A DNA stretch of 64,000 bases, taken from NCBI RefSeq assembly GCF_032930845.1, contig NZ_CP136758.1, positions 2,743,001 through 2,807,000 of the forward strand, in the 5' to 3' direction. Positions within the stretch are counted from its first letter, which is position 1. The number at the start of each line of letters is the position of its first letter. The translations under genes were made by a program, and so were the position numbers. Origin of the DNA: Parvularcula sp. LCG005 (GTDB lineage Bacteria; Pseudomonadota; Alphaproteobacteria; Caulobacterales; Parvularculaceae). This document shows, piece by piece, positions 1 to 64,000 of this stretch. The notes under the pieces are model-generated. The model was given only the letters and a program-made list of their open reading frames with translations. It was not told the origin of the DNA and searched no databases.

Positions 1-646
1 GGGCCAGCTGGCCCTTGACCTGCAGGACGCCGCTATCATCGCGGTACCCACCATCGGAATAGACATTCAGCCCACCGAACAAACCGCTGCCGCCCCCGGA
101 CAGGGTCGCCTGTCGTCGTTCAAAGGCACCGGCGCTCAGGCGCATCTCTGCCCCATCAGCCGTCAGGGGGTCGGGCGACAGCACGTTAATGCTGCCGTGG
201 ACGGCGTTTGAGCCATAGGTCACATCGCCCGGGCCCCGGATGACCTCAACCCGTCGCGCAAAATCCGTCTGGGCGTCGAAGAGACCATTGACGTTGGCAA
301 AGCCCGCCGACCGCAGCGGCACCCCGTCCTGCAGGTAGAGGAAGGATCCCGCTCCCGCCCCGCCTGTCAGCACAGGTGACCGGATCGCGGTCAGATGCTC
401 CTGGCCGGACCCCGCCTGCACATTCGCCCCGGGAACGATATTGATCAGCTCAGCGGGATGATGCGGCATGATCCGGTCAATAGCGTCCCGATCGATCACC
501 GAGATGGACACCGGCGTGTCGAGGAGTGCGTTTGGTTGTCGAAGCGCCGTCACCACGATCTGGTCTTGGGCGAGTGCGACATTGTGAAGCCCGGCAGCGG
601 CAATGGCGGTGAGGGCGAACGTGGAAACTGAGGTTTTATGCGGCAT
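1..646 (-). CDS. TonB-dependent outer-membrane receptor, N-terminal part (runs off the left edge)
   Basis: Reading the minus strand from the ATG at 646 gives an open frame to base 1 with no stop. It begins with a signal peptide (basic MPHKTS start, hydrophobic core, Ala-Leu-Ala-Gln end near residue 24). A TonB-box-like DQIVVTALRQP follows, then a plug domain with DTPVSISVIDRDAID, YLQDGVPLRSAGFANVNG, RRVEVIRGPGDVTYGSNAVHG and GSINVLSPDP, the usual plug landmarks. Such receptors import siderophores, cobalamin, sugars or other scarce substrates across the outer membrane using TonB/ExbBD energy. The beta-barrel lies outside the window, so the substrate cannot be judged. The gene is divergent from dps. 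No clear Shine-Dalgarno precedes the ATG, but the signal peptide starts there. Confidence 0.9.
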   Translation of the reverse strand, partial: MPHKTSVSTFALTAIAAAGLHNVALAQDQIVVTALRQPNALLDTPVSISVIDRDAIDRIMPHHPAELINIVPGANVQAGSGQEHLTAIRSPVLTGGAGAGSFLYLQDGVPLRSAGFANVNGLFDAQTDFARRVEVIRGPGDVTYGSNAVHGSINVLSPDPLTADGAEMRLSAGAFERRQATLSGGGSGLFGGLNVYSDGGYRDDSGVLQVKGQLA

Positions 647-754
647 GGAGGATCATTTAGCCCGGACAGGTAGCCGCGACGACCCTGACGAGACGCGGGA
701 ACTTTCAGCCCCGCGCGGCATTTCCACTGCATAGAATTTGAAAGGAGCGAACCC

Positions 755-1249
755 ATGTCCGCATCAATGAAACAGGATATCCCCGTCAAAGTTGGCATCG
801 ACCAGAAAGACCGCAAAAAGCTGGCCCAGAAAATGGGCGCCGTGCTGTCCAGCACCTATGTGCTGTACCACAAGACCCACGCTTTTCACTGGAACATTAC
901 CGGCCCAATGTTCTACTCTGTACACAAACTGACCGACGACCAATATCTGGCCCTGGCGGAAGCCATTGACGAGATTGCGGAACGCGTTCGCGCGATCGGC
1001 TTCCCGACACCTGTCGGTCTGGGCAACTACATCAAAGACAGCGTTGTCGATGATGTCGCAGCCCTGCCGGAGCCAGAAGCGATGATCAAGCAGCTGGCCG
1101 AAGACCATCAGTCCATCTCCCGACAGCTCCATGAAGCTGTCGAAGAAGCTGAAGAACTGAACGACGTCTTCACCGCCGATCTTCTGACCGCACGTATTGG
1201 TGCCCATGAAGAAGCCTCGTGGATGCTGTCGGCGCTGATCGCGAAGTAA
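755..1249 (+). CDS. dps: Dps-family DNA-binding ferritin-like protein
   Basis: A 164-residue protein of normal Dps length. Dodecameric Dps proteins oxidise and store iron, use up hydrogen peroxide and coat DNA in stress or stationary phase. The inter-subunit ferroxidase ligands are visible with family spacing: His45 in HAFHWNITG, His57, Asp72 and Glu76 in DEIAER. The short lysine-bearing N-terminus (residues 6-26) could contact DNA. Start is fixed by GAAAGGAG eight bases upstream of the ATG. It is monocistronic: a strong hairpin terminator follows directly. The upstream sequence contains GGAAC-N16-CATT, a near match to alphaproteobacterial EcfG general-stress promoters. Confidence 0.95.
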   Translation: MSASMKQDIPVKVGIDQKDRKKLAQKMGAVLSSTYVLYHKTHAFHWNITGPMFYSVHKLTDDQYLALAEAIDEIAERVRAIGFPTPVGLGNYIKDSVVDDVAALPEPEAMIKQLAEDHQSISRQLHEAVEEAEELNDVFTADLLTARIGAHEEASWMLSALIAK

Positions 1250-1272
1250 TCCGACCCCATTGGATGACTGGA

Positions 1273-1299
1273 GGGGCGCTTCGGCGCCCCTTTTTCTTT
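1273..1299 (+). terminator. Intrinsic terminator of dps
   Basis: Seven-base-pair stem GGGGCGC/GCGCCCC with a TTCG tetraloop, followed by TTTTTCTTT, 24 bases after the dps stop codon. Confidence 0.9.
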
Positions 1300-1434
1300 G
1301 CAGATTCGTTAACGGAGCTGTCCCTACAATCGGCATTGAGTGGCAGCGATTTCATGCCGGCACCCATTGAATGCCGGGCAGCACTCGCTACATTTCGCTG
1401 AACATCCGGATTTGCCGGGACAAGGGAGTTTTCA

Positions 1435-2157
1435 ATGTCCGACAACGAACGCGTTCTTCGCCGAAACAGCACAACGGACGCAGGTGCCGTCATCGACGCA
1501 GGCCTGCGCGAGTATATGCTGGGCGTTTACAACTACATGGCCATGGGCATCGCAGCCACGGCTCTTGTTGCCATGTTCTTTGTGACCAATCCGGCAGCGC
1601 TTGAGTTTGCGATGGGGCTTCGCTTCATCCCGTTCATCGCGCTGCTGGCGATCGGTTTCTTTGCGCCGAAGATGATCTTCAACGGCAGCCCAGCCATGGC
1701 GCACGGCGTCTACTGGGTCTATGTCGCGCTGTGGGGCGTGCTGATCGGTCCAATGGTAGCCGCCTATGTCGGCGCGGGCATGGCAACAGAAGTCTATAAA
1801 GCCTTCTTCATCACCTCCACGATCTTCGCGGCCATGAGCCTTTACGGCTACACGACCAAGAAAGACCTCGCTCCCATGGGCAAGTTCCTCTTCATGGCGT
1901 CGGTTGGTCTTCTCGTGGCCATTGTCGTGAATGTGTTCCTCGGCTCACCGCTGATGAGCTTCATCACCTCCGGTCTCGTTGTTCTCGTGTTCTCGGCCAT
2001 GACGGCTTACGAGACGCAGATGATCAAGAACCTCTATGTGGCCGGTGCTGGTGAGCAGAACAAACGCGCATCGATCTTTGGTGCCTTTGCCCTGTACGGG
2101 ACATTCGTGACGCTGTTCATCCACATTCTGAACCTTCTGGGCATGGCGCGCGACTGA
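1435..2157 (+). CDS. Bax inhibitor-1/YccA family membrane protein
   Basis: A 240-residue, seven-helix inner-membrane protein of the BI-1/YccA (TMBIM) family. Family members act as pH-sensitive cation (Ca2+) leak channels or, as YccA, modulate the FtsH protease; which applies here is not visible. After a polar N-terminus of about 30 residues (RNSTTDAGAVIDAGLREYM, typical of the alphaproteobacterial branch) come evenly spaced hydrophobic helices. The conserved AMTAYETQMIK segment lies near residue 190, and the last helix follows GAFALYGTFV. AAGGGAG precedes the ATG at good spacing. It stands alone, bounded by the dps terminator and its own. Confidence 0.9.
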   Translation: MSDNERVLRRNSTTDAGAVIDAGLREYMLGVYNYMAMGIAATALVAMFFVTNPAALEFAMGLRFIPFIALLAIGFFAPKMIFNGSPAMAHGVYWVYVALWGVLIGPMVAAYVGAGMATEVYKAFFITSTIFAAMSLYGYTTKKDLAPMGKFLFMASVGLLVAIVVNVFLGSPLMSFITSGLVVLVFSAMTAYETQMIKNLYVAGAGEQNKRASIFGAFALYGTFVTLFIHILNLLGMARD

Positions 2158-2181
2158 TCGTTCCCATCCCCGAAAATGATC

Positions 2182-2208
2182 AGGGCGGCCCTCGGGCCGC
2201 CCTTTTTT
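2182..2208 (+). terminator. Intrinsic terminator after the BI-1 gene
   Basis: Ten-base-pair stem AGGGCGGCCC/GGGCCGCCCT with a two-base apex, followed by TTTTTT. It touches the 3' end of the convergent DUF2794 gene. Confidence 0.9.
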
Positions 2209-2545
2209 ATGAGATGAGCTTGAGCTTCTGGCGATCGAAGACCTTGAGCACTGCCCGAAGGTCCGCCCCGCGTTTCAGGATCTGCCCGCCCATGGCAACC
2301 ACAGAATAGGCGCCCTGTTTCTGGCGCAGCTTGGGGCGCTTTTCGATCCTGTACATCGGGGCTTCAGAGGTTCGCCTGAAAATGGAGAACACGGCACGGT
2401 CAGGCGCGCCACCAATCGCGTAGTCCTTCCACTCCCCTGCGGCGACAAAGTAGCCGTAGAGAGACAGGATCTGATCAAGTTCCTCCCGGGAGAAATAGAC
2501 ATCTTCGGCTACCGGTCGGCGGGGGGATGGTTGTGACACGTCCAT
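2207..2545 (-). CDS. DUF2794 domain protein
   Basis: A small soluble protein of 112 residues matching the DUF2794 family, which as far as I know is confined to Alphaproteobacteria and has no known function. Recognisable family blocks are FSREELDQILSLYG, VAAGEWKDYAIGG, AVFSIFRR, PMYRIEKRPKL and QGAYSVVAMGGQILKRG. The ATG two codons inside the longest frame is preferred because the longer form would start with TTG. The gene is monocistronic and convergent with the BI-1 gene. Confidence 0.85.
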   Translation of the reverse strand: MDVSQPSPRRPVAEDVYFSREELDQILSLYGYFVAAGEWKDYAIGGAPDRAVFSIFRRTSEAPMYRIEKRPKLRQKQGAYSVVAMGGQILKRGADLRAVLKVFDRQKLKLIS

Positions 2546-2812
2546 CCTCAAAAGTTATGGCGCAGGCGCGCATTTGTCCATCGTAACGACGACCGATCCG
2601 ACGCCGTTAACCCCTTGGCAAGACTGTCGTTAAATCGCCCCAATTCGCCCTTCACCCCGCCATGATTGCAGCCGACAAGATGATCAGCGTCGGTCGAGGG
2701 GATGACCCTCATTGTTCGGTTTACTCGCCCCCCAGCCCCCGAAATGACGGCCCCTCGACTGACAGCTTAACTCCCCCTTGCCCCCGCCCTCGTTCCGAGG
2801 CACTCCCGCCCA

Positions 2813-3751
2813 ATGGCCTCGCTTGAGCTGATCCTTGCCCCTTTGTTCGGGGCCATTGCCATTGGCGCGATCGCCGGGGCCATGCGCCTGTTCGATCAGG
2901 ACCATGCGCGCACCTTTTCCCGTTTTGTCTTCATGATCGCGATGCCCATCGCCGTCTTCAACGCGATGCGATCGACACCGCCGCCGGGCCCCGCCTTTGC
3001 CGGGATGATCATCGGCTATCTGGCGGGCTTGCTGGTGACCTCCGCCCTCGCCTTCATCGTCGCGCGGCGCTGGCACGGTGCGACAATGCGCGAAGCCGGG
3101 GCCGCGGTCTTCACCACCATCTGCGGCAATGCAGTCTTTTTGGGGCTGCCCATCTCCCTCAGCCTTGAGGGGTGGAGCCAGCCCTTCCTGATCCTCATGA
3201 TCTTTGAAGGCTTTTTTGCCTTTGCGATTGGGGGCGCGCTGGTGACCTGGCCTGAAGGCGAGGCCGATGCCGCCATCTGGCGCAGCGTGCGGGATGCAGG
3301 TGTCCGCGCCCTGCGCAACCCGATCGTCATTGCGGTCATTCTCGGCATGGCCCTGTCCATGACGCACCTGACATTGCCGCCGGTGCTGGCAGCGCCGTTC
3401 GACCTGTTCGGGCGTGTCGCCTCTCCGTTCGGGCTTTTCGTTTTGGGCCTTTATCTTGCGATCCTGCCCCGCGCCGGGGGCACCATGCCTAAGGCCCTGC
3501 TCATCGGGCTGTTGCCGCTGAAGCTTGTCGTTTTCCCCGCGGTGACAGGCGGCATCACCTATCTGCTGACACAGGATGCGCGCCTGACGACCGTGGCCGC
3601 GTTCTTCACGCTGATGCCGCCCGCTGTGTCTTCGATGGTGCTGGCCGCAAACTATCACCAGCTGGAGCGGGAAGTGGCGACGATTGTCGGTGTCGGCACC
3701 GTGCTGGGCCTTGTCACAACGACGCTCTATCTGGCTGTCTTCGCCGCCTAG
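2813..3751 (+). CDS. AEC-family permease (auxin efflux carrier type)
   Basis: A 312-residue integral membrane protein with about ten hydrophobic segments in two halves, as in AEC transporters. Bacterial members move small organic acids such as malate or malonate; the substrate here is unknown. Family signatures are FMIAMPIAVFNAM near residue 45, CGNAVFLGLPI near residue 107 (conserved Asn/Pro crossover) and TLMPPAVSSMVLA near residue 270. No good Shine-Dalgarno is visible, but the N-terminus fits the first family helix. Its TAG stop overlaps the stop of the convergent MFS gene in a CTAG palindrome. Confidence 0.85.
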   Translation: MASLELILAPLFGAIAIGAIAGAMRLFDQDHARTFSRFVFMIAMPIAVFNAMRSTPPPGPAFAGMIIGYLAGLLVTSALAFIVARRWHGATMREAGAAVFTTICGNAVFLGLPISLSLEGWSQPFLILMIFEGFFAFAIGGALVTWPEGEADAAIWRSVRDAGVRALRNPIVIAVILGMALSMTHLTLPPVLAAPFDLFGRVASPFGLFVLGLYLAILPRAGGTMPKALLIGLLPLKLVVFPAVTGGITYLLTQDARLTTVAAFFTLMPPAVSSMVLAANYHQLEREVATIVGVGTVLGLVTTTLYLAVFAA

Positions 3752-5343
3752 TCTTCGGACCGCACAGAATCGTCGACCGATGCGCCGAACAGTCGCCTCA
3801 CGCCCGTGCGCGGTTGCGGATTGGCCTTTTTCGGCCGCGGGGCCTTTTCAATGGATCCGTCGATGAAGAAGGCGGCGACAAGAAATCCAAAGAAACACAG
3901 GGCGATGGAGATCCACGCCAAGGTCTGGAAGCTCGAGATCATCGCCTCGCGATAGTTCTGCGCATTTGCACCGGTCAAAGCGTCGCCTGCCCCATAACCA
4001 AGCAGCGCGACCGCCGGATTGGCCACCTGGTAGAATTGGTGGCTGGCGGCTGCGCCATAGCCGGCAATGGCGAACAGGGTCGCGGCCCGCGCGCAGGTAT
4101 TGTTGATACCGGAAGCAACGCCGTGGGCGTCCTCTGGCGTCGTATTAAAGAGCGCCATGTTCATGCTGGGCACCACAAGCGCGATGCCGGCGCCAAAGAT
4201 CGAGATTGACAGAAACACGCCCCAATAGGTGCCCGCATAGGGCGACAGGCCCATGGTACCGAAGGCAGCGACGCCGACCAGCGACCCGAGCGCGAGCATG
4301 GCGCGGATGCCGAACCGCCGCAGAAGGCGACTGGCCAGCGGTGTAATGACAATCATCGGCAGGGCAAAGCCCAGGAACGCCGTGCCAACCTCATCCATCC
4401 CGAAACCATAGGCGTCGGTCAGGACGATGGGATAGAAGACAAAGATCCCGCCCATCGCCCCATAGAGCAGCAGGGTGATGATATTCAGCGCGTTGAACGT
4501 CCCGATGCCGAACAGGGATGGCGGGGCCATGGGACACGACACGTTCCGTTCCACCACCACAAGAGCCAAGAGCGCCACGAGGCCAATCATGATCGGCGCG
4601 CCCCATTTCAGCGCGGTATGGCCCGCTTGGGGCTCGGACAGGGTGATGAACCCGTAGGCAATCCCGGCAAAGCCGATCACGGCGAGGATGGCGCCCCAAT
4701 AGTCGACCCGGTCCGGCACGCGCGCGGGCTTGCGCGCGGGAACAAACCACCAGGCGATGAACAGCGCCAGGATGCCAAACGGCAGTGGCAGCAGGAAAAT
4801 CGTCCGCCAGCTCGCATTCTCGGCCAGCCATCCCCCGACCGGCGGCCCTACGGCCGTCATCACGGCGGAGGCGAGCGACCACAGGCCGATGGCCATCCCG
4901 CGGGACGTCTTGGGGAAATAGTCGGACAGCAGGGTCAGGGACATGGGCGTCAGCAGCGCCGCCCCGACACCCTGCAGCGCGCGTCCGGCGATCAGCATCT
5001 CGGGACTCGTGGCGAGGGCGCACATGATGGATGCGCCTACGAAGCCGGCAACGCCGGTCATATATATCGCCCGGCGCCCGTAGAAGTCACCAATCGCGCC
5101 GCCGATCAGCATCAGGGCTGAGATGAAAAGCATGTAGATCGACGCCACCCACAACACTTCGCTCAGTGTCGCGCCGAGCCCTGTCTGGATCGGGTCGAGC
5201 GCCAGCGTCACCGCCGTGCCGTTCACGAACGCCATTGAGGAGCCCAGAATTGAAGCTGTCAGAACAGCGGTTCGCTGCAGGCGGGTGGAAGGAGGCGTCT
5301 CGACGTCATCCGCCGCTGCCATATCGCTGGTCGAAGTGGTCAT
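3748..5343 (-). CDS. DHA2-family (14-helix) MFS drug/H+ exporter
   Basis: A 531-residue major facilitator of the EmrB/QacA type. These proton antiporters export drugs, dyes or toxic acids from the inner membrane. Visible motifs: motif A in GDFYGRR after helix 2, the exporter-specific motif C as [13 protein letters not shown] in helix 5, and [19 protein letters not shown] in helix 4. Length and helix count fit the 14-helix branch. The last ~35 residues form a basic cytoplasmic tail. No EmrA-like adaptor or TetR-type regulator is adjacent, so it probably works alone. The divergent neighbour is the acyl-CoA dehydrogenase gene. Confidence 0.9.
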
Positions 5344-5452
5344 GGGGCAACGACTTAAACGAAATCACAATCTGCGACAGCCACAACCATTGCTGCAGCG
5401 CAAAAACGGTATAGGGTGGTGGAAAACAGACCCCCTGTCCAAGGAGATAACG

Positions 5453-6331
5453 GTGGCAACGCTAAAGAAAATGGGTGTGATCGGTGCAGGCCAGATGGGC
5501 AGTGGGATTGCTCATGTTTTCGCGCTGGCCGGTTATGATGTCGCTCTGCACGATCGGGACGAGGCGCGGATGACCGCTGGTCTCGACACTATTGAGAAGA
5601 ACATGCTGCGTCAGGTCAGCAAGGATCACTTCTCCCGCGCTGAGATGAAGGGCGCGATTGAACGCCTCTCCCCCGCAAAATCGATGGAAGATCTGTCGGA
5701 TTGCGATCTGGTGGTGGAAGCCGCGACCGAGAACACGGACGTCAAGAAAGATATCTTCCGCGAGCTCTGCAAAACCCTCAAGCCCGACGCCATCATCGGC
5801 ACCAACACTTCCTCCATTTCGATCACCGCGCTGGCCGCCGTTACCGATCGCCCGGACAAGTTCATCGGCCTGCATTTCATGAACCCGGTCCCGCTGATGA
5901 AGCTGGTCGAGATCATCCGCGGCATCGCCACCAGCAACGAGACCTTCGAAACCTGCAAGGCCCTCGTCGAGCATCTCGACAAGACAATGGCGATGTCCGA
6001 GGATTTCCCGGGCTTCATCGTCAACCGCATCCTGATGCCGATGATCAACGAAGCAATCTACACGCTGTATGAAGGCGTTGGCACGGTGGACGCGATCGAC
6101 ACCGGCATGCGCCTGGGCGCCAATCATCCCATGGGGCCGCTGCAACTGGCTGACTTCATCGGCCTCGATACGTGCCTGGCGATCATGCAGGTCCTGTACG
6201 AAGGACTGGCTGACAGCAAATATCGCCCCTGCCCGCTTCTGGTAAAATATGTGGAAGCCGGATGGCTTGGTCGCAAGACGGGTCGCGGCTTCTATGACTA
6301 TTCAGGGGACGTGCCGGTCGCAACCCGCTAG
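5453..6331 (+). CDS. 3-hydroxybutyryl-CoA dehydrogenase
   Basis: Oxidises (S)-3-hydroxyacyl-CoA to 3-ketoacyl-CoA with NAD(P)+, or the reverse, in fatty-acid or polyhydroxyalkanoate metabolism. The GTG start is chosen because AAGGAG stands seven bases upstream and the resulting 292-residue protein has family length; the open frame extends much further upstream but is unlikely to be translated. Rossmann motif GAGQMG is at residues 11-16. The substrate-site block ATENTDVKK follows, then NTSSISIT and [15 protein letters not shown] with catalytic His141. The C-terminal domain contains [29 protein letters not shown] and [11 protein letters not shown]. Monocistronic, followed by a strong hairpin. 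Confidence 0.93.
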
Positions 6332-6351
6332 TCCGACACCTGCATTGACAA

Positions 6352-6834
6352 TCAGGCCGGTCCGTCGGGGCCGGCTTTTTTGTGTTCATCATTCCGGCCA
6401 GACAGGCGCTGATCGAGCTCTCGCCTCTCGGCGCTCGTCAGTCCCGTGACGATAACAGGCTCATTCTGCCGCTGGCGAATAAAGTAGACGGCCAGCCCGC
6501 CGCCCAAGAGAAGAATCAGAAACGGCCCTGACCATAACAGCATGTTGCGGCGGGACAGGCGCGGCTTGAGCAGCACGAACTCACCATAGGGTCCGGTGAT
6601 GTAGGCCGCGGCCTCCTCATTGGTGGCACCGGCCTCAATCTGCTCACGGATGACCTGCACCATTTCCTGGGCCAGGGGGGCGTCGCTCTCCGCAATTGAC
6701 TGGTTCTTGCAGACCACGCATCGCAGCTGTTTTGCGACCTCTTCGACGCGAGCGTCGATTTCAGCATCGTCTGGTCCATCCTGCGCCATGGCAGCACTGA
6801 GGAGACAGGCGAGAACAAAGATCATCCGGATCAT
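6352..6834 (-). CDS. ccmH: Cytochrome c maturation protein CcmH (CycL type)
   Basis: A 160-residue periplasm-facing, membrane-anchored thiol oxidoreductase of cytochrome c maturation system I. It keeps apocytochrome CXXCH cysteines reduced and delivers them to CcmF. A signal-like N-terminal helix ends at Ala17-Gln18. The signature LRCVVCKNQSI places the redox cysteines at 39 and 42. Further family blocks are ESDAPLAQEM, IREQI and YGEFVLLKP, and a single C-terminal membrane helix spans about residues 98-118. The start overlaps the end of ccmF by four bases (ATGA), implying translational coupling. The E. coli C-terminal TPR extension is absent because that part is the separate gene ccmI. Confidence 0.93.
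   Translation of the reverse strand: MIRMIFVLACLLSAAMAQDGPDDAEIDARVEEVAKQLRCVVCKNQSIAESDAPLAQEMVQVIREQIEAGATNEEAAAYITGPYGEFVLLKPRLSRRNMLLWSGPFLILLLGGGLAVYFIRQRQNEPVIVTGLTSAERRELDQRLSGRNDEHKKAGPDGPA
6356..6381 (+). terminator. Intrinsic terminator of the 3-hydroxybutyryl-CoA dehydrogenase gene
   Basis: Eight-pair stem GCCGGTCC/GGGGCCGGC (one G-T pair, four-base loop) followed by six T. The stem lies inside the last codons of the convergent ccmH, whose final residues GPDGPA it encodes. Confidence 0.85.
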
Positions 6835-8822
6835 TCCGCTGGTACTCCCTCAATCATCGGCTGGCTTTTCCGTCGCGGGGCGCCAATGCGGTAGCGCCGA
6901 TCGGACAGAGACAGCCCGCCGCCGAGAACCAGCATCAAACCGCCACCCCACAGGAAAAGGACGAGGGGATGATGGTAAAGACGAACGACGCGTGCGCCGC
7001 CATCTTCTCCGCGCGCATCACCGACGGCGATATAGATATCATCGGCCCAGTTGGGCACGATGGCAGCCTCAACAGTCTCCTGCTCCGCCACCGGGTAGTA
7101 ACGTCGTTCAGGTGTCATGGTGGCGATCCGGCGACCATCCTTCTCCAGACTGAATATCGACATTTCGGTTTCATAATTGGCGACCCTCGCCATCTCGATC
7201 CGTTCATATCTGACCGTCATCCCGGCAATCTCTGCCGTGTCGCCCGGCCGCATCACCGATTGATGCTCTGTCAGCCAGAGAGTTGTCCCAACCATCCCCA
7301 GAACAGCCACGCCGACACCGAAATGGGCCAGACTGCCGCCCCAATAGGCGCGCGGGAACCCGCCAGCGCGAGCGAGCGAGGTTTTCAGCGGCAGACGGAA
7401 CAGTTTCATCCGCTCAGCGATATCCGTCAGCGTCACCGCGAGAATCCAGACGGCGATCATCAGGCCAAGAATGGCAAGAATGCTCTTCAGGCCGGACAGG
7501 TAGAGCGAGATGATGAGTGCAAGACCGGTGGCCCCAAGCGCCAGCTTCATCCGTGACGCCGCCGCCGCCAGGCGCCCGCGCTTCCAAGGCAGGAAAATGC
7601 CCGCCGCCATGATGATCGCCAGAAGGATCATAAGCGGGGTCGTCACGATTGTGTAATAGGGCGGGCCCACGGTCATCCGCTCCCGGGTCGATACCTCGAT
7701 GAACAGCGGCCAGAATGTCCCCAGCATGACCGTAAAGGTCAGCACACAAAGAATGACATTGTTGAGGATCAGCGCACTCTCACGGGAGACCGACGCGAAT
7801 TGCCCGCCTGAGCGCATCGCGCTGCCCCGCAAGGCGAACAGAACCAGCGCACCGCCCGTCAGGACCGCACAGATGACCAGCAGGACCGAGCCGCGCGCGG
7901 GGTCGGTGGCGAAGGCGTGGACGGACGTCAACACCCCGGAGCGAACCACGAACGTGCCCAAGAGAGAAGCGGAGAAGGCGACGATCGCCATCAGGACCGT
8001 CCACAGTTTGAGGGTGTCCCGTTTCTCGACCACGATGGCGGAGTGCAGGAGTGCGGTACCGGCCAGCCACGGCATCAGACTGGCATTTTCGACAGGATCC
8101 CAGAACCAGAACCCGCCCCAGCCGAGCTCGTAATAGGCCCACCACGCGCCCATCGCGATGCCAAGGGTCAGGCTGGACCAGGCCAGCAATGTCCACGGAC
8201 GGACCCAGCGTGCCCAGGCAGGATCGATCCGACCTTCCAGCAGTGCGGCGATGGCGAATGAGAAGGCTACTGAGAAACCGACATACCCCAGATACAAAAA
8301 CGGGGGGTGAAAGGCGAGGCCGGGATCCTGCAGCAGCGGGTTCAAATCGGTGCCATCGAGCGGCACAGGATCAAGACGCAGAAAAGCGTTAGACGTGAAG
8401 AGCGCGAACGCAATGAAGATCAGGCCGATCACCCCCTGTACTCCCAGCACCCGCGCCCGCAGGGTCACCGGCAGTCGGCGCCCGAACCCGGCAACGGCGC
8501 TGCCAAGTCCGGCGAGGATCGTGATCCAGAGAAGAAGTGACCCCTCATGGTTTCCCCACGCGCCGGCAAGCTTGTACAGCACGGGCTTCGCGGAATGCGA
8601 ATTGTCATAGACATTGGCCACGCTGAAATCGGACGTCAGGTAGGCGTGAATAAGCGCGGCAAAAGCGAGGGCAACGAGCACGATCTGACAGTGCGAGGCC
8701 ACTTCGGCGAGGCGCATCGCGGCCCGGTCGCGCCAATGCCCACCGGCGAGCCCTGCCCCCGTCTGAATGGCAGCCACGAGAAGCGCCAGGATCAACGCGA
8801 AATGTCCAAGTTCAATGATCAT
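6831..8822 (-). CDS. ccmF: Heme lyase CcmF (cytochrome c-type biogenesis)
   Basis: A 663-residue polytopic inner-membrane protein that ligates heme from CcmE to apocytochrome c. The tryptophan-rich WWD heme-binding motif, GWGGFWFWDPVENASL, lies near residues 234-249. Flanking family blocks include SVANVYDNSH, GAWGNHEGSLLLW, DLNPLLQDPGLAFHPP and VFVVRSGVLTSVHAFATDP (the last partly conserved). A periplasmic loop precedes the last helix. The length is normal. It is first in a two-gene ccmF-ccmH unit; ccmE and ccmG, often adjacent in Alphaproteobacteria, are not in this window. Divergent from ccmI, with about 120 bases between. Confidence 0.95.
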   Translation of the reverse strand: MIIELGHFALILALLVAAIQTGAGLAGGHWRDRAAMRLAEVASHCQIVLVALAFAALIHAYLTSDFSVANVYDNSHSAKPVLYKLAGAWGNHEGSLLLWITILAGLGSAVAGFGRRLPVTLRARVLGVQGVIGLIFIAFALFTSNAFLRLDPVPLDGTDLNPLLQDPGLAFHPPFLYLGYVGFSVAFSFAIAALLEGRIDPAWARWVRPWTLLAWSSLTLGIAMGAWWAYYELGWGGFWFWDPVENASLMPWLAGTALLHSAIVVEKRDTLKLWTVLMAIVAFSASLLGTFVVRSGVLTSVHAFATDPARGSVLLVICAVLTGGALVLFALRGSAMRSGGQFASVSRESALILNNVILCVLTFTVMLGTFWPLFIEVSTRERMTVGPPYYTIVTTPLMILLAIIMAAGIFLPWKRGRLAAAASRMKLALGATGLALIISLYLSGLKSILAILGLMIAVWILAVTLTDIAERMKLFRLPLKTSLARAGGFPRAYWGGSLAHFGVGVAVLGMVGTTLWLTEHQSVMRPGDTAEIAGMTVRYERIEMARVANYETEMSIFSLEKDGRRIATMTPERRYYPVAEQETVEAAIVPNWADDIYIAVGDARGEDGGARVVRLYHHPLVLFLWGGGLMLVLGGGLSLSDRRYRIGAPRRKSQPMIEGVPAE

Positions 8823-8942
8823 GATGGGTCGCCATAGACCATTGCTGGCTCAACTGAAATGCGTTGTGCCCGCGACCTAGGCACGCAATGCCCTAGATTG
8901 CGGCCCACGGCATCTATATGCAGACCGCGTTGGAGCGCTGTT

Positions 8943-10049
8943 ATGTTGTTTTTCCTGATCGGTGGCCTTGTCGTCCTGGTGGTGGTGGCCGTTCTGCTGC
9001 GCCCGTTCTGGTCCGTGGCGGCAAGCGACGATGCCCGAGACCGCGAGATCACGATCTATACCGACCAACTGGCGGAAGTGGATCGGGACCTTGACCGGGG
9101 GGTGATCAACGAGGCGGAGGCGCAATCAGCACGCACGGAAATCGAACGCCGCCTGTTATCTGCAGCCCGACGGGCAGATGATGTTTCCGCCAAGCCTTCT
9201 CGTCCCTTGCGGGCTGGTCTTGCTGTCGCGGTGGCGGTGCTCCCGCTTCTGGCTGTCATCGTTTACGGGCAGATTGGCGCCCCGGGTCAGAAAGCAGAAC
9301 CGTTTGCCAGTCGCACGACACCGGCGCAGATCCCTGGCCTGCGAGCAGGCCTGTCGGATGCAGAACAGATCGCCGCGTTGTCGGAGCACCTTGCGACCGT
9401 ACCAGACGATGTTGAAGCCTTGCGCATGCTGGCGCGGGCACATGTCCGCATGGGGAATTATCAACCGGCACTGGACGCGCTGAGAACAGCGAACCGGGTG
9501 GTGGACGGTCAGGATATCAGCCTGTCCGGTGAATATGCGGAGATCATGGTCATTGCCAATGATGGCACGGTGACGGCGCCCGCGCGGCAGATTTTCACTG
9601 CCATACAGGAGGCGGCGCCTGACAACCCTCAGGCCGCGTTCTATCTGGCCCTCGCCCTCGCCCAAGACGGACAGACAGAAGATGCTCTGACACGACTCCG
9701 CGAACTGCGTGACCGTTCAGATTCAGATGCGCCATGGATGTCGGCAGTCGCTGGCCTCATCAACGCGCTGGAAGCCCCCGTCGCCCCCGCACTCGATCCG
9801 GATACGGCAGACGCCGTGATTAGGGACATGAGCCCCGCCGAACAGCAGGCCTTTATCGAACAGATGGTGGGCCGACTGGAAGACCGGCTGGAGGAACAGC
9901 CGGGAAATCTGGAAGGATGGCGACGCCTGGCGCAGGCCTATGAAGTGCTCGGCCGTGCGGAGGACGCCCAGCGGGCTTATGCACAGATTCTGAAGATTGC
10001 GCCGGATGATGAGGAGGCCTCAGCCCGGCTCAACACCGCTGCGGACTAG
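8943..10049 (+). CDS. ccmI: CcmI/CycH cytochrome c biogenesis TPR protein
   Basis: CcmI is an inner-membrane chaperone that holds apocytochrome c for the CcmF-CcmH heme-ligation complex. The chosen ATG gives 368 residues starting MLFFLIGGLVVLVVVAVLLR, the first of two membrane helices; the open frame upstream adds a non-helical basic segment and is rejected. Next comes a coiled-coil cytoplasmic loop typical of the family (YTDQLAEVDRDLDRGVINEAEA, then ARTEIERRLL), a second helix near residues 85-105, and TPR repeats to the end (LRMLARAHVRMGNYQPALDAL; LEGWRRLAQAYEVLG). Its TAG stop overlaps the atpC stop in a CTAG palindrome. Confidence 0.92.
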   Translation: MLFFLIGGLVVLVVVAVLLRPFWSVAASDDARDREITIYTDQLAEVDRDLDRGVINEAEAQSARTEIERRLLSAARRADDVSAKPSRPLRAGLAVAVAVLPLLAVIVYGQIGAPGQKAEPFASRTTPAQIPGLRAGLSDAEQIAALSEHLATVPDDVEALRMLARAHVRMGNYQPALDALRTANRVVDGQDISLSGEYAEIMVIANDGTVTAPARQIFTAIQEAAPDNPQAAFYLALALAQDGQTEDALTRLRELRDRSDSDAPWMSAVAGLINALEAPVAPALDPDTADAVIRDMSPAEQQAFIEQMVGRLEDRLEEQPGNLEGWRRLAQAYEVLGRAEDAQRAYAQILKIAPDDEEASARLNTAAD

Positions 10050-10432
10050 ACAGTCCGTAAAAGCGCAGCGGCGCGGTCAGCGTTGATGCGGTCTTCGGGG
10101 CTCAGACCGCCATCAGCGACCTGTGCCGCAATGGTTGCTTTTTCCGCTGCTAGACGGTCGCCCGTCAGCTCGGATTCAGGAACTGCCACTTCAGCAAGAA
10201 TGGTCAGGCCCGCCGCCGTGACATCCGCGAAACCGCCGCGAACATAGATCCGTTTGGTAGAGGATCCCTCGTCGATCACGACAAAACCGGGAGAAAGCGT
10301 CGACATGATGGGGGCGCTGCCGACCATCACCTGAAAAAGGCCTTCGGCGCCTGGCACGAGAACGGACTCAGCCTCTCCAGAGAACAATTCGCGCTCAGGG
10401 GAAACGAGTGAAAAGTGCAAGCGATCAGCCAC
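10046..10432 (-). CDS. atpC: ATP synthase F1 epsilon subunit
   Basis: The 128-residue epsilon subunit links F1 to the rotor and inhibits ATP hydrolysis. It has the N-terminal beta-sandwich (FSLVSPERELFSGEAESVLVPGAEG, with the conserved G-G-x-hydrophobic region, then GGFADVTAAGLTILAE) and a short C-terminal helical hairpin. It is not next to atpD: a small membrane protein, a lipoprotein gene and a terminator intervene, so atpC must be transcribed from its own or the lipoprotein's promoter. The start MADRLHFSLVSPE is standard. Confidence 0.93.
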   Translation of the reverse strand: MADRLHFSLVSPERELFSGEAESVLVPGAEGLFQVMVGSAPIMSTLSPGFVVIDEGSSTKRIYVRGGFADVTAAGLTILAEVAVPESELTGDRLAAEKATIAAQVADGGLSPEDRINADRAAALLRTV

Positions 10433-10520
10433 GGGCCATTACTCCAAAAGGCGGGAAACTCGCGCTCTATAAAGAATGAGGCGTGATGGGGCTAGCCCCA
10501 GTCAGACGAAATCGACCTGA

Positions 10521-10688
10521 TCAGGCAGTCGCGCCGGAGAGATTGCTGACAATACCGACAACCAACATCAGCGAGACGCCAGACATGGCCAGAAGACCGG
10601 AATAAACGATCCAGCGGCTCTTCACGGCCTTCAGCTCATCAGCTTTCAGGCCCATCGAAATCAGAATATTATCAAGTTGCTGTGTCAT
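10521..10688 (-). CDS. Small single-helix membrane protein, unknown function
   Basis: A 55-residue protein beginning MTQQLDNILISMGLKADELK and ending in one membrane helix (WIVYSGLLAMSGVSLMLVVGIVSNL). The open frame continues upstream to a TTG but that part looks non-coding, so the internal ATG is preferred (GGCGAGAG lies upstream). It sits between atpC and a lipoprotein gene. I do not recognise a family. A regulatory or assembly role for ATP synthase could be imagined from position only. Confidence 0.55.
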   Translation of the reverse strand: MTQQLDNILISMGLKADELKAVKSRWIVYSGLLAMSGVSLMLVVGIVSNLSGATA

Positions 10689-10876
10689 GCCGATATAACT
10701 CTCGCCTGGCCCCTCCAGTTCCCGAAGGATTGGTAAGGATGGGGCCCAGACCCTTGCATGAAATGCTCGCGCCCCCATGGCGCGGACGCATCTCATGCTG
10801 TCTGAAAAGTCATATAAGGACAAATCTTATCGATTAAAGGCAATAAATCGCAACACAGTCGTGCGGTTTATAGCGG

Positions 10877-11335
10877 CTAGCCGCGATATCCGATCTTGTC
10901 GCCATAGTCCGCATAAACAGAACGGACGGCGAAGCCGTCATACTCCGCCGCTTGTTCGGGCGTTGCGAACATGATGGCGACCCGGATCACCGGCAGGTTG
11001 CGCGCGCGGCTTTCATCACCCCAATTGCGCATACCCCCCGTCCAGACGCCGGGCGACAAAAGTGCATATTCAGCCAGTTCGGATTCGGACAGGTCCCTGT
11101 CGTCCAGTTCGACACCCAGGACGACGAAATGGTCAAAGCCATTTTGCTCAGTCAGTTCAGCCGCCCGCACCATGGCGATATTACGAGCCGTCTCGAAACT
11201 CATCGCACGGCCTTCAATCAGATAGCGCGTGTCGGTGATCTTCGTGTCGGTATACCCATTACCGCCCGCACTCGGACCGTAGGTCGAACAGGCTGCCATC
11301 AGCGCCAGCAGTGCCAAAGATATAAAACGTCGCAT
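10877..11335 (-). CDS. CC0125/CC1285-type lipoprotein
   Basis: A 152-residue secreted lipoprotein. Lipobox LMAAC places the lipidated cysteine at residue 16. The mature part contains GYTDTKITDTRYLIEGRA, then NIAMVRAAELTEQNGFDHFVVLG, the recognisable core of the family named after Caulobacter CC0125/CC1285; function unknown. It lies between the atpD terminator and the small membrane protein, on the same strand as the atp genes, so it probably carries its own promoter and may cotranscribe with atpC. Confidence 0.8.
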   Translation of the reverse strand: MRRFISLALLALMAACSTYGPSAGGNGYTDTKITDTRYLIEGRAMSFETARNIAMVRAAELTEQNGFDHFVVLGVELDDRDLSESELAEYALLSPGVWTGGMRNWGDESRARNLPVIRVAIMFATPEQAAEYDGFAVRSVYADYGDKIGYRG

Positions 11336-11413
11336 TGCTCTCTCCCGTGCTTGCCGATGTCATTGACGGCTTTCCGGTCAGCAGCGTGACCCACAACCTG
11401 TGACTGTGCAACA

Positions 11414-11444
11414 AAAAACCCCGCGCCAGCGGCACGGGGTTTTT
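11414..11444 (-). terminator. Intrinsic terminator after atpD
   Basis: Outer ten-pair stem AAAAACCCCG/CGGGGTTTTT with an inner GCC-AGC-GGC hairpin, 25 bases after the atpD stop. The A-rich and T-rich sides make it work in both directions. Confidence 0.88.
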
Positions 11445-11468
11445 CTGTTCTGATAAATCCAGAAGAGC

Positions 11469-12923
<1,455 letters not shown>

Positions 12924-12967
12924 TCAGGCGGCCCCGATAATCGTGTTAATCCTAGAGGGCTTCAGCG

Positions 12968-13846
12968 TCAGACGCTTTCAGCACCCGCAATAATTTCGAC
13001 CAGTTCGGTCGTGATCTGGGCTTGCCGTGCCCGGTTGTACTGAAGGTTCAGCTTGTCGATCAGCTCGCCCGCATTTCGCGTGGCATTGTCCATGGCTGCC
13101 ATGGAGGCGGCCTGTTCCGATGCCACGTTTTCAAGCAGCGCACGGAAAATCTGTACCGCCACGTAGCGAGGCAGCAGCGTTTCGAGAATCGCCTCTTCGC
13201 TAGGCTCATACTCGTAAGGCGCCGTCGCACCCGTCCCTTTTGAGCTTGCAGGCGGCTGGGCCGGGATGATCTGGTTTGCTGTCGGGATCTGGGCGACCAC
13301 TGATTTGTAGCGACCGAAGAACACCGTCGCCTTGTCGAACTCGCCCGCCTCATAACGATTCAGAAGATCATCGGCGATCATCTTGGCTTCGTCGAAGCCG
13401 ATCTTCTTCCTGTCCTTGAAGTCGATGTGCTTGACGACAAGGTGCTTATAAAGGCGTGACAGCTGCTCATAGCCCTTACGGCCAATACAGTAGAGCTTGA
13501 CCGTCTTGCCCTCGCCCTGAAGCCGGACGATGTGCTCACGCGCCAACCGCACGATCGACGAGTTGAAGGCACCGCAAAGGCCACGATCAGCCGTCGCGAC
13601 GACAAGCAGGTGCGTCTTGTTCTCACCCGTGCCGGTCAGCAGTTTCGGGCCCGGCGCACCTTCGATCATGCCAGCAGCCAGATTGCCCAGCACGTTCTCC
13701 ATACGCTCAGCATAAGGACGGGCAGCTGTCGCCGCCTCTTCTGCGCGGCGCAGTTTGGCGGCGGCCACCATCTGCTTGGCCTTGGTGATCTTCTGGGTCG
13801 ATTTGACCGAGCCGATCCGGTTTTTAAGGTCTTTCAAAGAAGGCAT
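12968..13846 (-). CDS. atpG: ATP synthase F1 gamma subunit
   Basis: The 292-residue central shaft of F1. Starts MPSLKDLKNRIGSVKSTQKI and ends RQAQITTELVEIIAGAES, the two long helices that form the rotating coiled coil. The conserved TADRGLCGAFNSSI block is near residue 85. It is followed after 71 bases by atpD and preceded, after only three bases, by a lipoprotein gene inserted between atpA and atpG. Confidence 0.97.
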   Translation of the reverse strand: MPSLKDLKNRIGSVKSTQKITKAKQMVAAAKLRRAEEAATAARPYAERMENVLGNLAAGMIEGAPGPKLLTGTGENKTHLLVVATADRGLCGAFNSSIVRLAREHIVRLQGEGKTVKLYCIGRKGYEQLSRLYKHLVVKHIDFKDRKKIGFDEAKMIADDLLNRYEAGEFDKATVFFGRYKSVVAQIPTANQIIPAQPPASSKGTGATAPYEYEPSEEAILETLLPRYVAVQIFRALLENVASEQAASMAAMDNATRNAGELIDKLNLQYNRARQAQITTELVEIIAGAESV

Positions 13847-13849
13847 GGC

Positions 13850-14659
13850 TTAATTCGTTTTCTCCAAAGCATCATAACAGCCGGGATCGTACGCTGCGAC
13901 GCAAGTATCTAAGGTCGTAATGAAGTCCGCGATCTCTGGGATTTTCTTGGCTGCCGCCAGAACAAATGGGCGCACCACTTCATAATCTGCAGTAAGTTCA
14001 GCTTCGCTACTATGCCTTGTCACCCAATGGGCCGACGACTCAGTACCAGCAATCCACGAAACACTTGTGCCGTCATAAGCAACCGAATCGGGATCGAGAG
14101 GGACAAATCGCTGCTGCTCGAAGATTTTTTTAAAATCGATACTGTCAAAAATCTCGGCTATTTCGTCTTCACCCACGTCAGTATTGAAATGCTCGGTCGG
14201 CCACAGGATAGTTTTAAACCGATCACGGCAAAAAGCTTCTTCAAGCTCATCAAAATCGTCATCCGCGCATGGGTTCGAATCCAATCGACGTGCGTAGAGC
14301 ACAGCGTCGGTATCGAACTCGCCCTCGTTATATCCATACCCCGGCTTCCTGATCCAGAACGCAGAAATAGCGATGGCGCGGTGAAACGATGGCTCGATGA
14401 TGACAGTCAGATGTTTCTCCACAGTATCAGGATTTAATCGATGACCAACTTTCTGGTATTCATCGTGAAGAAATGTAAGCTGGAAGAGAGCTGTGCTGCG
14501 TTCGACGGACTGTCGCTCCCAGACTGCTTGGTCTTCCAGACTCATATCAAAAATCGAATCTACATCACTGGATGAAGTGCTCGTGGCACACGCCATCAGT
14601 ACCGGGAGCAATAGCCCCCAAGCAACAACAGCGCGCATATATCCAAGAACGTTTTTCAT
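13850..14659 (-). CDS. Hypothetical lipoprotein inserted between atpA and atpG
   Basis: About 269 residues with no family I recognise. A signal peptide (GYMRAVVAWGLLLPVLMACATSTS, split here by its lipobox LMAC) indicates an outer- or inner-membrane lipoprotein. The mature part is acidic, with cysteines in NPCADDDFDELEEAFC and near the C-terminus (DTCVAAYDPGCYD), and holds a few aromatic-rich segments. A TTG further upstream would overlap the atpA end less naturally; the ATG used here gives a clean signal peptide, and a later ATG (MRAVV) is also possible. Base composition is visibly less GC-rich than atpA and atpG, suggesting later insertion. It starts 14 bases after atpA and ends three bases before atpG, so it must be cotranscribed with them. 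Confidence 0.75.
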   Translation of the reverse strand: MKNVLGYMRAVVAWGLLLPVLMACATSTSSSDVDSIFDMSLEDQAVWERQSVERSTALFQLTFLHDEYQKVGHRLNPDTVEKHLTVIIEPSFHRAIAISAFWIRKPGYGYNEGEFDTDAVLYARRLDSNPCADDDFDELEEAFCRDRFKTILWPTEHFNTDVGEDEIAEIFDSIDFKKIFEQQRFVPLDPDSVAYDGTSVSWIAGTESSAHWVTRHSSEAELTADYEVVRPFVLAAAKKIPEIADFITTLDTCVAAYDPGCYDALEKTN

Positions 14660-14673
14660 CCAACAAGGCAACT

Positions 14674-16206
14674 TTACGCAAAGTTCTTGGCGAAGGTCGC
14701 CAGGATGTCTTTCAGCTTGGCTTCGAGCTCGTCAGAGACTTTCTGCTCGCTTCGGATCGTCGAGAGGACATCCGAATGGCTCGCATGCATGTGACGCAGC
14801 AGCTCTTCTTCAAAGCGGCCGACCTTGTCGACGGCGACTTTGTCGAGATAGCCGCGCGTACCGGCATAGATCACGACGACCTGCTCTTCGACCTGTAGCG
14901 GCGAGTATTGCGGCTGCTTGAGAAGCTCAGTCAGGCGCGCACCGCGGTTCAGGGTCGCCTGCGTTGCCGCATCGAGGTCCGAACCGAACTGGGCGAAGGC
15001 CGCAAGCTCACGATACTGGGCAAGCTCGCCCTTGATCTTGCCAGCCACCTGCTTCATCGCCTTGATCTGGGCGGCCGAGCCCACGCGGGACACGGACAGA
15101 CCCACGTTCACGGCGGGGCGAATGCCCTGATAGAACAGGTCGGTTTCAAGGAAGATCTGACCGTCGGTGATCGAGATCACGTTGGTTGGAATATAGGCGG
15201 ACACGTCGTTCGCCTGGGTTTCAATGATCGGCAGGGCCGTCAGCGAGCCTGAGCCGTAATTCTCGTTCAGCTTCGCCGCACGCTCGAGAAGGCGGGAGTG
15301 AAGATAGAAAACGTCGCCCGGATAGGCTTCGCGTCCTGGTGGACGACGCAGCAGCAGCGACATCTGACGATAGGAGACGGCCTGTTTGGACAGGTCATCA
15401 TAGACGATGACGGCGTGCATGCCGTTGTCGCGGAAATACTCGCCCATGGCGCAGCCAGCGAATGGCGCGAGGAACTGCAGCGGGGCAGGCTCGGACGCGG
15501 TCGCGGCGACGACGATGGTGTAGTCGAGCGCGCCATTGTCCTCGAGCGTCTTGACGATCTGGGCGACCGTTGAACGCTTCTGGCCGATGGCGACATAGAT
15601 ACAGAACAGCTTGCCCGAATCATCAGCTGCCGCCTGGTTTGGCTCTTTCTGGTTGAGCATGGCGTCGATGCAGATCGCGGTCTTGCCGGTCTGACGGTCG
15701 CCAATGACCAGCTCGCGCTGGCCGCGGCCAACAGGGATCATGGCGTCAATGGCCTTGATCCCGGTCTGCACAGGCTCGTGCACGGATTTACGCGGCAGGA
15801 TGCCCGGTGCCTTCACGTCAACGACCCGGCGCTCTTCATACATGATCGGGCCTTTGCCATCGATCGGGTTGCCGAGCGGGTCCACGACGCGGCCCAGAAG
15901 GCCTTTGCCGACGGGCACGTCCACGATCGAGTTCGTGCGCTTGACGGTCGCACCCTCTTTAATATCGCGGTCGTCACCGAAGATCACGACGCCGACATTG
16001 TCGGCTTCGAGGTTCAGCGCCATGCCTTTAACGCCGCCGTCAAACTCCACCATCTCACCCGCCTGGACGTTGTCCAGACCGAAGATGCGAGCAATACCGT
16101 CGCCGACGGAAAGCACTTGGCCGATCTCGGAAACTTCAGCTTCTTTGCCAAAGTCCTTGATCTGTTGTTTCAGGATCGAGCTGATTTCAGCCGCATTCAA
16201 TTCCAT
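14674..16206 (-). CDS. atpA: ATP synthase F1 alpha subunit
   Basis: A 510-residue non-catalytic nucleotide-binding subunit of F1. Start [16 protein letters not shown] is canonical. Walker A GDRQTGKT lies near residue 170, followed by the [16 protein letters not shown] block, and the arginine-finger region [13 protein letters not shown] near residue 367. It is four bases downstream of atpH and is separated from atpG by the inserted lipoprotein gene. Confidence 0.98.
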
Positions 16207-16210
16207 GGGA

Positions 16211-16759
16211 TCAGGCCTCTTTCAGGGTCTGCTGTAGACGATTGAGTTTTGTACGGAGCGAGGAGTCCACCATCCGGCTACCGACCTTGACGATCAGACC
16301 GCCCAGAAGCGAGGGATCCACGCTGGTCACCAGATTGACGGCCTTACCGACCGAAGATTCGATTTGTGCCCGCAGGGCCTTTGTCTGCTCGTCGCTCAAT
16401 GGACGCGCGCTGACGGCCTCGGCACTCACCTCACCGCGATGCGCGGCCGCCATGCGATGGAAGGCAGTGATGATGCCGGGCAGCACCGAGATGCGATTAT
16501 TCCGGCCAAGCAGGGCGATCAGGTTCTGGGTCAGCTGCTGTGCGCCCTGGGCCTGAGCGATCGCCGTGAAGGCGGCTGTCTTGCTCTCTGATGAGAAAAT
16601 GGGCGACTGCGCCACGCTGCGCAGCTCAGCACTATCTGCCAGCGCTTTTTCAAGCGCAGTCAGATCAGCTTCGAGCGCCTCGAGTGAATTTTCGTCACGG
16701 GCGAGCTCAAAGAAGGCCGTCGCGTATCGTTCAGCGACGTCGGACCGGGCATCGGCCAT
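16211..16759 (-). CDS. atpH: ATP synthase F1 delta subunit
   Basis: The 182-residue peripheral-stalk subunit that ties F1 to F0. The start [20 protein letters not shown] is chosen over a longer frame because it matches the family N-terminus and has GGAGG nine bases upstream. The C-terminal domain includes [27 protein letters not shown] (in two parts), the conserved delta signature. It is the first gene of the F1 block; F0 genes are absent here, as is usual in Alphaproteobacteria. Confidence 0.95.
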
Positions 16760-16816
16760 GGGGAGGATCCTCCGACAGGGGCCCAGCGTGCGATCGCGAG
16801 GCTGACATAAAGCTAG

Positions 16817-16843
16817 AAAAAGTGGGGTGGCTACCATCCCCAC
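16817..16843 (-). terminator. Terminator-like hairpin in the atpH leader
   Basis: On the minus strand, GTGGGG-A-TGG / CCA-CCCCAC forms a nine-pair stem with one bulged A and a three-base loop, followed by TTTTTC. No minus-strand gene ends upstream, so it lies in the 5' leader of the atpHAGD unit, just after a promoter-like sequence. Confidence 0.5.
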
Positions 16844-16858
16844 AACAAATTTCGCGGG

Positions 16859-16887
16859 CGGATAGCATGGGGTAGAAGGCGGTGCAA
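16859..16887 (-). promoter_or_regulatory. Candidate sigma-70-type promoter of the atp block
   Basis: Minus strand TTGCAC, a 17-base spacer, then TATCCG. A start site here would put the terminator-like hairpin at the very 5' end of the atp transcript. Recognised by eye only. Confidence 0.3.
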
Positions 16888-16973
16888 CATCCTGCGCACG
16901 CCGAACCGCATCCCTATCGTCTCGCGTGAGGAGACCATTGCCTCATCGCTCCGAACAAGGCCAGACATTTCGC

Positions 16974-17957
16974 ATGGAAATCAGTCAGGAAACGGGCCTC
17001 ATCGAAGGCTTCACGATCGGCGCAGATGGGACAGTCCAGTCGGTAGACGGCTCGGCACATGTCCTGAATGCGCTGTCGATGCCCGAGGGCGGTTATATCT
17101 GGCTGCATTTTGACATGGATGCTGCCAAGCGCTGGCTGTCCTCGGCGGGGCTGGTCGACCAGTTCGTGAGTGCTGCCCTCTTCGCGCCCGAGACGCGTCC
17201 CCGGCTGATCACCGAGCATGGCGGCGTTCTCATCAACCTGCGCGGCGTCAATCTCAACCCCGAGAAGAATCCCGAGGACATGCTGTCTATCCGGGCGTTT
17301 CTGCAGCCGGGCCGTCTGATCACGGTGCGGCGGCAGCGGTCCGTCGCGATTGAAGTGCTGCGCCAGACCCTTCGCGCCGGCACGGCACCCCCTACGGCGG
17401 CACATCTGATGCTTGGCATTATCAACGGCCTGACCGACCGTATTGAGCCGGTGGTGGATCGTCTGTCGGATCGCATTGACGAGCTGGAAATCGAAGCGGT
17501 GGAAGGTGGCGCACTGGCGATCGCCGAGGAAGTCACGGAGATCCGCCACGATACGCTGGTATTTCGCCGCTACATGATACCGCAGCGCGAGGCGGTGGCA
17601 AAATTCGCCGCCCTCGGCAGCGACTGGCTGGACCAGGACTCCCTCGATATTGCAAAGGAGCAGGCCGACCGCATGCTACGGGTGACCGAAGAGCTCGACA
17701 TCACCCGCGAACGGTCCGGCATTCTGAACGATCAGGTCACGGGCCAGCGTTCGGACCGGATGAACCGCAACATGATGGTGATTTCCATCGCGTCAGCGAT
17801 TTTCCTGCCCCTCAGCTTTCTGACGGGCCTGTTCGGCATGAACGTCGCAGGACTGCCGGGCACCCAATGGAACCCGGCCTTTGTCATGGTATGTGTCGGC
17901 TGTGTCGTCATTGCCGCCATACTGGGCGGCGTATTGAAACTGCTCGACTGGTATTGA
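16974..17957 (+). CDS. CorA-family divalent metal transporter (ZntB-like)
   Basis: A CorA-superfamily pentameric channel. The long cytoplasmic N-terminal domain carries EGFTIGADGT, WLHFDMD and a charged helical neck (NGLTDRIEPVVDRLSDRIDELE). Two C-terminal helices surround the GMN selectivity motif, GMNVAGLPGTQWNP, and the second ends LKLLDWY. The GLPGT loop and short cytoplasmic tail resemble ZntB, so zinc transport is more likely than magnesium. An in-frame GTG 48 bases upstream is possible; I prefer this ATG because the family N-terminus starts here, but the ribosome site is weak in both cases. Convergent with a small gene ten bases on. Confidence 0.88.
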   Translation: MEISQETGLIEGFTIGADGTVQSVDGSAHVLNALSMPEGGYIWLHFDMDAAKRWLSSAGLVDQFVSAALFAPETRPRLITEHGGVLINLRGVNLNPEKNPEDMLSIRAFLQPGRLITVRRQRSVAIEVLRQTLRAGTAPPTAAHLMLGIINGLTDRIEPVVDRLSDRIDELEIEAVEGGALAIAEEVTEIRHDTLVFRRYMIPQREAVAKFAALGSDWLDQDSLDIAKEQADRMLRVTEELDITRERSGILNDQVTGQRSDRMNRNMMVISIASAIFLPLSFLTGLFGMNVAGLPGTQWNPAFVMVCVGCVVIAAILGGVLKLLDWY

Positions 17958-17967
17958 GTCGAGGGGA

Positions 17968-18132
17968 TCAGCCGGGATGGGCCGCTTCGTCCCGCTCAAG
18001 CCGCGCACGGCGCAGAAGTCGGGTGCGCTCACGCTGTTCCTGGGCACGCATTTCAACCTCTTGCAGGGCGAGAGCCTGGGCACGTTCGCGTTCAGCGACA
18101 CGACTTTGCGGGGAAGTTGAGAGTTTGGTCAT
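17968..18132 (-). CDS. Small highly charged helical protein, unknown
   Basis: A 54-residue protein rich in Arg, Glu, Gln and Leu (SRVAERERAQALALQEVEM, then RAQEQRERTRLLRRARLERD) predicted to be almost entirely helical or coiled-coil. AAAGGA six bases upstream of the ATG supports translation and makes this start far better than the longer open frame. No family recognised. Confidence 0.6.
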   Translation of the reverse strand: MTKLSTSPQSRVAERERAQALALQEVEMRAQEQRERTRLLRRARLERDEAAHPG

Positions 18133-18317
18133 CACGGTTCCTTTCCGATCGGCGTCCTGTGAACCGGCAGTCGAAAACGAAAAGAACGTCAAATTCCGCA
18201 TCCGAGAGGCGCGCCAAAAAGGCGGCGCTCGTGAACCATATAGGAATGATGAACGAAAATTACCAATGACTTCACCGTAGGAATAGATTCTGCTGCTGCG
18301 GATCGGTCTTGAGACAA

Positions 18318-18348
18318 TAAAAAAGCCCGGCCTGATCGGCCGGGCTTT
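18318..18348 (-). terminator. Intrinsic terminator of the TonB receptor gene
   Basis: Eleven-pair stem AAAGCCCGGCC/GGCCGGGCTTT with a five-base loop, running into TTTTTTATT on the minus strand, 18 bases after the receptor stop. Confidence 0.88.
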
Positions 18349-18366
18349 CCTCATGAAATGCTGATC

Positions 18367-20772
18367 CTAGAACGCATATCGGCCGACCAGCGTGAAGACA
18401 CGGCCTGCGCTTTCGGTTTCATATTCAAGCTCGTCAAAATCCCCGATCTCGCCGGAGAGTTGATCGCCCAGCGTGTCGAACTTGTAGAACCGCTCATCCT
18501 TGCTCTCGTCGAGAAGGTTCTGGCCCGCAAGGCGCAGCGTGAACTTCTCGCCGAAGCGCTTTTCGACGAATGCCTCAAGATTGGGACCGTACTGGATCAG
18601 GACTTCCTCAGCGACCACACGGTTCACCGCATCGCCCTGCTCGCGATAGGTGACGCCGAACGAGGCCCCCAGATCGGGCATGTCGTGGATGAAGCCGCCG
18701 TTGAAGACGAATTCCGCCTGATCGTTGATGCGGCGCTTGCCGACTTCATCTTCGACTTCCGAGTCGAGATAGGAGTAGTTGGCGAAGAGACCGGTATTGG
18801 GCAGGCCAATCGCCGTCAACGGCGTCGACAGGTCAAACTCGATCCCCCAGACGGTCGCATCGCCTGTGTTCCGTACAGAGAACAGGTAGCTGTCCGGATC
18901 GAAGACGGGGTAGCCGGCATCGCCGACGACGAGACCGTCTTCCTCGGCATCCTCAATATCGTCGTCATAATCATCCAGCGCCTCAAGGCTTGGCGCGCCG
19001 GTATTATAAGTCTCGATCAGATCCTGGATATCGCGATAGAAGACGTTGATGCCGAACACCCCGTATTCGCCAATTGACCGTTCGTATCCGACGTCGAGCC
19101 CCCAGGCCGTTTCAGGATCGAGCTTTGGATTGCCGATGAAGTCGTTATCGCCCAGTTCGCCATCAAGCAGCGCCGGTGAGAGGCTGGAGAATTTCGGACG
19201 ACGCATTGTTCGCGCGACAGAGATAGAGAACCGGTCCATGTCGCTGAGCACCCATTTGACGTGGGCGGAAGGAAGCAGCACGCCGTAGTCGTTGCTCTGG
19301 GACAGAACGCTTTCATCGTCATTCTCTTCAGCGGCCTCGGGGGCCACGTCGATCTGAAGATCGGTCGTCTCATACCGCAAGCCCAGCTCCCACTTGGTCG
19401 CCTGGCCATAGTCGCCATTCAGCTGGATGTAAGGATCGATCCGGTTTTCTTCTATCTGCGAAACACCGCCCAGAACCGCTTCGTAGGCTGACACTTCATA
19501 ATTATCATCCTCGAACTCCACGCCGAATGGTGGCAGGGTCGAGAAGGCCGGTGTGCCTTCGGCCTTGCTTTCACGAATGTCCGTGTCACGCTTTTTCTGT
19601 TTGAAGTCGACGCCGATCTCGAGCTTGAGATCATTATCCATCTTCCATTCCTGAGCCAAGCGGGCCGTCAGCTCCTCGTCCGTACGGTTTTCGAAAACCG
19701 ATTCCCCCTCAATCGAGGTTTCATCGAGGCCATCGGCAATATCCTCGACATCGGATTCGATCTCAAACTCATAGATATCATCCTTGAACTCGGCATAGCC
19801 CAGCTTGACCTTGAACTGGCCACCAAGCGCATCGCGTTTGAACTTGGCGAGGACAGAATAATTGTCCTGCACGATATCCTGGTCGTTGATGTTGTAGGTC
19901 AGCAGGTCTGACGGATCGATACTTGTTTCGTCGCCATATTCCCAGGAATCTTCGTCCTGCAAACGGTCCGTATGGACATAATAACCCGACAGATCGAGAT
20001 CGCCGCCAAACACCGGCACATGGTAGCTGCCATTGACAGAATAGTCCGTGCCATTACGGGTGTCGGTCTGATATTCGCGATTGTCGAATTCAAATGCGTC
20101 ACCATCGTCATTCGGCTCAAGGCGCGTGCTTTCCTTGATCTTCGGGTTGCGACGTCCCTGAATGTTTGCCCCCACGATGAAGCGTCCCGGACCCGCCTCG
20201 CCGCCATAGACGGCGCCGAGAAGTTCACGCACCCGGCCGTCGGGGTAGTGCATGGCACCAGCGCGGACATAGCCGCCATCCAGCGTGTAGCCATCGCGCA
20301 GGACGATATTCAGTGCACCGGCAACCGCGTCGCCAGACCGGCTGGCCGAGCTGCTGCGAATGATTTCGACGCGCTCGATCAGCTCTGCCGGAATACGGTC
20401 AAGGAAGAACGTGCGGTCGTCGCCGGAGCCCGGCACCTGTTCGCCATTGATCAGGATCTGCGTGTAGCCAGCGCCAAGACCGCGCAACTGCGCCTGGTCG
20501 GCTTCGAGGATATCAGTACCGACAAAGGCAACCGATGGCACCCGCTTGAGGGCATCGCCCGCCGTCAGGGGTTCGAAGCGCTGAAAATAATCGGTGTCAT
20601 ATTCAAGCGTTGGCGCAATGGATTCAGACAGGTCACGATAACCAATCGTACCCTGAACAACAATTTCATCAACATTTTGCGGCGCGCGCTCGTCATCTGA
20701 CTGCGCGGCGGCCGGACCGACGGAGACCAGCGCAACAGTTGCGCAACCCATCCACCAATTCGATTTCTTCAT
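18367..20772 (-). CDS. TonB-dependent receptor, probably for phytate or inositol phosphates
   Basis: About 801 residues starting MKKSNWWMGCATVALVSVG, with a signal peptide ending AAAQ. TonB box is DEIVVQG. Plug landmarks include [57 protein letters not shown] and VAGALNIVLRDG; a 22-strand-type barrel follows, ending in GRVFTLVGRYAF with the terminal Phe required for outer-membrane assembly. It faces a beta-propeller phytase gene across a short shared promoter region. Published surveys report TonB receptors beside such phytases, so uptake of phytate or its products is the likely job. The barrel loops are very acidic. An ATG five codons upstream is an alternative start. Confidence 0.88.
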   Translation of the reverse strand: MKKSNWWMGCATVALVSVGPAAAQSDDERAPQNVDEIVVQGTIGYRDLSESIAPTLEYDTDYFQRFEPLTAGDALKRVPSVAFVGTDILEADQAQLRGLGAGYTQILINGEQVPGSGDDRTFFLDRIPAELIERVEIIRSSSASRSGDAVAGALNIVLRDGYTLDGGYVRAGAMHYPDGRVRELLGAVYGGEAGPGRFIVGANIQGRRNPKIKESTRLEPNDDGDAFEFDNREYQTDTRNGTDYSVNGSYHVPVFGGDLDLSGYYVHTDRLQDEDSWEYGDETSIDPSDLLTYNINDQDIVQDNYSVLAKFKRDALGGQFKVKLGYAEFKDDIYEFEIESDVEDIADGLDETSIEGESVFENRTDEELTARLAQEWKMDNDLKLEIGVDFKQKKRDTDIRESKAEGTPAFSTLPPFGVEFEDDNYEVSAYEAVLGGVSQIEENRIDPYIQLNGDYGQATKWELGLRYETTDLQIDVAPEAAEENDDESVLSQSNDYGVLLPSAHVKWVLSDMDRFSISVARTMRRPKFSSLSPALLDGELGDNDFIGNPKLDPETAWGLDVGYERSIGEYGVFGINVFYRDIQDLIETYNTGAPSLEALDDYDDDIEDAEEDGLVVGDAGYPVFDPDSYLFSVRNTGDATVWGIEFDLSTPLTAIGLPNTGLFANYSYLDSEVEDEVGKRRINDQAEFVFNGGFIHDMPDLGASFGVTYREQGDAVNRVVAEEVLIQYGPNLEAFVEKRFGEKFTLRLAGQNLLDESKDERFYKFDTLGDQLSGEIGDFDELEYETESAGRVFTLVGRYAF

Positions 20773-20933
20773 GATCCCAAGTCCCATTTCACGGTTACCC
20801 CTGGGATCGGTCCCCTAGCGATTTTGTGTGACAGTCTTGCGACGAGTTCACATTTTGTTGATCTCCACTATCCCCTCTGCCAAACATGTGTTTAACGCAT
20901 CACAGTAAAAAACTGGGTTATCGGGAATTTCAA

Positions 20934-21959
20934 ATGCGCACTGTGTACGGTTCATTTCTGTTTTTGGCACTGGCAGCCTGTGCGGCGAAGGCACCCGCGC
21001 CATCATTAGGATCCGTACCAGCGCGGATGGAGACGCCCGCGGTCGGCGTCGACGGAGACGCAGCGGACGACCCGGCGATCTATGTTCCTGCTGACCCGGC
21101 CCAGACGCGCATCATCGGCACCCAGAAGAAAGGTGGCCTGTACGTTTATGATATCAATGGTGATATCGTGCAGGAGCTCCTGTCCGGGCGTCCAAACAAT
21201 GTTGATCTGCGCACAGATTTTCCCTTCAGCGACGGGATGGGCGTCTTGGTGGTCACAAGCGACCGCAGCGACAATGCGATCGTCCTGTGGAAAATGGACC
21301 CCGAAACCGGCCTCATCGATCCGGCGCCGAAAGCACGTATTCCGTCAGGGTTTGATGAAATTTATGGCATCTGCATCGGCCGCGTCGACGACCGCATGCT
21401 GGCCCTTGCGACGTCCAAGACCGGCGAGGTCGGAGTATGGCAGATCGACAGTGAGACAGACTTCGTCCAGCGCCACTCGCATGACTTCGGCTCAATCGCG
21501 GAAGGCTGCGTCATCGATGATGAGTATGGACATGCCTTCATTGCGCAGGAAACGGTCGGCATCTGGCGCATGCCGCTGACCCCCGCCGTGCCCGAACCGG
21601 TCCTGATCGCGGAGATGACGGCGGATTATCTTGTCGAGGATATTGAAGGGCTCGCCATCTGGAAGGGTGATGAACTGGGCGGCTATCTGGTGGCGTCGGT
21701 TCAGGGCGCATCGCAATTTGCGGTCTTCCGCCGCGACGGGTCACGCTATCTGGGAAGTTTCGCAATCGATAGCGGCACGGGCGTCGACGGCGTGTCCGGG
21801 ACGGACGGCATCGAGATTTCGTCGGCCGTAGTGACTGAAGACTTCCCCAAGGGTCTGATGGTCGGCCAGGATGACGTGAATACAGACCCGGCCGAAACCC
21901 AGAACTTCAAATTCGTCTCCTTCGCCGATGTCATCGACGCGATCGAGCGGGCCGACTGA
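20934..21959 (+). CDS. Beta-propeller phytase (3-phytase-like lipoprotein)
   Basis: Releases phosphate from phytate (inositol hexakisphosphate) in a Ca2+-dependent way. Family blocks: DGDAADDPAIYVP near residue 40, TQKKGGLYVYDINGDIVQ, DRSDNAIVLWKMDPETG, IYGICIG, EGCVIDDEYGHAFIAQETVG, then EDIEGLAIW and the closing DGIEISSAVV...FPKGLMVGQDDVN. Start is chosen so that a lipoprotein signal (MRTVYGSFLFLALAACAAK, lipobox LAAC) comes first, giving 341 residues; a longer frame adds a polar segment before the signal. Anchoring the enzyme at the outer membrane next to a TonB receptor fits a scavenging system. Divergent from that receptor. Confidence 0.9.
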   Translation: MRTVYGSFLFLALAACAAKAPAPSLGSVPARMETPAVGVDGDAADDPAIYVPADPAQTRIIGTQKKGGLYVYDINGDIVQELLSGRPNNVDLRTDFPFSDGMGVLVVTSDRSDNAIVLWKMDPETGLIDPAPKARIPSGFDEIYGICIGRVDDRMLALATSKTGEVGVWQIDSETDFVQRHSHDFGSIAEGCVIDDEYGHAFIAQETVGIWRMPLTPAVPEPVLIAEMTADYLVEDIEGLAIWKGDELGGYLVASVQGASQFAVFRRDGSRYLGSFAIDSGTGVDGVSGTDGIEISSAVVTEDFPKGLMVGQDDVNTDPAETQNFKFVSFADVIDAIERAD

Positions 21960-22118
21960 ACCTCTTCCACCTGCGATTGAGAAGATCGGGCGGCCGCGCG
22001 GCGGACCGTTGCGGTTGTCGACCCGAACGTGGCGACTAAGTCATGGGGCAGTCTGGCGTTTTGTCGCATGCCTCTATAGCAGGGGAGCGCAGAAGCCGAA
22101 CAAACTCAGGATGCGCGC

Positions 22119-22997
22119 GTGACCGATATTTTCTCCCTCGACGGCCTGTTTACGGTCTCCAATTTCTTCACCCTTCTGATGCTGATCCTGCTTCAGGCGG
22201 TGCTGGGGTTCGACAACCTGCTTTATATCACGATTGAGAGCCGTCGGGTCGAGGCGAGCCGCCAACGCTTTGTCCGGCGGATGGGCATCCTTGTTGCTAT
22301 CGGCTTTCGGATCATCCTCCTGTTCGGCATCCTCCTGTTGTTCTCCGCGCTGGGGGAGCCGCTGTTCAATATTAATCTGGGCAATGTCATCCAAGCTGAA
22401 GTCACGTTCCGTGCGATCGTGACCCTGTTCGGTGGTGCCTTCATCATCTGGACGGCCATCAAGGAAATCTTCCACATGCTGTCCGTCGACCATCTCGAAC
22501 ACTCCGAAACCGCGGACAAGCGGTCGGTAGCCTCGGCGATCACCCTGATCGTGATCATGAATCTGGTCTTCAGCTTTGACAGCCTGCTTTCCGCGGTTGC
22601 CCTGTCTGACACCTTCCTGCTGGTCGCCACGGCCATCATCATCGGCGGAGTAATGATGGTGTGGCTGTCCGATCATGTGGCCCGCTTCCTTGAGCAGAAC
22701 CGCGCCTATGAGGTCCTGGGTCTGTTCATCCTGCTGGTCGTTGGCGTGCTGCTGGTGACGGATGGCGGTCACCTCGCCCATCTTGAGCTGTTCGGATACG
22801 AGGTTCAGGCGATGTCGAAGGCCAGCTTCTATTTCGTCATCTTCGTGATCGTCTGCGTGTCGGTGGTGCAGTCGAAATACCGCAACAAGCTGATGGCCCA
22901 ACGCGATGAGGCAGCGCGCATGGGCATTCCGACAACGGAGCCCGATGTCGGCCTGATGCAGAAACCAAAGGCCAAGGCCACGACGCCCGGTATGTAG
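22119..22997 (+). CDS. TerC-family integral membrane protein
   Basis: A 292-residue protein with seven to eight membrane helices. The TerC hallmark, LLQAVLGFDNLLYITIESRRV, lies near residue 25 and the second acidic motif MNLVFSFDSLLSAVALSD near residue 148; these bind or pass metal ions. TerC/Alx-type proteins act in manganese export and metal loading of secreted proteins; tellurite resistance is not implied here because no other ter genes are near. It starts with GTG. The C-terminus is a soluble tail with basic residues. Confidence 0.88.
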   Translation: MTDIFSLDGLFTVSNFFTLLMLILLQAVLGFDNLLYITIESRRVEASRQRFVRRMGILVAIGFRIILLFGILLLFSALGEPLFNINLGNVIQAEVTFRAIVTLFGGAFIIWTAIKEIFHMLSVDHLEHSETADKRSVASAITLIVIMNLVFSFDSLLSAVALSDTFLLVATAIIIGGVMMVWLSDHVARFLEQNRAYEVLGLFILLVVGVLLVTDGGHLAHLELFGYEVQAMSKASFYFVIFVIVCVSVVQSKYRNKLMAQRDEAARMGIPTTEPDVGLMQKPKAKATTPGM

Positions 22998-23004
22998 GCG
23001 TGAG

Positions 23005-23166
23005 TCCTTTCAGCGGCAGGAACACGTCGACCACATTGGTCTCGGTCGCCGCGGCCAGTCCGAGGCTCAGCCTCTGGCATTTGACCGGAAAGTCCCGCAC
23101 CTCTTCACCGCTGGCGGAAAGCCAGTCGCGATAAAGGCAGAGGGCCGCCGGTTCAAGGACGGCAGG
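23005..23166 (-). pseudogene. Remnant of a GyrI-like effector-binding domain (AraC-type regulator)
   Basis: Minus-strand reading in one frame gives a protein-like stretch without a start or proper end: PAVLEPAALCLYRDWLSASG, then EEVRDFPVKCQRLSLGLAAA and TETNVVDVFLPLKG. The pattern W-L-x-x-S-G-E-E-x-x-D-F-P ... V-x-D-V-F-L-P-L resembles the C-terminal end of GyrI-like small-molecule-binding domains found in AraC-type regulators. The frame has no ATG and runs into the ctpA terminator upstream and antisense to terC downstream. It is therefore best read as a deletion remnant; chance resemblance is possible. Confidence 0.4.
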
Positions 23167-23172
23167 ACCACG

Positions 23173-23197
23173 AAAAAGGGGCCCGAAGGGGCCCCTT
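23173..23197 (-). terminator. Intrinsic terminator of ctpA, bidirectional
   Basis: Nine-pair stem AAGGGGCCC/GGGCCCCTT with a four-base loop; TTTTT on the minus-strand side and GATTTTT on the plus side. Confidence 0.88.
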
Positions 23198-23222
23198 GAT
23201 TTTTGCCGAATGTGATCGCCGA

Positions 23223-24719
23223 TCAGCGTTCAATCAGCCGCGCATCGGACAGAAGCTGACCATAGGTCTGACGATCCATCAGAAGCTCTTTCGCACGGTT
23301 CAGCTGGCAGTCTTCTTCAAGCGGACATTCCGTTGGCTCAACAAACAGGGCCGTCGCGTTCTCTTCAGCCTGCTCCTTGGCTTTCAGATCCTTCTGACCG
23401 TCGAGCAGGATCTGCTGGGAAGTGGTTGGCCCCGTGCTTGGTGCTTTCTCCACTTCCGGATCGGGCTTGGCCTCGTCCGTCGTCACGTCGAGAGCGCCGC
23501 GCAGGTCGGCTTCACGGCGACGCTGATCGGGCGTGTCCTGACCCGGACGAGTGATCGGCATGACAATATCAGGAACGATGCCCTGCGCCTGGATCGAGCG
23601 GCCCGACGGCGTGTAATACCGCGCGGTGGTCAGACGAAGGGCGCCATTGAGACCGTTCTGCAGCGGCAGCACGGTCTGCACCGATCCCTTACCAAAGGTC
23701 TTGGTCCCCAGAAGGAGCGCGCGATTTCGATCCTGCAGCGCGCCGGCCACGATTTCGGAGGCCGATGCCGAGCCGCCATTCACGAGCACGACGATGGGCA
23801 CATTCTTGACCATCTGATCCTGCTCACCGACCTCGCGCATCGAATCTTTCGTGCGGCGACCACGCGTGGAGACGATCTCGCCGCCTTCAAGAAAAGCATC
23901 GGACACGGCGACCGCCTGATCGAGAAGGCCACCTGGGTTGTTGCGCAGATCCAGAACGATCCCCTTCAGACCGTTCGGCGCTTCGCTTTCCAGCTGCGTG
24001 ATCGCTTCGCGCATCTTGCGGTCCGTCTGGGCCGTAAAGCCGGTCAGACGGACATAGCCGATGTCACCCTCTTCCATGCGGGAGACGACCGGGTTCACGG
24101 TGATGATGTCACGCACGAGATCGAATTCGAGCGGCTCGCCAACATCCTCGCGGATCACTTTCAGCTGTACCGACGTGCCGCGCGTGCCCTTCATCAGGCC
24201 GATGGCATCATCGAGCGTCATGCCGAAGACACTTTCGCCGTCGATTTCGTAGACGAGATCGCCCGGCTCGATACCCGCGCGGGCGGCCGGTGTATCGTCG
24301 ATTGGCGAGATCACCTTCACAAGGCCCTTGCCGGCGCCTTGGGTTTCCAGAGAGACCTGGATCCCAAGACCAGCGAAAGTACCGCGGGTCTGCTCCTGCA
24401 TCCGGTCGAAATCTTCGGGCGGCATGTAGCTCGAATGCGGATCGAGATTGGTCAGCATGCCATTGATGGCACCCTCGATCAGAACCTTGTCGTCAGGGTC
24501 CGAGACGTAATTCTCGTGCACCTGCTCGAAAATCTCACCGAACAGATCAAGTTGGCGGAACGTTTCAGCATTGAAGCCCGTTCGCGCGAAACCGGCTGTC
24601 AAAAACGCAGCGGTGACAGCACTCCCGGCCAATGCCGCAGCTGCCAGTGCAGAAACTGACCCCGCACCTTTAAAGCGTTTTGGCGACAGGCGGGCGGAAC
24701 GGTGGCTTTCAATGGTCAT
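23223..24719 (-). CDS. ctpA: S41 family carboxy-terminal processing protease
   Basis: A 498-residue periplasmic serine protease that trims C-termini of envelope proteins and, in many Gram-negatives, peptidoglycan hydrolases. The ATG chosen starts MTIESHRSARLSPKRF with a signal/anchor helix at about residues 20-45. A NDPHSSYMPPEDF-like region (TNLDPHSSYMPPEDFDRM), a PDZ domain (GIQVSLET...GIEPGDLVYEIDGESV) and the S41 core follow. Nucleophile block GSASASEIV is near residue 319 and the catalytic lysine block TKTFGKGSVQT near residue 343. The C-terminal tail is acidic. It lies downstream of an EnvC-like protein, a usual alphaproteobacterial pairing for cell-wall cleavage control. Confidence 0.93.
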   Translation of the reverse strand: MTIESHRSARLSPKRFKGAGSVSALAAAALAGSAVTAAFLTAGFARTGFNAETFRQLDLFGEIFEQVHENYVSDPDDKVLIEGAINGMLTNLDPHSSYMPPEDFDRMQEQTRGTFAGLGIQVSLETQGAGKGLVKVISPIDDTPAARAGIEPGDLVYEIDGESVFGMTLDDAIGLMKGTRGTSVQLKVIREDVGEPLEFDLVRDIITVNPVVSRMEEGDIGYVRLTGFTAQTDRKMREAITQLESEAPNGLKGIVLDLRNNPGGLLDQAVAVSDAFLEGGEIVSTRGRRTKDSMREVGEQDQMVKNVPIVVLVNGGSASASEIVAGALQDRNRALLLGTKTFGKGSVQTVLPLQNGLNGALRLTTARYYTPSGRSIQAQGIVPDIVMPITRPGQDTPDQRRREADLRGALDVTTDEAKPDPEVEKAPSTGPTTSQQILLDGQKDLKAKEQAEENATALFVEPTECPLEEDCQLNRAKELLMDRQTYGQLLSDARLIER

Positions 24720-24831
24720 AAATAAGTCCGGTAGCTTAAATCCGTTGATGTTTAATGTGGCATGTCGCGAGACTTGTAGCAAAGCCCGATTCGGCGCTGT
24801 GGCATGAAAGTCACGTCAGGTTAACAGGCGG

Positions 24832-26022
24832 CTAGCGTATTGAAGAAATCAGCCATGGCGCGGGGTTGATGGGAACATTATTGCGGCGGATCTGAAAACG
24901 AAGCGCACCCGGCCCACCTCTGTCCATACTGCCCAAAGGCTCACCGGCGCGCACCACATCATCACGCGTCACGTCCAGCGTGCCAAGTCCGACCAGCACC
25001 AGGCGGTAATCGTCTCCAACGTCGATGATCACGATATTTCCAAGACGCCCCACGGGGGCAGCCCACACAACGCGCCCGCCGAAGGGCGCCGTGACGATGG
25101 CGCCCGGCCGCGTTGACAGGGTGATATCTTCGGACCGGCCACCGCCCTCCTGGGTCACGCCGAAACCGGATGTGATGCGCCCGGCGGCGGGCAGCGGCAG
25201 GGCGGACAACGCCGCGCTAAAGCGGCTTGGAAGATTGGCGTAAATTTCCGGGCCACCGGTTGGCGCCTCAGGCCGCGGCACCACGCGGCTTGGCCGTGCT
25301 GCGATGCCTGCGATCAGGTCTCGCAAGGTTGTGGCTTCTTGCGCCAGCTTGCGATCTTCCTCTTCGATCTGTGCCAGTCGCGCCCGGTCCCGGGCATGGG
25401 CCGCCTCGCGCTGGCTCAGGGCGTCTTCCAGCAGCCGCCGCCGTTCGGACAGGGCGGATTCGGTGCGATCAAGTTCCTGCCGCTCCCGTGCCTGGCGGGC
25501 GCGGATGTCGGCAATGCGGTCAAGCTGCTCGCGCAACGCCTTGGCTTCCGCCTGCAGCTCCGGCGTCACGGCAGACAGGGCGATGGCGGCAACCGCAGCA
25601 TCCGTCGCGTCGTCGGGAGAGACCGCCAGCGCCGGTGGGCGAGAACGTTCAAGGGACTGGAGCGCGGCGAGAACATTGCTCATCGCCGTCTGGCGCGCCT
25701 TGAGGTCTGCGCTTGCAATTTCTTCTTCCGCCGACAGGGAGGCGAGACTGTCCTCAAGCGCGGTGGCTCGGCCCTCAGCATCCTGAAGGCTCTCGGCAAT
25801 GGTCACGATTCTGGATTTCAGATTGGCCAGCGCCTGTTCTGCAGCTTCGGTCTTCTCGCGCAGTGCCGCCGCGTCCCGCGCATTCTGGCGCATCTGATCT
25901 TCAATCCGGCGCAGGCGTTCAGCTTCTTCAGCCGTCTGCCCTTCCTGCGCCGAAGCGCATGTCAGCGCCGCGACCGCCATCAGCATGAATGACACCAGAT
26001 ACCGTCTCAGACCCATCACCAT
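24832..26022 (-). CDS. EnvC-like murein hydrolase activator (degenerate M23/LytM)
   Basis: About 396 residues: signal peptide ending ASAQE, long coiled coils (residues 30-115 and 160-240, rich in Glu/Arg/Ala/Leu), then a LytM-like domain in the last 130 residues. The zinc ligands of active M23 peptidases are gone: the usual HxxxD site reads RSEDITLSTRPGA and the HLHFE motif reads ALRFQI. This matches EnvC-type activators, which switch on amidases for septal peptidoglycan splitting rather than cutting themselves. The gene lies upstream of ctpA on the same strand. An ATG two codons downstream has better ribosome-site spacing. Confidence 0.85.
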   Translation of the reverse strand: MVMGLRRYLVSFMLMAVAALTCASAQEGQTAEEAERLRRIEDQMRQNARDAAALREKTEAAEQALANLKSRIVTIAESLQDAEGRATALEDSLASLSAEEEIASADLKARQTAMSNVLAALQSLERSRPPALAVSPDDATDAAVAAIALSAVTPELQAEAKALREQLDRIADIRARQARERQELDRTESALSERRRLLEDALSQREAAHARDRARLAQIEEEDRKLAQEATTLRDLIAGIAARPSRVVPRPEAPTGGPEIYANLPSRFSAALSALPLPAAGRITSGFGVTQEGGGRSEDITLSTRPGAIVTAPFGGRVVWAAPVGRLGNIVIIDVGDDYRLVLVGLGTLDVTRDDVVRAGEPLGSMDRGGPGALRFQIRRNNVPINPAPWLISSIR

Positions 26023-26065
26023 CTTCCTGCCGGGCTCCGTTGCGCCGACAGACGCGTTGTTTACC

Positions 26066-26539
26066 TTAATCCCGGTGATAGGGATGGCCAGTTAACAGAG
26101 TCATGGCGCGGTACAATTGTTCTGCGATCATTGCCCGGACCAGCATGTGCGGCCAGGTGGCACGACCGAAAGCGATTTTGGTCACCGGACGGCCTGCGAG
26201 CCGGTCCTGGAAATCGGACACGAATCCGTCTGCGCCGCCGATGAAGAATGTCATGGCCGGCGCCCCCTGATCACGCCGCTGCTCAATCAGCGCTGCGATC
26301 TCCCGGCTCGAAAGGTTCTTGCCCGCTTCGTCGAGGACGACCACCGGCCCCTGCTGCGGCACGGCGTTCAGGAGCAACCAGGCTTCCTTGTCCTGCCGCG
26401 CAACGCCCGACAGCGCACGCGGGGCCTCCACAACGCTGAGCGAAGGCCCATCAATGCCAAGGCCGCGCGCAAGGTCCTGCGCCCGGCCCAGATATTGATC
26501 CGTCAGGAGAGAGTGCGGTGAGCGGGCATCCTTACCCAC
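26066..26539 (-). CDS. rlmH: 23S rRNA pseudouridine-1915 N3-methyltransferase RlmH
   Basis: SPOUT-class methyltransferase that modifies pseudouridine 1915 in helix 69 of 23S rRNA. Visible motifs: VVLDEAGKNLSSREIAALIE, FFIGGADGFV, the knot-forming IAFGRATWPHMLVRAMIAEQLYRA (in two pieces) and the C-terminal TGHPYHRD. With the GTG at 26539 the product is 157 residues but lacks the first beta strand. The in-frame sequence upstream reads RLFGLHLAVVGKDARSPH, which fits the family N-terminus (MRL...VG). No ATG, GTG or TTG exists for that extension, only CTG at 26563 and 26554, so the true start may be non-canonical. The gene follows rsfS closely. Confidence 0.9.
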   Translation of the reverse strand: MGKDARSPHSLLTDQYLGRAQDLARGLGIDGPSLSVVEAPRALSGVARQDKEAWLLLNAVPQQGPVVVLDEAGKNLSSREIAALIEQRRDQGAPAMTFFIGGADGFVSDFQDRLAGRPVTKIAFGRATWPHMLVRAMIAEQLYRAMTLLTGHPYHRD

Positions 26540-26565
26540 GACCGCTAAATGCAGGCCAAACAGCC

Positions 26566-26991
26566 TTAATCCTCCGACGCGTCGCCAAAGGCGTCGGTCT
26601 GCGGCGCAAAATCGCTGGTCGTATCCGTCGTGAAGATTTCCGGGGCCCAGATCCGCTCAAGGTTATAAAACCCGCGAACTTCAGGCCGGAAGAGATGGAC
26701 GATTACATCGCCGGCATCAATCAATACCCAGTCACAGGCCGGCAGTCCTTCGACCGCCACCTTGCCGTAACCGGCTTCTTTCAATTCGCGCTGGATCTTG
26801 TCTGCCATCGCCCCGACGTGACGCTGCGAGCGCCCGGACGCGATAATCAGCGCGTCGGCGACATCGGATTTGCCTTCAAGATCGATTTTGACAATGTTCT
26901 CAGCCTGATCGTCGTCAAGGCGCTGAAGAACAAGCGACAGGATTTCCTGTGGGTCTGACGATGCTGTTTCGTTGTTGAGTGAATTCATCAT
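26566..26991 (-). CDS. rsfS: Ribosomal silencing factor RsfS
   Basis: A 141-residue Iojap-family protein that binds ribosomal protein uL14 and blocks subunit joining under starvation. Core blocks: LDDDQAENIVKIDLEGKSDV, ADALIIASGRSQRHVGAMAD, GDVIVHLFRPEVRGFYNLERIW. The N-terminus MMNSLNNETASSDP is a short variable extension. Gene order nadD-rsfS-rlmH is the common bacterial one. Confidence 0.93.
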   Translation of the reverse strand: MMNSLNNETASSDPQEILSLVLQRLDDDQAENIVKIDLEGKSDVADALIIASGRSQRHVGAMADKIQRELKEAGYGKVAVEGLPACDWVLIDAGDVIVHLFRPEVRGFYNLERIWAPEIFTTDTTSDFAPQTDAFGDASED

Positions 26992-27103
26992 CGTTGCGGC
27001 GCGTTCCTGAGCGCCGCCAAAGGACTGAACGTGCAGATCCTACCTCCAAAAATGCGTCTTCGACAGTGAAGACCAAGCCAATATAGCATCGATGAAACCT
27101 TAT

Positions 27104-27706
27104 CTAAAGGGTCTGTTTGGATGTCCTTAGCGCGGTCGAGCTGATCGGATTATGAGCAATCGGCAAGAAGGCCCAGGCAGGCGCCGCGGACAGCGGCAAG
27201 AGCGCCACCGCGTCAGGCCGCATTCGGTAGCCCGCATAGGCCCGCGCCGCCGGGCTTTTCAGCGCCGCCAGATCATGTCCAGGACGACTGATCACCGCCA
27301 CAGGCATCGTCGACAATATCTGCTCCCACTGCCGCCAGCGATGAAAACTGGCCAGACTGTCAGCGCCCATCAGCCATACGAAATGGCTCTGGGTAAACCG
27401 CTTCGTCAGTTCCTTGAGCGTATCCACCGTGTAGCGCGTGCCCATCTTGTCTTCGATGTCGGTCACCCGCAGCCATGGTCGGCCCCCCGCCACCGCCCTC
27501 GCGCCGGCAAGGCGCTCCGGCAGCGGCGCGTAGTCTTTTGCTTCTTTGAGGGGGTTTTGCGGCGTGACCAGCCACCAGACCTGGTCGAGCCCTATAATAC
27601 GGCGGGCGGCCGACGTCAGGTCCAGATGCCCCTGATGGGCCGGATTGAATGATCCACCCAGAAGGCCGATTTTAAGGCCTTTTGCCGTATCAGGGGTCGG
27701 TACCAT
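27104..27706 (-). CDS. nadD: Nicotinate-nucleotide adenylyltransferase
   Basis: Transfers AMP from ATP to nicotinate mononucleotide in NAD biosynthesis. The nucleotidyltransferase signature GLLGGSFNPAHQGHL includes the GxFxPxHxGH ATP site near residue 15. Further blocks are WWLVTPQNPLK, TRYTVDTLKEL and WLMGADSLASFHRW. The 200-residue length is normal. It reads toward rsfS with a 110-base gap. AAGAGG lies very close to the ATG. Confidence 0.92.
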   Translation of the reverse strand: MVPTPDTAKGLKIGLLGGSFNPAHQGHLDLTSAARRIIGLDQVWWLVTPQNPLKEAKDYAPLPERLAGARAVAGGRPWLRVTDIEDKMGTRYTVDTLKELTKRFTQSHFVWLMGADSLASFHRWRQWEQILSTMPVAVISRPGHDLAALKSPAARAYAGYRMRPDAVALLPLSAAPAWAFLPIAHNPISSTALRTSKQTL

Positions 27707-27788
27707 CCTCTTGTGTTTCCTTTCAGGGAACTTTCCGGCAAACCGCCGCCTTGAGTTTCTTCTGACCGTCTATTCGGGACATAACGTT

Positions 27789-28751
27789 ATGGCCATCCTC
27801 GTCACGGGCGCCGCCGGCTTTATCGGCCACTATACCGTCAAGGCCCTTCTCGATCGCGGAGAACAGGTCATCGGTGTCGACAGCCTCAACGATTATTACG
27901 ACCCGGCCCTGAAACGGGCCCGTCTGGACAATATCGGGGAGAACAAGGCGTTCACCTTCGTCGAAGGCGATATTGCCGACGGCGCCCTCGCCGCCCTGCC
28001 CGTCACCCCCACCGGGATCATCCACCTCGCCGCCCAGGCCGGTGTCCGTTATTCCATCGACAATCCGCGCGCCTACGCCAAGGCCAATCTGACCGGCCAT
28101 ACGGAAGTGCTGGAGCTGGCCCGCGCCCTGCAGGTCAAATGCGTCTATGCCTCCTCAAGCTCGGTCTATGGCGGAAACACCAAGACCCCGTTTTCCGAGG
28201 AGGATCGCACCGACGATCCCGTATCGTTCTATGGCGCCACCAAGAAATCAGACGAACTGCTTTCCCAGTCCTATGCGCGGCTATATGGCCTGCCGCTGGT
28301 GGGCTTACGGTTTTTCACCGTCTATGGCCCCATGGGTCGGCCGGACATGGCCTATTGGATGTTCACGGACAAAATTCTGAAAGGCGAGCCGATCCGCATC
28401 TTCAATCAGGGCAAGATGGGCCGGGACTTCACCTATGTGGACGATATCGTCACCGGCGTTCTGGCTGCGTATGACCGCCCACTGGCGGTGCCGGACGGTA
28501 TGCCGACGCATCGGATCTATAATCTGGGCAATGACAATCCCGAAGAGCTGATGACCCTCGTCACCACCATTGAGGACAAGCTGGGGCTGGACGCTGAGAA
28601 AATTTTCGAGCCTATGCAGCAAGGCGACGTAGAGCGGACCTGGGCGGATATCAGCCGCGCGCGATCAGAGCTTGGCTATGACCCGAAAACCGGGCTTGAA
28701 GAGGGGCTCGACCGCTTCGTCCACTGGTTCCGGGACTTCTACAACCGCTAA
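27789..28751 (+). CDS. NAD-dependent sugar-nucleotide epimerase (UDP-glucuronate 4-epimerase-like)
   Basis: A 320-residue extended SDR enzyme. Starts [20 protein letters not shown] with the GxxGxxG nucleotide site at residues 7-13; the longer open frame upstream overlaps the nadD start antisense and is not used. [16 protein letters not shown] near residue 40 is characteristic of UDP-glucuronate 4-epimerases (LpsL/CapI). Catalytic Ser/Tyr/Lys lie in ASSSSVYGG and YGATKKSDE. Later blocks are [20 protein letters not shown] and [10 protein letters not shown]. It would supply UDP-galacturonate for lipopolysaccharide or capsule. No polysaccharide cluster is adjacent. Stop overlaps folD's. Confidence 0.85.
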
Positions 28752-29632
28752 ACCGACGGATCGTCCAAACCATGCCGCCGTGCCGCCGCTAGGACGGTGT
28801 TGCGCAGCAGGCAGGCGATGGTCATTGGCCCGACGCCGCCGGGCACCGGGGTGATCGCTCCGGCGACTTCCACTGCCTCGTCAAAGGCCACATCGCCCAC
28901 CAGACGGCTTTTGCCGCCCTCGCCGTCGACGCGATTGATCCCCACATCGATCACCGTGGCACCGGGCTTGATCCAGTCGCCGTGGATCATTTCTGGCCGA
29001 CCTACAGCCGCGCAGAGAATATCCGCCTGACGACAGATATCAGGCAGATCCTTCGTCCGGGAATGCGCCATGGTGACGGTGCAGTTCTCCGCCTGCAGCA
29101 GCATGGAGAGCGGCTTGCCCACAAGGATCGACCGACCAATTACCACCGCATGCTTGCCGCTCAGGTCACCTAGATGGCTCTTGGCAAGAATGACGGAGCC
29201 CTGCGGGGTACAGGCGACGAGTCCCTTCCGACCGAGCAACACGCGGCCAGCATTGACCTCGGTCAGGCCGTCTACGTCCTTCTCAGGATCAATCAGGGCA
29301 ATGGCCGCGTCGCTGTTCAGATGGCTTGGCAGCGGCAGCTGCAGGAGAATGCCGTCCACGCGATCATCAGCATTGAGGTCCTGGATGAGGCGCTCAACAG
29401 CCTCTTGCGCGCTCTCTGCCGGCAGCTTGAACTCAAAGCTTTCCATCCCCGCCTCGCGGGTCTGCTTGGCCTTGTTGCGGACATAGACCTGGCTGGCAGG
29501 ATCTTCCCCCACGAGAATGACGGCCAGTCCGGGCGCGCGGGCCAGCGGCGTTTTCAGCGCGCTGGCCGCCTCGGCGACGCGCACGCGCAGCTGGGCAGCA
29601 ATGGCTTTCCCGTCAATCAGCGTGGCTGTCAT
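28748..29632 (-). CDS. folD: Bifunctional methylenetetrahydrofolate dehydrogenase/cyclohydrolase
   Basis: FolD interconverts 5,10-methylene-, methenyl- and 10-formyl-tetrahydrofolate for purine, formyl-Met and one-carbon metabolism. Signatures: [19 protein letters not shown] with the catalytic Lys in the following YVRNK block, [26 protein letters not shown] (NADP site) and [18 protein letters not shown]. Normal length (294). It follows yggT by three bases on the same strand. Confidence 0.96.
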
Positions 29633-29635
29633 GAT

Positions 29636-29938
29636 TTAGAGTCCCCGATTCATGGCGGGATAAAATATGTAGGTATTCAGGCCGATCTTGAGCGCTCGCA
29701 AAGCGATAAAAAGAATGATCGGCGATATATCGATGCCGCCCATATTGGGCAGCAGATTCCGGATCGGCCGCAAGGCCGGCTCCGTCAGCGCATAACAGGT
29801 CTGCAGGATCGAGCGGACAACATTATTGTTATTGTTGATCACGCCGAAAGCGATCAGCCAGCTGGCGATGATCGAGACCAGCAGGATCAGCACATAAAGA
29901 TCGATCAACGCGAATACGATATATTCGATGACGGCCAC
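29636..29938 (-). CDS. YggT family membrane protein
   Basis: A 100-residue protein with two hydrophobic segments of the YggT type (IEYIVFALIDLYVLILLVSI and the region after NMGGIDISPIILFIAL). The family signature LTEPALRPIRNLLPNMGGIDISP is nearly complete. YggT proteins are linked to membrane/osmotic stress and possibly cell-division membrane domains; the exact function is unclear. The GTG start is preferred because AAGGGAG lies seven bases upstream; the frame extends eleven codons further. Confidence 0.85.
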   Translation of the reverse strand: MAVIEYIVFALIDLYVLILLVSIIASWLIAFGVINNNNNVVRSILQTCYALTEPALRPIRNLLPNMGGIDISPIILFIALRALKIGLNTYIFYPAMNRGL

Positions 29939-30121
29939 GGTCCGGCTCCCTTCAAAATTCAAGACCCGCATCTAGGGCGGGTTGCACCGACACTCAAGGA
30001 AGCTTGATCCATGCGCGTTGCGCAAAACTGAATGCCCCGCACGCGGCTGGTTCTTCGGAGCAGACCGACTACCTTATGGCATGACAGCGCAACGGCGCTG
30101 ACCGCCTTTTTGGAGAGACCC

Positions 30122-30736
30122 ATGAAAACGCTTCTTCTCGCTGCCCTCGCCTCAACGTCATTCACTGCGGCTGCCTTTGCAGCCGATGACCACATGGAGG
30201 CCAATGGCCTCGCCGCAATCGCATCCGGCACCTATGAAATCGACAAGAGCCATGGCTATGTCAACTTCACCTACAACCATATGGGCCTGTCGAACCCGAT
30301 CCTCAGCTTCACTGATGTTGACGCAACGGTACAGCTCGTCGCCGATGATCCAACGAAATCCACGCTGATGGTCGATATCGACCCAAGCTCTGTCAGCACC
30401 GGCGTTGAAGTGTTCAACGGCCACCTGACCGGCGAAGACTGGCTTAACGTCGCCGAGTATGACGACATCACCTTCAAATCGACCAGCCTGACGATGACCG
30501 ATGCCGAGAACGGCACCCTGACCGGTGACCTGACCCTGAAAGGCGTCACCAAGCCTGTCACGCTCGACGTCACCCTCAATGGCGCCAAGAAGCACCCGAT
30601 GAAAAACATCGACGCTTTCGGGATTACCGCCACGGGCACCATCATGCGCTCTGAATTTGGTCTTGGTGCTTATGTCCCTGCAGTGAGCGACGAAGTCGAG
30701 CTCATGATCAGCGCGGAATTCCTTAAGGCTGAGTAA
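30122..30736 (+). CDS. YceI family periplasmic lipid-binding protein
   Basis: A 204-residue secreted lipocalin-like beta-barrel of the YceI family, which binds isoprenoid chains such as polyprenyl or quinone precursors. A clear signal peptide ends AAAFAA|DD. Core blocks: GTYEIDKSHGYVNFTYNHMG, STLMVDIDPSSVSTGV, HLTGEDWLNVAEYDDITFKS, GDLTLKGVTKPVTLDVTLNG and GTIMRSEFGLGAYVP. GGAGAG is six bases before the ATG. Alone, with a strong terminator. Confidence 0.92.
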   Translation: MKTLLLAALASTSFTAAAFAADDHMEANGLAAIASGTYEIDKSHGYVNFTYNHMGLSNPILSFTDVDATVQLVADDPTKSTLMVDIDPSSVSTGVEVFNGHLTGEDWLNVAEYDDITFKSTSLTMTDAENGTLTGDLTLKGVTKPVTLDVTLNGAKKHPMKNIDAFGITATGTIMRSEFGLGAYVPAVSDEVELMISAEFLKAE

Positions 30737-30773
30737 GTCTCACCCTCTCCCCCAAGGCCTGCCTCCCAAGGCC

Positions 30774-30803
30774 AAAGGGCGCTCCATTGGAGCGCCCTTT
30801 TTT
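30774..30803 (+). terminator. Intrinsic terminator after the YceI gene
   Basis: Thirteen-pair stem AAAGGGCGCTCCA/TGGAGCGCCCTTT with minimal loop, then TTTTTT. It also separates the convergent lysA. Confidence 0.9.
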
Positions 30804-30811
30804 GTGGTTCA

Positions 30812-32077
30812 TCAGTGATCAGACAGATCCGGGATCGTTTCGAGAGACAGAATGTCCTCGTAGCTCGGCCGCCTTCGGATGACGTGGAAACGGTCGCCGT
30901 CCACCAGCACCTCTGGCACCAAAGGCCGCGTATTGTATTGAGAGGCTGAGACAGCGCCATAAGCGCCCGCCGTGCGGAACGCCAACAGATCACCTGGCTG
31001 CGGATCCTGCAGAGCGACGTCTCTGGCGAACAGATCGGTTGATTCACAGACCGGTCCGGCCACGTCGTAATTGGTCGCAGCTGCGTCTTTTTCCGTCACC
31101 GGCATGATTTCATGATGGGCGCCGTACAGCATGGGACGGATCAGATCGTTCATCGCCCCGTCGACAATGGCGTAGGTGCGCGTTTCCTGATCTTTGGCAT
31201 AGAGCATGGAGACCACGAACAGCCCTGCATTGCCGACGATCATGCGCCCCGGCTCCAGCATGACGCGGATATCCGTACCGTCTGTCACGCTGCGGATCAG
31301 TTTTGCATAATCCGACGGCAGGGGTGGCGGCTCTGCTGCCCGGCCATAAGGAATTCCGAGCCCACCACCCAGGTCAAGCGTGCGGATATCATGTCCCATG
31401 CCGCGCAACGTCCCCACCAGTTCGACAGCGGACCGCGCCGCCGCCTCAAATGGCGCAAGAGAGGTGATCTGCGAACCGATATGCATGGCGACGCCCTGGA
31501 CCCGGATGCCGGGCAGTTTTTCAGCCAGAGCATAGGCATCGAACGTGCGGGCGCGGGGCACACCAAACTTGTCGCCCTTGCGTCCGGTCGAAATCTTGTC
31601 GTGCGTACCGGCGTCCACATCGGGATTGATCCGGAATGAAACGGGGGCTGTCATGCCCTTTTCACTGGCCACGCGTGACAGGACCGCCAGCTCGGCTTCG
31701 CCCTCGACATTGAACTGGCCAATGCCGGCATCGAGGGCGTCGGCGATCTCCCGCTCGGTCTTGCCGACCCCGGAAAAGACGATCCGCTCTGCCGGAATGC
31801 CTGCCTTCAGGGCACGGAATAATTCGCCACCAGAGACGATATCAGCACCTGCGCCGCGTTTGCCAAGCAACGACAGGACCGCAATGTTCGACAGGCTTTT
31901 CACCGCAAAGGCGATGAGCGTGTCTGTCCCGGCGAAGCCTTCGGCAAAAACATCGAAATGCCGGCGGAGTGTCGCCGTGCTATAGACATAGAATGGCGTG
32001 CCCACCGACCGTGCGATTTCCGGCAGCGGCACATTTTCAGCACACAGCGTGCCGTCGACATAAGCGAAATGGTCCAC
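30812..32077 (-). CDS. lysA: Diaminopimelate decarboxylase
   Basis: Last step of lysine synthesis: meso-diaminopimelate to L-lysine, PLP-dependent. The 421-residue protein has the N-terminal TIM barrel with the PLP lysine in IAFAVKSLSNIAVLSLL, VEGEAEL, HIGSQIT, LDLGGGLGIPY and EPGRMIVGNAG, and the C-terminal barrel block GPVCESTDLFARD followed by AGAYGAVSASQYNTRP. It starts with GTG, four bases after the tiny lptM gene, an arrangement common in Proteobacteria. Confidence 0.96.
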   Translation of the reverse strand: MDHFAYVDGTLCAENVPLPEIARSVGTPFYVYSTATLRRHFDVFAEGFAGTDTLIAFAVKSLSNIAVLSLLGKRGAGADIVSGGELFRALKAGIPAERIVFSGVGKTEREIADALDAGIGQFNVEGEAELAVLSRVASEKGMTAPVSFRINPDVDAGTHDKISTGRKGDKFGVPRARTFDAYALAEKLPGIRVQGVAMHIGSQITSLAPFEAAARSAVELVGTLRGMGHDIRTLDLGGGLGIPYGRAAEPPPLPSDYAKLIRSVTDGTDIRVMLEPGRMIVGNAGLFVVSMLYAKDQETRTYAIVDGAMNDLIRPMLYGAHHEIMPVTEKDAAATNYDVAGPVCESTDLFARDVALQDPQPGDLLAFRTAGAYGAVSASQYNTRPLVPEVLVDGDRFHVIRRRPSYEDILSLETIPDLSDH

Positions 32078-32081
32078 GGGC

Positions 32082-32195
32082 CTACCCTGCAGCTCGGGCG
32101 TCTACGGGCGGCGGCGGCATGTCGAGCGGGGCCTTGCGGCCACAGCCGGAAAGGCAGGCGGCAAGCGCGACGAAAAGGATCAGGGCAGCTTTCAT
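32082..32195 (-). CDS. lptM: LptM/YifL-type small lipoprotein
   Basis: A 37-residue lipoprotein that is easily missed. It has a signal (MKAALILFVALAACLSGCG) with lipobox LSGC, then the near-invariant GRKAPLDMPPPP of the YifL/LptM family. LptM assists disulfide maturation of the lipopolysaccharide translocon LptD-LptE at the outer membrane. The gene is directly upstream of lysA on the same strand, its usual place. Confidence 0.85.
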   Translation of the reverse strand: MKAALILFVALAACLSGCGRKAPLDMPPPPVDARAAG

Positions 32196-32266
32196 ATCCG
32201 TCGCTTGCGCGGCTCGTTATCCTTCGTCAAGTGACGGCAGGCACTGAGAATGAGGATCAATCGTCC

Positions 32267-32842
32267 ATGGACCTGCAGAATTTACTGACCCGCGGCACGC
32301 TGATCCGCGTCATGGGTGCAATCGCCGGGCTGTGGATCGTCATCATTCTCGTTATCGCATCGCAATCGCCTGATACGGCGGCGGTCAGCGCCGGCGGTGA
32401 CGTCCGCCCGCCAAAGGGTTTTGAGCTGGCTTTCCCGCCTCGGCCCGTCCCTGCGATGACCCTGACGGATGGGGACAGGGCTGTCAGCCTGCGATCCCTG
32501 GCGGGCCAACGCCTGCTGGTCCAGTTCTCTCCCAGTCCCTGCGAAGGGTGCGAGGAAGCGGGCCGCGATCTTCTCGATTTGCGCCAGACCTTTGATCAGG
32601 ACGCGCTTCGCGTGGCTGTGGTGACACAAATTAGGCCTGCCGCGCCTGTTTTTGGCACCTTTCACGATGCAGACGGCCAGATGACCACCTATATCGGACG
32701 CAATGCAGCGAAACCCGTCACTATCCTCTATGATCCCACAGCCAATTGCGAGATTGGCCGTATTGTCGGCGTAGTTGATTGGCAGTCCGAAGCAGTCAAA
32801 CGGTTTCTATCAGCGTCCTTGACAGAAGCCGGATGCCGATAA
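32267..32842 (+). CDS. Membrane-anchored thioredoxin-like protein
   Basis: A 191-residue protein with one N-terminal membrane helix (VMGAIAGLWIVIILVIASQS) and a periplasmic thioredoxin/TlpA-like domain: PAMTLTDGDRAVSLRSLAGQ, then LLVQFSPSPCEGCEEAGRDL with a CEGC redox pair near residues 94-97. The usual TlpA WCxxC tryptophan and cis-Pro context are altered (SPSPCEGC). A second cysteine (NCEIGRIVG) and a terminal Cys follow. Likely a thiol oxidoreductase or peroxiredoxin-like protein; partner unknown. GAGGA lies ten bases upstream of the ATG. Divergent from lptM-lysA. Confidence 0.65.
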   Translation: MDLQNLLTRGTLIRVMGAIAGLWIVIILVIASQSPDTAAVSAGGDVRPPKGFELAFPPRPVPAMTLTDGDRAVSLRSLAGQRLLVQFSPSPCEGCEEAGRDLLDLRQTFDQDALRVAVVTQIRPAAPVFGTFHDADGQMTTYIGRNAAKPVTILYDPTANCEIGRIVGVVDWQSEAVKRFLSASLTEAGCR

Positions 32843-32930
32843 ACGGTAAAAAAATTAATTCGCGCGGGATATCCGCCCTTAACGGCGCCCGCACTTTTCG
32901 ATACGAGTCGCCTCAGGAATGGAGAGACAC

Positions 32931-34643
32931 ATGCTGAACAACACCCTGAAATCTGCCCTTTTGGGGGCCGCCGCCGTACTGGCCTTGAGCGCCTGTGGCT
33001 CCGATGACGAGGGTAGCGCTGCTGACCTCTCCGTATCGAAGCCGGCGGCCGTTTCCAAATCGTCGCCGCTCGACAAGCCTTTCATGCTGAAAGATGCCGA
33101 GCCCGTCGACGTCCCGGCGCTGCTGACCTCCACCGGTCTGGCCGACATGCTTGAGTACAGCTCTGCTGAATTTGACAGCAAGCTGGGCGCCACGGTCCTG
33201 ACGAACGTCAAGCCTGCTGGCGAAAACGAGATGATGTCGATCGGCCGGATTGAAATTTATGGCCTGAACGATGACGCCATCACCACGCTGACATCCGGCG
33301 GCTCCCTCGCCCAGATGACCGACATGTTCGAGAAAGTCCGCGTCTTCGACCTGGCCGCTGACTTCCCGATCCCAAACGAGCCGACCTGGAACGCCGAAGG
33401 CGAGATGACCGAAACGGCGCCTGGCAAAGGCAAATTCTCGATCGCGGCCATGGAATTTGACGGCCTGAAGTTGAAGTCGAAAACGCTGGCAGAGGGCGAG
33501 ATGGAGGCCGAGGGCGCCGACATCGCCAACAAGCTGAAGTCGATGTCGTTCAACGGCATGGCCATGAAGGGCCTGCTCGTTGATATGTCCGGTGTCCAGG
33601 GTGGTCAGGCCATTGGCATGACGGCCGATGACATGCGGTTCGGCAGCTACAGCAACGGCAAGTTCGGCGGCTTCTTCGCCAAGGGCTTCGGCTACAATGT
33701 CACGCAGACGGATGAATCAATTGAGCAGGCCATGTCGTCCATGGGCGGCGGCGCTGCGATGATCATGAACTCACCGCTGAAAAACCTGATCTTCCCGAAA
33801 AACGCCAGCGGCACGATTGGCGAAATGACCTGGGATGGTTTCTCGGTGGCTGGCCTGCTGCCCTACCTTGAATCCGGTGAAACACCTCCGGTTTCGGCCA
33901 AGGATCTGATTAGCGTCGGCGGCATGGAAATTCTCGACCAGACCTCCATGGTCAATGGCAAGAAAGCCGCCAGCGTTGAGCGGACGGCGATCTCTCCCAT
34001 CGAATTCTATCACTTCATGCCCAAGCAGATCAAAATGGTCAGCGAAGGCGAGACGATGGACTTCACCGCCTATGTGGGCGACGAAAACCCTGAGATCAGC
34101 AGTGTCCTGAAGAAAAACGGTTTCGACAAGGTCGAGAGCGAATCAAGCTTCGTGTACACATTCGATCCCAAGGCAAAATCGATCACGCTGCGGTCAGAGT
34201 CCGATGCTGACAATCTGTTCGGCATGAACCTGAACGCTGACGTCGGCAATTTCGATTACGATGCCATGGTTGCCGAAGATGGCGATGGCGAAGCGGCCAT
34301 GATGGCGACCACCATCAAGGGTCTGAGCCTTAAGCTTGAAGACGAGAAGCTCGTGGACACGATCTTCGCGGTTGTCGGCGCGGCAAACGGGACCGATCCG
34401 GCACAATTGCGCCAGCAGGCGTCCGGCATCGTCACCCTGGGCGCCATTCAGGGCGGCCAGATTTCCAAGCGCATCCCGGACTATGCGACAGCCGTTTCGA
34501 CCTTCCTGAACGAAGGCGGCACGCTGGAGATCAAGGTTGCTCCTGCTGAGCCTGTCACGGTCGGCTCGCTGGCGGCGATGGGTGAGCAGAACCCAGCCGG
34601 TATGCTCGATACGCTGAACCTGACGGTCAAGCAGTCGAACTGA
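32931..34643 (+). CDS. Large lipoprotein of unknown function
   Basis: A 570-residue lipoprotein. The start MLNNTLKSALLGAAAVLALS has GGAGAG upstream and lipobox LSAC with Cys22. The mature part is acidic and rich in Met, Gly and Asp; recurring phrases such as EFDGLKLKSKTL, MSFNGMAMKGLLVDM and ATTIKGLSLKLEDEKL suggest internal repetition of a beta-rich, LolA/DUF-like fold. I do not recognise a family. Monocistronic with a strong terminator, so likely expressed on its own. Confidence 0.75.
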   Translation: MLNNTLKSALLGAAAVLALSACGSDDEGSAADLSVSKPAAVSKSSPLDKPFMLKDAEPVDVPALLTSTGLADMLEYSSAEFDSKLGATVLTNVKPAGENEMMSIGRIEIYGLNDDAITTLTSGGSLAQMTDMFEKVRVFDLAADFPIPNEPTWNAEGEMTETAPGKGKFSIAAMEFDGLKLKSKTLAEGEMEAEGADIANKLKSMSFNGMAMKGLLVDMSGVQGGQAIGMTADDMRFGSYSNGKFGGFFAKGFGYNVTQTDESIEQAMSSMGGGAAMIMNSPLKNLIFPKNASGTIGEMTWDGFSVAGLLPYLESGETPPVSAKDLISVGGMEILDQTSMVNGKKAASVERTAISPIEFYHFMPKQIKMVSEGETMDFTAYVGDENPEISSVLKKNGFDKVESESSFVYTFDPKAKSITLRSESDADNLFGMNLNADVGNFDYDAMVAEDGDGEAAMMATTIKGLSLKLEDEKLVDTIFAVVGAANGTDPAQLRQQASGIVTLGAIQGGQISKRIPDYATAVSTFLNEGGTLEIKVAPAEPVTVGSLAAMGEQNPAGMLDTLNLTVKQSN

Positions 34644-34662
34644 CCTCGGTCAGAATGATGTG

Positions 34663-34692
34663 AAAAGGGGCGCCCTATCGGCGCCCCTTTTT
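34663..34692 (+). terminator. Bidirectional intrinsic terminator
   Basis: Twelve-pair stem AAAAGGGGCGCC/GGCGCCCCTTTT with a five-base loop and T-run on both strands; serves the large lipoprotein gene and convergent rppH. Confidence 0.92.
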
Positions 34693-34696
34693 CGTT

Positions 34697-35215
34697 TCAG
34701 TCTCGATACTGATCAGCGATGAATTGAGCCATGGGCGTGAAGGCTTCGACCACCGCGCGGTAGATGCCGCGCTTGAACGGCACGATCAGGTCCGCAATTT
34801 CTGATAGCTCGGCCCAGCGCCAGTCGCAGAATTCCTGGGGCGGCTCCGCCTGCAGGTCGACTTCGCTATCATCCCCCTCAAACAGCATGAGCGCCCATTT
34901 CTGGCGCTGGCCTTGCCATTTATCCCCCTTGCGCTGGCGATAATCCGGCGGGAAGTCATAGACCAGCCAGCCCGGCGTCATCATCAACAGGCGCGCCGAG
35001 CGCAGGCCGGTTTCCTCGAACAGTTCGCGCCGCGCTGTCTGCTCAGGGGTTTCCCCCCTGTCCATGCCGCCCTGGGGCAGCTGCCAGCGATAGGTCTGGT
35101 CCCGATTGGCATTCTTAGGGGGCACCCGCTGGCCCAGCCAGACCTGGCCCTTCTTGTTCAGTACGCAGATGCCAATATTTGGCCGGTAGTGCGACAGTTC
35201 CGGCAACTCTTTCAT
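34697..35215 (-). CDS. rppH: RNA pyrophosphohydrolase
   Basis: Nudix hydrolase that removes pyrophosphate from 5'-triphosphorylated RNA and so starts mRNA decay. The 172-residue form beginning MKELPELSHYRPNIGICVLN is chosen (GGAAAG six bases upstream). Nudix box GGMDRGETPEQTARRELFEE plus TGL near residue 55 is complete. QTYRWQLPQGG and LMLFEGDDSEVDL fit RppH. Overlaps the yibQ-like gene by four bases (ATGA), so the two are coupled. Confidence 0.93.
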   Translation of the reverse strand: MKELPELSHYRPNIGICVLNKKGQVWLGQRVPPKNANRDQTYRWQLPQGGMDRGETPEQTARRELFEETGLRSARLLMMTPGWLVYDFPPDYRQRKGDKWQGQRQKWALMLFEGDDSEVDLQAEPPQEFCDWRWAELSEIADLIVPFKRGIYRAVVEAFTPMAQFIADQYRD

Positions 35216-36381
35216 GACTTTCCTTGCGATAGGGCCGAAGATGCAGGGAGGACCTGATGCGCAGGCGTTGACGGCGCGTCGATCCACGCCTTGAGGTCAT
35301 CGAGCCCGCCGTCTCCGGCATAGATTTTGACCAATGGTGGTTTTGGCCCTGTTGGACCGTTGGCCAACATGCCGTCAAGGCGAGCGTAGAGACCGGACTG
35401 GCCCGGCGGAATAACGAGAGCCACCGCCGCATAGGGCAGCTGCATCCGCTGGGCGATCGCGCCGGCCATGCCTGTGTCATCGATATAGCCAAGGCCCGAC
35501 GATTTGATCGTCGACAGAACAGGGCCAATGGCGGCGGGTTGGGTGGAGAAGGTCCCGCCCAGATAGTTGGTGACCATCGGATAGGCGGGCGCGCGGGACA
35601 GGATCCATTCAAGGCGCTTCACATTGGCATCCACTGCCCGCTCGGTCGACAGGGCGGCTGGCCCGAGGGAATCGAGCGGGACCGAGGACTGCTCCATCGG
35701 GATTTCAATAACCACTTCATGCCCCGCTGCTACCGCCTCCGTCAGCAGCACATCGAGATTTTTGGTGTAAGGCACGAAGCTGAGTGAGACCTCTGCAGGC
35801 AGGTCATTGATGGCCCGGCGCGCAAGTTCTTCATCAGGGCCAAGCCCCGACACGAGAAGGGCGATCCCCGGCTTTCCATTTAAGGCGGCCAGATGCCGAT
35901 AGGTCTCAAACGGCGTTTCACCTGCCGGACCGAGTTTTGGCTTTCTGCCCTGCGCGGTGGTCGCCACCATGTCGGACCGGGCGCTGAGCGGCGGCAGACG
36001 CGTCGTTCCCCTCGCCGGTCTGGATGCGCCCCCATCCCCAGGCACCGTGATAATAACGGCGTCCGGCCCGGCCAGATCAAGCGCATCTTCGGGTGAGAGA
36101 GGGATATCTTCGTCCGGCACAGCGGGCGTCGGCACCCGCATGCTGGGCGGCTCACGCCCATCAGCGGCGGGATCGTCGCCGGCCATGGCACCCGCGCCCG
36201 CCAGCGGATCGGCACCGGCATAGCGGTCAGCCTCTTCCGGCACGTCGACAATGATTTCGGCCTGCGGCGGCGCCGGGGTCGGCAGAACAAGAACAACAAT
36301 CAGACCAAGCAGCACCGTTGCCCCCAGCGCAATCCACGCTTTCATCAATCGCGACAGGACAAGGGGACGTTTTCTGGACAC
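35212..36381 (-). CDS. Divergent polysaccharide deacetylase family protein (YibQ-like)
   Basis: A 389-residue protein: N-terminal membrane helix (AWIALGATVLLGLIVVLVLP), a proline/acidic low-complexity linker to about residue 165, then a divergent polysaccharide deacetylase (YibQ/DUF610) domain. Domain blocks: PGIALLVSGLGPDEELARRA, LPAEVSLSFVPYTKNLDVLL, GHEVVIEIPMEQ and NYLGGTFSTQPAAIGPVL. In typical members the first block reads IxIVIDDxG with an aspartate pair; here it is LLVSGLG, so that metal-site aspartate is missing. Periplasmic, probably linked to cell-wall turnover. Usually it sits directly after ctpA; here it is 10 kb away. Confidence 0.82.
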   Translation of the reverse strand: MSRKRPLVLSRLMKAWIALGATVLLGLIVVLVLPTPAPPQAEIIVDVPEEADRYAGADPLAGAGAMAGDDPAADGREPPSMRVPTPAVPDEDIPLSPEDALDLAGPDAVIITVPGDGGASRPARGTTRLPPLSARSDMVATTAQGRKPKLGPAGETPFETYRHLAALNGKPGIALLVSGLGPDEELARRAINDLPAEVSLSFVPYTKNLDVLLTEAVAAGHEVVIEIPMEQSSVPLDSLGPAALSTERAVDANVKRLEWILSRAPAYPMVTNYLGGTFSTQPAAIGPVLSTIKSSGLGYIDDTGMAGAIAQRMQLPYAAVALVIPPGQSGLYARLDGMLANGPTGPKPPLVKIYAGDGGLDDLKAWIDAPSTPAHQVLPASSALSQGKS

Positions 36382-36546
36382 CGTTGGATCTTTCCCTACA
36401 TCTTATCTGACAAACGAACTGTCATTCTGGAACAAAGATTTGCGCTGTCAGGGCTCAATGCCCTAGACCGGTTTGCCGCAGGGCGACAGCCTGCAGGCGC
36501 GCGAACAAGCACAACGATGGCGTCGATATACGCGCCGGGGGAAAAG

Positions 36547-38262
36547 ATGGCCGACGAAAAGACCATGACCGATGCTGTGACGCCTGAGCCGGCGAACGAA
36601 GACGGTCAGCCCCACCTTGCCGATGCGGCTGATGAGCGCGAGCGTGCCGCCGCCGATATCCGTCGCCAGGAGGAAGCGCGGCAGTCTCGTCGCAAAATCT
36701 GGTCACGATCCCGCTCGACGCTGATCGCCAAGCTGATCGAAGCGAAGAAGCGCTATGGCGCCGACAAGGTCGCGATGATCGAGCCTGATGGCCGGACATT
36801 CACTTATAAGCAGCTGGTCCAGGGCGCCTTTGCGCTTGGCAACGCGTTCCGCCGGGTCACATCCCGCGGGGAGCATGTCGGCGTGATGATGCCGACAACG
36901 GCAGGCGGCGTCATCGCCATCCTTGCCCTACACGTGGATACGCGTGTGCCCGCCATGCTCAACTTCACGGCGGGAGAGAAAGCGCTGCGCGCAGCGCTGG
37001 ATGTGGGGCAGATCAAGACGATCATCACCTCGCGCCAGTTCATCGAGGTTGCCCAACTGGAGCATCTCGTCGAGGCACTGTCCGATGTGGCAGAGTTCAA
37101 ATATCTCGAGGACATCAAGGACAGCCTGAAAAAGGTCGACAAGCTGCGCGCCGGCGCGGGCACGATGTTTCCGGCCCTGCTGCGTCGCCCGACGCCGCCC
37201 GAAAGCCCAGGCGTCATCCTCTTCACCTCCGGCACCGAAGGCAATCCGAAAGGCGTTGTCCTTTCGCACCAAAATCTGTGCGCAAATGTCGAGCAGATCT
37301 GTGACCATGTGGAGCTCGAGCCGACCGACATTTTCATCAACCCGCTGCCGATCTTCCACTCCTACGGCCTGACCGGCGGGATCTTCTTCGGCATTCTCAG
37401 CGGCAAGGCCGTCATTCCATACCCATCGCCGCTGCACACCAAGATCATTCCGGAGATGATCGAGAAGCACGGCGCGACGATCATCTTTGCAACCGACACC
37501 TTCCTGCATCGCTATCTGCGGTCGGCCAAGCCCGGCAGCATGGCAACGATCCGCTACGCGGTCTGTGGCGCCGAGCGGGTGCGGGACGAGACCCGTGCGC
37601 TGGCCAAGCGCCTGTTCGGGTTCAATGTCCTTGAGGGTTATGGCGCCACCGAAGCGGCACCCGTGATCGCGGTGAACCAGCCCGGCGATATCCGCCCGGG
37701 TACGGTGGGCAAGATGCTGCCCGGGATCGAAACCCGGATCGAGCCGGTCGAGGGCCTGTCCGATGGCGGGCGTCTCTTCGTGCGCGGCCCCAACGTGATG
37801 TCCGGCTACATCGATCCCGACCAATCCGGCGCGCTGATCGTCCCGGAGGATGGCTGGCACGACACAGGCGACATCGTCCACATCGACGGCGGGGGATACC
37901 TCTCCATCCGCGGGCGCCAGAAGCGGTTCGCCAAGATTGCCGGTGAGATGGTCAGCCTGGCCGTGGTCGAGAACTGTGCCAGCGTTGTCTGGCCCGACAG
38001 CATCCATGCCGCGATCATCATGCCCGACCCGAAGAAGGGCGAGCAGATCATTCTTCTGACCGAAGAGCCTGACCCGAAGCCGGAAACCCTGAAAGACTGG
38101 GCCCGAGCTCATGGGGTGCCGGAACTGGCCCTGCCGCGCCGCGTGCTGCATGTGGACGACATCCCGATGCTGGGCACAGGCAAGGTGGACTATATCAAGC
38201 TCAACGATATGGCCGAGGACATGATCGCCGAGGCCGAGGCACAGGCGCGAGCTGCGGAATAG
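36547..38262 (+). CDS. AMP-forming acyl-activating enzyme (Aas-type acyl-ACP/CoA synthetase)
   Basis: An ANL-superfamily enzyme of about 571 residues. The ATP/P-loop motif LFTSGTEGNPKGVVLSHQNL matches the synthetase half of Aas (2-acylglycerophosphoethanolamine acyltransferase/acyl-ACP synthetase) better than acyl-CoA ligases. Other core blocks: LPIFHSYGLTGG, EGYGATEAAPVIAVN, GWHDTGDIVHIDGGGYLSI and GRQKRFAKIAGEMVSLAVVE. C-terminal catalytic Lys in MLGTGKVDYIKL. The acyltransferase half is absent. An N-terminal 50-residue charged extension is unusual. Probably activates fatty acids for phospholipid repair. First ATG of the longest frame lies ten codons upstream. Confidence 0.85.
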   Translation: MADEKTMTDAVTPEPANEDGQPHLADAADERERAAADIRRQEEARQSRRKIWSRSRSTLIAKLIEAKKRYGADKVAMIEPDGRTFTYKQLVQGAFALGNAFRRVTSRGEHVGVMMPTTAGGVIAILALHVDTRVPAMLNFTAGEKALRAALDVGQIKTIITSRQFIEVAQLEHLVEALSDVAEFKYLEDIKDSLKKVDKLRAGAGTMFPALLRRPTPPESPGVILFTSGTEGNPKGVVLSHQNLCANVEQICDHVELEPTDIFINPLPIFHSYGLTGGIFFGILSGKAVIPYPSPLHTKIIPEMIEKHGATIIFATDTFLHRYLRSAKPGSMATIRYAVCGAERVRDETRALAKRLFGFNVLEGYGATEAAPVIAVNQPGDIRPGTVGKMLPGIETRIEPVEGLSDGGRLFVRGPNVMSGYIDPDQSGALIVPEDGWHDTGDIVHIDGGGYLSIRGRQKRFAKIAGEMVSLAVVENCASVVWPDSIHAAIIMPDPKKGEQIILLTEEPDPKPETLKDWARAHGVPELALPRRVLHVDDIPMLGTGKVDYIKLNDMAEDMIAEAEAQARAAE

Positions 38263-38325
38263 GCACGAAAAGAGGGGGCCTGCGATGCGCGCGCGCCCTC
38301 AATCATAGTCTGGAAAATTAGGTGA

Positions 38326-38577
38326 TCAGTCGATCGGCCGGAAGATCAGAGTCAGCACGATGCCGACAATGCCGAAGAACATCCACATGGGCGCTTCCAG
38401 CACAAATTTCATGACACCGCTTTCTGGCGGCGTCATCTGAAGCCCGAGCAGGCTGAGAATTTCAGCCGTGGTGCGCACCACGGGCTCCCCCGCCTCCAGC
38501 GTTGAAATGCCGTCGGCGCCCAAGAGCATCAACGCCACAGCCACCAGAAGCCACGCTACAATTCTAAAAATAGCCAT
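38326..38577 (-). CDS. Small two-helix membrane protein, unknown
   Basis: An 83-residue protein with an N-terminal helix (MAIFRIVAWLLVAVALMLLG) and a C-terminal helix (APMWMFFGIVGIVLTLIFRP) around a short polar loop. This type (FRIxAWLLVAxALMLLGAD...IFRP) is frequent in Alphaproteobacteria as a conserved hypothetical protein. Function unknown; it stands alone between the acyl-activating enzyme and tRNA-Ser. Confidence 0.75.
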   Translation of the reverse strand: MAIFRIVAWLLVAVALMLLGADGISTLEAGEPVVRTTAEILSLLGLQMTPPESGVMKFVLEAPMWMFFGIVGIVLTLIFRPID

Positions 38578-38721
38578 TGGATATGCCCGCCCGCCTGTCC
38601 TGCCTTTGTGTTACCCTATCGCAGGGATGGCCTTCCTGCAAGAAAGTCTAAACCTTGTCCGCCAACGCCCAAACATGCCTTGCATTTTCCGATCGGTGAC
38701 GGCAAACGGTGCCTCCTTAAC

Positions 38722-38811
38722 GGACAGGTGGCCGAGTGGTCGAAGGCGCACGCCTGGAAAGTGTGTAGGCGGGTAACCGTCTCGAGGGTTCGAATCCCTC
38801 TCTGTCCGCCA
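38722..38811 (+). tRNA. tRNA-Ser, anticodon GGA
   Basis: Complete class II cloverleaf. Acceptor GGACAGG pairs with the 3' end TCTGTCC; D-arm GGCCGAGTGGTCGAAGGC; anticodon stem CACGC/GTGTG with loop CTGGAAA, anticodon at 38756-38758; long variable arm GGCGGGTAACCGTCTC; T-arm GAGGGTTCGAATCCCTC; discriminator G and encoded CCA. It reads UCC/UCU serine codons. Confidence 0.97.
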
Positions 38812-38821
38812 CTTCAACGCG

Positions 38822-38863
38822 CCCGGCCAACGGCCGGGAAATTGATCCGGGGGATCAATTTTA
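38822..38863 (+). terminator. Two hairpins after tRNA-Ser, second terminator-like
   Basis: CCCGGCC-AAC-GGCCGGG followed at once by AAATTGATCC/GGATCAATTT with TTTT. The tandem structure probably ends the tRNA transcript. Confidence 0.6.
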
Positions 38864-38917
38864 GCGGTTGAGGGCCCCGGCAGGGGCGATCGCACACCGC
38901 CCTCTTAGGAGCGCCCC

Positions 38918-40477
38918 CTACCCCTCCGTGCGCACGGGCGGCAAAGGGAAGCGCAGGTCGATGGTCAGCCCCTCGGCATCCCAGTGCCGTTCGACCGTGC
39001 CGCGGAGCGACGCCTGCAGCGTGAACTGCTCCAGCTTTGATCCGAACCCGGTGGTTTCAGGCTTGCCCGTCACGGCGGGGCCGCCCCGTTCGGTCCACTT
39101 CATGCAGACATTCTCCCCCTCCTTGTGCAGACGGATATGCAGCCGCCCGCCATCAACCGAAAGAGCCCCGTATTTTGCCGCGTTCGTCGCAAATTCATGG
39201 AACAGAAGCGCAAGGGGCGTGAGGTCCCGCGAGGCAAGGGGCATATCCTCCCCCGTCACGATAAGGCGCGATGTTTCATGCTCATACGGACCAATGACCG
39301 CGCGCAAAAGCTCGAATATCGTGGCGCAGGTGCCGGTTGAGGTGCTGCCCGTCACATCCGGCATGGTCAGGTCATGGGCCAGCGCGAGGGCGCCGATCCG
39401 TTGGCGCAGCTCGCGCGCCAGATCATCCTTTGAATCCGCCATGCGCGCCGACAGGCTGACGAGACCGCCCACCACGCTGAACAGGTTTTTGATGCGGTGA
39501 TTGGTTTCCCGTAGCAGCAAGGTCTGCTTTTCCGCGGCCAGTTTCTGCGCGGTGATGTTACGGGCGATCTTTGATGCGCCAACGACCACGCCATCGGCAT
39601 CCCGCAGGGGGGAGACGCTGACGCTAACATGGATCAGATGGCCGTCCTTGTGCTGACGGATTGTTTCGAAATGCTGGATCCGTTCGCCACGGCGAATGTT
39701 CTCGAGGATCTTGTCCTCTTCATGCAGACGATCCTCAGGGATGATGCGGGTCAGGGGCTGACCGATCATCTCCTCGGCTGAATAGCCAAACAGACGCTCC
39801 GCCGACGCGTTCCAGGTCTGCACGGTACTATCAAGCGTCTTGCCGATGATGGCGTCGTCGCTGCTCTCCACGATCGCGGCAAGCTTTGCCACCGCCTCTT
39901 GGGCCTGCCGGCTGGACTGGGCCTCGCGCTGGGCCTGCTTGATCAGCTCCGCATTCTCAATTGCCACCGCCGCATGGGCCGCAATGGCGCAGACCATCGC
40001 TTCGGTCTCGGCATCAAACTTCGCCGGCTCGTCATGGGCGATGAGAAGGCTACCATGCACCTTGCCCGAGGCGGAGACCACGGGCACCGCCAGATAGCTG
40101 ACCACCGGCAAATGCCCTTTTGGCATGCCGTAATGGGGGGCGAGCTTGCCGTAGCGGGGATCTTTCCGAATATCGTCGGAGCGGACGACGGAGACGCCAT
40201 CGAAAGTAGGAGCGAAAACGGCGGTCTTGCGCGGCATGTCAAACACCGAGAACGCTTCGATCGGCGCGCCGGAAACGGTGTAGAGCTGCATCAGCTCATT
40301 CTGCTCGTCGAGGACATTGTAGAAAAAAGCGCCAAACTTGCCGCCTGACCACTCCGTGGCCGTATCGGTCACAAGTTGCACGACCTCCTGCAGGTCCAGC
40401 CCCGTGGACACCGTCAGGGCGATCTTGCTGAACATTTGAAGTCGAGAAATTTCAAGCGACTGTTTGTCTGATGTCAT
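38918..40477 (-). CDS. GAF-PAS sensor histidine kinase of the HWE type
   Basis: A 519-residue soluble kinase. Residues about 10-175 form a GAF domain (MFSKIALTVSTGLDLQEVVQ; SYLAVPVVSASGKVHGSLLI). Residues about 200-315 form a PAS domain (IVESSDDAIIGKTLDSTVQT; YSAEEMIGQPL; HEEDKILENIRRGERIQHFE; SPLRDADGVVVGASKIARNI). The rest is an HWE kinase core: phospho-acceptor His in ETNHRIKNLFSVVGGL, N-box HEFATNAAKYGALS, W-T-E in MKWTERGGP, and GFGSKLEQ. HWE kinases often act in light or general-stress signalling; no cysteine typical of LOV domains is apparent in the PAS, so light sensing is not supported. No response regulator is adjacent. Confidence 0.92.
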   Translation of the reverse strand: MTSDKQSLEISRLQMFSKIALTVSTGLDLQEVVQLVTDTATEWSGGKFGAFFYNVLDEQNELMQLYTVSGAPIEAFSVFDMPRKTAVFAPTFDGVSVVRSDDIRKDPRYGKLAPHYGMPKGHLPVVSYLAVPVVSASGKVHGSLLIAHDEPAKFDAETEAMVCAIAAHAAVAIENAELIKQAQREAQSSRQAQEAVAKLAAIVESSDDAIIGKTLDSTVQTWNASAERLFGYSAEEMIGQPLTRIIPEDRLHEEDKILENIRRGERIQHFETIRQHKDGHLIHVSVSVSPLRDADGVVVGASKIARNITAQKLAAEKQTLLLRETNHRIKNLFSVVGGLVSLSARMADSKDDLARELRQRIGALALAHDLTMPDVTGSTSTGTCATIFELLRAVIGPYEHETSRLIVTGEDMPLASRDLTPLALLFHEFATNAAKYGALSVDGGRLHIRLHKEGENVCMKWTERGGPAVTGKPETTGFGSKLEQFTLQASLRGTVERHWDAEGLTIDLRFPLPPVRTEG

Positions 40478-40632
40478 CGAAGGCCATGTCGTTTGAAATG
40501 AATAGCAGTCGCTAGCCGCGACGATTTTTAGGACATAGCGCGAAGACCGGGAAATGTCACCGCAATGACAAAGTCACGCGAGCACACTTTCGGCGCGAAT
40601 TCGCACGAGAATACAACGTCTTCCAGACAGCG

Positions 40633-43600
40633 TCAGAACTGCCACCCGACACCGGCGGCGGTGCCGAACCGCCCCTGGGAGTCATAAGTGCCGCCCACGC
40701 GGACCAGCGTGCGCGCGTCATGCATCGCCCGAGAAAAACCGACGGCGATACCGTTCTGGCCATCGTAATGGGCAACGCCAAGGGCGAGGACGCCTTTGCC
40801 GGACTGGGTCGCCTGGGGCAGGCTGGCCGCCGCCAGGGCTGTCGCCGTCCCGGCATTGGCGCGGCGGCGGACGTCGCCTAGCTCATTCGTCAGGAGCGCG
40901 ACACGTTGATCGGTATACGCCATCGATGCATGGACCGCGTCCATCATCCCCTGATTGAGTTGCGCAACATTCACGCCGTCCGTCGGGGCGACCCCTGGTG
41001 CAACATTCCGGACGCGGACCGGCTGCCCCACTGTCCCCAATGACACTGAATTCCGATCATCACTGTCATAGCGGACGGCGAGACGGGACTGCTCAACAGC
41101 TGTCTCTGCCGCCAGAGCCGCAAGATCAATACGATCATTAGTCTCTTTGAGCTGCTGTCCGTTCACCGCATCGGTAGAGCCCGCCGCGACGCGTCCCTCG
41201 GCCACATTGCTGATCGTCACCGCGTCTTCGCCATTGCCCTGCAGGCGCACATGGTTGGTCGTCAGAGCCGACGGCGTCGCGCCATCGGTCTCATCCACAT
41301 AGGTGATGGGGTTCAGACCGGTGGGCGCGGATAGAGCCCCAAGCGTGCTCTGCAACTGGGCGATATCATCATTCTGCCCACCGATCTGTTGCTGCAGCCC
41401 AAAAAGCTGTTCACCGGTAACGGCGTCGGTTGAGCCGATCTGCACCTGCCCGGCCGCCAGATTGGTCAGGCGCGTGCCGCTGGTCCCGGCGAGCGTCAGC
41501 TGGGTCAGTGCCCCATTGTCATAGGTTACGCCAAGGGGCGAAGCGCTATCGGCCGCGGTGCCTGTCCCTGTTCCCGTCATCGCGGTGATGGCGTTGAGAG
41601 CCGACGATACCGTGCCGTAATCCGCGCCGTTGATGGTGAAGACAGGTCCGGTGACCTGGCCGAGGGCTGCATCATAGAAGGCGCCACCGCCAAAGCCCGT
41701 CGCCAGTGCATGGCCGAGAATTTCCGCAATACCGCGCAACTGGTCGACATTGACTGCGTCCCACCCCTCACTGCCCGGGGCAACACCGGTGATCTGTCGC
41801 CCGGCGATGGGGGTGGGCAGACCATCGGGGCCGATGAAGGAGATATTCTGCCCGACCGCCACTTCAGATGCTGAGCGCTGCAGGCCGGCAAGCCCGAAAG
41901 CCACATAATCGGTCTGTGCACCGCGTTTGGCTTCGGTCAGACCACCAAGAGCAACTGACCCCTCCGATGAGGCAATGGAGCCAGGCCCGATCGCCACAGA
42001 ACCGACAGCGGTCGACAGCGCCCGAAAGCCCAATGCTGTACTGCCATAGCTTTCCGCGCGGGCGCTCTGCCCAACCGCGAGAGTGAAGAGATCAAGGGCC
42101 GCCGCCTCAGTGCCGAGAGCCGTGGCAAAATCTGCTGTCGCGCGCACCCGCTCCCCCACCGCGAGGGATTTGAGACCCGACGCCGTAGAGCGCGCCCCCA
42201 GGGCCGTCGATTCAAGCGCCAGCGCGGCGGCGTTGTCGCCAACGGCCAGCGAATATCCACCATCGGCCGATGCTGTTGCGCCAAAAGCGGTCGAGCGTTC
42301 ACCGTTGGCTTCGGCCATATTACCAACCGCCGTGGAACTGGCCCCCGATGCCCGCGTATCATTGCCGATCGCGAACGTGTCATCGGACGTGACCTGAACG
42401 TTTGAGCCCATGGCAAATGAGCGGTTCCCGGTCACGCGGTTATTTGAGCCGACAGCAATAGCGCCATTTCCGCTGACCATATTCATGCGACCCAAGGCAA
42501 TTGCCGTTTCCCCATTCGTCGTGTTCAACTCACCAATCGAGAGGCTGCCCGAACCCACGGCCATGTTGGTGTTACCAAGAGCCACAGCCCCTGCGCCTGT
42601 CGCCTCATTGTCCTTACCCAGCGCGATCGCGCCGTCACCGGTGGCGAAGTTGGGGTCACCAATCGCCACGGCCCCGTCGCCGGACGCCACGTTGGCAAAG
42701 CCGATGGACACAGCCTTTCCGTCCCGGGCCTCGGCACCGTCACCAATGGCCACAGAGTTTTCCGACATGGCCTTGGTATTTCGGCCCGCCGCAATGGCAC
42801 CGTCCGCATCCGCAAGGGCGCTGGGCCCAATAGCCGTCGAGTCCGTTCCCCGCGCCTCGGAATCGGGGGCGACGGATGTTGAATTGAAATAGCGGCTCGC
42901 TCCATCACCACCTCCTGACGACGTGGTCGCCAGAGACAACAGGTAGGTTTCAATCTCACCGATAACGGACTGAACGTCCGTGTAAGTTGATCCGCCGTAA
43001 TCGAGCTGCGCCAACACCGTATTTGTCAGTGCATCATAGGTCGACGAAGAACTGATCAGCCGGGCGATATCCTGGCCGAGCGCATTGAGCTGGTTGCCCG
43101 TAATGGCATCCGTGGCCCCCGCCCCGATCGTCCCGTCCGCCAGACCATTCAACCGGACGGGAACCAACCCGTCGCCCAGCAAGACGGATGTCTGCCCGGC
43201 ATCCGTATACCGAACGACCACATCATCCAGCGCCGTCAGCGCGCCTGTCAGCCCGAACAGATCGCCGGAGAGGACCGACAGCGCACTGTTCGTAGCAAAG
43301 AGCTGCGCACCATTGACCGCATCGCTGGACGTTGCGTCTACCGCCCCATCGGCGAGGTTCGAAACGGACACAGGCTGCACACCGTCGCCGAGCACGATGG
43401 CTGTCCGGGCAGACGAAACATATTGCACGGCGAGATCGTTCAACAGGTCTACATCGTCGCTGACATTGCCGAACGCGGTGTTTAGCGTTGAGAGATCCGT
43501 CGACACCACATCCACTTGTAACGTCAGATCATCGAGATCAGTCCGGACCGTATACAATTGCCCCCCACTGACGGCATCCCTCGACCCTGACGCGATTGCC

Positions 43601-44613
43601 CCATCGGCCAGATTGGTGACCGTGACAGGATTGACACCATCGCCAAGGTCAATTTGTCGCCGGGTAATATCCGTGTACTGTACGCTGATATCACTCAATG
43701 CCGTCAGATCGAATGTCAAAGTGCCGACCTGGGTCGAGACGAGATCTACATTGTCCGACACACGGGTGAGCTGAGCGACGTTGACCGCGTCCGTGTCGGC
43801 TGACCCCGGCGCCAGATTCGTCAACTGGCGTTCGGCCCCAGCGCTGCCGATCGAGACTTCGCCTACTGATGTCTGCAGCGCTGTCAGCGCTGGCGCGCTG
43901 TAGGATGCGACCGCGCCCCGCAGGCTCGAAGACCCGGCGCCGATGGCGACACTGTTTGCGGCTGTCACCGTGGCTGATGCCCCAAGGGCCACGCCGCCCG
44001 TCGCACTCGCCCCCACAAGACTATCCGTACCGATTGCAATGGACGCGGCGGCGCTGGCGTCAGTCTCCGCACCATTGCCCAGGGCGATCGAGTCGATCTC
44101 TCCACTGACCGCCAGCCGCCCCTCATCACCAAGCCCGGAAATCCGGTTACCGCCAATGGCTAGCCCGCTGCTGTCATCCAGCATGTAGCCATCGGCTGTT
44201 TCAACACAGTCGTCAGCCGAGGTGATCAGCGTCCCGTTGAGGCTCAGCGCCTGAAGCGTGATCGGGTCTCCCGCAGCAGCATCGGCGAGGGGGCCGGAAA
44301 CATCGGTGGACAGATCGGGAAAGGTGATGAAGGGCGTTTCCAGAATACTGAGGGCATTGTTCAGATAGGTTTCAATCGGCCCCACAATATCCTCAAGCGT
44401 TGGCGCCATGATGTCGGTCACGACTGAGGGCGGCAGCGACACACCAGAACAGGCGCTGATGATATTATCCTGCGACTGCGCAGCGAGCGCCCCTTGGGAG
44501 GCGCTCGTCAGTAACATCCAGCTGGCGACACACCCCAACGTCACGCCCCGTGACTTGCCGCGATGTGTGGCGCGGTGGCACGATCTCAGAGAAGAACTCA
44601 GCGACAACATCAT
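40633..44613 (-). CDS. Trimeric autotransporter adhesin (YadA-like)
   Basis: About 1,326 residues, with an extended signal region ending SQGALAAQ. A small head (AIGTDSLVGASATGGVALGA) is followed by three neck/stalk units (VTNLADGAIASGSRDAVSGG; SNLADGAVDATSSDAVNGAQ; NGLADGTIGAGATDAITGNQ). A large left-handed parallel beta-roll head of about 24 repeats comes next, then further necks (AGSTDAVNGQQL; PTDGVNVAQLNQG). The YadA anchor at the C-terminus (GKGVLALGVAHYDGQNGIAV; GRFGTAAGVGWQF) ends in the required Phe. It should form trimeric surface fibres mediating attachment or biofilm. The start is uncertain: the frame extends to a TTG twelve codons upstream. It is divergent from the macroglobulin gene; no partner genes are needed for export. 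Confidence 0.92.
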   Translation of the reverse strand: MMLSLSSSLRSCHRATHRGKSRGVTLGCVASWMLLTSASQGALAAQSQDNIISACSGVSLPPSVVTDIMAPTLEDIVGPIETYLNNALSILETPFITFPDLSTDVSGPLADAAAGDPITLQALSLNGTLITSADDCVETADGYMLDDSSGLAIGGNRISGLGDEGRLAVSGEIDSIALGNGAETDASAAASIAIGTDSLVGASATGGVALGASATVTAANSVAIGAGSSSLRGAVASYSAPALTALQTSVGEVSIGSAGAERQLTNLAPGSADTDAVNVAQLTRVSDNVDLVSTQVGTLTFDLTALSDISVQYTDITRRQIDLGDGVNPVTVTNLADGAIASGSRDAVSGGQLYTVRTDLDDLTLQVDVVSTDLSTLNTAFGNVSDDVDLLNDLAVQYVSSARTAIVLGDGVQPVSVSNLADGAVDATSSDAVNGAQLFATNSALSVLSGDLFGLTGALTALDDVVVRYTDAGQTSVLLGDGLVPVRLNGLADGTIGAGATDAITGNQLNALGQDIARLISSSSTYDALTNTVLAQLDYGGSTYTDVQSVIGEIETYLLSLATTSSGGGDGASRYFNSTSVAPDSEARGTDSTAIGPSALADADGAIAAGRNTKAMSENSVAIGDGAEARDGKAVSIGFANVASGDGAVAIGDPNFATGDGAIALGKDNEATGAGAVALGNTNMAVGSGSLSIGELNTTNGETAIALGRMNMVSGNGAIAVGSNNRVTGNRSFAMGSNVQVTSDDTFAIGNDTRASGASSTAVGNMAEANGERSTAFGATASADGGYSLAVGDNAAALALESTALGARSTASGLKSLAVGERVRATADFATALGTEAAALDLFTLAVGQSARAESYGSTALGFRALSTAVGSVAIGPGSIASSEGSVALGGLTEAKRGAQTDYVAFGLAGLQRSASEVAVGQNISFIGPDGLPTPIAGRQITGVAPGSEGWDAVNVDQLRGIAEILGHALATGFGGGAFYDAALGQVTGPVFTINGADYGTVSSALNAITAMTGTGTGTAADSASPLGVTYDNGALTQLTLAGTSGTRLTNLAAGQVQIGSTDAVTGEQLFGLQQQIGGQNDDIAQLQSTLGALSAPTGLNPITYVDETDGATPSALTTNHVRLQGNGEDAVTISNVAEGRVAAGSTDAVNGQQLKETNDRIDLAALAAETAVEQSRLAVRYDSDDRNSVSLGTVGQPVRVRNVAPGVAPTDGVNVAQLNQGMMDAVHASMAYTDQRVALLTNELGDVRRRANAGTATALAAASLPQATQSGKGVLALGVAHYDGQNGIAVGFSRAMHDARTLVRVGGTYDSQGRFGTAAGVGWQF
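41850..42870 (-). repeat. Head-domain tandem repeats in the adhesin gene
   Basis: About 24 degenerate units of 14-16 codons with the pattern A-x-G-x-x-S-x-A-x-G, e.g. NSVAIGDGAEARDGKA, GAVALGNTNMAVGSGS, STALGARSTASGLKS. They code for the YadA-type beta-roll head. The DNA units have diverged, so the array is old rather than recently expanded. Confidence 0.85.
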
Positions 44614-44825
44614 GAGCGATGATCCGGTGGCGTTGGTTACAAAGAACAATCTTGGATTGTATTATCCTATTGATTTCTATCTCTGGTGTTAATCGCGTCA
44701 GCCAAATCGCCAATTATTTGCGCCGGCGGTCTTCGCACCGCATTTTGGGCATTTTGGACGCCTCGTCGCTGTACTTTCGCCATTTTGAGCGTCATGGATA
44801 ATGTGCGGTTCTGGAGGGAAACGGT

Positions 44826-47800
44826 ATGACTTTGGCATCTTCTCGGGTAGGGCTTGTTCACAGCGCGCTTCTGGCGCTTGGCCTTTTTGGCGGTATCGCC
44901 GGGTGCTCGGACAAGTCATCAGAGCGCATCGAAACCGTCCCGCTGGAGTCGTCTTTATCGACACCTGACGTCGCCGATCTGGCCACCCCGTCGGCCGGGA
45001 CGCCAATGGAAGACGCGTCGTTCCGCTATTTGCGATACGCCACCAACACCGATGCCGCGACGCCGGAAATCTGCCTGACGTTTTCCGCCCCCCTCGACCC
45101 GGAAACAGACTACTCCGCCTATGTCGATATTGAGACCAACGTCACTTTCAACGTTAACGGCAGTCATATGTGCCTCGGCGGTATGGCCTATGGCGATACC
45201 GCGCAGCTGACCCTCCGCAAGGGTTTTCCGGCGGCGGGTGGCGCAAGCCTTCTGACGCCGGAAATCGTGACCATCAGCTTTGACGATCGCCCCCCCATGG
45301 TCGCCTTCGCCGGCGACGGGGTCATCCTTCCCCGGGTGGAGGCCGACGGCCTCGCCATCAAGACCGTCAATGTGGACAATGTCGCCATCCGGATTCAGCG
45401 GGTGAACGACCGGGCCCTGGCCATGCGCTCTGTGACGTCGGGCTTCACGGCTGAGGAGGGTGAATACGCCTACGCCTATGGCGATGATACGCCGGGCCAG
45501 TTCGGCGCCCTCGTCTGGGAAGGCGAGATGACGACGAAGGGCCCTACCAATGCCAGCGTGACCACGGTCGTACCGCTGGCCGAGGTCATCGGCACTATTG
45601 AGCCGGGGGCGTACTATGTCGAACTGGCCGATGCGAAAGAACAGGAAGGCCGCCGCAGCAAGCCGGTAGCCCGCGCCGAACGCTGGATTATTGTGACGGA
45701 CCTGGCCCTCACCGCCTATCGGGGGGAGCAGGGTCTGGACCTGACCGTTCGCTCGCTGCAGACCGCCGCCCCATCTGGCGGGCAACGGGTTCAATTGATC
45801 GCGCAGTCCAACGAGGTCCTGGCCAGCAAGAAATCCGGGCGGGATGGCCGCGTGCAGTTCTCATCGGCTCTCATGAACGGTGAAGGCGGCAACCGTCCGC
45901 GGCTCGTTCTGGCCTATGGCGAGAACGGTGATTTTGCCATGCTCGACCTCGACCGCGCGCCTGTGGACCTGTCCGTTCACCCCGTTTCTGGTCGGTCCCG
46001 GCCGGGGCCGGTGGACGGCTATGTCTATCTTGACCGCGGTATCTATCGGCCCGGTGAGACGGTGCATGCCAGCCTTCTGTTGCGGGACGCCACCGACCGG
46101 GCCATTCAGGACCGCGCCGGGGCCCTCGTGGTCTATCAACCCAATGGCCTCGCGCTGGAGCGCAGCCGGTTTGACAGCCTGCCCGATGCTGGCGGCTTCG
46201 CGCACAGTTTTGAAATTCCCGATACCGCGGCGCGTGGCAGCTGGCGTATCGCGGCGGAGATTGATGGCGCGGGTACAGTGTACAGCACCTATTTCTCGGT
46301 TGAGGATTTTGTCCCCCAGCGCGTTGAGCTGACACTTACAGCGGATACCGAAAAGCCAATTCTGAACGGTGACCCCCGCATGATCTCTGCGCGGGCCCGC
46401 TTTCTCTATGGCGCACCGGGCGCCGGATTGATCGTGGACGGCACGGCGCGCGTGCAACGCGACCCGTCCCCCTTCAAGGACTGGTCCGGCTATCAGTTTG
46501 GTCTGCACGATGAGCAGTTCTCCGAAGCGTTCATCGAGCTTCCTGCTGTGGCCGCCGACGGAAAAGGCGAAGCCTCCATACCGCTGTCCCTTGGTCGCCG
46601 AGCCGCCGACAGCACACTGCCCCTGCGCGTCCGTGCCGTCATCGAGGTGGAAGAGCCCGGCGGGAGAACTGTTGCCGATGACATCATCGTCCCTTATCGG
46701 CCGCGCGACATCTATTACGGCCTGAAATCTGACGCCGGTGACAATGCGGATATCCGCAAGCCCGTCGGCTTTGACGTCATCGCCATGAGCGCGCTTGGCA
46801 AGCTCAACGCGGCAGACGTGCAATGGCGTCTGGTGCGCCGCGACTATGATTATGACTGGTACCGCAGCGAGGGCGGCAGCTGGCAATGGCGGCGGTCTGA
46901 ACGCATTGTGCCCATCGAAAGCGGCGTTCTGTCTCTCGACGGCTCAGCGCCCGCCCATCTGGAAACACCCCCCCTGGACTGGGGCGACTATCGCCTCATC
47001 ATCTCTGACAATAGCGGCGATGTCGCATCCCAGGCGTTCTGGGTCGGCTGGGGCGGCTATGCTGAAGATGGCGTTGAGGCCCCCGACGAAGTGCGCGTGG
47101 CCGGACCGAAAGACGGCGTCGCGTTGGGCGGTGAAGCTCGCCTTGCTATTCGTCCCCCCTATGCGGGCCTGGCGGAAGTGGTCATTGCCACCGATCGCGT
47201 GATCGACGTGCAGCACATCGAGATCAGAACTGAGGGGGCTGAACTGTCCGTGCCCGTCACCGAAGCATGGGGCGCCGGTGCCTATGTCATGGTCACGGTC
47301 TACACGCCGCGGGATTCGGCCACCCAGCCCCGTCCCCGCCGCGCCGTCGGTGTTGCCTATGTCCCGGTCAACGTCGATGAGCGCACCTTCGAGGTCTCGC
47401 TGGAGACCAAGGACGTCATTCGGCCCAACCAGACATTGTCCATACCGATCAGGGCCGAAACCGGCCCGCGCAATGAAACCGTCTATGCGACGCTGGCTGC
47501 GGTTGACGAAGGCATCCTCCTGCTGACCGGCTTTGAAAGCCCGGACCCGGTCGACTACTTCTTTGGCAAGGAGGCTCTTGGCGTCGACCTGTATGACGAT
47601 TACGGACGATTGCTCGATCCCAACCAGGGCGCCGCTGCCCCGGTCCGGTCAGGCGGTGACCAGATTGGCGGCGCGGGCCTGACCGTCGTGCCCACCAAAA
47701 CCGTGGCTTATTTCTCCGGTCCGGTCGAACTGGGCAAAGATGGACGCGGCACCGTGAAGCTGGACATCCCCGACTTCAATGGTGAATTGCGCCTGATGAC

Positions 47801-49721
47801 CGTTGTCTGGTCCGATAGCGGCCTTGGCGCTGGCGCCAAACCGATGACGGTTCGCGATGCAGTGCCTGCAGAGCTGGTTCTTCCCCGCTTCCTCAGCCCG
47901 GGCGATACCGCCCTCGCCACGGCGACCCTCGACAATGTTGAGGGCAAGGCAGGCGACTATGCTGTCAGTATCACCGCTGAAGGTCCTGTCACCGTCAATG
48001 AAGGCACACTGACCATGTCGCTTGACCAGGGACAGCGCGAAGATGCGCCTGTATCCCTGACCGCGACAGCGGAGGGGATTGCGATGCTGGCTCTTTCCGC
48101 GACCGGTCCCGACCGTTTCAAGGCGAGCAGCGAATATCCCATCGAAGTGCGCTCGGCGCACTGGCCGGAAACCCGCGTCACAAAGAGCGGCCTTGCGGCA
48201 GGCGCCGAGTACGTTGTCCCGCGTGACGCGCTGTCACCTTTTGTTGCCGGTTCAGGTCTCGTCCAGATCAGCTTCTCGGCCACACCGGTTGATACCGCAT
48301 CGCTGTTCGCCTCACTCTATGCCTATCCTTATGCGTGCACGGAACAGCTGACGAGCCGGATGTTTCCTCTCGTCTATGCCGCACAATTGTCTTCTCTGGC
48401 TGGCAAGGACGGGCCCGAAGATGCGCGCGCCGAAATGCAGAAGACCATCGAAACGCTTCTGTCACGACAGTCGGCCGAGGGCGCCTTCGGTCTGTGGCGG
48501 GTTGGTGATTACGGCGCCACGCCGTGGCTGGGGGCCTATGCAACTGACTTCCTGACCCGTGCAAAAGAGGCCGGCTATGAGGTTCCCGCAGCGTCAATTG
48601 ACCTGGCCCTTGATGCTCTAGAGCCATTCGCAGACGGACAGTTCTATGGCGGCAATGGCTACAAGACCTCGGTCGCCAATCCGAAATGGACGGCGGATAC
48701 CAGCGCGCGCATGCAGAATCGAAGCGCCGCCTATGCCCTCTACGTTCTGGCCCGCAATGGTCGCGGCGACCGCTCTCGCCTGCGGTACATGCACGATGAG
48801 CTGCGCACGAAGATCGAAAGCCCCCTCGCGCTAGCCCAGATCGGCGCAGGCCTGGCGGCCATGGGTGACCAGGGCCGCGCCCGCAGCGCCTTCGAAGCGG
48901 CGGTGAAGAAGGTCGGCTATCGCAATGAGGGTGACTGGTACCAGACACCGCTGCGCGACCGGGCCGGCATTGTGGCCCTGGCTGCGGAAGCCGGTCTGTC
49001 TGACATCGTCGAGGAAATGACCCCTGACCTGACGCGAGATATTCTGTCTGCAGACCAGTTGACCACACAGGAAAAGGCGCACCTCATTCTGGCAGCCCGT
49101 GCCATCGCAGGCGATGTCGACGCGCCCCCCGTAACCTACGGTAATGGGGGCAAGGGCGTGACCTCACGCCAGTTCAATGACGCGACACTGGACGACGCGA
49201 AGACGTTCAAGAACACGTCCGACAACCCCGTCTATGTCACCCTGCTGACCCGCGGCAGCCCCAAGGCGCCACCGGAGGCCGCGAGCCAGGATCTGGTCAT
49301 CCGGAAATCCTTCTCGACACTGACAGGCCAACCCGTGGACCTGTCCCAACTGGCGCAGGGCGACCGCGTGGTCGTGACCTTGCGGATGGAGCCAGCGCGC
49401 GCCGCACTCGCCCAGTACATGATCGTCGATTTGCTGCCTGCCGGACTGGAAATCGAGGGAATCCTACAGTCGGGCGATGGCGGTAAAGAAGGAGCGTTCA
49501 GTTTTGTCGGGGACATCGCCGTGCCCACCATGGCTGAAAAGCGCGACGATCGCTTTGTTGCGGCAATCGACACCGGACGGTCTGCACCGGTCACCCTCGC
49601 CTACACGGCGAGGGCGGTGACTGCCGGTCGCTTTACGGTCCCCGGCGCCATTGCCGAAGACATGTACAAGCCGGACGTCTTCGCCCGTTCTGCCGCAGGA
49701 ACGATGACAATCGCGCCGTGA
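44826..49721 (+). CDS. Bacterial alpha-2-macroglobulin lipoprotein with thioester
   Basis: A 1,631-residue lipoprotein (signal MTLASSRVGLVHSALLALGL, lipobox IAGC). Several macroglobulin beta domains (for example VDGYVYLDRGIYRPGETVHA) precede the alpha-2-macroglobulin domain TVVPTKTVAYFSGPVELGKD with LDIPDFNGELRLMTVVWSD. The thioester motif CTEQ lies at residues 1171-1174 within YPYACTEQLTSRMFPL, so this is the protease-trapping type. Thioester-helix and receptor-like domains follow. It is thought to trap invading proteases in the periplasm. GGAGGGAAACGGT supports the ATG. Stop and pbpC GTG overlap by four bases, the classical pairing. Confidence 0.94.
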   Translation: MTLASSRVGLVHSALLALGLFGGIAGCSDKSSERIETVPLESSLSTPDVADLATPSAGTPMEDASFRYLRYATNTDAATPEICLTFSAPLDPETDYSAYVDIETNVTFNVNGSHMCLGGMAYGDTAQLTLRKGFPAAGGASLLTPEIVTISFDDRPPMVAFAGDGVILPRVEADGLAIKTVNVDNVAIRIQRVNDRALAMRSVTSGFTAEEGEYAYAYGDDTPGQFGALVWEGEMTTKGPTNASVTTVVPLAEVIGTIEPGAYYVELADAKEQEGRRSKPVARAERWIIVTDLALTAYRGEQGLDLTVRSLQTAAPSGGQRVQLIAQSNEVLASKKSGRDGRVQFSSALMNGEGGNRPRLVLAYGENGDFAMLDLDRAPVDLSVHPVSGRSRPGPVDGYVYLDRGIYRPGETVHASLLLRDATDRAIQDRAGALVVYQPNGLALERSRFDSLPDAGGFAHSFEIPDTAARGSWRIAAEIDGAGTVYSTYFSVEDFVPQRVELTLTADTEKPILNGDPRMISARARFLYGAPGAGLIVDGTARVQRDPSPFKDWSGYQFGLHDEQFSEAFIELPAVAADGKGEASIPLSLGRRAADSTLPLRVRAVIEVEEPGGRTVADDIIVPYRPRDIYYGLKSDAGDNADIRKPVGFDVIAMSALGKLNAADVQWRLVRRDYDYDWYRSEGGSWQWRRSERIVPIESGVLSLDGSAPAHLETPPLDWGDYRLIISDNSGDVASQAFWVGWGGYAEDGVEAPDEVRVAGPKDGVALGGEARLAIRPPYAGLAEVVIATDRVIDVQHIEIRTEGAELSVPVTEAWGAGAYVMVTVYTPRDSATQPRPRRAVGVAYVPVNVDERTFEVSLETKDVIRPNQTLSIPIRAETGPRNETVYATLAAVDEGILLLTGFESPDPVDYFFGKEALGVDLYDDYGRLLDPNQGAAAPVRSGGDQIGGAGLTVVPTKTVAYFSGPVELGKDGRGTVKLDIPDFNGELRLMTVVWSDSGLGAGAKPMTVRDAVPAELVLPRFLSPGDTALATATLDNVEGKAGDYAVSITAEGPVTVNEGTLTMSLDQGQREDAPVSLTATAEGIAMLALSATGPDRFKASSEYPIEVRSAHWPETRVTKSGLAAGAEYVVPRDALSPFVAGSGLVQISFSATPVDTASLFASLYAYPYACTEQLTSRMFPLVYAAQLSSLAGKDGPEDARAEMQKTIETLLSRQSAEGAFGLWRVGDYGATPWLGAYATDFLTRAKEAGYEVPAASIDLALDALEPFADGQFYGGNGYKTSVANPKWTADTSARMQNRSAAYALYVLARNGRGDRSRLRYMHDELRTKIESPLALAQIGAGLAAMGDQGRARSAFEAAVKKVGYRNEGDWYQTPLRDRAGIVALAAEAGLSDIVEEMTPDLTRDILSADQLTTQEKAHLILAARAIAGDVDAPPVTYGNGGKGVTSRQFNDATLDDAKTFKNTSDNPVYVTLLTRGSPKAPPEAASQDLVIRKSFSTLTGQPVDLSQLAQGDRVVVTLRMEPARAALAQYMIVDLLPAGLEIEGILQSGDGGKEGAFSFVGDIAVPTMAEKRDDRFVAAIDTGRSAPVTLAYTARAVTAGRFTVPGAIAEDMYKPDVFARSAAGTMTIAP

Positions 49722-51778
49722 CCAATGCTCGTCGCATCGGCAAAAGGCTGCGTCTGGCCGCTGGGGGCGCCGCCCTCACCGTGGCTGGCGTCCTCCTGCT
49801 TGATCGGCTGTTCCCGCCGCCCATCGAGCGTGGGCACGAAGTCTCGACGGTCGTCAGCGACCGCTATGGCAACCCGCTACGCGCCTTCCCTGTCGCCAAT
49901 GGCCGCTGGCGGCTCGCGGCGACGCTGGATGACATTGATCCTGCCTATATTCGTGCCCTGATCGAAATTGAGGACCAACGATTCTACCAGCATCACGGCG
50001 TGGACGGCCTGGCCCTCAGTCGCGCCCTGCGCGATTGGGTGCGATATGGCGAGATCCGGTCCGGCGCCTCGACCATCACGATGCAGACGGCACGGCTGCT
50101 GGAACCCCGGCCACGAACTGTTCCGTCCAAGATTGTCGAGATGATCCGCGCAGTGCAGCTGGAAGCTCGTCTGGACAAGGACGAAATCCTTGAGCTCTAT
50201 CTGACGCTGACCCCCTATGGCGGCAACATTGAGGGCTTGCGAGCCGCCAGCTGGGCCTGGTTTGGTCGCGAACCTCGCGCCCTGTCTCCTGACCAGATCG
50301 CGCTCCTGATCGCCCTGCCCCAAGCCCCGGAGGCGCGCCGACCTGACCGTCACCCGGCCGCAGCGAAGTCGGCTCGCGGTCGCATCCTCAACCGGCTGAC
50401 GGACGCCGACATGCTGGCACCAGATCGTGCTGAGGATGCGAGCGACGAGGACGTTCCGCGATCACGCCATGCCTTTCCCAACGATGCCTGGCATCTGGCC
50501 GAGACCGTCAAGGCGCGGTCGATTGATCGAGACCTGACGACCACCATCGATTTGCCGTTGCAACGCGCGGCGGCCCGCCGCATGGCCCGCCTCGCAGCAG
50601 AAGGCGGTGACGGGGTACAGGCCGCAGCCATCATCATCGAAATTGATACACGTGCGGTCCGTGCGCTGATCGGTTCAGCGGGACGCGACCGCGCGGGGGG
50701 CTGGATTGATCTGAGCCAGCGCAAGCGCTCCCCCGGATCAACGCTGAAGCCCTTTATCTATGCCATGGCCTTTGACGACGGCCTAGCGAATGCAGAAACG
50801 CGGATCAACGACCTGCCCGCCCGGTTTGCCCATTATCGCCCGGAGAATTTTGACCGGACCTTTCGCGGCGAAGTGACCATCGCACAGGCTCTGCAACATT
50901 CACTGAACGTGCCGGCCGTTCAGATTCTGGACAGCATCGGCGCGAACCGGTTCCTCTCTATGCTGAGTTATGGCGGCAGCCTCCCCACTCTGCCCAACAG
51001 CAGCGAGGTCGATGTCGGCCTGGCCGTGGCGTTGGGCGGGCTTGGGCTGACCCTACAGGATCTTGGCGCTCTGTACGCCGCCTTGGGTGATGAGGGCGAG
51101 GCAAGGCCTCTTCGGTTTCTGGAAAGTGATGCAGCGGGCACCGACGCCCACCGCCTCGTCTCCGCCGAATCCGCCGCCGAGATCATCAGTATTCTGCAGA
51201 ACGCGCCAGCACCCCCAGGACGACCACCTGCCGCGCTGACCGCAGGCTCCCCTCGCGTGGCCTATAAGACGGGCACGTCCTATGGGTACCGTGACGCCTG
51301 GGCCGCAGGACTTGCCAATGGCTACGCCATTGTCGTCTGGACCGGACGACCCGATGGCGCCCCGCGATCCGGAGTGACCGGACGCCAGGCGGCCCTCCCC
51401 GCACTCTTTGATCTGTTCGACCTGACAGCCCAGACGGGACAGCCAACGCGCGCGCCCCTGACCGACAGGCAGCCACCCGTGATGCACGCACCGGCCCTTG
51501 CGCGCTTCGCGCCGACCGATACCGCGCCCATGATCTTGTTTCCTCCCGATAACGCTGAAGTCTGGGCCGATCATCCGGGGAAGGGGTTTGTATTGTCCGC
51601 ACGGGGCGAACAGCCGCTCACATGGTATGCCGATGGCACCGAGGTGACCGTAGACGCCGGAGGCGCACCGCTATGGACACCGCCCGGCGAGGGGTTCTAC
51701 CGACTGGCTGTGGTTGACGCATCGGGGCGGACAACCGCCGCCAAAATCCGTGTACGGACACCGCAGTCCATTGAATGA
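49718..51778 (+). CDS. pbpC: Penicillin-binding protein 1C
   Basis: A 686-residue bifunctional peptidoglycan synthase. N-terminal anchor helix, then glycosyltransferase 51 blocks (IEIEDQRFYQHHGVDGLALS with the catalytic Glu; GASTITMQTARLL; LELYLTLTPYGGNIEG). Transpeptidase motifs: SPGSTLKPFIY (S-x-x-K near residue 340), QHSLN (SxN) and YKTGTSYGYRDAWAAG (KTG). A C-terminal BiPBP_C domain follows near residue 590 (MILFPPDNAEVWADHP...). Translationally coupled to the macroglobulin gene (GTGA); the pair is believed to repair the wall and trap proteases after a breach. Confidence 0.95.
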   Translation: MTNARRIGKRLRLAAGGAALTVAGVLLLDRLFPPPIERGHEVSTVVSDRYGNPLRAFPVANGRWRLAATLDDIDPAYIRALIEIEDQRFYQHHGVDGLALSRALRDWVRYGEIRSGASTITMQTARLLEPRPRTVPSKIVEMIRAVQLEARLDKDEILELYLTLTPYGGNIEGLRAASWAWFGREPRALSPDQIALLIALPQAPEARRPDRHPAAAKSARGRILNRLTDADMLAPDRAEDASDEDVPRSRHAFPNDAWHLAETVKARSIDRDLTTTIDLPLQRAAARRMARLAAEGGDGVQAAAIIIEIDTRAVRALIGSAGRDRAGGWIDLSQRKRSPGSTLKPFIYAMAFDDGLANAETRINDLPARFAHYRPENFDRTFRGEVTIAQALQHSLNVPAVQILDSIGANRFLSMLSYGGSLPTLPNSSEVDVGLAVALGGLGLTLQDLGALYAALGDEGEARPLRFLESDAAGTDAHRLVSAESAAEIISILQNAPAPPGRPPAALTAGSPRVAYKTGTSYGYRDAWAAGLANGYAIVVWTGRPDGAPRSGVTGRQAALPALFDLFDLTAQTGQPTRAPLTDRQPPVMHAPALARFAPTDTAPMILFPPDNAEVWADHPGKGFVLSARGEQPLTWYADGTEVTVDAGGAPLWTPPGEGFYRLAVVDASGRTTAAKIRVRTPQSIE

Positions 51779-51786
51779 GACCCCGG

Positions 51787-52965
51787 TCAGGCCGCCTTTT
51801 TCTTCAAGAGACGACCGACGCCCTTGGCGGCCTGGCGAATGCGCTGCTCGTTCTCGACCAAGGCAATGCGGACAAAGCCTTCCCCGCGCTCACCGAAACC
51901 AACGCCCGGCGCGACGGCGACATCACCCACATCGATGAGATGCTTGGTGAAGGCGAGACTGTCCTGTCCGTACTCCGACGGAATGGGGGCCCAGGCGAAC
52001 ATGCTCGCTTTGGGGCGCGGAATGTCCCAACCGTTCATGCGGAAGCTGTCGACCAATACATCAAGCCGCTTGCGATACACCTGGCGCATCGTCTCCCCGA
52101 CCTCCTCGGCACGATCGAGCGCCGTGGCGGCCGCCACCTGAATTGGCGTGAACGCACCATAGTCAAGATAGGACTTCACCCGCGTAAGCGCCGAGATCAG
52201 CCGCGGATTGCCCACGGCGAACCCCATGCGCCAGCCCGCCATCGAGAAGGTTTTCGACATGGTCGTAAATTCGACGGCCACGTCCTTTGCGCCATTGACC
52301 TGAAGGATTGACGGGGACGGATCCGTGTCGAAATAGATTTCGGAATAGGCAAGGTCCGACAGAATGATCAGTTCATGTTTGCGCGCAAACGCAACCGCAT
52401 CCCGATAGAAATCGAGGCTGGCAATCTCTGCCGTCGGGTTGGACGGATAGTTCAGGACCATCGCAATTGGTTTGGGCACTGAATATTTGATGGCTTTTTC
52501 AGCTTCGATAAAGACCTGCTCCGTCGCGGCCGAGGGCAAAGCGCGCATGGAACCGCCGGCCATGATGAAGCCGAACGCGTGCAATGGATAGGACGGGTTC
52601 GGCGCCAGAATGACGTCGCCGGGCGCCGTGATGGCATTGGCCATATTGGCAAAGCCCTCTTTTGACCCGAGGGTGACAATCACTTCGCTCTCAGGATCGA
52701 GCTTCACACCGAAGCGCCGCTCATAATAACGAGCTTGGGCCTTGCGCAGGCCGGGAATGCCCTTGCTGGCGGAATAGCCGTGAGCCTTGGGATTGCGCGA
52801 CGCCTCGCACAGCTTGTCGACAATAAAGCTCGGGGTCGGAAGATCCGGATTGCCCATACCAAGGTCGATCACGTCACGACCGACCGCTCGCGCCTCGGCC
52901 TTCTGTCGATTGACTTCAGCAAAGACGTAAGGTGGCAGGCGGCGGATGGCGTGAAAGTCTTGCAT
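51787..52965 (-). CDS. alaC: Class I aminotransferase, AlaC-like (glutamate-pyruvate transaminase)
   Basis: A 392-residue fold-type I PLP enzyme. Motifs: RDVIDLGMGNPDLPTPSFIV, GYSASKGIPGLRKAQARYY, NYPSNPTAE, the PLP lysine in TMSKTFSMAGWRMGF near residue 236, and the C-terminal FVRIALVENEQRIRQA. Best match is the AlaC/alanine-transaminase group, which makes alanine from pyruvate; LL-diaminopimelate aminotransferases are close relatives. It lies just downstream of the ilv-leu terminator and could share the pyruvate/amino-acid theme, but it appears separately transcribed. Confidence 0.88.
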   Translation of the reverse strand: MQDFHAIRRLPPYVFAEVNRQKAEARAVGRDVIDLGMGNPDLPTPSFIVDKLCEASRNPKAHGYSASKGIPGLRKAQARYYERRFGVKLDPESEVIVTLGSKEGFANMANAITAPGDVILAPNPSYPLHAFGFIMAGGSMRALPSAATEQVFIEAEKAIKYSVPKPIAMVLNYPSNPTAEIASLDFYRDAVAFARKHELIILSDLAYSEIYFDTDPSPSILQVNGAKDVAVEFTTMSKTFSMAGWRMGFAVGNPRLISALTRVKSYLDYGAFTPIQVAAATALDRAEEVGETMRQVYRKRLDVLVDSFRMNGWDIPRPKASMFAWAPIPSEYGQDSLAFTKHLIDVGDVAVAPGVGFGERGEGFVRIALVENEQRIRQAAKGVGRLLKKKAA

Positions 52966-53023
52966 GGCTCCAAGCTACATTAAGGGACGACAAACACTGG
53001 ACGAATTAAAGTCAAAAACTGGT

Positions 53024-53051
53024 AAAAAAATGGCAGGCCTCAGGCCGCCAT
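53024..53051 (-). terminator. Intrinsic terminator at the end of the ilv-leu superoperon
   Basis: Minus strand ATGGCGGCC-TGA-GGCCtGCCAT folds into a nine-pair stem with one bulged T, then seven T. The 5' arm is the last codons of leuB; the loop is its stop codon. Confidence 0.85.
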
Positions 53052-54086
53052 CAACTTTTCAACGACCGCGTCCGCGACCTGTTGGGTCGATGATGTCCCA
53101 CCAAGATCGGATGTACGGACGTGGTCTCGGATGACCGCTTCTGCCGCGGCCTCAATCCGGTCGGCGGCATCGGGTGCACCGGCGGAAAACCGCAATAGCA
53201 TGGCCATCGACATGATCGCACCAATCGGATTCGCCTTGCCCTTGCCGGCAATATCAGGCGCCGACCCGTGGATGGGCTCGTAAAGACCGCGTGTGCCCTC
53301 GCCCAGGGATGCAGACCCCAACAGGCCGATTGACCCGGCGATGACCGAAGCTTCATCCGAGAGGATGTCGCCAAAAAGGTTCTCCGTCACGACAACGTCA
53401 AAACGGGAGGGTCGTTGAATAAGGTGCATGGCCATGGCATCGACGAGCACATGGTCAACGGCGACTTCCGGGTAATCTTTGGCAATCCGGTTCACCGTCG
53501 ACCGCCACAGGCGAGAGCTGGCAAGCACGTTGGCCTTGTCCACTGAGGTCAGGCGACCGGACCGGCCTTTTGCCGCTTCAAAGGCGATGCGTGTCACCCG
53601 TTCGACCTCAGCGTCCGTATAAACGAGGCTGTCCGTGGCGCGCTCAAGACCTTCTTCCCGATCACCAAAATACAGACCGCCAGTCAGCTCACGGACAATC
53701 AGGATATCTGTCCCGCGAACGCGGTCAGACTTCAGGGGCGACATCTCTGCCAGGCAGTCGAGCAGTTTCAGCGGGCGCAGATTGGCAAAGACATTCAGCT
53801 CCTTGCGGATCCGCAGAAGGCCCTGTTCAGGGCGAATGGGCGTCATATCCCATTTGGGACCGCCAACGGCCCCAAGGAAAATGGCATCAGCCGAAAGACA
53901 GGCATCGAGCGTCCCGGCAGGCAACGGATCGCCGTGTCGATCAATGGCGATACCGCCAAAATCATGACTTTCCGTATGCAGTGCAATGCCTTCAGCCGCG
54001 CAGGCGGCCTCGAGAACCTTGACGGCAGCCTCGGTGACTTCAGGGCCAATCCCGTCACCAGGTAGCAGGACGACATTCAAACTCAT
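53040..54086 (-). CDS. leuB: 3-isopropylmalate dehydrogenase
   Basis: NAD-dependent oxidative decarboxylation of 3-isopropylmalate, third step of leucine synthesis. 348 residues with LLPGDGIGPEV, GAVGGPKWD, RKELNVFANLRP, the substrate Tyr in ELTGGLYFGDRE, and EPIHGSAPDIAGKGKANPIG. Overlaps leuD by four bases. It is the last gene of the superoperon. Confidence 0.97.
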   Translation of the reverse strand: MSLNVVLLPGDGIGPEVTEAAVKVLEAACAAEGIALHTESHDFGGIAIDRHGDPLPAGTLDACLSADAIFLGAVGGPKWDMTPIRPEQGLLRIRKELNVFANLRPLKLLDCLAEMSPLKSDRVRGTDILIVRELTGGLYFGDREEGLERATDSLVYTDAEVERVTRIAFEAAKGRSGRLTSVDKANVLASSRLWRSTVNRIAKDYPEVAVDHVLVDAMAMHLIQRPSRFDVVVTENLFGDILSDEASVIAGSIGLLGSASLGEGTRGLYEPIHGSAPDIAGKGKANPIGAIMSMAMLLRFSAGAPDAADRIEAAAEAVIRDHVRTSDLGGTSSTQQVADAVVEKLMAA

Positions 54087-54664
54087 CGGCCGGTCCTTTT
54101 CTCAAATTTTTCGATCTCAGGCACCACTGCGACCAGCATGCCGAGCGGGTCGGTACCTTCCAGCATGCAACGACGCGCGAAGGGGTCGGTCGCGAACGAC
54201 ACGACATGATTGCCAAAGCGGAGCTCCTCAGCTTCGAGGTCCACCGACATTTCCCGGCCAGGGGATGCCATCAGCTCGGCATGAATATCGGCGGGCACTT
54301 CTACCGTCAGCACACCATTCTTCAGCGCGTTGGATCGAAAGATATCACCGAAACTCGTGCTGACGATGACCTTCAGGCCCAGCGCAGACAGCGCCCACGG
54401 CGCGTGTTCACGCGAAGAGCCGCAGCCAAAATTATCGCCAGCAACCAGAATTTTCTGCTGATCGAAGTCGACCGCGCGAAAGGGATTGTCAGCCTTTGGC
54501 CGACCTTCACCGTCGAAACGCCAGTCGTAAAAGGCGGATTCCCCCAGACCGTCCTTGCTGGTCGTGGTCAGAAAGCGGGCAGGAATAATCTGGTCCGTAT
54601 CGATATCACGTTGGGGCAATGTCAGCGTGCGCGATGTGAGGACCGTGAACGGCTCGTTGCTCAT
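54083..54664 (-). CDS. leuD: 3-isopropylmalate dehydratase small subunit
   Basis: Swivelling subunit of isopropylmalate isomerase, working with LeuC. 193 residues: [13 protein letters not shown] near the N-terminus, [18 protein letters not shown] and [19 protein letters not shown] overlaps at both ends with leuC and leuB show tight coupling. Confidence 0.96.
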
Positions 54665-56070
54665 GCAGCCTCCGGCTTTGTCAGATAGGGACGAGGGTCG
54701 GCAATTCGGCCCTCAATGGCGGATGCGGCCGCAGTTGCCGGTGACGCGAGTACGGTGCGAACACCCTCACCCTGCCGCCCTTTGAAGTTGCGGTTCGACG
54801 TCGATACGACGAGTTCCCCAGGCTGTCCGCGATCGCCATTCATGGCAATGCACATCGAGCAGCCTGGCTCACGCCATTCAGCCCCGGCGGCGATGAACAC
54901 CTCGTGCAGGCCTTCCGCCTCGGCATCCTTCTTCACCTGCTCAGACCCCGGTACGATCAAAGCAACAAGACCGGGCGCCACCTTGTGACCGCGCAGCACA
55001 TCAGCGGCGACCCTGAGATCCGACAGCCGCCCGTTCGTACACGATCCGACAAACACACGGTCCACCTTGACGTCCGTCAGTGGTGTGTCCTGATTCATCC
55101 CCATGTAGAGAAGCGCTTGAGCGTCATCATCATTATGGGCGTGCGGGATCATCTGACTGATCCGTGTTCCTGCATCCGGCGACACACCAAAGGTGACCAT
55201 CGGCTCGATCTGCGACACGTCGACAACGACTTCACGATCAAAAACCGCATCATCATCGGTATACAGCGTTTTCCAGTCAGCGACGGCGGCATCAAAGTCG
55301 GCCGGTGCACCAGCTCGTCCACGAAGATAGTCGAACGTGACATCGTCAGGCGCGACCATACCTGCGCGTGCGCCGCCCTCGATAGACAGGTTGCACAGGG
55401 TCATGCGCCCTTCCATTTCCAGGGCTTCGATCGCGGGACCGCAATATTCAATAACATGACCCGCCGCACCGCCCGCGCCGATCTGGGCAATCATGGCCAG
55501 TGCGAGGTCCTTTGCGCTGACCCCCGGCGTCGCATCGCCTTCAAATCGAATGCGCATGGTTTTCGGCCGGCGCTGGAACAGCGACTGCGTTGCGAGGACG
55601 TGGCCGACTTCGGTGGTGCCGATCCCGAAAGCCAGGGCGCCAAACGCACCGTGGGTGGAGGTGTGGCTGTCGCCGCAGACAATGACAATGCCCGGCTGGG
55701 TACGGCCCATTTCAGGGCCGACCATATGCACGATGCCGCGGCGCTGATCCGCAAAATTCAGCAGTTCAATGCCGTGCGCCGCACAATTGCGCTCCAGTGT
55801 CTCCACCTGGCTGCGTGCAGCATCCGTTGCGAAGACACGACTGCCATCCGCTGCCACCGGCGTGGTTGGCGTTGAATGATCCATGGTCGCCAGGGTCAGA
55901 TCAGGACGCCGCACCTTGAGGCCGCGATCATCAAGCACCTTGAACGCCTGCGGGCTGGTCACTTCGTGAACAAGATGCAGGCCGACATGAAGGATCGCCG
56001 GACGATCCTCCATCTCAGGCGAAATGACATTCCGCTCCCAGACTTTTTCAAACAGGGTCTTGCCGGCCAT
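54661..56070 (-). CDS. leuC: 3-isopropylmalate dehydratase large subunit
   Basis: Iron-sulfur aconitase-family subunit, 2- to 3-isopropylmalate. 469 residues: [40 protein letters not shown] with one cluster cysteine, [13 protein letters not shown] and [13 protein letters not shown] with the other two. Its ATG overlaps the leuA stop by one base (TAATG). Confidence 0.97.
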
Positions 56071-57245
56071 TATTCGGTCTCCACGATCACGCGGTTAGAC
56101 GCCCCGGCCACCAGACTGCGCAGATCCTCATCCGTCACTTCTTTTTTCTCATCGGCAAGGCGTTTGAATGCCTCGAAAATGGAAGGAATATAGTCCGGGT
56201 TCACATCATGACCGAGCTCTTCCAGCCGCGCCATCATGGCGTGCTTGCCGGAATGTTTGCCGAGGACGAGAGACGAGTTCGGCGCGCCGATATCCTCTGG
56301 CCGCATGATCTCATAGGTCTCACGGTTCGCCAGCATGCCGTGCTGGTGAATCCCCGCCTCATGCGCAAACGCATTGCGTCCGACGATCGCCTTGTTGCGC
56401 TGAACTTTCTCACCGGTCACATCTTCGAGCGTGCGGCTGGCCTTGTAGAGCTTGGTCGTGTCCACGAGGCTTTCGACGCCGTAGAAGTCCTTACGCGTAT
56501 GAAGGGCCATGACGACCTCTTCCATCGCCGCGTTACCGGCGCGCTCACCAATGCCGTTGATCGTGCACTCAACCTGGCGCACGCCCGCGCGAATAGCGGC
56601 GAGGGAGTTGGCAACCCCCAGCCCCAGATCATCATGACAGTGGCAGGAGAAGATAACCTCTGGCCCGACCTTGGCATTTTCAATCAGATAGCTGAACACG
56701 TCATAGATTTCATCAGGCGTTATGTAGCCGACCGTATCCGGTACGTTCAGCGTCTGCGCCCCGGCGTCGGCCGCCACGGTCATGCACTCGGCAAGGAAAT
56801 CCTTCTCCGTCCGCATGGCGTCTTCGGCCGAGAATTCCACGTCGTCGAAAATGGCCCGAGCATAACGCACGCCATGATCGATCGCCTTGACGATCTCATC
56901 ACGGCCCATCTTCAACTTGAACTCACGGTGCAGCGGCGAGGTGCCGATAAAGACGTGGGCTCGTTTGCGGCGCGCTGGCTCCAGCGCGCGGGCGGCGGCA
57001 TCGATATCGGGCTCACGGACACGGGCCAGCGAACAGATGCGGGCACCCTCGGTCTCCTCGGCAATGGCGCGAACAGCCTCAAGGTCGCCGGGCGATGCCG
57101 CGGCGAACCCGGCTTCGATAACGTCCACTTTAAGAGCGGCGAGGGCTTTCGCCATCCGCAGCTTGCCCTTCATGGTCATGGAAAAGCCGGGGCTCTGTTC
57201 CCCATCACGCAAAGTGGTGTCGAAAATTCGAACGTAATCAGACAT
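56070..57245 (-). CDS. leuA: 2-isopropylmalate synthase lacking the C-terminal regulatory domain
   Basis: Condenses acetyl-CoA and 2-ketoisovalerate, committing step to leucine. The catalytic TIM barrel is complete: [50 protein letters not shown] (metal HxH), [21 protein letters not shown] and [12 protein letters not shown]. The protein ends at 391 residues ([15 protein letters not shown]), whereas ordinary LeuA is about 510-560 with a LeuA-dimer domain that binds leucine. The stop abuts leuC, so nothing was cut off by an obvious frameshift. Short LeuA-like enzymes exist; homocitrate or citramalate synthase activity is a less likely alternative given the operon. An upstream leader ORF overlaps its ribosome site. 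Confidence 0.9.
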
Positions 57246-57247
57246 GA

Positions 57248-57319
57248 TCAGCACTCCCCGCCAGACCGCTTGAGAAGAAGCAGTGCAACCTTCGGCGATG
57301 AATAATCCCGGTGCAGCAT
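57248..57319 (-). CDS. Putative leucine leader peptide upstream of leuA
   Basis: A 23-codon ORF starting MLHRDYSSPKVALLLLKRSG. AGGAG lies six bases before its ATG, one of the best ribosome sites in the region. Codons 13-16 are four successive Leu codons (CTG CTT CTT CTC), like the Leu run of enterobacterial leuL. The TGA stop is two bases before the leuA ATG and the leuA Shine-Dalgarno GGGGAG lies inside codons 21-22. The Leu codons CTTCTC can pair with GGGGAG (six pairs, two G-T, 12-base loop). No T-run terminator is present, so control would be translational. No protein homologue is known to me. Confidence 0.6.
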   Translation of the reverse strand: MLHRDYSSPKVALLLLKRSGGEC

Positions 57320-57330
57320 AATTTTCTCCT

Positions 57331-58608
57331 CTATTGGTTCTGGTTGGCCGTTAATGGCGCCACGGAAAGGCCCGCAGCACGAAGCGAGTCGATAATACGG
57401 TCCATTTGCAGGCCATCGCTGGCCTCGACCGAAATATCAATATACGTCGATTTTGCCGGTAAGTCGTTGAAAATTCTATGGTAAGAAATATCAATGACGT
57501 TTCCGCCGGCAGCCGAAATGGCTTCTGAAACCGTTGTCAGCTGGCCGGGTATGTCAATCAGTTCAATACGCAACCGGGCCAGTCGCCGCTGGCGCGCCAG
57601 ATCACGCATCAGGATGGATGACAGGAGCCGGGTGTCGATATTGCCCCCGCAGATGATCGATCCGACCTTCCGACCACGGAACAGCGATGGATGGGCCAGC
57701 ACGGCGGCAAGACCTGCCGCGCCTGCGCCCTCCGCCAGCGTCTTCTGGATCGTCAGCAACATGGACAGGGCGCTTTCCAGATTGGGTTCTTCCACGGTGA
57801 CGATTTCATCAACGAGTTGAGAGACCACCTGGCGCGTCAATTGTCCGGGTTCGCGGACCGCGATCCCCTCAGCGAGGGTCATGCCGCCACAGGGGCGATG
57901 CCCCCCCTTCACAGCATTCAGCATGCCCGGGAACAGGGCCGCCTGTACGCCGATGATCCGGATGTTTGGATTGATCCGTTTGGCGACAATGGCCGTGCCT
58001 GAGATCAGACCGCCGCCACCAATTGGCACGATCAACGTATCAAGATCTGGCACCGTGGCGAGCATTTCCGCGGCAACCGTGCCCTGACCAGCACAGACAT
58101 AGGGGTCGTCAAACGGATGAACGAAAGTCAGCCCTTCCTCCGAACAGATCTTGTGGGCAGCGGCATCGGCTTCGCCGTAATCAGCGCCGGTCAACACGAC
58201 CCGTGCGCCGAGCGCACGCGTCTGTTCCACTTTCACCATGGGGGTGAATTGCGGCATGACAATTGTCGCATCAATGCCGAGCAGCGCCGCGTGCCTGGCG
58301 ACACCCTGGGCGTGGTTGCCGGCTGACGCCGCGATTACACCGACCGCGCGTTCCTGCTCACTCAGGCTGAGCAGCTTGGCCAAGGCACCGCGTTCTTTGA
58401 AACTTCCCGTGTACTGAAAATTATCAAATTTCAGGAACAGGTCGCATCCCGTCGCTGCGGACAATTTCGGCGAGTGGATACACGGCGTCTCTACAATCCT
58501 GGACCAGGCGGGGTCCCGTTTGGAAACGATATCGTCAAAGACGCCTTCGTCCAGCCCGAGGATTGCCTCGGGCGCCGCTACCGGTGCGACCTCAGATGAC
58601 AGTGGCAT
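57331..58608 (-). CDS. ilvA: Threonine ammonia-lyase (threonine dehydratase) with one ACT domain
   Basis: PLP-dependent conversion of threonine to 2-ketobutyrate, entry to isoleucine. The ATG at 58608 (AAGGA eight bases upstream) gives 425 residues. PLP lysine in YTGSFKERGA near residue 69, then SAGNHAQGVA and the phosphate loop VPIGGGGLISG. The C-terminal 75 residues form a single ACT-like domain (LIDIPGQLTTVSEAISAAGG). The E. coli biosynthetic enzyme has two such domains, so this is the shorter type. Starts inside the end of the ALS small-subunit gene (17-base overlap). Confidence 0.92.
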   Translation of the reverse strand: MPLSSEVAPVAAPEAILGLDEGVFDDIVSKRDPAWSRIVETPCIHSPKLSAATGCDLFLKFDNFQYTGSFKERGALAKLLSLSEQERAVGVIAASAGNHAQGVARHAALLGIDATIVMPQFTPMVKVEQTRALGARVVLTGADYGEADAAAHKICSEEGLTFVHPFDDPYVCAGQGTVAAEMLATVPDLDTLIVPIGGGGLISGTAIVAKRINPNIRIIGVQAALFPGMLNAVKGGHRPCGGMTLAEGIAVREPGQLTRQVVSQLVDEIVTVEEPNLESALSMLLTIQKTLAEGAGAAGLAAVLAHPSLFRGRKVGSIICGGNIDTRLLSSILMRDLARQRRLARLRIELIDIPGQLTTVSEAISAAGGNVIDISYHRIFNDLPAKSTYIDISVEASDGLQMDRIIDSLRAAGLSVAPLTANQNQ

Positions 58609-58882
58609 GGGGTATTTCCTTCCACTGACTTGGCTGTTCGCGACTGCGCCGCTCCAGACGGACATAACGGACATTGACCAGCCGTTCGATCTGCAGTCGG
58701 AGCGTTTCGATAGAGCGCGTTGAGCCGTAGGGAGAGACCTGCACTCGCGTCGTCACACCGCCTTCGATTTCTTCCACCAGAAGGCTGCGCACATACCAGC
58801 CGCGCTGCTCGATAATCGTCCAGATCCGGCGCAGCGTGCCGTTCACGTCGTCACTTTCGATGGTCAGGGTCTCGATGGTCAT
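58592..58882 (-). CDS. Acetolactate synthase small subunit, short IlvM-like form
   Basis: A 96-residue single-ACT regulatory subunit: ETLTIESDDVNGTLRRIWTI with the conserved N-G-T-L-x-R ligand turn, then IEQRGWYVRSLLVEEIEGG and the strand TRVQVSP. The usual alphaproteobacterial IlvH is about 160-190 residues with a second domain; this one ends after the ACT domain plus a basic tail, like enterobacterial IlvM. It overlaps ilvB by four bases and ilvA by 17, consistent with coupled translation in the ilvB-ilvM-ilvA order. Confidence 0.85.
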   Translation of the reverse strand: MTIETLTIESDDVNGTLRRIWTIIEQRGWYVRSLLVEEIEGGVTTRVQVSPYGSTRSIETLRLQIERLVNVRYVRLERRSREQPSQWKEIPHATVI

Positions 58883-60576
58883 TTTGGTGCATCCATCATG
58901 TCAGAATTCGATTTACCGGCGGGAACGATCGGCCAGACATTTTCAGCCGGATCGATCACCACATGCATCAGGATAGGGCCTTCCGCCGCCAACAGCCGTT
59001 CAATCGCGGCGGGCACCTCGTTCGGGCTTTTGATCGTGAAGCCTTCGATACCGAAAGCCTGCGCCACCGCTGCAAAGTCAGGATTGTCCGACAGATCCAC
59101 TTCAGAGAAGTTACCATCAAAGAACAGCTCCTGCCACTGACGAACCATCCCAAGGCGGGAGTTATTCAGAACAATGGCTTTCAGCGGTATGCCATAGCGG
59201 CGCATGGTCGCCAGCTCCTGGATGTTCATCATCACGCCGCCGTCACCGCTGATTGAGACGACTACGGAATCGGGCTCTGCCACCTTCGCGCCAATGGCGG
59301 TCGGCAAGCCAAATCCCATGGATCCGAGGCCACCGGACGTAATATGCGCCTGAGGACGGGAAAAGCGGCAATGCTGGGCGACCCACATCTGGTGCTGGCC
59401 CACATCGGACACTGCCACAAACTTGTCGCCCGCCTGCTCAGACAGCTCTTTCAGGAGCGCGGGCGCATAAATCCCTTCACCCGGCGCATCGTAGCGGATC
59501 GGGTTCTCATCGCGCCAGGCGAGGCACTGCTCCTGCCACGGACCGATAGAGTTGGGCTCGGGCCGGAACGCTTCCAGCATGGGTTTGATTTCGCACGACA
59601 CAGCGACATGGGCGTGGCGCAGCTTTGAAATTTCGGAGGCATCGCGGTCAAAATGCACAACGCGGGCATGGGGGGCAAAAGTATCCAGCTTGCCCGTGGC
59701 CCGGTCATCAAACCGGGCGCCGACAACGATCAGCAAATCGCAGTCCTGAACAGCGAGGTTGGCCTGCTTGGTGCCGTGCATGCCCAGCATGCCTAGCAGT
59801 TGCGGATGGCCAGTAGGCAGGACGCCCAGCCCCTGCAGTGTACAGACGGCCGGAATTTTGGACCGCTCGACTAGCTTTCGCACCGCATCAACCGCACCGG
59901 CGCGCACAATGCCACCGCCCAGATAGAAGAGGGGCTTGCTGGCATCACGAACAGCCGCTTCGGCGCGGCGCAGGCCGTCTTCGTCGAGCGTGTTGTCCGT
60001 ATGCTCTACCCGCGCAATGACGTCAGCCTGCGCACCAGCCACCTGCACATCCTTGGGGATGTCAATGACAACGGGACCCGGCCGGCCGCTCTCAGCGATT
60101 TCGATGGCTTCGGCGATGATGCGGGGAATATCGTTTGGATCACGGACGATATAGGAATGCTTCACGATCGGCATGGTGATACCGAAGGTGTCAATTTCCT
60201 GAAAAGCATCCGTACCCATCACAGGCTGGGCGACCTGCCCCGTGATGGCAACCATGGGCACGGAATCCATGAACGCATCGGCAATGCCGGTGACAAGATT
60301 GGTCGCGCCCGGGCCGGAGGTGGCAAAGCACACCCCCGCCCTGCGGGTCATGCGCCCCACCGCCGCAGCGGCGAAGGCGCATGCCTGTTCGTGCCGACAC
60401 AGAATGTGTCGCAGACCAGACCCCGGAATGGCATCATAGACGGGCATGATGGCGCCGCCGGGATAGCCAAACACCGTATCCACCCCCTGGGCCAGCAACG
60501 AGTCCACGACAAGCGACGCACCGGTTTTCGGGCGAGCGACGGTCTGTTGATCAAGCTTGGGGGCGGTGGTGTTCAT
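58879..60576 (-). CDS. ilvB: Acetolactate synthase large (catalytic) subunit
   Basis: ThDP-dependent acetohydroxyacid synthase: pyruvate to 2-acetolactate, or with 2-ketobutyrate to acetohydroxybutyrate. 565 residues. Starts MNTTAPKLDQQTVARPKTGA; VFGYPGGAIMPVYDAI and RHEQACAFAAAAVGRMTRRA contain the ThDP glutamate; TSGPGATNLVTGIADA, GMLGMHGTKQANLAV, and the ThDP/Mg motif SGDGGVMMNIQELATMRRYG with NNSRLGMVRQWQ follow. The C-terminal half ends DPAENVWPIVPAGKSNSDMM. Lies 20 bases after ilvC. Confidence 0.96.
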   Translation of the reverse strand: MNTTAPKLDQQTVARPKTGASLVVDSLLAQGVDTVFGYPGGAIMPVYDAIPGSGLRHILCRHEQACAFAAAAVGRMTRRAGVCFATSGPGATNLVTGIADAFMDSVPMVAITGQVAQPVMGTDAFQEIDTFGITMPIVKHSYIVRDPNDIPRIIAEAIEIAESGRPGPVVIDIPKDVQVAGAQADVIARVEHTDNTLDEDGLRRAEAAVRDASKPLFYLGGGIVRAGAVDAVRKLVERSKIPAVCTLQGLGVLPTGHPQLLGMLGMHGTKQANLAVQDCDLLIVVGARFDDRATGKLDTFAPHARVVHFDRDASEISKLRHAHVAVSCEIKPMLEAFRPEPNSIGPWQEQCLAWRDENPIRYDAPGEGIYAPALLKELSEQAGDKFVAVSDVGQHQMWVAQHCRFSRPQAHITSGGLGSMGFGLPTAIGAKVAEPDSVVVSISGDGGVMMNIQELATMRRYGIPLKAIVLNNSRLGMVRQWQELFFDGNFSEVDLSDNPDFAAVAQAFGIEGFTIKSPNEVPAAIERLLAAEGPILMHVVIDPAENVWPIVPAGKSNSDMMDAPK

Positions 60577-60596
60577 GGGGTCGAGCCTTTATCGGT

Positions 60597-61625
60597 TCAT
60601 TTGTCTGCGTTGTTGGCGCCAGGCTGCAGCCAGCTCATCCGGCTGCGGAGTTTCTGGCCCACTTCTTCCATCTCGTGGTCCAGATCCTGATGCATCAGCT
60701 GGTCATAGCGGGCTTTGCCAGCCTGGTTTTCGAGGATCCATTCGCGGGCGAATGTCCCGTCCTGAATATCCTTGAGGACAGCGCGCATCGCTTCGCGGGA
60801 GGTCTCGTTGACCACGCGAGGACCCGAAACCAGATCGCCATAGGCGGCTGTTTCGGAGATGAACTCATGCATTTTCGCGATGCCGCCTTCATGCAGCAGA
60901 TCCACGATCAGCTTCAGCTCGTGCAGGCACTCATAATAGGCCAACTCGGGCGCGTAGCCGGCTTCCGTCAGGGTTTCGAAGCCCATTTTCACAAGCTCGG
61001 TCACGCCGCCGCACAGGACAGCCTGTTCACCGAACAGGTCAGTTTCGGTCTCGTCGCGGAAGGTCGTTTCAAAGATCGCAGCGGCGGTACCGCCAATGCC
61101 GTCCGCGTAGGCGAGCGCGCGATCAGAGGCTTTGCGAGACGCGTCCTGATAGACGGCGAACAGACAGGGCACGCCCCGGCCTTTTTCATACTCACGACGG
61201 ACGAGGTCACCGGGACCCTTGGGCGCCACCATGACGACGTCGACATTCTTTGGGGGCTTCACGCGGCCGTAAAGGACAGAAAAACCGTGGGCGAACAGAA
61301 CCGTATCGCCATCTTTCAGGTTTGGCAGAACGTCGTTCTGGAAGATGCTCTCATGCTGCATGTCCGGCGCGGTGATCGCGATCAGCTGCGCTTCCTTGGC
61401 GGCCTGGTCAGGCGGCAGAACGCGGAAGCCATCGGCCTCGGCCTTGGCTTCCGATGGTCCGCCGCGACGTGCACCGATGATAACATCGAGACCGGAGTCC
61501 CGCAGGTTGCGGGCGTGGGAACGCCCCTGGCTGCCAAAGCCGATGATGGCAATTGTGGTGCCGTCAAAGGTGCCCGGCTTCACGTCATCCTTGGTGAAGA
61601 CGCGCATTTCTTCCTTGGTACTCAT
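60597..61625 (-). CDS. ilvC: Ketol-acid reductoisomerase
   Basis: NADPH- and Mg-dependent rearrangement and reduction of acetolactate or acetohydroxybutyrate. 342 residues, class I length. Rossmann site [40 protein letters not shown]; metal ligands in [19 protein letters not shown] and [16 protein letters not shown]. The nucleotide-binding loop after GARRG is followed by [12 protein letters not shown]. Overlaps ilvD by four bases. Confidence 0.96.
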
Positions 61626-63295
61626 GATCTTCCTTCCGTCACAGTGGTCGTTGCGCCCTTGCTCGCCGAACCGACGAGAGCTGCGTATTTATCAAAAGCG
61701 CCGCCCATATAACGGGGTGGACGCGGGGTGATTTCTTTGGCGCGGGCATCCCAGTCGATATCCGCGTCGATGGTCCGTGCTTCCGCATCGATCCGCATAC
61801 GGTCGCCATCTTTCAGCAGGCCGATCGGGCCGCCGAGCGCCGCCTCAGGCGCCACGTGACCGATCACAAAGCCGTGACTGGCGCCAGAGAACCGGCCATC
61901 GGTGATGAGCGCGACCTTGCCGGCCAGGCCCTGCCCGGCAATGGCCGCCGTGGTCGCCAGCATTTCGCGCATGCCAGGACCGCCTTTGGGTCCTTCATAG
62001 CGGATCACGACAACATGGCCTTCCTTGATCTCGCCACGACCGACGGCAGCGAAGGCATCTTCTTCGCATTCAAAAACGCGGGCCGTGCCCTCGAAAACGC
62101 CATCGGAATAGCCAGCGGTTTTCAGGACGGCACCTTCAGGGGCCACCTGGCCGTACAGGACGCGCAGGCCGCCCGTCTTTTTCAGCGGGTTGTCCAGTGG
62201 ACGGACCACTTTCTGATCTGGCGCTTCTTCCGCCAGGTCGATCTCTTCGAACAGGGTCCGGCCTGAGACGGTGGGTGCATCCACGATCAGGCCTGCTTCG
62301 CGCAGGCGTTTGCCGAACAGACGGCAGCCCCCGGCCTTGTACAGATCAACGGCCACATAGCGGCCACCTGGCTTCATGTCCGCAAACACGGGTGCGATGC
62401 GCGACAGCTCATCAAAAATATCGATAGAGAACGGTACGCCCGCCTCTGTCGCGATTGCGGCGAGGTGCAGGACGGCATTGGTGGAACCGCCAGAAGCAAC
62501 GACTGAAACGGCGGCATTTCGCAGGGAGGTTTCGGTCACGAAATGGCGCGAATCCGGCCCTTCGAGCGCCCGTTTCGCCGCGAGCATGCCGCAACGATGG
62601 GCCTCACCCGCCTTCGCTTCATCCGTGGCCGGTGGATCGCCCGCGCCCAACGGCGCCAGGCCGAGGAATGCCAGGGCCATGGCCATCGTATTGGCCGTGA
62701 ACTGACCACCACAGGCGCCGGCGCCGGGGCAGGCGTGGCGCTCAACCGCGTCCAGTTCACTATCACCGATCTGGCCTTGGGAGTGCGCACCGACTGCTTC
62801 GAATACGTCCTGAATGGTGACGTCCTTGTCGTTCAGGCAGCCGGGCGCGATGGTCCCGCCGTAAAAAATGACGCCCGGGATATCCATCCGAGACAGGGCC
62901 ATGGCGGCGGCTGGCAGGGTCTTGTCACAGCCAACCAGAATGACCGCGGCATCAAGCGCATGGCCGCGCACAGCCAACTCGATCGAGTCCGCGATGACCT
63001 CGCGCGACATCAAAGATGCCCGCATTCCTTCATGGCCCATGGTAATGCCGTCGGAGACGACGATGGTCCCAAATTCGACCGGCACACCGCCGCCTTCGCG
63101 CACGCCCTCGACAACAGGCGCGGCCAGGTCACGCAGGTGCATGTTGCACGGCGTGACCGAAGAATAGGTGTTGATCACCGCGACCATGGGCTTGTCGAAA
63201 TCCTCATCCGACATGCCGGTTGCCCGCAACATTGCTCTCGCCGCTGCCCGTGAGGGTCCTTTGGTGATGGCGTCGCTACGTTTTTGTCGGGTCAT
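61622..63295 (-). CDS. ilvD: Dihydroxy-acid dehydratase
   Basis: Iron-sulfur dehydratase giving 2-ketoisovalerate and 2-keto-3-methylvalerate. 557 residues. [16 protein letters not shown] and [40 protein letters not shown] carry the three cluster cysteines; [20 protein letters not shown] is the substrate-binding C-terminal block. First structural gene of the ilv-leu superoperon; its ATG lies 34 bases after an attenuator hairpin. Confidence 0.96.
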
Positions 63296-63328
63296 GGTCC
63301 TGGTCTTCTGTCATTTGTGGTGAAGGTT

Positions 63329-63356
63329 AAAAAAAAAGCTCCCTTTCGGGAGCTTT
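63329..63356 (-). terminator. Attenuator terminator in the ilvD leader
   Basis: Minus strand AAAGCTCCC-GAAA-GGGAGCTTT followed by a nine-T run (shared with the stem end), located after the leader ORF and before ilvD. Its 5' arm GCTCCCG is exactly complementary to CGGGAGC at 63389-63395 in the leader, giving an alternative antiterminator. Confidence 0.85.
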
Positions 63357-63377
63357 GCCTCGGCGCTGCGTATGCGT

Positions 63378-63500
63378 TTACCGATGCCGCTCCCGCGGGG
63401 ATATGAAGTCAATAAGGAGTACGAGACCGACCACGAGCCGAGCCGCGACCCGCGCGAGCGGGACGTTGACGAGGTTCGCTAGGACAGTCGCGTTTACCAT
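63378..63500 (-). CDS. Branched-chain amino acid leader peptide (ilvL-like)
   Basis: A 40-residue ORF starting MVNATVLANLVNVPLARVAA and continuing RLVVGLVLLIDFISPRERHR. It contains 8 Val, 7 Leu and 2 Ile, with a dense run VVGLVLLI at residues 23-30, the hallmark of ilv operon control peptides. Codons 36-38 hold the antiterminator arm CGGGAGC; a ribosome at the TAA (63378-63380) would mask it, while one stalled at the Val/Leu/Ile run would not. A small hairpin CCCGC-TCGC-GCGGG at 63449-63462 could be the pause structure. GGATCAG before the ATG is only a fair ribosome site. Confidence 0.8.
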   Translation of the reverse strand: MVNATVLANLVNVPLARVAARLVVGLVLLIDFISPRERHR

Positions 63501-63639
63501 CTGATCCAATTCCGAAAAAACGTGCGAGCGAGGCCCGCGTGCAGGTCCGCTACCATAACGTCGCAGGGCACGCAACCACCAAAAGCCATCTTATGCTGAG
63601 TTGCGCGCGCTGTGCGCCGTTTTCTGTCATTGCGCCAGA

Positions 63640-64000
63640 TCAGATGGCGTCTTTCTGCGTTGGCGCCGCGTTGGACAGGGCTTCGATCCTGTCTGTCGGG
63701 GCGACATACCAGAAATGGTCTTTCTCCTCCTCCCAATTGCCCAGCATTTCCAAAGCGCGGGGCGATCCTGTCTGTTCTGCATGACGTGTGACCAACGCCC
63801 GCAATTCTTCTTCTTTTTCAGCTGTGGGGCGCATCCAGTGGACATGCTCTGGATTGACCAGCAACTCAAACCGCGACTCCTGGTCGAACACAAAGGCTTC
63901 GCCGCCGGTCATCCCCGCGCCGAAATTGTCCCCCACGGATCCAAGAATGACGACCGTACCGCCGGTCATGTACTCACAACCATTTGAGCCGCAGCCTTCA
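63640..64000 (-). CDS. gltB: Glutamate synthase large subunit, C-terminal part (runs off the right edge)
   Basis: The frame enters from beyond 64000 with EGCGSNGCEYMTGGTVVILG and continues VGDNFGAGMTGGEAFVFDQE, which is the glycine-repeat GXGXG/GLXXX beta-helix domain at the C-terminus of the GOGAT alpha subunit. It ends with the expected acidic/helical tail. GltB makes glutamate from glutamine and 2-oxoglutarate. Glutamate is the amino donor for the branched-chain amino acids made by the next operon. About 140 bases separate its stop from the ilv leader. Confidence 0.92.
   Translation of the reverse strand, partial: EGCGSNGCEYMTGGTVVILGSVGDNFGAGMTGGEAFVFDQESRFELLVNPEHVHWMRPTAEKEEELRALVTRHAEQTGSPRALEMLGNWEEEKDHFWYVAPTDRIEALSNAAPTQKDAI

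Follow-up and report, generated by a model that had tools for sequence, protein, structure and literature searches.

The F1 genes of ATP synthase in Parvularcula sp. LCG005 (G000, a genome in a single 3.08-Mb contig) are interrupted between atpA and atpG by an additional reading frame, which we refer to as the guest gene. Its position raises three questions: whether it is a genuine gene, how it came to lie at a junction that a sequence-only reading had taken to be almost invariant, and whether its product has any role in ATP synthase.

A predicted lipoprotein gene between atpA and atpG

The F1 genes were identified by Pfam within the 64,000-nucleotide stretch analysed here (the window), where they and the guest gene lie on the reverse strand in the order atpH (F1 delta, Pfam OSCP; 16211–16843), atpA (F1 alpha; 14674–16206), guest (protein P0001; 13850–14659), atpG (F1 gamma; 12968–13846) and atpD (F1 beta; 11469–12896). 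The guest reading frame encodes 269 amino acids from an ATG, or 273 from an alternative TTG start at 14671. The atpA stop codon (14674–14676) is followed by 14 bases, AGTTGCCTTGTTGG (14660–14673), that contain no Shine-Dalgarno sequence, and then by the guest ATG; the guest stop codon TAA (13850–13852) is followed by GCC (13847–13849) and the atpG ATG. The sequence-only reading, which gave these two spacings as 14 and 3 bases, is exact on this point.

Several features bear on whether this is a functional gene. First, its GC content (0.487) and GC3 (0.489), compared with 0.58–0.61 in the F1 neighbours, are the lowest among the 42 reading frames of at least 150 amino acids in a rough ORF call of the 64-kb window, in agreement with its earlier description as less GC-rich. 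Second, the codon-usage comparison proposed with that description ranks the annotated frame first of the six, but with a weak score (−0.02, against 0.35 for atpG). Third, the frame is open for 270 codons, whereas shuffling the atpA–atpG gap 2000 times never produced more than 201 codons without a stop. Fourth, the frame is kept in a homologue of 27–28% identity in another genome (G018, discussed below). The low GC content, the weak codon score and the near absence of a Shine-Dalgarno sequence (see below) might be taken as signs of a non-translated spacer or a decaying pseudogene, but the length of the open frame, its conservation together with a C-terminal motif among homologues, and an intact signal peptide and lipobox make such an explanation very improbable.

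The N-terminus (MKNV...LLLPVLMAC) has the appearance of a signal peptide ending in a lipobox with its cysteine, as judged by pattern and by eye; the lipobox L-M-A-C occupies residues 21–24 (14588–14599, reverse strand). The product is thus, as first proposed, a predicted lipoprotein; it is a putative substrate of signal peptidase II that would be lipid-modified, and the alanine at position +2 of the lipobox leads us to expect sorting to the outer membrane. The protein was also said to be unrecognised, and it has no significant match in Pfam, NCBIfam or PHROGs, nor any match to the known ATP synthase families of Pfam and NCBIfam. Two candidate similarities were discarded as chance: Pfam Latrotoxin_C (E 0.14, 12.3 bits where 25 are needed) and a CARF profile in a defence library (E 0.0061, no stretch passing).

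The signals for expression are unequally distributed across the two junctions. Shine-Dalgarno pairing is nearly nil at either guest start (−0.2 kcal/mol at the TTG and −0.9 at the ATG), and promoter-like sites in the guest region are at chance level. The sequence GGAG within the last codons of the guest gene (13862–13865, reverse strand) is the presumed Shine-Dalgarno sequence of atpG; its spacing of 15 bases from the atpG ATG is long, and its pairing energy is −6.4 kcal/mol, against medians of −4.5 for empty (n = 35) and −4.3 for occupied (n = 15) atpA–atpG junctions of the Parvularculaceae. From the short same-strand gaps, the guest gene very probably shares the F1 transcript, and reinitiation after atpA probably yields a low level of guest translation. 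The sequence-only reading had suggested that the insertion might alter the ratio of atpG to atpA expression, an effect that is conceivable but is not indicated by these data: since the 3′ end of the guest gene supplies the atpG Shine-Dalgarno sequence, the ratio is probably little changed.

A separate observation concerns the distal end of the operon. The gene for the epsilon subunit, atpC (10046–10432), is parted from atpD by a strong terminator-like hairpin and two reading frames (window positions 10046–11469). The hairpin (11405–11450; −26.4 kcal/mol, z −4.9), which a pattern scan for regulatory sites did not list, follows atpD, and between it and atpC are a lipoprotein reading frame (10877–11335) and a small one (10521–10823); atpC probably has its own promoter.

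Occupancy of the atpA–atpG junction in the Parvularculaceae

The guest gene has a narrow distribution. A search with P0001 as a single sequence, which carries out the proposed check for the insertion in related genomes, finds no match in any of nine congeners, and among 61 other Parvularculaceae genomes only one, of another genus (G018), has a match, a weak one (E 7e-9, 28% identity); the matching gene is also located between atpA and atpG. A second match in the LCG005 genome itself (L002) is weak (E 0.285), and scanning of genome contigs with P0001 gave 55 pattern matches, none of which is a relative. In its two closest relatives, G001 and G004, with which it forms a clade (support 99/93), the same junction holds a lipoprotein gene of an unrelated family, so that the junction is occupied throughout this clade of three and a resident gene has either been swapped or the two were gained separately. 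The absence of the guest gene from the closest relatives, and the presence of an empty junction in many others, support the view that it is a foreign-looking, lineage-specific gene.

The junction itself is far from invariant in this family. It was measured in 57 loci from 62 genomes (atpG was not matched in G012, G031, G038 and G043, and the match in G035 was weak); three of these loci (G015, G025 and G055) lie at contig ends or are rearranged. Among the remaining 54 genomes, 15 have at least 350 bp between atpA and atpG, and insertion of the guest gene is thus one case of a recurrent event, contrary to the supposition of near invariance. The neighbouring atpH–atpA gap is 0–7 bp in all 48 measurable loci. 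At empty atpA–atpG junctions the spacer is mostly 9–26 bp, and most have GGA or AGG soon after the atpA stop codon. The well-supported branches of a tree of atpG and atpD force at least 10 gains or losses of the occupied state, and occupied and empty junctions are found in sister pairs (G018/G011, G006/G008, G059/G060 and G034/G044). Outside the Parvularculaceae such occupancy is sparse: gaps of more than 200 bp are present in 2 of 28 loci of one Caulobacterales family (f4), and in 2 of 30 of another (f2). In a sample of 80 loci across the Alphaproteobacteria (L041 and L042 have no usable gap) they are present in 6 of 78, all of which we assign to the Caulobacterales by title or contig match; in the loci whose titles name other orders the gap does not exceed 117 bp. 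The pattern is thus concentrated in the Parvularculaceae. A junction in one genome (L154, G046) appears to have grown by a different route, since the first part of its 257-bp insert is a degenerate copy of the 5′ end of atpG and the sequence after it is rich in palindromes.

The genes at the occupied junctions belong to several unrelated families. In addition to the guest family itself (G000, G018 and G006), there are a lipoprotein family with the motif GTYDLRPAY/CDC (G001, G004 and G002), I78-inhibitor-like lipoproteins (G014, G056, G057 and G058) and a hexapeptide transferase (G005); the rest are singletons. Lipoproteins predominate: 11 of the 15 match the lipobox pattern, and two near-consensus lipoboxes recognised by eye would raise the number to 13. 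The adjacent atpG–atpD junction has a lipoprotein gene in only one of six cases, the others being OsmC, PhyH, a glycosyltransferase, a methyltransferase with a glycosyltransferase, and one unassigned protein; this comparison (Fisher p 0.046 with 11 of 15, or 0.0055 with 13 of 15) leaves out G003, where the longest reading frame is antisense, and gaps below 400 bp such as that with a cupin in G058.

Some types of gene recur at these junctions in more than one family. Methyltransferase reading frames that look alike by eye are present between atpA and atpG in two Caulobacterales families (L251, and L166 of G058). The atpG–atpD junction holds an OsmC-like gene in 11 of the 28 f4 loci and also in L104 and G013 (L214–L217, L220–L223, L225, L227, L233, L104 and L125), an assignment made by eye except for that of G013, which is from Pfam. 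A gene resembling phytanoyl-CoA dioxygenase (by Pfam in G009) is at the same junction in one Parvularculaceae genome and two others of the Caulobacterales (L122, L104 and L236). In family f2 (L241–L259) many of the atpG–atpD gaps are of 340–473 bp and contain low-complexity basic reading frames.

The predominance of lipoproteins could also reflect an ancient resident of the junction, a single ancestral lipoprotein gene that diverged very fast and was lost many times. The occurrence of the same family at the same site in LCG005 and G018, which are of different genera, accords with this view, as does a CDC lipoprotein at the atpA–atpG junction of another family (L260), the similarity of which is below significance (E 0.058). 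The number of changes demanded by the tree, the inclusion of the unrelated I78 and hexapeptide families among the cargo, and the short spacers at empty sites, most with GGA or AGG, argue instead for repeated entry.

Relatives of the guest protein in other operons

The guest gene was originally described as an orphan, which is too strong, since profile searches recover a distant protein family. Of 398 Caulobacterales genomes, 8 gave relatives with a first profile of 2 members, 14 with one of 9 and 21 with one of 16. We retain 17 members, all exported proteins of 205–274 amino acids sharing a C-terminal motif around C-x-D-G-T ... R-H-x-C-D; the loosest matches (L205–L210) were set aside as being short, close to the threshold or outside any tight operon context. 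The members scanned have no significant match in Pfam or NCBIfam. One of the looser relatives (L205) matches the DUF6438 profile (PF20033) below threshold (E 0.033, 14.9 bits against a gathering score of 30), and P0001 itself does not match this profile.

There are three sites at which members of the family are present three times each. The first is the atpA–atpG junction (G000, G018 and G006); the second is between scoA and scoB (G006, G291 and G100), where the genes abut or overlap by 1–17 bases; and the third is between argF and argB (G034, G041 and G053). The other members lie behind a gene for a PALP enzyme (two in tandem, G023), behind DUF2165 genes (G029 and G032), behind a DUF4440 gene and before ilvC (G369), and behind an amine oxidase gene (G046); one is on the opposite strand to its neighbours (G155) and one is near a contig end (G042). 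Fourteen of the 17 start within 25 bp of an upstream gene on the same strand, compared with 13 of 50 genes in a control taken from a rough ORF call of the single 64-kb window (Fisher p 9e-5); several of the 17 are orthologues that share a site, and when counted by distinct site the proportion is 7 of 9 (p 0.005). Same-strand neighbours lie within 25 bp on both sides of 8 of the 17 members and of 5 of the 50 window genes.

These locations also argue against a function in ATP synthase. The position of the guest gene between those for alpha and gamma, on the same strand and with tight gaps, would suit an accessory, assembly or regulatory factor kept in the operon for its function. The guest gene is, however, missing from all nine congeners rather than present beside the F1 genes across relatives, export is predicted for its product while F1 is cytoplasmic, and its homologues are found in the scoA–scoB, argF–argB and other operons. 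Because of the predicted export and these unrelated operons, association with ATP synthase is unlikely, and we consider it highly improbable that the gene encodes such a factor.

The relationships within the family bear on the age of the gene at this site. The LCG005 and G018 guests group together weakly (67/79), and the G006 atpA–atpG guest groups with those from argF–argB (80/90); although G006 is of the same genus as LCG005, its guest resembles that of LCG005 less than the G018 guest does. This grouping speaks against descent from a resident gene, but the well-supported branches leave room for one origin of all three, and they could descend from a single old resident. Taking this with the evidence from the junction, we regard an ancient resident as rather unlikely, if the least so of the alternatives.

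The other two junctions resemble atpA–atpG in receiving genes of many kinds. Gaps of more than 200 bp are present between scoA and scoB in 8 of 50 measured Parvularculaceae genomes (G052 has no partner gene) and between argF and argB in 17 of 25 measurable loci (L300–L329 and L173; 6 of 31 have no partner gene). The cargo at both is mostly outside the guest family, and that of argF–argB consists of many different single genes. Other housekeeping operon junctions are thus also entered repeatedly by different single genes in the Parvularculaceae.

One family at about seven kinds of junction, with start and stop overlaps and a scattered distribution, could suggest a self-propagating element that moves between operon junctions by a dedicated mechanism. 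No mobile-element signature is seen at the guest locus, however, with neither a recombinase nor a target duplication and no repeats beyond 6-base matches between the two ends of the gene, and protein searches of 50,697 phage and 72,556 plasmid records give no match. The occurrence of unrelated genes in the same junctions favours permissive sites over an actively moving family, and self-propagation seems to us the least probable of the explanations considered.

AlphaFold models point to a possible fold for the family. The models of P0001 (pLDDT 72.5, pTM 0.66) and of the scoA–scoB guest of G291 (pLDDT 79.2, pTM 0.74), which are not fully independent because both were built on the same 16 sequences, have as their best fold match the protein Mago nashi (Z 10.0 and 10.8, respectively; the next unrelated matches are at 4.0 and 5.6), with Mago chains aligned over about 120 residues. 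Foldseek also retrieves Mago nashi with the G291 model (E 1.9e-4); with the P0001 model alone it finds nothing at E ≤ 0.001, the top matches being MHC and proteasome chains with a probability of at most 0.23. The guest family is thus predicted to have a Mago-nashi-like alpha/beta fold. There is no sequence similarity (7–13% identity, and no Mago nashi match in Pfam or PDB sequences), and the guest is a predicted exported bacterial lipoprotein whereas Mago nashi is a nuclear RNA-complex protein.

A probable recurrent guest of housekeeping operons

We favour the interpretation, at a probability of roughly two in three, that the guest gene is a coding gene for an exported lipoprotein that rides on the F1 transcript, has no role in ATP synthase, and belongs to a family of recurrent junction guests. 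The gene would have arrived between atpA and atpG in the lineage leading to LCG005, where the F1 transcript would provide a ready-made promoter. With the atpG Shine-Dalgarno sequence inside its 3′ end and its stop codon abutting the start of atpG, translation of atpG would be kept, and the guest, nearly lacking such a sequence of its own, would probably depend on reinitiation after atpA and be translated weakly. The product may be anchored in the outer membrane and presumably has an envelope function. Its family would be fast-diverging, with genes that settle time and again at junctions within housekeeping operons; in the Parvularculaceae, the junction of atpA and atpG would be a recurrent entry site for single-gene guests, most of them lipoproteins. 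A more general proposal, which we put forward tentatively and think rather unlikely, is that the Caulobacterales contain 'operon nomads', fast-diverging Mago-like exported proteins that lodge in the junctions of operons for essential complexes and pathways (atpA–atpG, scoA–scoB and argF–argB) with start and stop fitted so closely that translation of the host genes is kept.

Price, Arkin and Alm reportedly described in 2006 'ORFan' and 'alien' genes inside operons. The guest gene shares with these its unrecognised product, its tight spacing and its location in an established operon; here, however, different genes have repeatedly entered one junction of an essential operon, and the family of the insert occupies several other housekeeping junctions. 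Within the atp operon itself, a gene X lies between the gamma and beta genes of Rhodobacter (Rhodopseudomonas) blasticus. Like the guest, gene X is an unrelated reading frame inside the F1 gene block, at the gamma–beta rather than the alpha–gamma junction. The 'ORFan' and 'alien' genes of operons are mentioned in PMC10138114, and in PMC4154653 intervening reading frames of atp operons are marked 'X' in the legend to Figure 4 and delta–alpha–gamma is given as a usually conserved block. The literature searched yielded no published account of genes inserted between atpA and atpG in this group.

About a quarter of Parvularculaceae genomes have unrelated genes between alpha and gamma, together with close relatives in which the site is empty, and these constitute natural experiments in how insertions are tolerated at operon junctions and subunit ratios maintained. 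They also counsel caution in assigning function from position, as a reading frame in a core operon is here usually not part of the complex. The guest family, with its Mago-like predicted fold, is without a name in the libraries searched; if the proposal of 'operon nomads' is true, an envelope function would be tied to core metabolic expression.

Follow-up and report, generated by a model that had tools for sequence, protein, structure and literature searches.

The ilvL leader of Escherichia coli combines a leader peptide rich in branched-chain residues with a choice between an antiterminator and a terminator, and AHAS II (ilvG-ilvM) is encoded downstream. Such attenuators in proteobacteria are reportedly covered mainly by the comparative study of Vitreschak et al. 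2004, and the class described here was possibly predicted before. Attenuation of ilvGMEDA is a listed case (PMC1183508). Attenuation is also reported for ilvBN of Caulobacter crescentus (PMC4117421, on Tarleton et al. 1994), where the leader carries Ile/Val codons together with a rho-independent terminator. In actinobacteria, a short V/L/I-rich ORF is found ahead of a terminator-like hairpin before the ilv genes, as at ilvB; in the ilvB leader of Streptomyces coelicolor, control-codon substitution was without effect (PMC1262725). A limited literature search yielded no papers about the Parvularcula genus and none about ilv attenuation in Xanthomonadales.

The window, i.e., the whole 64,000-nt stretch of Parvularcula DNA that was analyzed, contains an ilv–leu operon headed by ilvD. 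The sequence upstream of ilvD most probably represents a classical ribosome-mediated transcription attenuator of this operon (probability about 0.94). The mechanism is a textbook one; its strong conservation across much of the order is noted here. The anatomy, conservation, covariation, codon bias, and alternative folds underlying this reading were computed in the present work. The elements of the leader region are as follows:

63547–63575, minus strand: candidate promoter TTGCGT-N17-TAGCGG (tentative, from cross-species comparison), with a predicted start near 63540
63378–63500, minus strand: leader peptide ORF, 40 codons, 17 of them Val/Leu/Ile (similar peptide in 40/40 family loci; chance test)
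63411–63434, minus strand: control codon run VVGLVLLI, codons 23–30 (conserved V/L-L-L-I codons; synonymous codon bias)
63389–63395, minus strand: arm 2, CGGGAGC, the putative antiterminator 5' arm, within leader codons 36–38 (fully complementary to arm 3; position conserved)
63347–63353, minus strand: arm 3, GCTCCCG, common to the antiterminator and the terminator (pairing, folding)
63329–63356, minus strand: intrinsic terminator with a 9-bp stem, a GAAA loop, and nine T (stem covariation AAA/TTT versus CCC/GGG)

The leader ORF (minus strand, 63500–63378) encodes MVNATVLANLVNVPLARVAARLVVGLVLLIDFISPRERHR and ends with the stop codon TAA at 63380–63378. The 40-residue frame with its 17 branched-chain residues and the VVGLVLLI run, all described in the original prediction, was found in the sequence, and it is rich in codons for the products of the operon itself (Val, Leu, and Ile). 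The Shine–Dalgarno-like sequence at its start codon is weak by inspection. The terminator hairpin AAAGCTCCC-GAAA-GGGAGCTTT occupies 63356–63335, with the nine T at 63337–63329, exactly where a perfect hairpin with nine T had been reported before ilvD; the T-run is 33 nt from ilvD. An intrinsic terminator is thus located between the leader ORF and the first structural gene. The complementarity of CGGGAGC and GCTCCCG, claimed for the last leader codons, is perfect.

Sequences of the TTGC..-N17/18-TA.. type are similarly placed in most genus members, and TTGTTT-N17/18-TAAGC. is found in sister genera. A scan with the E. coli sigma-70 consensus gave no promoter match, and cross-species comparison is the sole source of the candidate. 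The predicted leader RNA would tentatively be ~210 nt long; the ~170 bases given in the original prediction would have to be revised, since the candidate promoter (63575–63547) lies further upstream. A second terminator-like hairpin with a T-run was observed just upstream of the leader ORF (63538–63524, minus strand). It may be a gltB terminator, but it would overlap the proposed transcription start, and no counterpart of this site was seen by eye in relatives.

We infer transcription, translation, stalling, termination, and read-through to proceed as follows. RNA polymerase would start near 63540, and a ribosome would translate the Val/Leu/Ile-rich peptide from the leader RNA. Under a shortage of charged Val-, Leu-, or Ile-tRNA, this ribosome would stall within the VVGLVLLI run and leave arm 2 free; arm 2 would then pair with arm 3, allowing read-through into the genes from ilvD to leuB. 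With an ample supply of the amino acids, it would instead be the ribosome that reaches the stop codon and covers arm 2; arm 3 would pair with arm 4, and the resulting hairpin with nine U would end transcription.

The folding calculations are consistent with this scheme. RNA from 63398 to 63347 folds as an antiterminator (−23.5 kcal/mol) with the inner extension UCGGU/GCCGA, while RNA from 63376 to 63329, from which arm 2 is left out, folds as the terminator. The predicted fold is therefore the antiterminator with arm 2 free and the terminator with arm 2 masked, the two being mutually exclusive through the 5' arm of the terminator. Measured from the first base of the last control codon, arm 2 of the window begins 18 nt downstream; the stop codon is completed 11 nt after arm 2 ends. 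This spacing would allow a stalled ribosome to free arm 2 and a terminating ribosome to mask it, and it fits the earlier claim about the position of the stop. Two details of this geometry count against the attenuator reading, as does the weak Shine–Dalgarno-like sequence. The distance from the end of arm 2 to that of the stop codon is 20 nt in sister genera, where masking by a terminating ribosome would be marginal. In this species, codon 33 of the leader is an extra Ile near arm 2, and a ribosome stalled there would mask this arm.

The comparison covered the sequence upstream of 114 ilvD genes from the order. The leader together with the terminator was found in all 40 loci of Parvularculaceae; for three other families the counts are 9/9, 14/18, and 37/47 loci. 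These loci are related, and the counts are not independent. In the second of these three families the leader alone is present in 17 of the 18 loci, and in the third the N-terminus of ilvD is recognizably different in nine of the ten loci without the element. The element is also absent upstream of three ilvD paralogues with ~50% identity. The nearest named matches to the window locus are those of P. oceani, P. dongshanensis, and P. mediterranea. In Lysobacterales, the leader was detected in 13/13 named loci where ilvD is not preceded by leuB and in 0/20 named loci where leuB is directly upstream, which places the element at the operon head. Two arrangements can be noted in this group: leuCDB-ilvD without a leader before ilvD (L063-L083, L088, L092, L100, L101, L111) and ilvD-first operons with a leader (L084-L086, L090, L096, L099, L104-L110). 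The same kind of control would thus act on ilvD-led operons, at the operon head only, in a large part of the order as well as in Lysobacterales.

In the alignment of the 40 family loci, invariance within the control region falls mostly on the second-position T of Val, Leu, and Ile codons, as expected for coding constraint. Conservation of these codons in relatives, put forward earlier as a check, was confirmed ahead of orthologous ilvD genes. Codon choice in attenuator leaders sets their sensitivity (PMC1183508). CTG is rare in the leaders, accounting for 32 of 271 Leu codons, while the ilvD reading frames at these loci use it for 487 of 1363 (P = 2e-16); ATT is favored among the Ile codons (P = 4e-9), and GTA codons are abundant. 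The window leader has no CTG among its seven Leu codons (P = 0.004).

The terminator stem covaries at 0.272 versus 0.076 in shuffled alignments (0/500 shuffles as good), with paired changes from AAA/TTT in the Parvularcula genus to CCC/GGG in sister genera. Within the family, antiterminator covariation is not above that of shuffles; the arms are nearly invariant and pair in 88% of cells, and covariation is uninformative here because the arms hardly vary. At the register fixed by the stop codon, arms 2 and 3 pair in 403 of 477 cells, a modest excess (19/2000 shuffles as good). A permutation test over four families and Lysobacterales gave a mean of −15.4 kcal/mol for the duplex of each locus's own arms versus −14.0 when the arms were permuted over all loci and −14.7 within families; none of 1000 permutations was as good, overall or within families. 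As for the arm complementarity with compensatory changes by which the prediction was to be checked, the complementarity is conserved and the own pairing outperforms every permutation; the compensatory changes are those of the terminator stem, the antiterminator arms being too invariant within the family to covary. Taken with the conservation and the ribosome geometry, these results support the claimed similarity to the logic of E. coli ilvL. In sister genera (L006, L017, L019, and others), the terminator lies between two complementary sequences, ACGGACC ahead of it and GGTCCGT immediately behind it by the ilvD start; this is possibly an extra helix enclosing the terminator.

Other explanations of the region can be weighed against these data. 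The hairpin might be a constitutive or partial terminator between gltB and ilvD that sets a fixed basal level, with an ilvD promoter just downstream and a non-functional ORF. The terminator itself is indeed strong; however, the ORF composition, the codon bias, and the complement in arm 2 are conserved with it in four families and in Lysobacterales, just 33 nt are available between the T-run and ilvD in the window, and the element is missing where ilvD is operon-internal, all of which makes such a terminator very improbable. Chance formation of the pair can also be assessed: when the 344-nt gltB–ilvD intergenic region was dinucleotide-shuffled 3000 times, a V/L/I-dense ORF (8 or more V/L/I among 10 residues) appeared twice, and never in combination with a hairpin–T-run. 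On both strands of the 64-kb window, the ilvD leader is the sole pair of this kind.

Slightly less probable still is an RNA-only or protein-mediated attenuator (a riboswitch, a T-box, or an RNA-binding protein), to which the peptide would be incidental. The region does fold better than its shuffles (z −2.2), but the invariant coding columns are second positions of Val, Leu, and Ile codons, and no Rfam leader or riboswitch family was found at the gathering score. Neither the gathering nor the permissive thresholds revealed a relevant Rfam family, and none of the leader families (Leu_leader, Phe_leader, and others) could be assigned at the gathering threshold; the best sub-threshold match, Phe_leader (21.1 bits versus 55 needed, E = 0.39), is itself an attenuator. 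Rho-dependent or translation-coupled control through the leader ORF, as proposed for the terminator-less leader ORFs of actinobacterial cys operons (PMC1262725), would not need the hairpin, whereas nearly all loci have an intrinsic terminator with a covarying stem, and we consider this explanation the least credible of those discussed. Ribosome-mediated attenuation remains the preferred reading.

The genes downstream of the attenuator are listed below:

61622–63295, minus strand: ilvD, dihydroxy-acid dehydratase, the first operon gene (TIGR00110 above cut-off)
60597–61625, minus strand: ilvC, ketol-acid reductoisomerase (profile match)
58879–60576, minus strand: acetolactate synthase large subunit of the AHAS II (ilvG) type (best model acetolactate synthase 2 catalytic subunit, above cut-off)
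58592–58882, minus strand: small ACT-domain subunit, ilvM-like, 96 aa (below curated cut-offs; ACT_5 above cut-off)
57331–58674, minus strand: ilvA, threonine ammonia-lyase with an ACT-like domain, start codon uncertain (profile and domain matches)
56070–57254, minus strand: leuA, 2-isopropylmalate synthase without the LeuA_dimer regulatory domain (profile and domain matches)
54661–56070, minus strand: leuC (profile match)
54083–54664, minus strand: leuD (profile match)
53040–54086, minus strand: leuB (profile match)
53029–53052, minus strand: terminator-like site at the leuB end, the likely operon end (terminator-like sequence)

All the genes in the order ilvD-ilvC-ilvG-ilvM-ilvA-leuA-leuC-leuD-leuB belong to branched-chain amino acid synthesis. 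Several neighbors overlap, and the widest gap is 76 nt (ilvA–leuA). Strong minus-strand terminator-like sites are present before ilvD and at the leuB end. This arrangement agrees with, without proving, a single putative transcript of about ten kilobases carrying all nine genes, and hence with the earlier proposal that the attenuator controls the whole operon. The result is a well-supported regulatory prediction for a nine-gene ilv–leu operon in a little-studied genus.

A distinctive feature of the operon is its LeuA protein (394 aa), which contains only the HMGL-like and HCS_D2 domains. The genome as a whole has no LeuA_dimer domain (PF08502), while the same search finds it in 14/14 control genomes. 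Of ten genus members searched, nine gave no PF08502 match. The remaining one (G006) encodes a stand-alone 171-aa protein matching LeuA_dimer (L199:1336-1851, minus strand) near an obg-like gene, and its own LeuA lacks this domain. Within the family, the LeuA open frames span 395–470 aa in this genus versus 519–597 aa in sister genera, not counting one fragment from a contig end, and the sister genera keep the domain. Given this genus-wide loss, leucine control may depend mostly on the attenuator. That it took over leucine control in the genus, with end-product control exerted mainly via stalling at the leader Leu codons, is a tentative and rather doubtful suggestion; attenuation would then compensate for the lost feedback inhibition of LeuA. 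If true, this would be a testable case of gene control replacing enzyme feedback.

Like the E. coli ilvGMEDA operon with its ilvL leader, the locus has a V/L/I-rich leader peptide, a predicted choice between antiterminator and terminator, and ilvG-ilvM downstream. Unlike ilvGMEDA, the operon is led by ilvD and includes the leu genes; the peptide here is 40 aa in length and has no Rfam leader match, and arm 2 is located within the leader ORF. The actinobacterial ilvB region shares the short V/L/I-rich ORF followed by a terminator-like hairpin and ilv genes, whereas its ORF overlaps the hairpin (PMC1262725). By description rather than by homology, the locus can also be likened to the ilvBN leader of C. 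crescentus, which as described in PMC4117421 likewise controls acetolactate synthase genes in a Caulobacterales-type alphaproteobacterium; that leader heads ilvBN, whereas the one described here heads an ilvD-led ten-kilobase ilv–leu operon.
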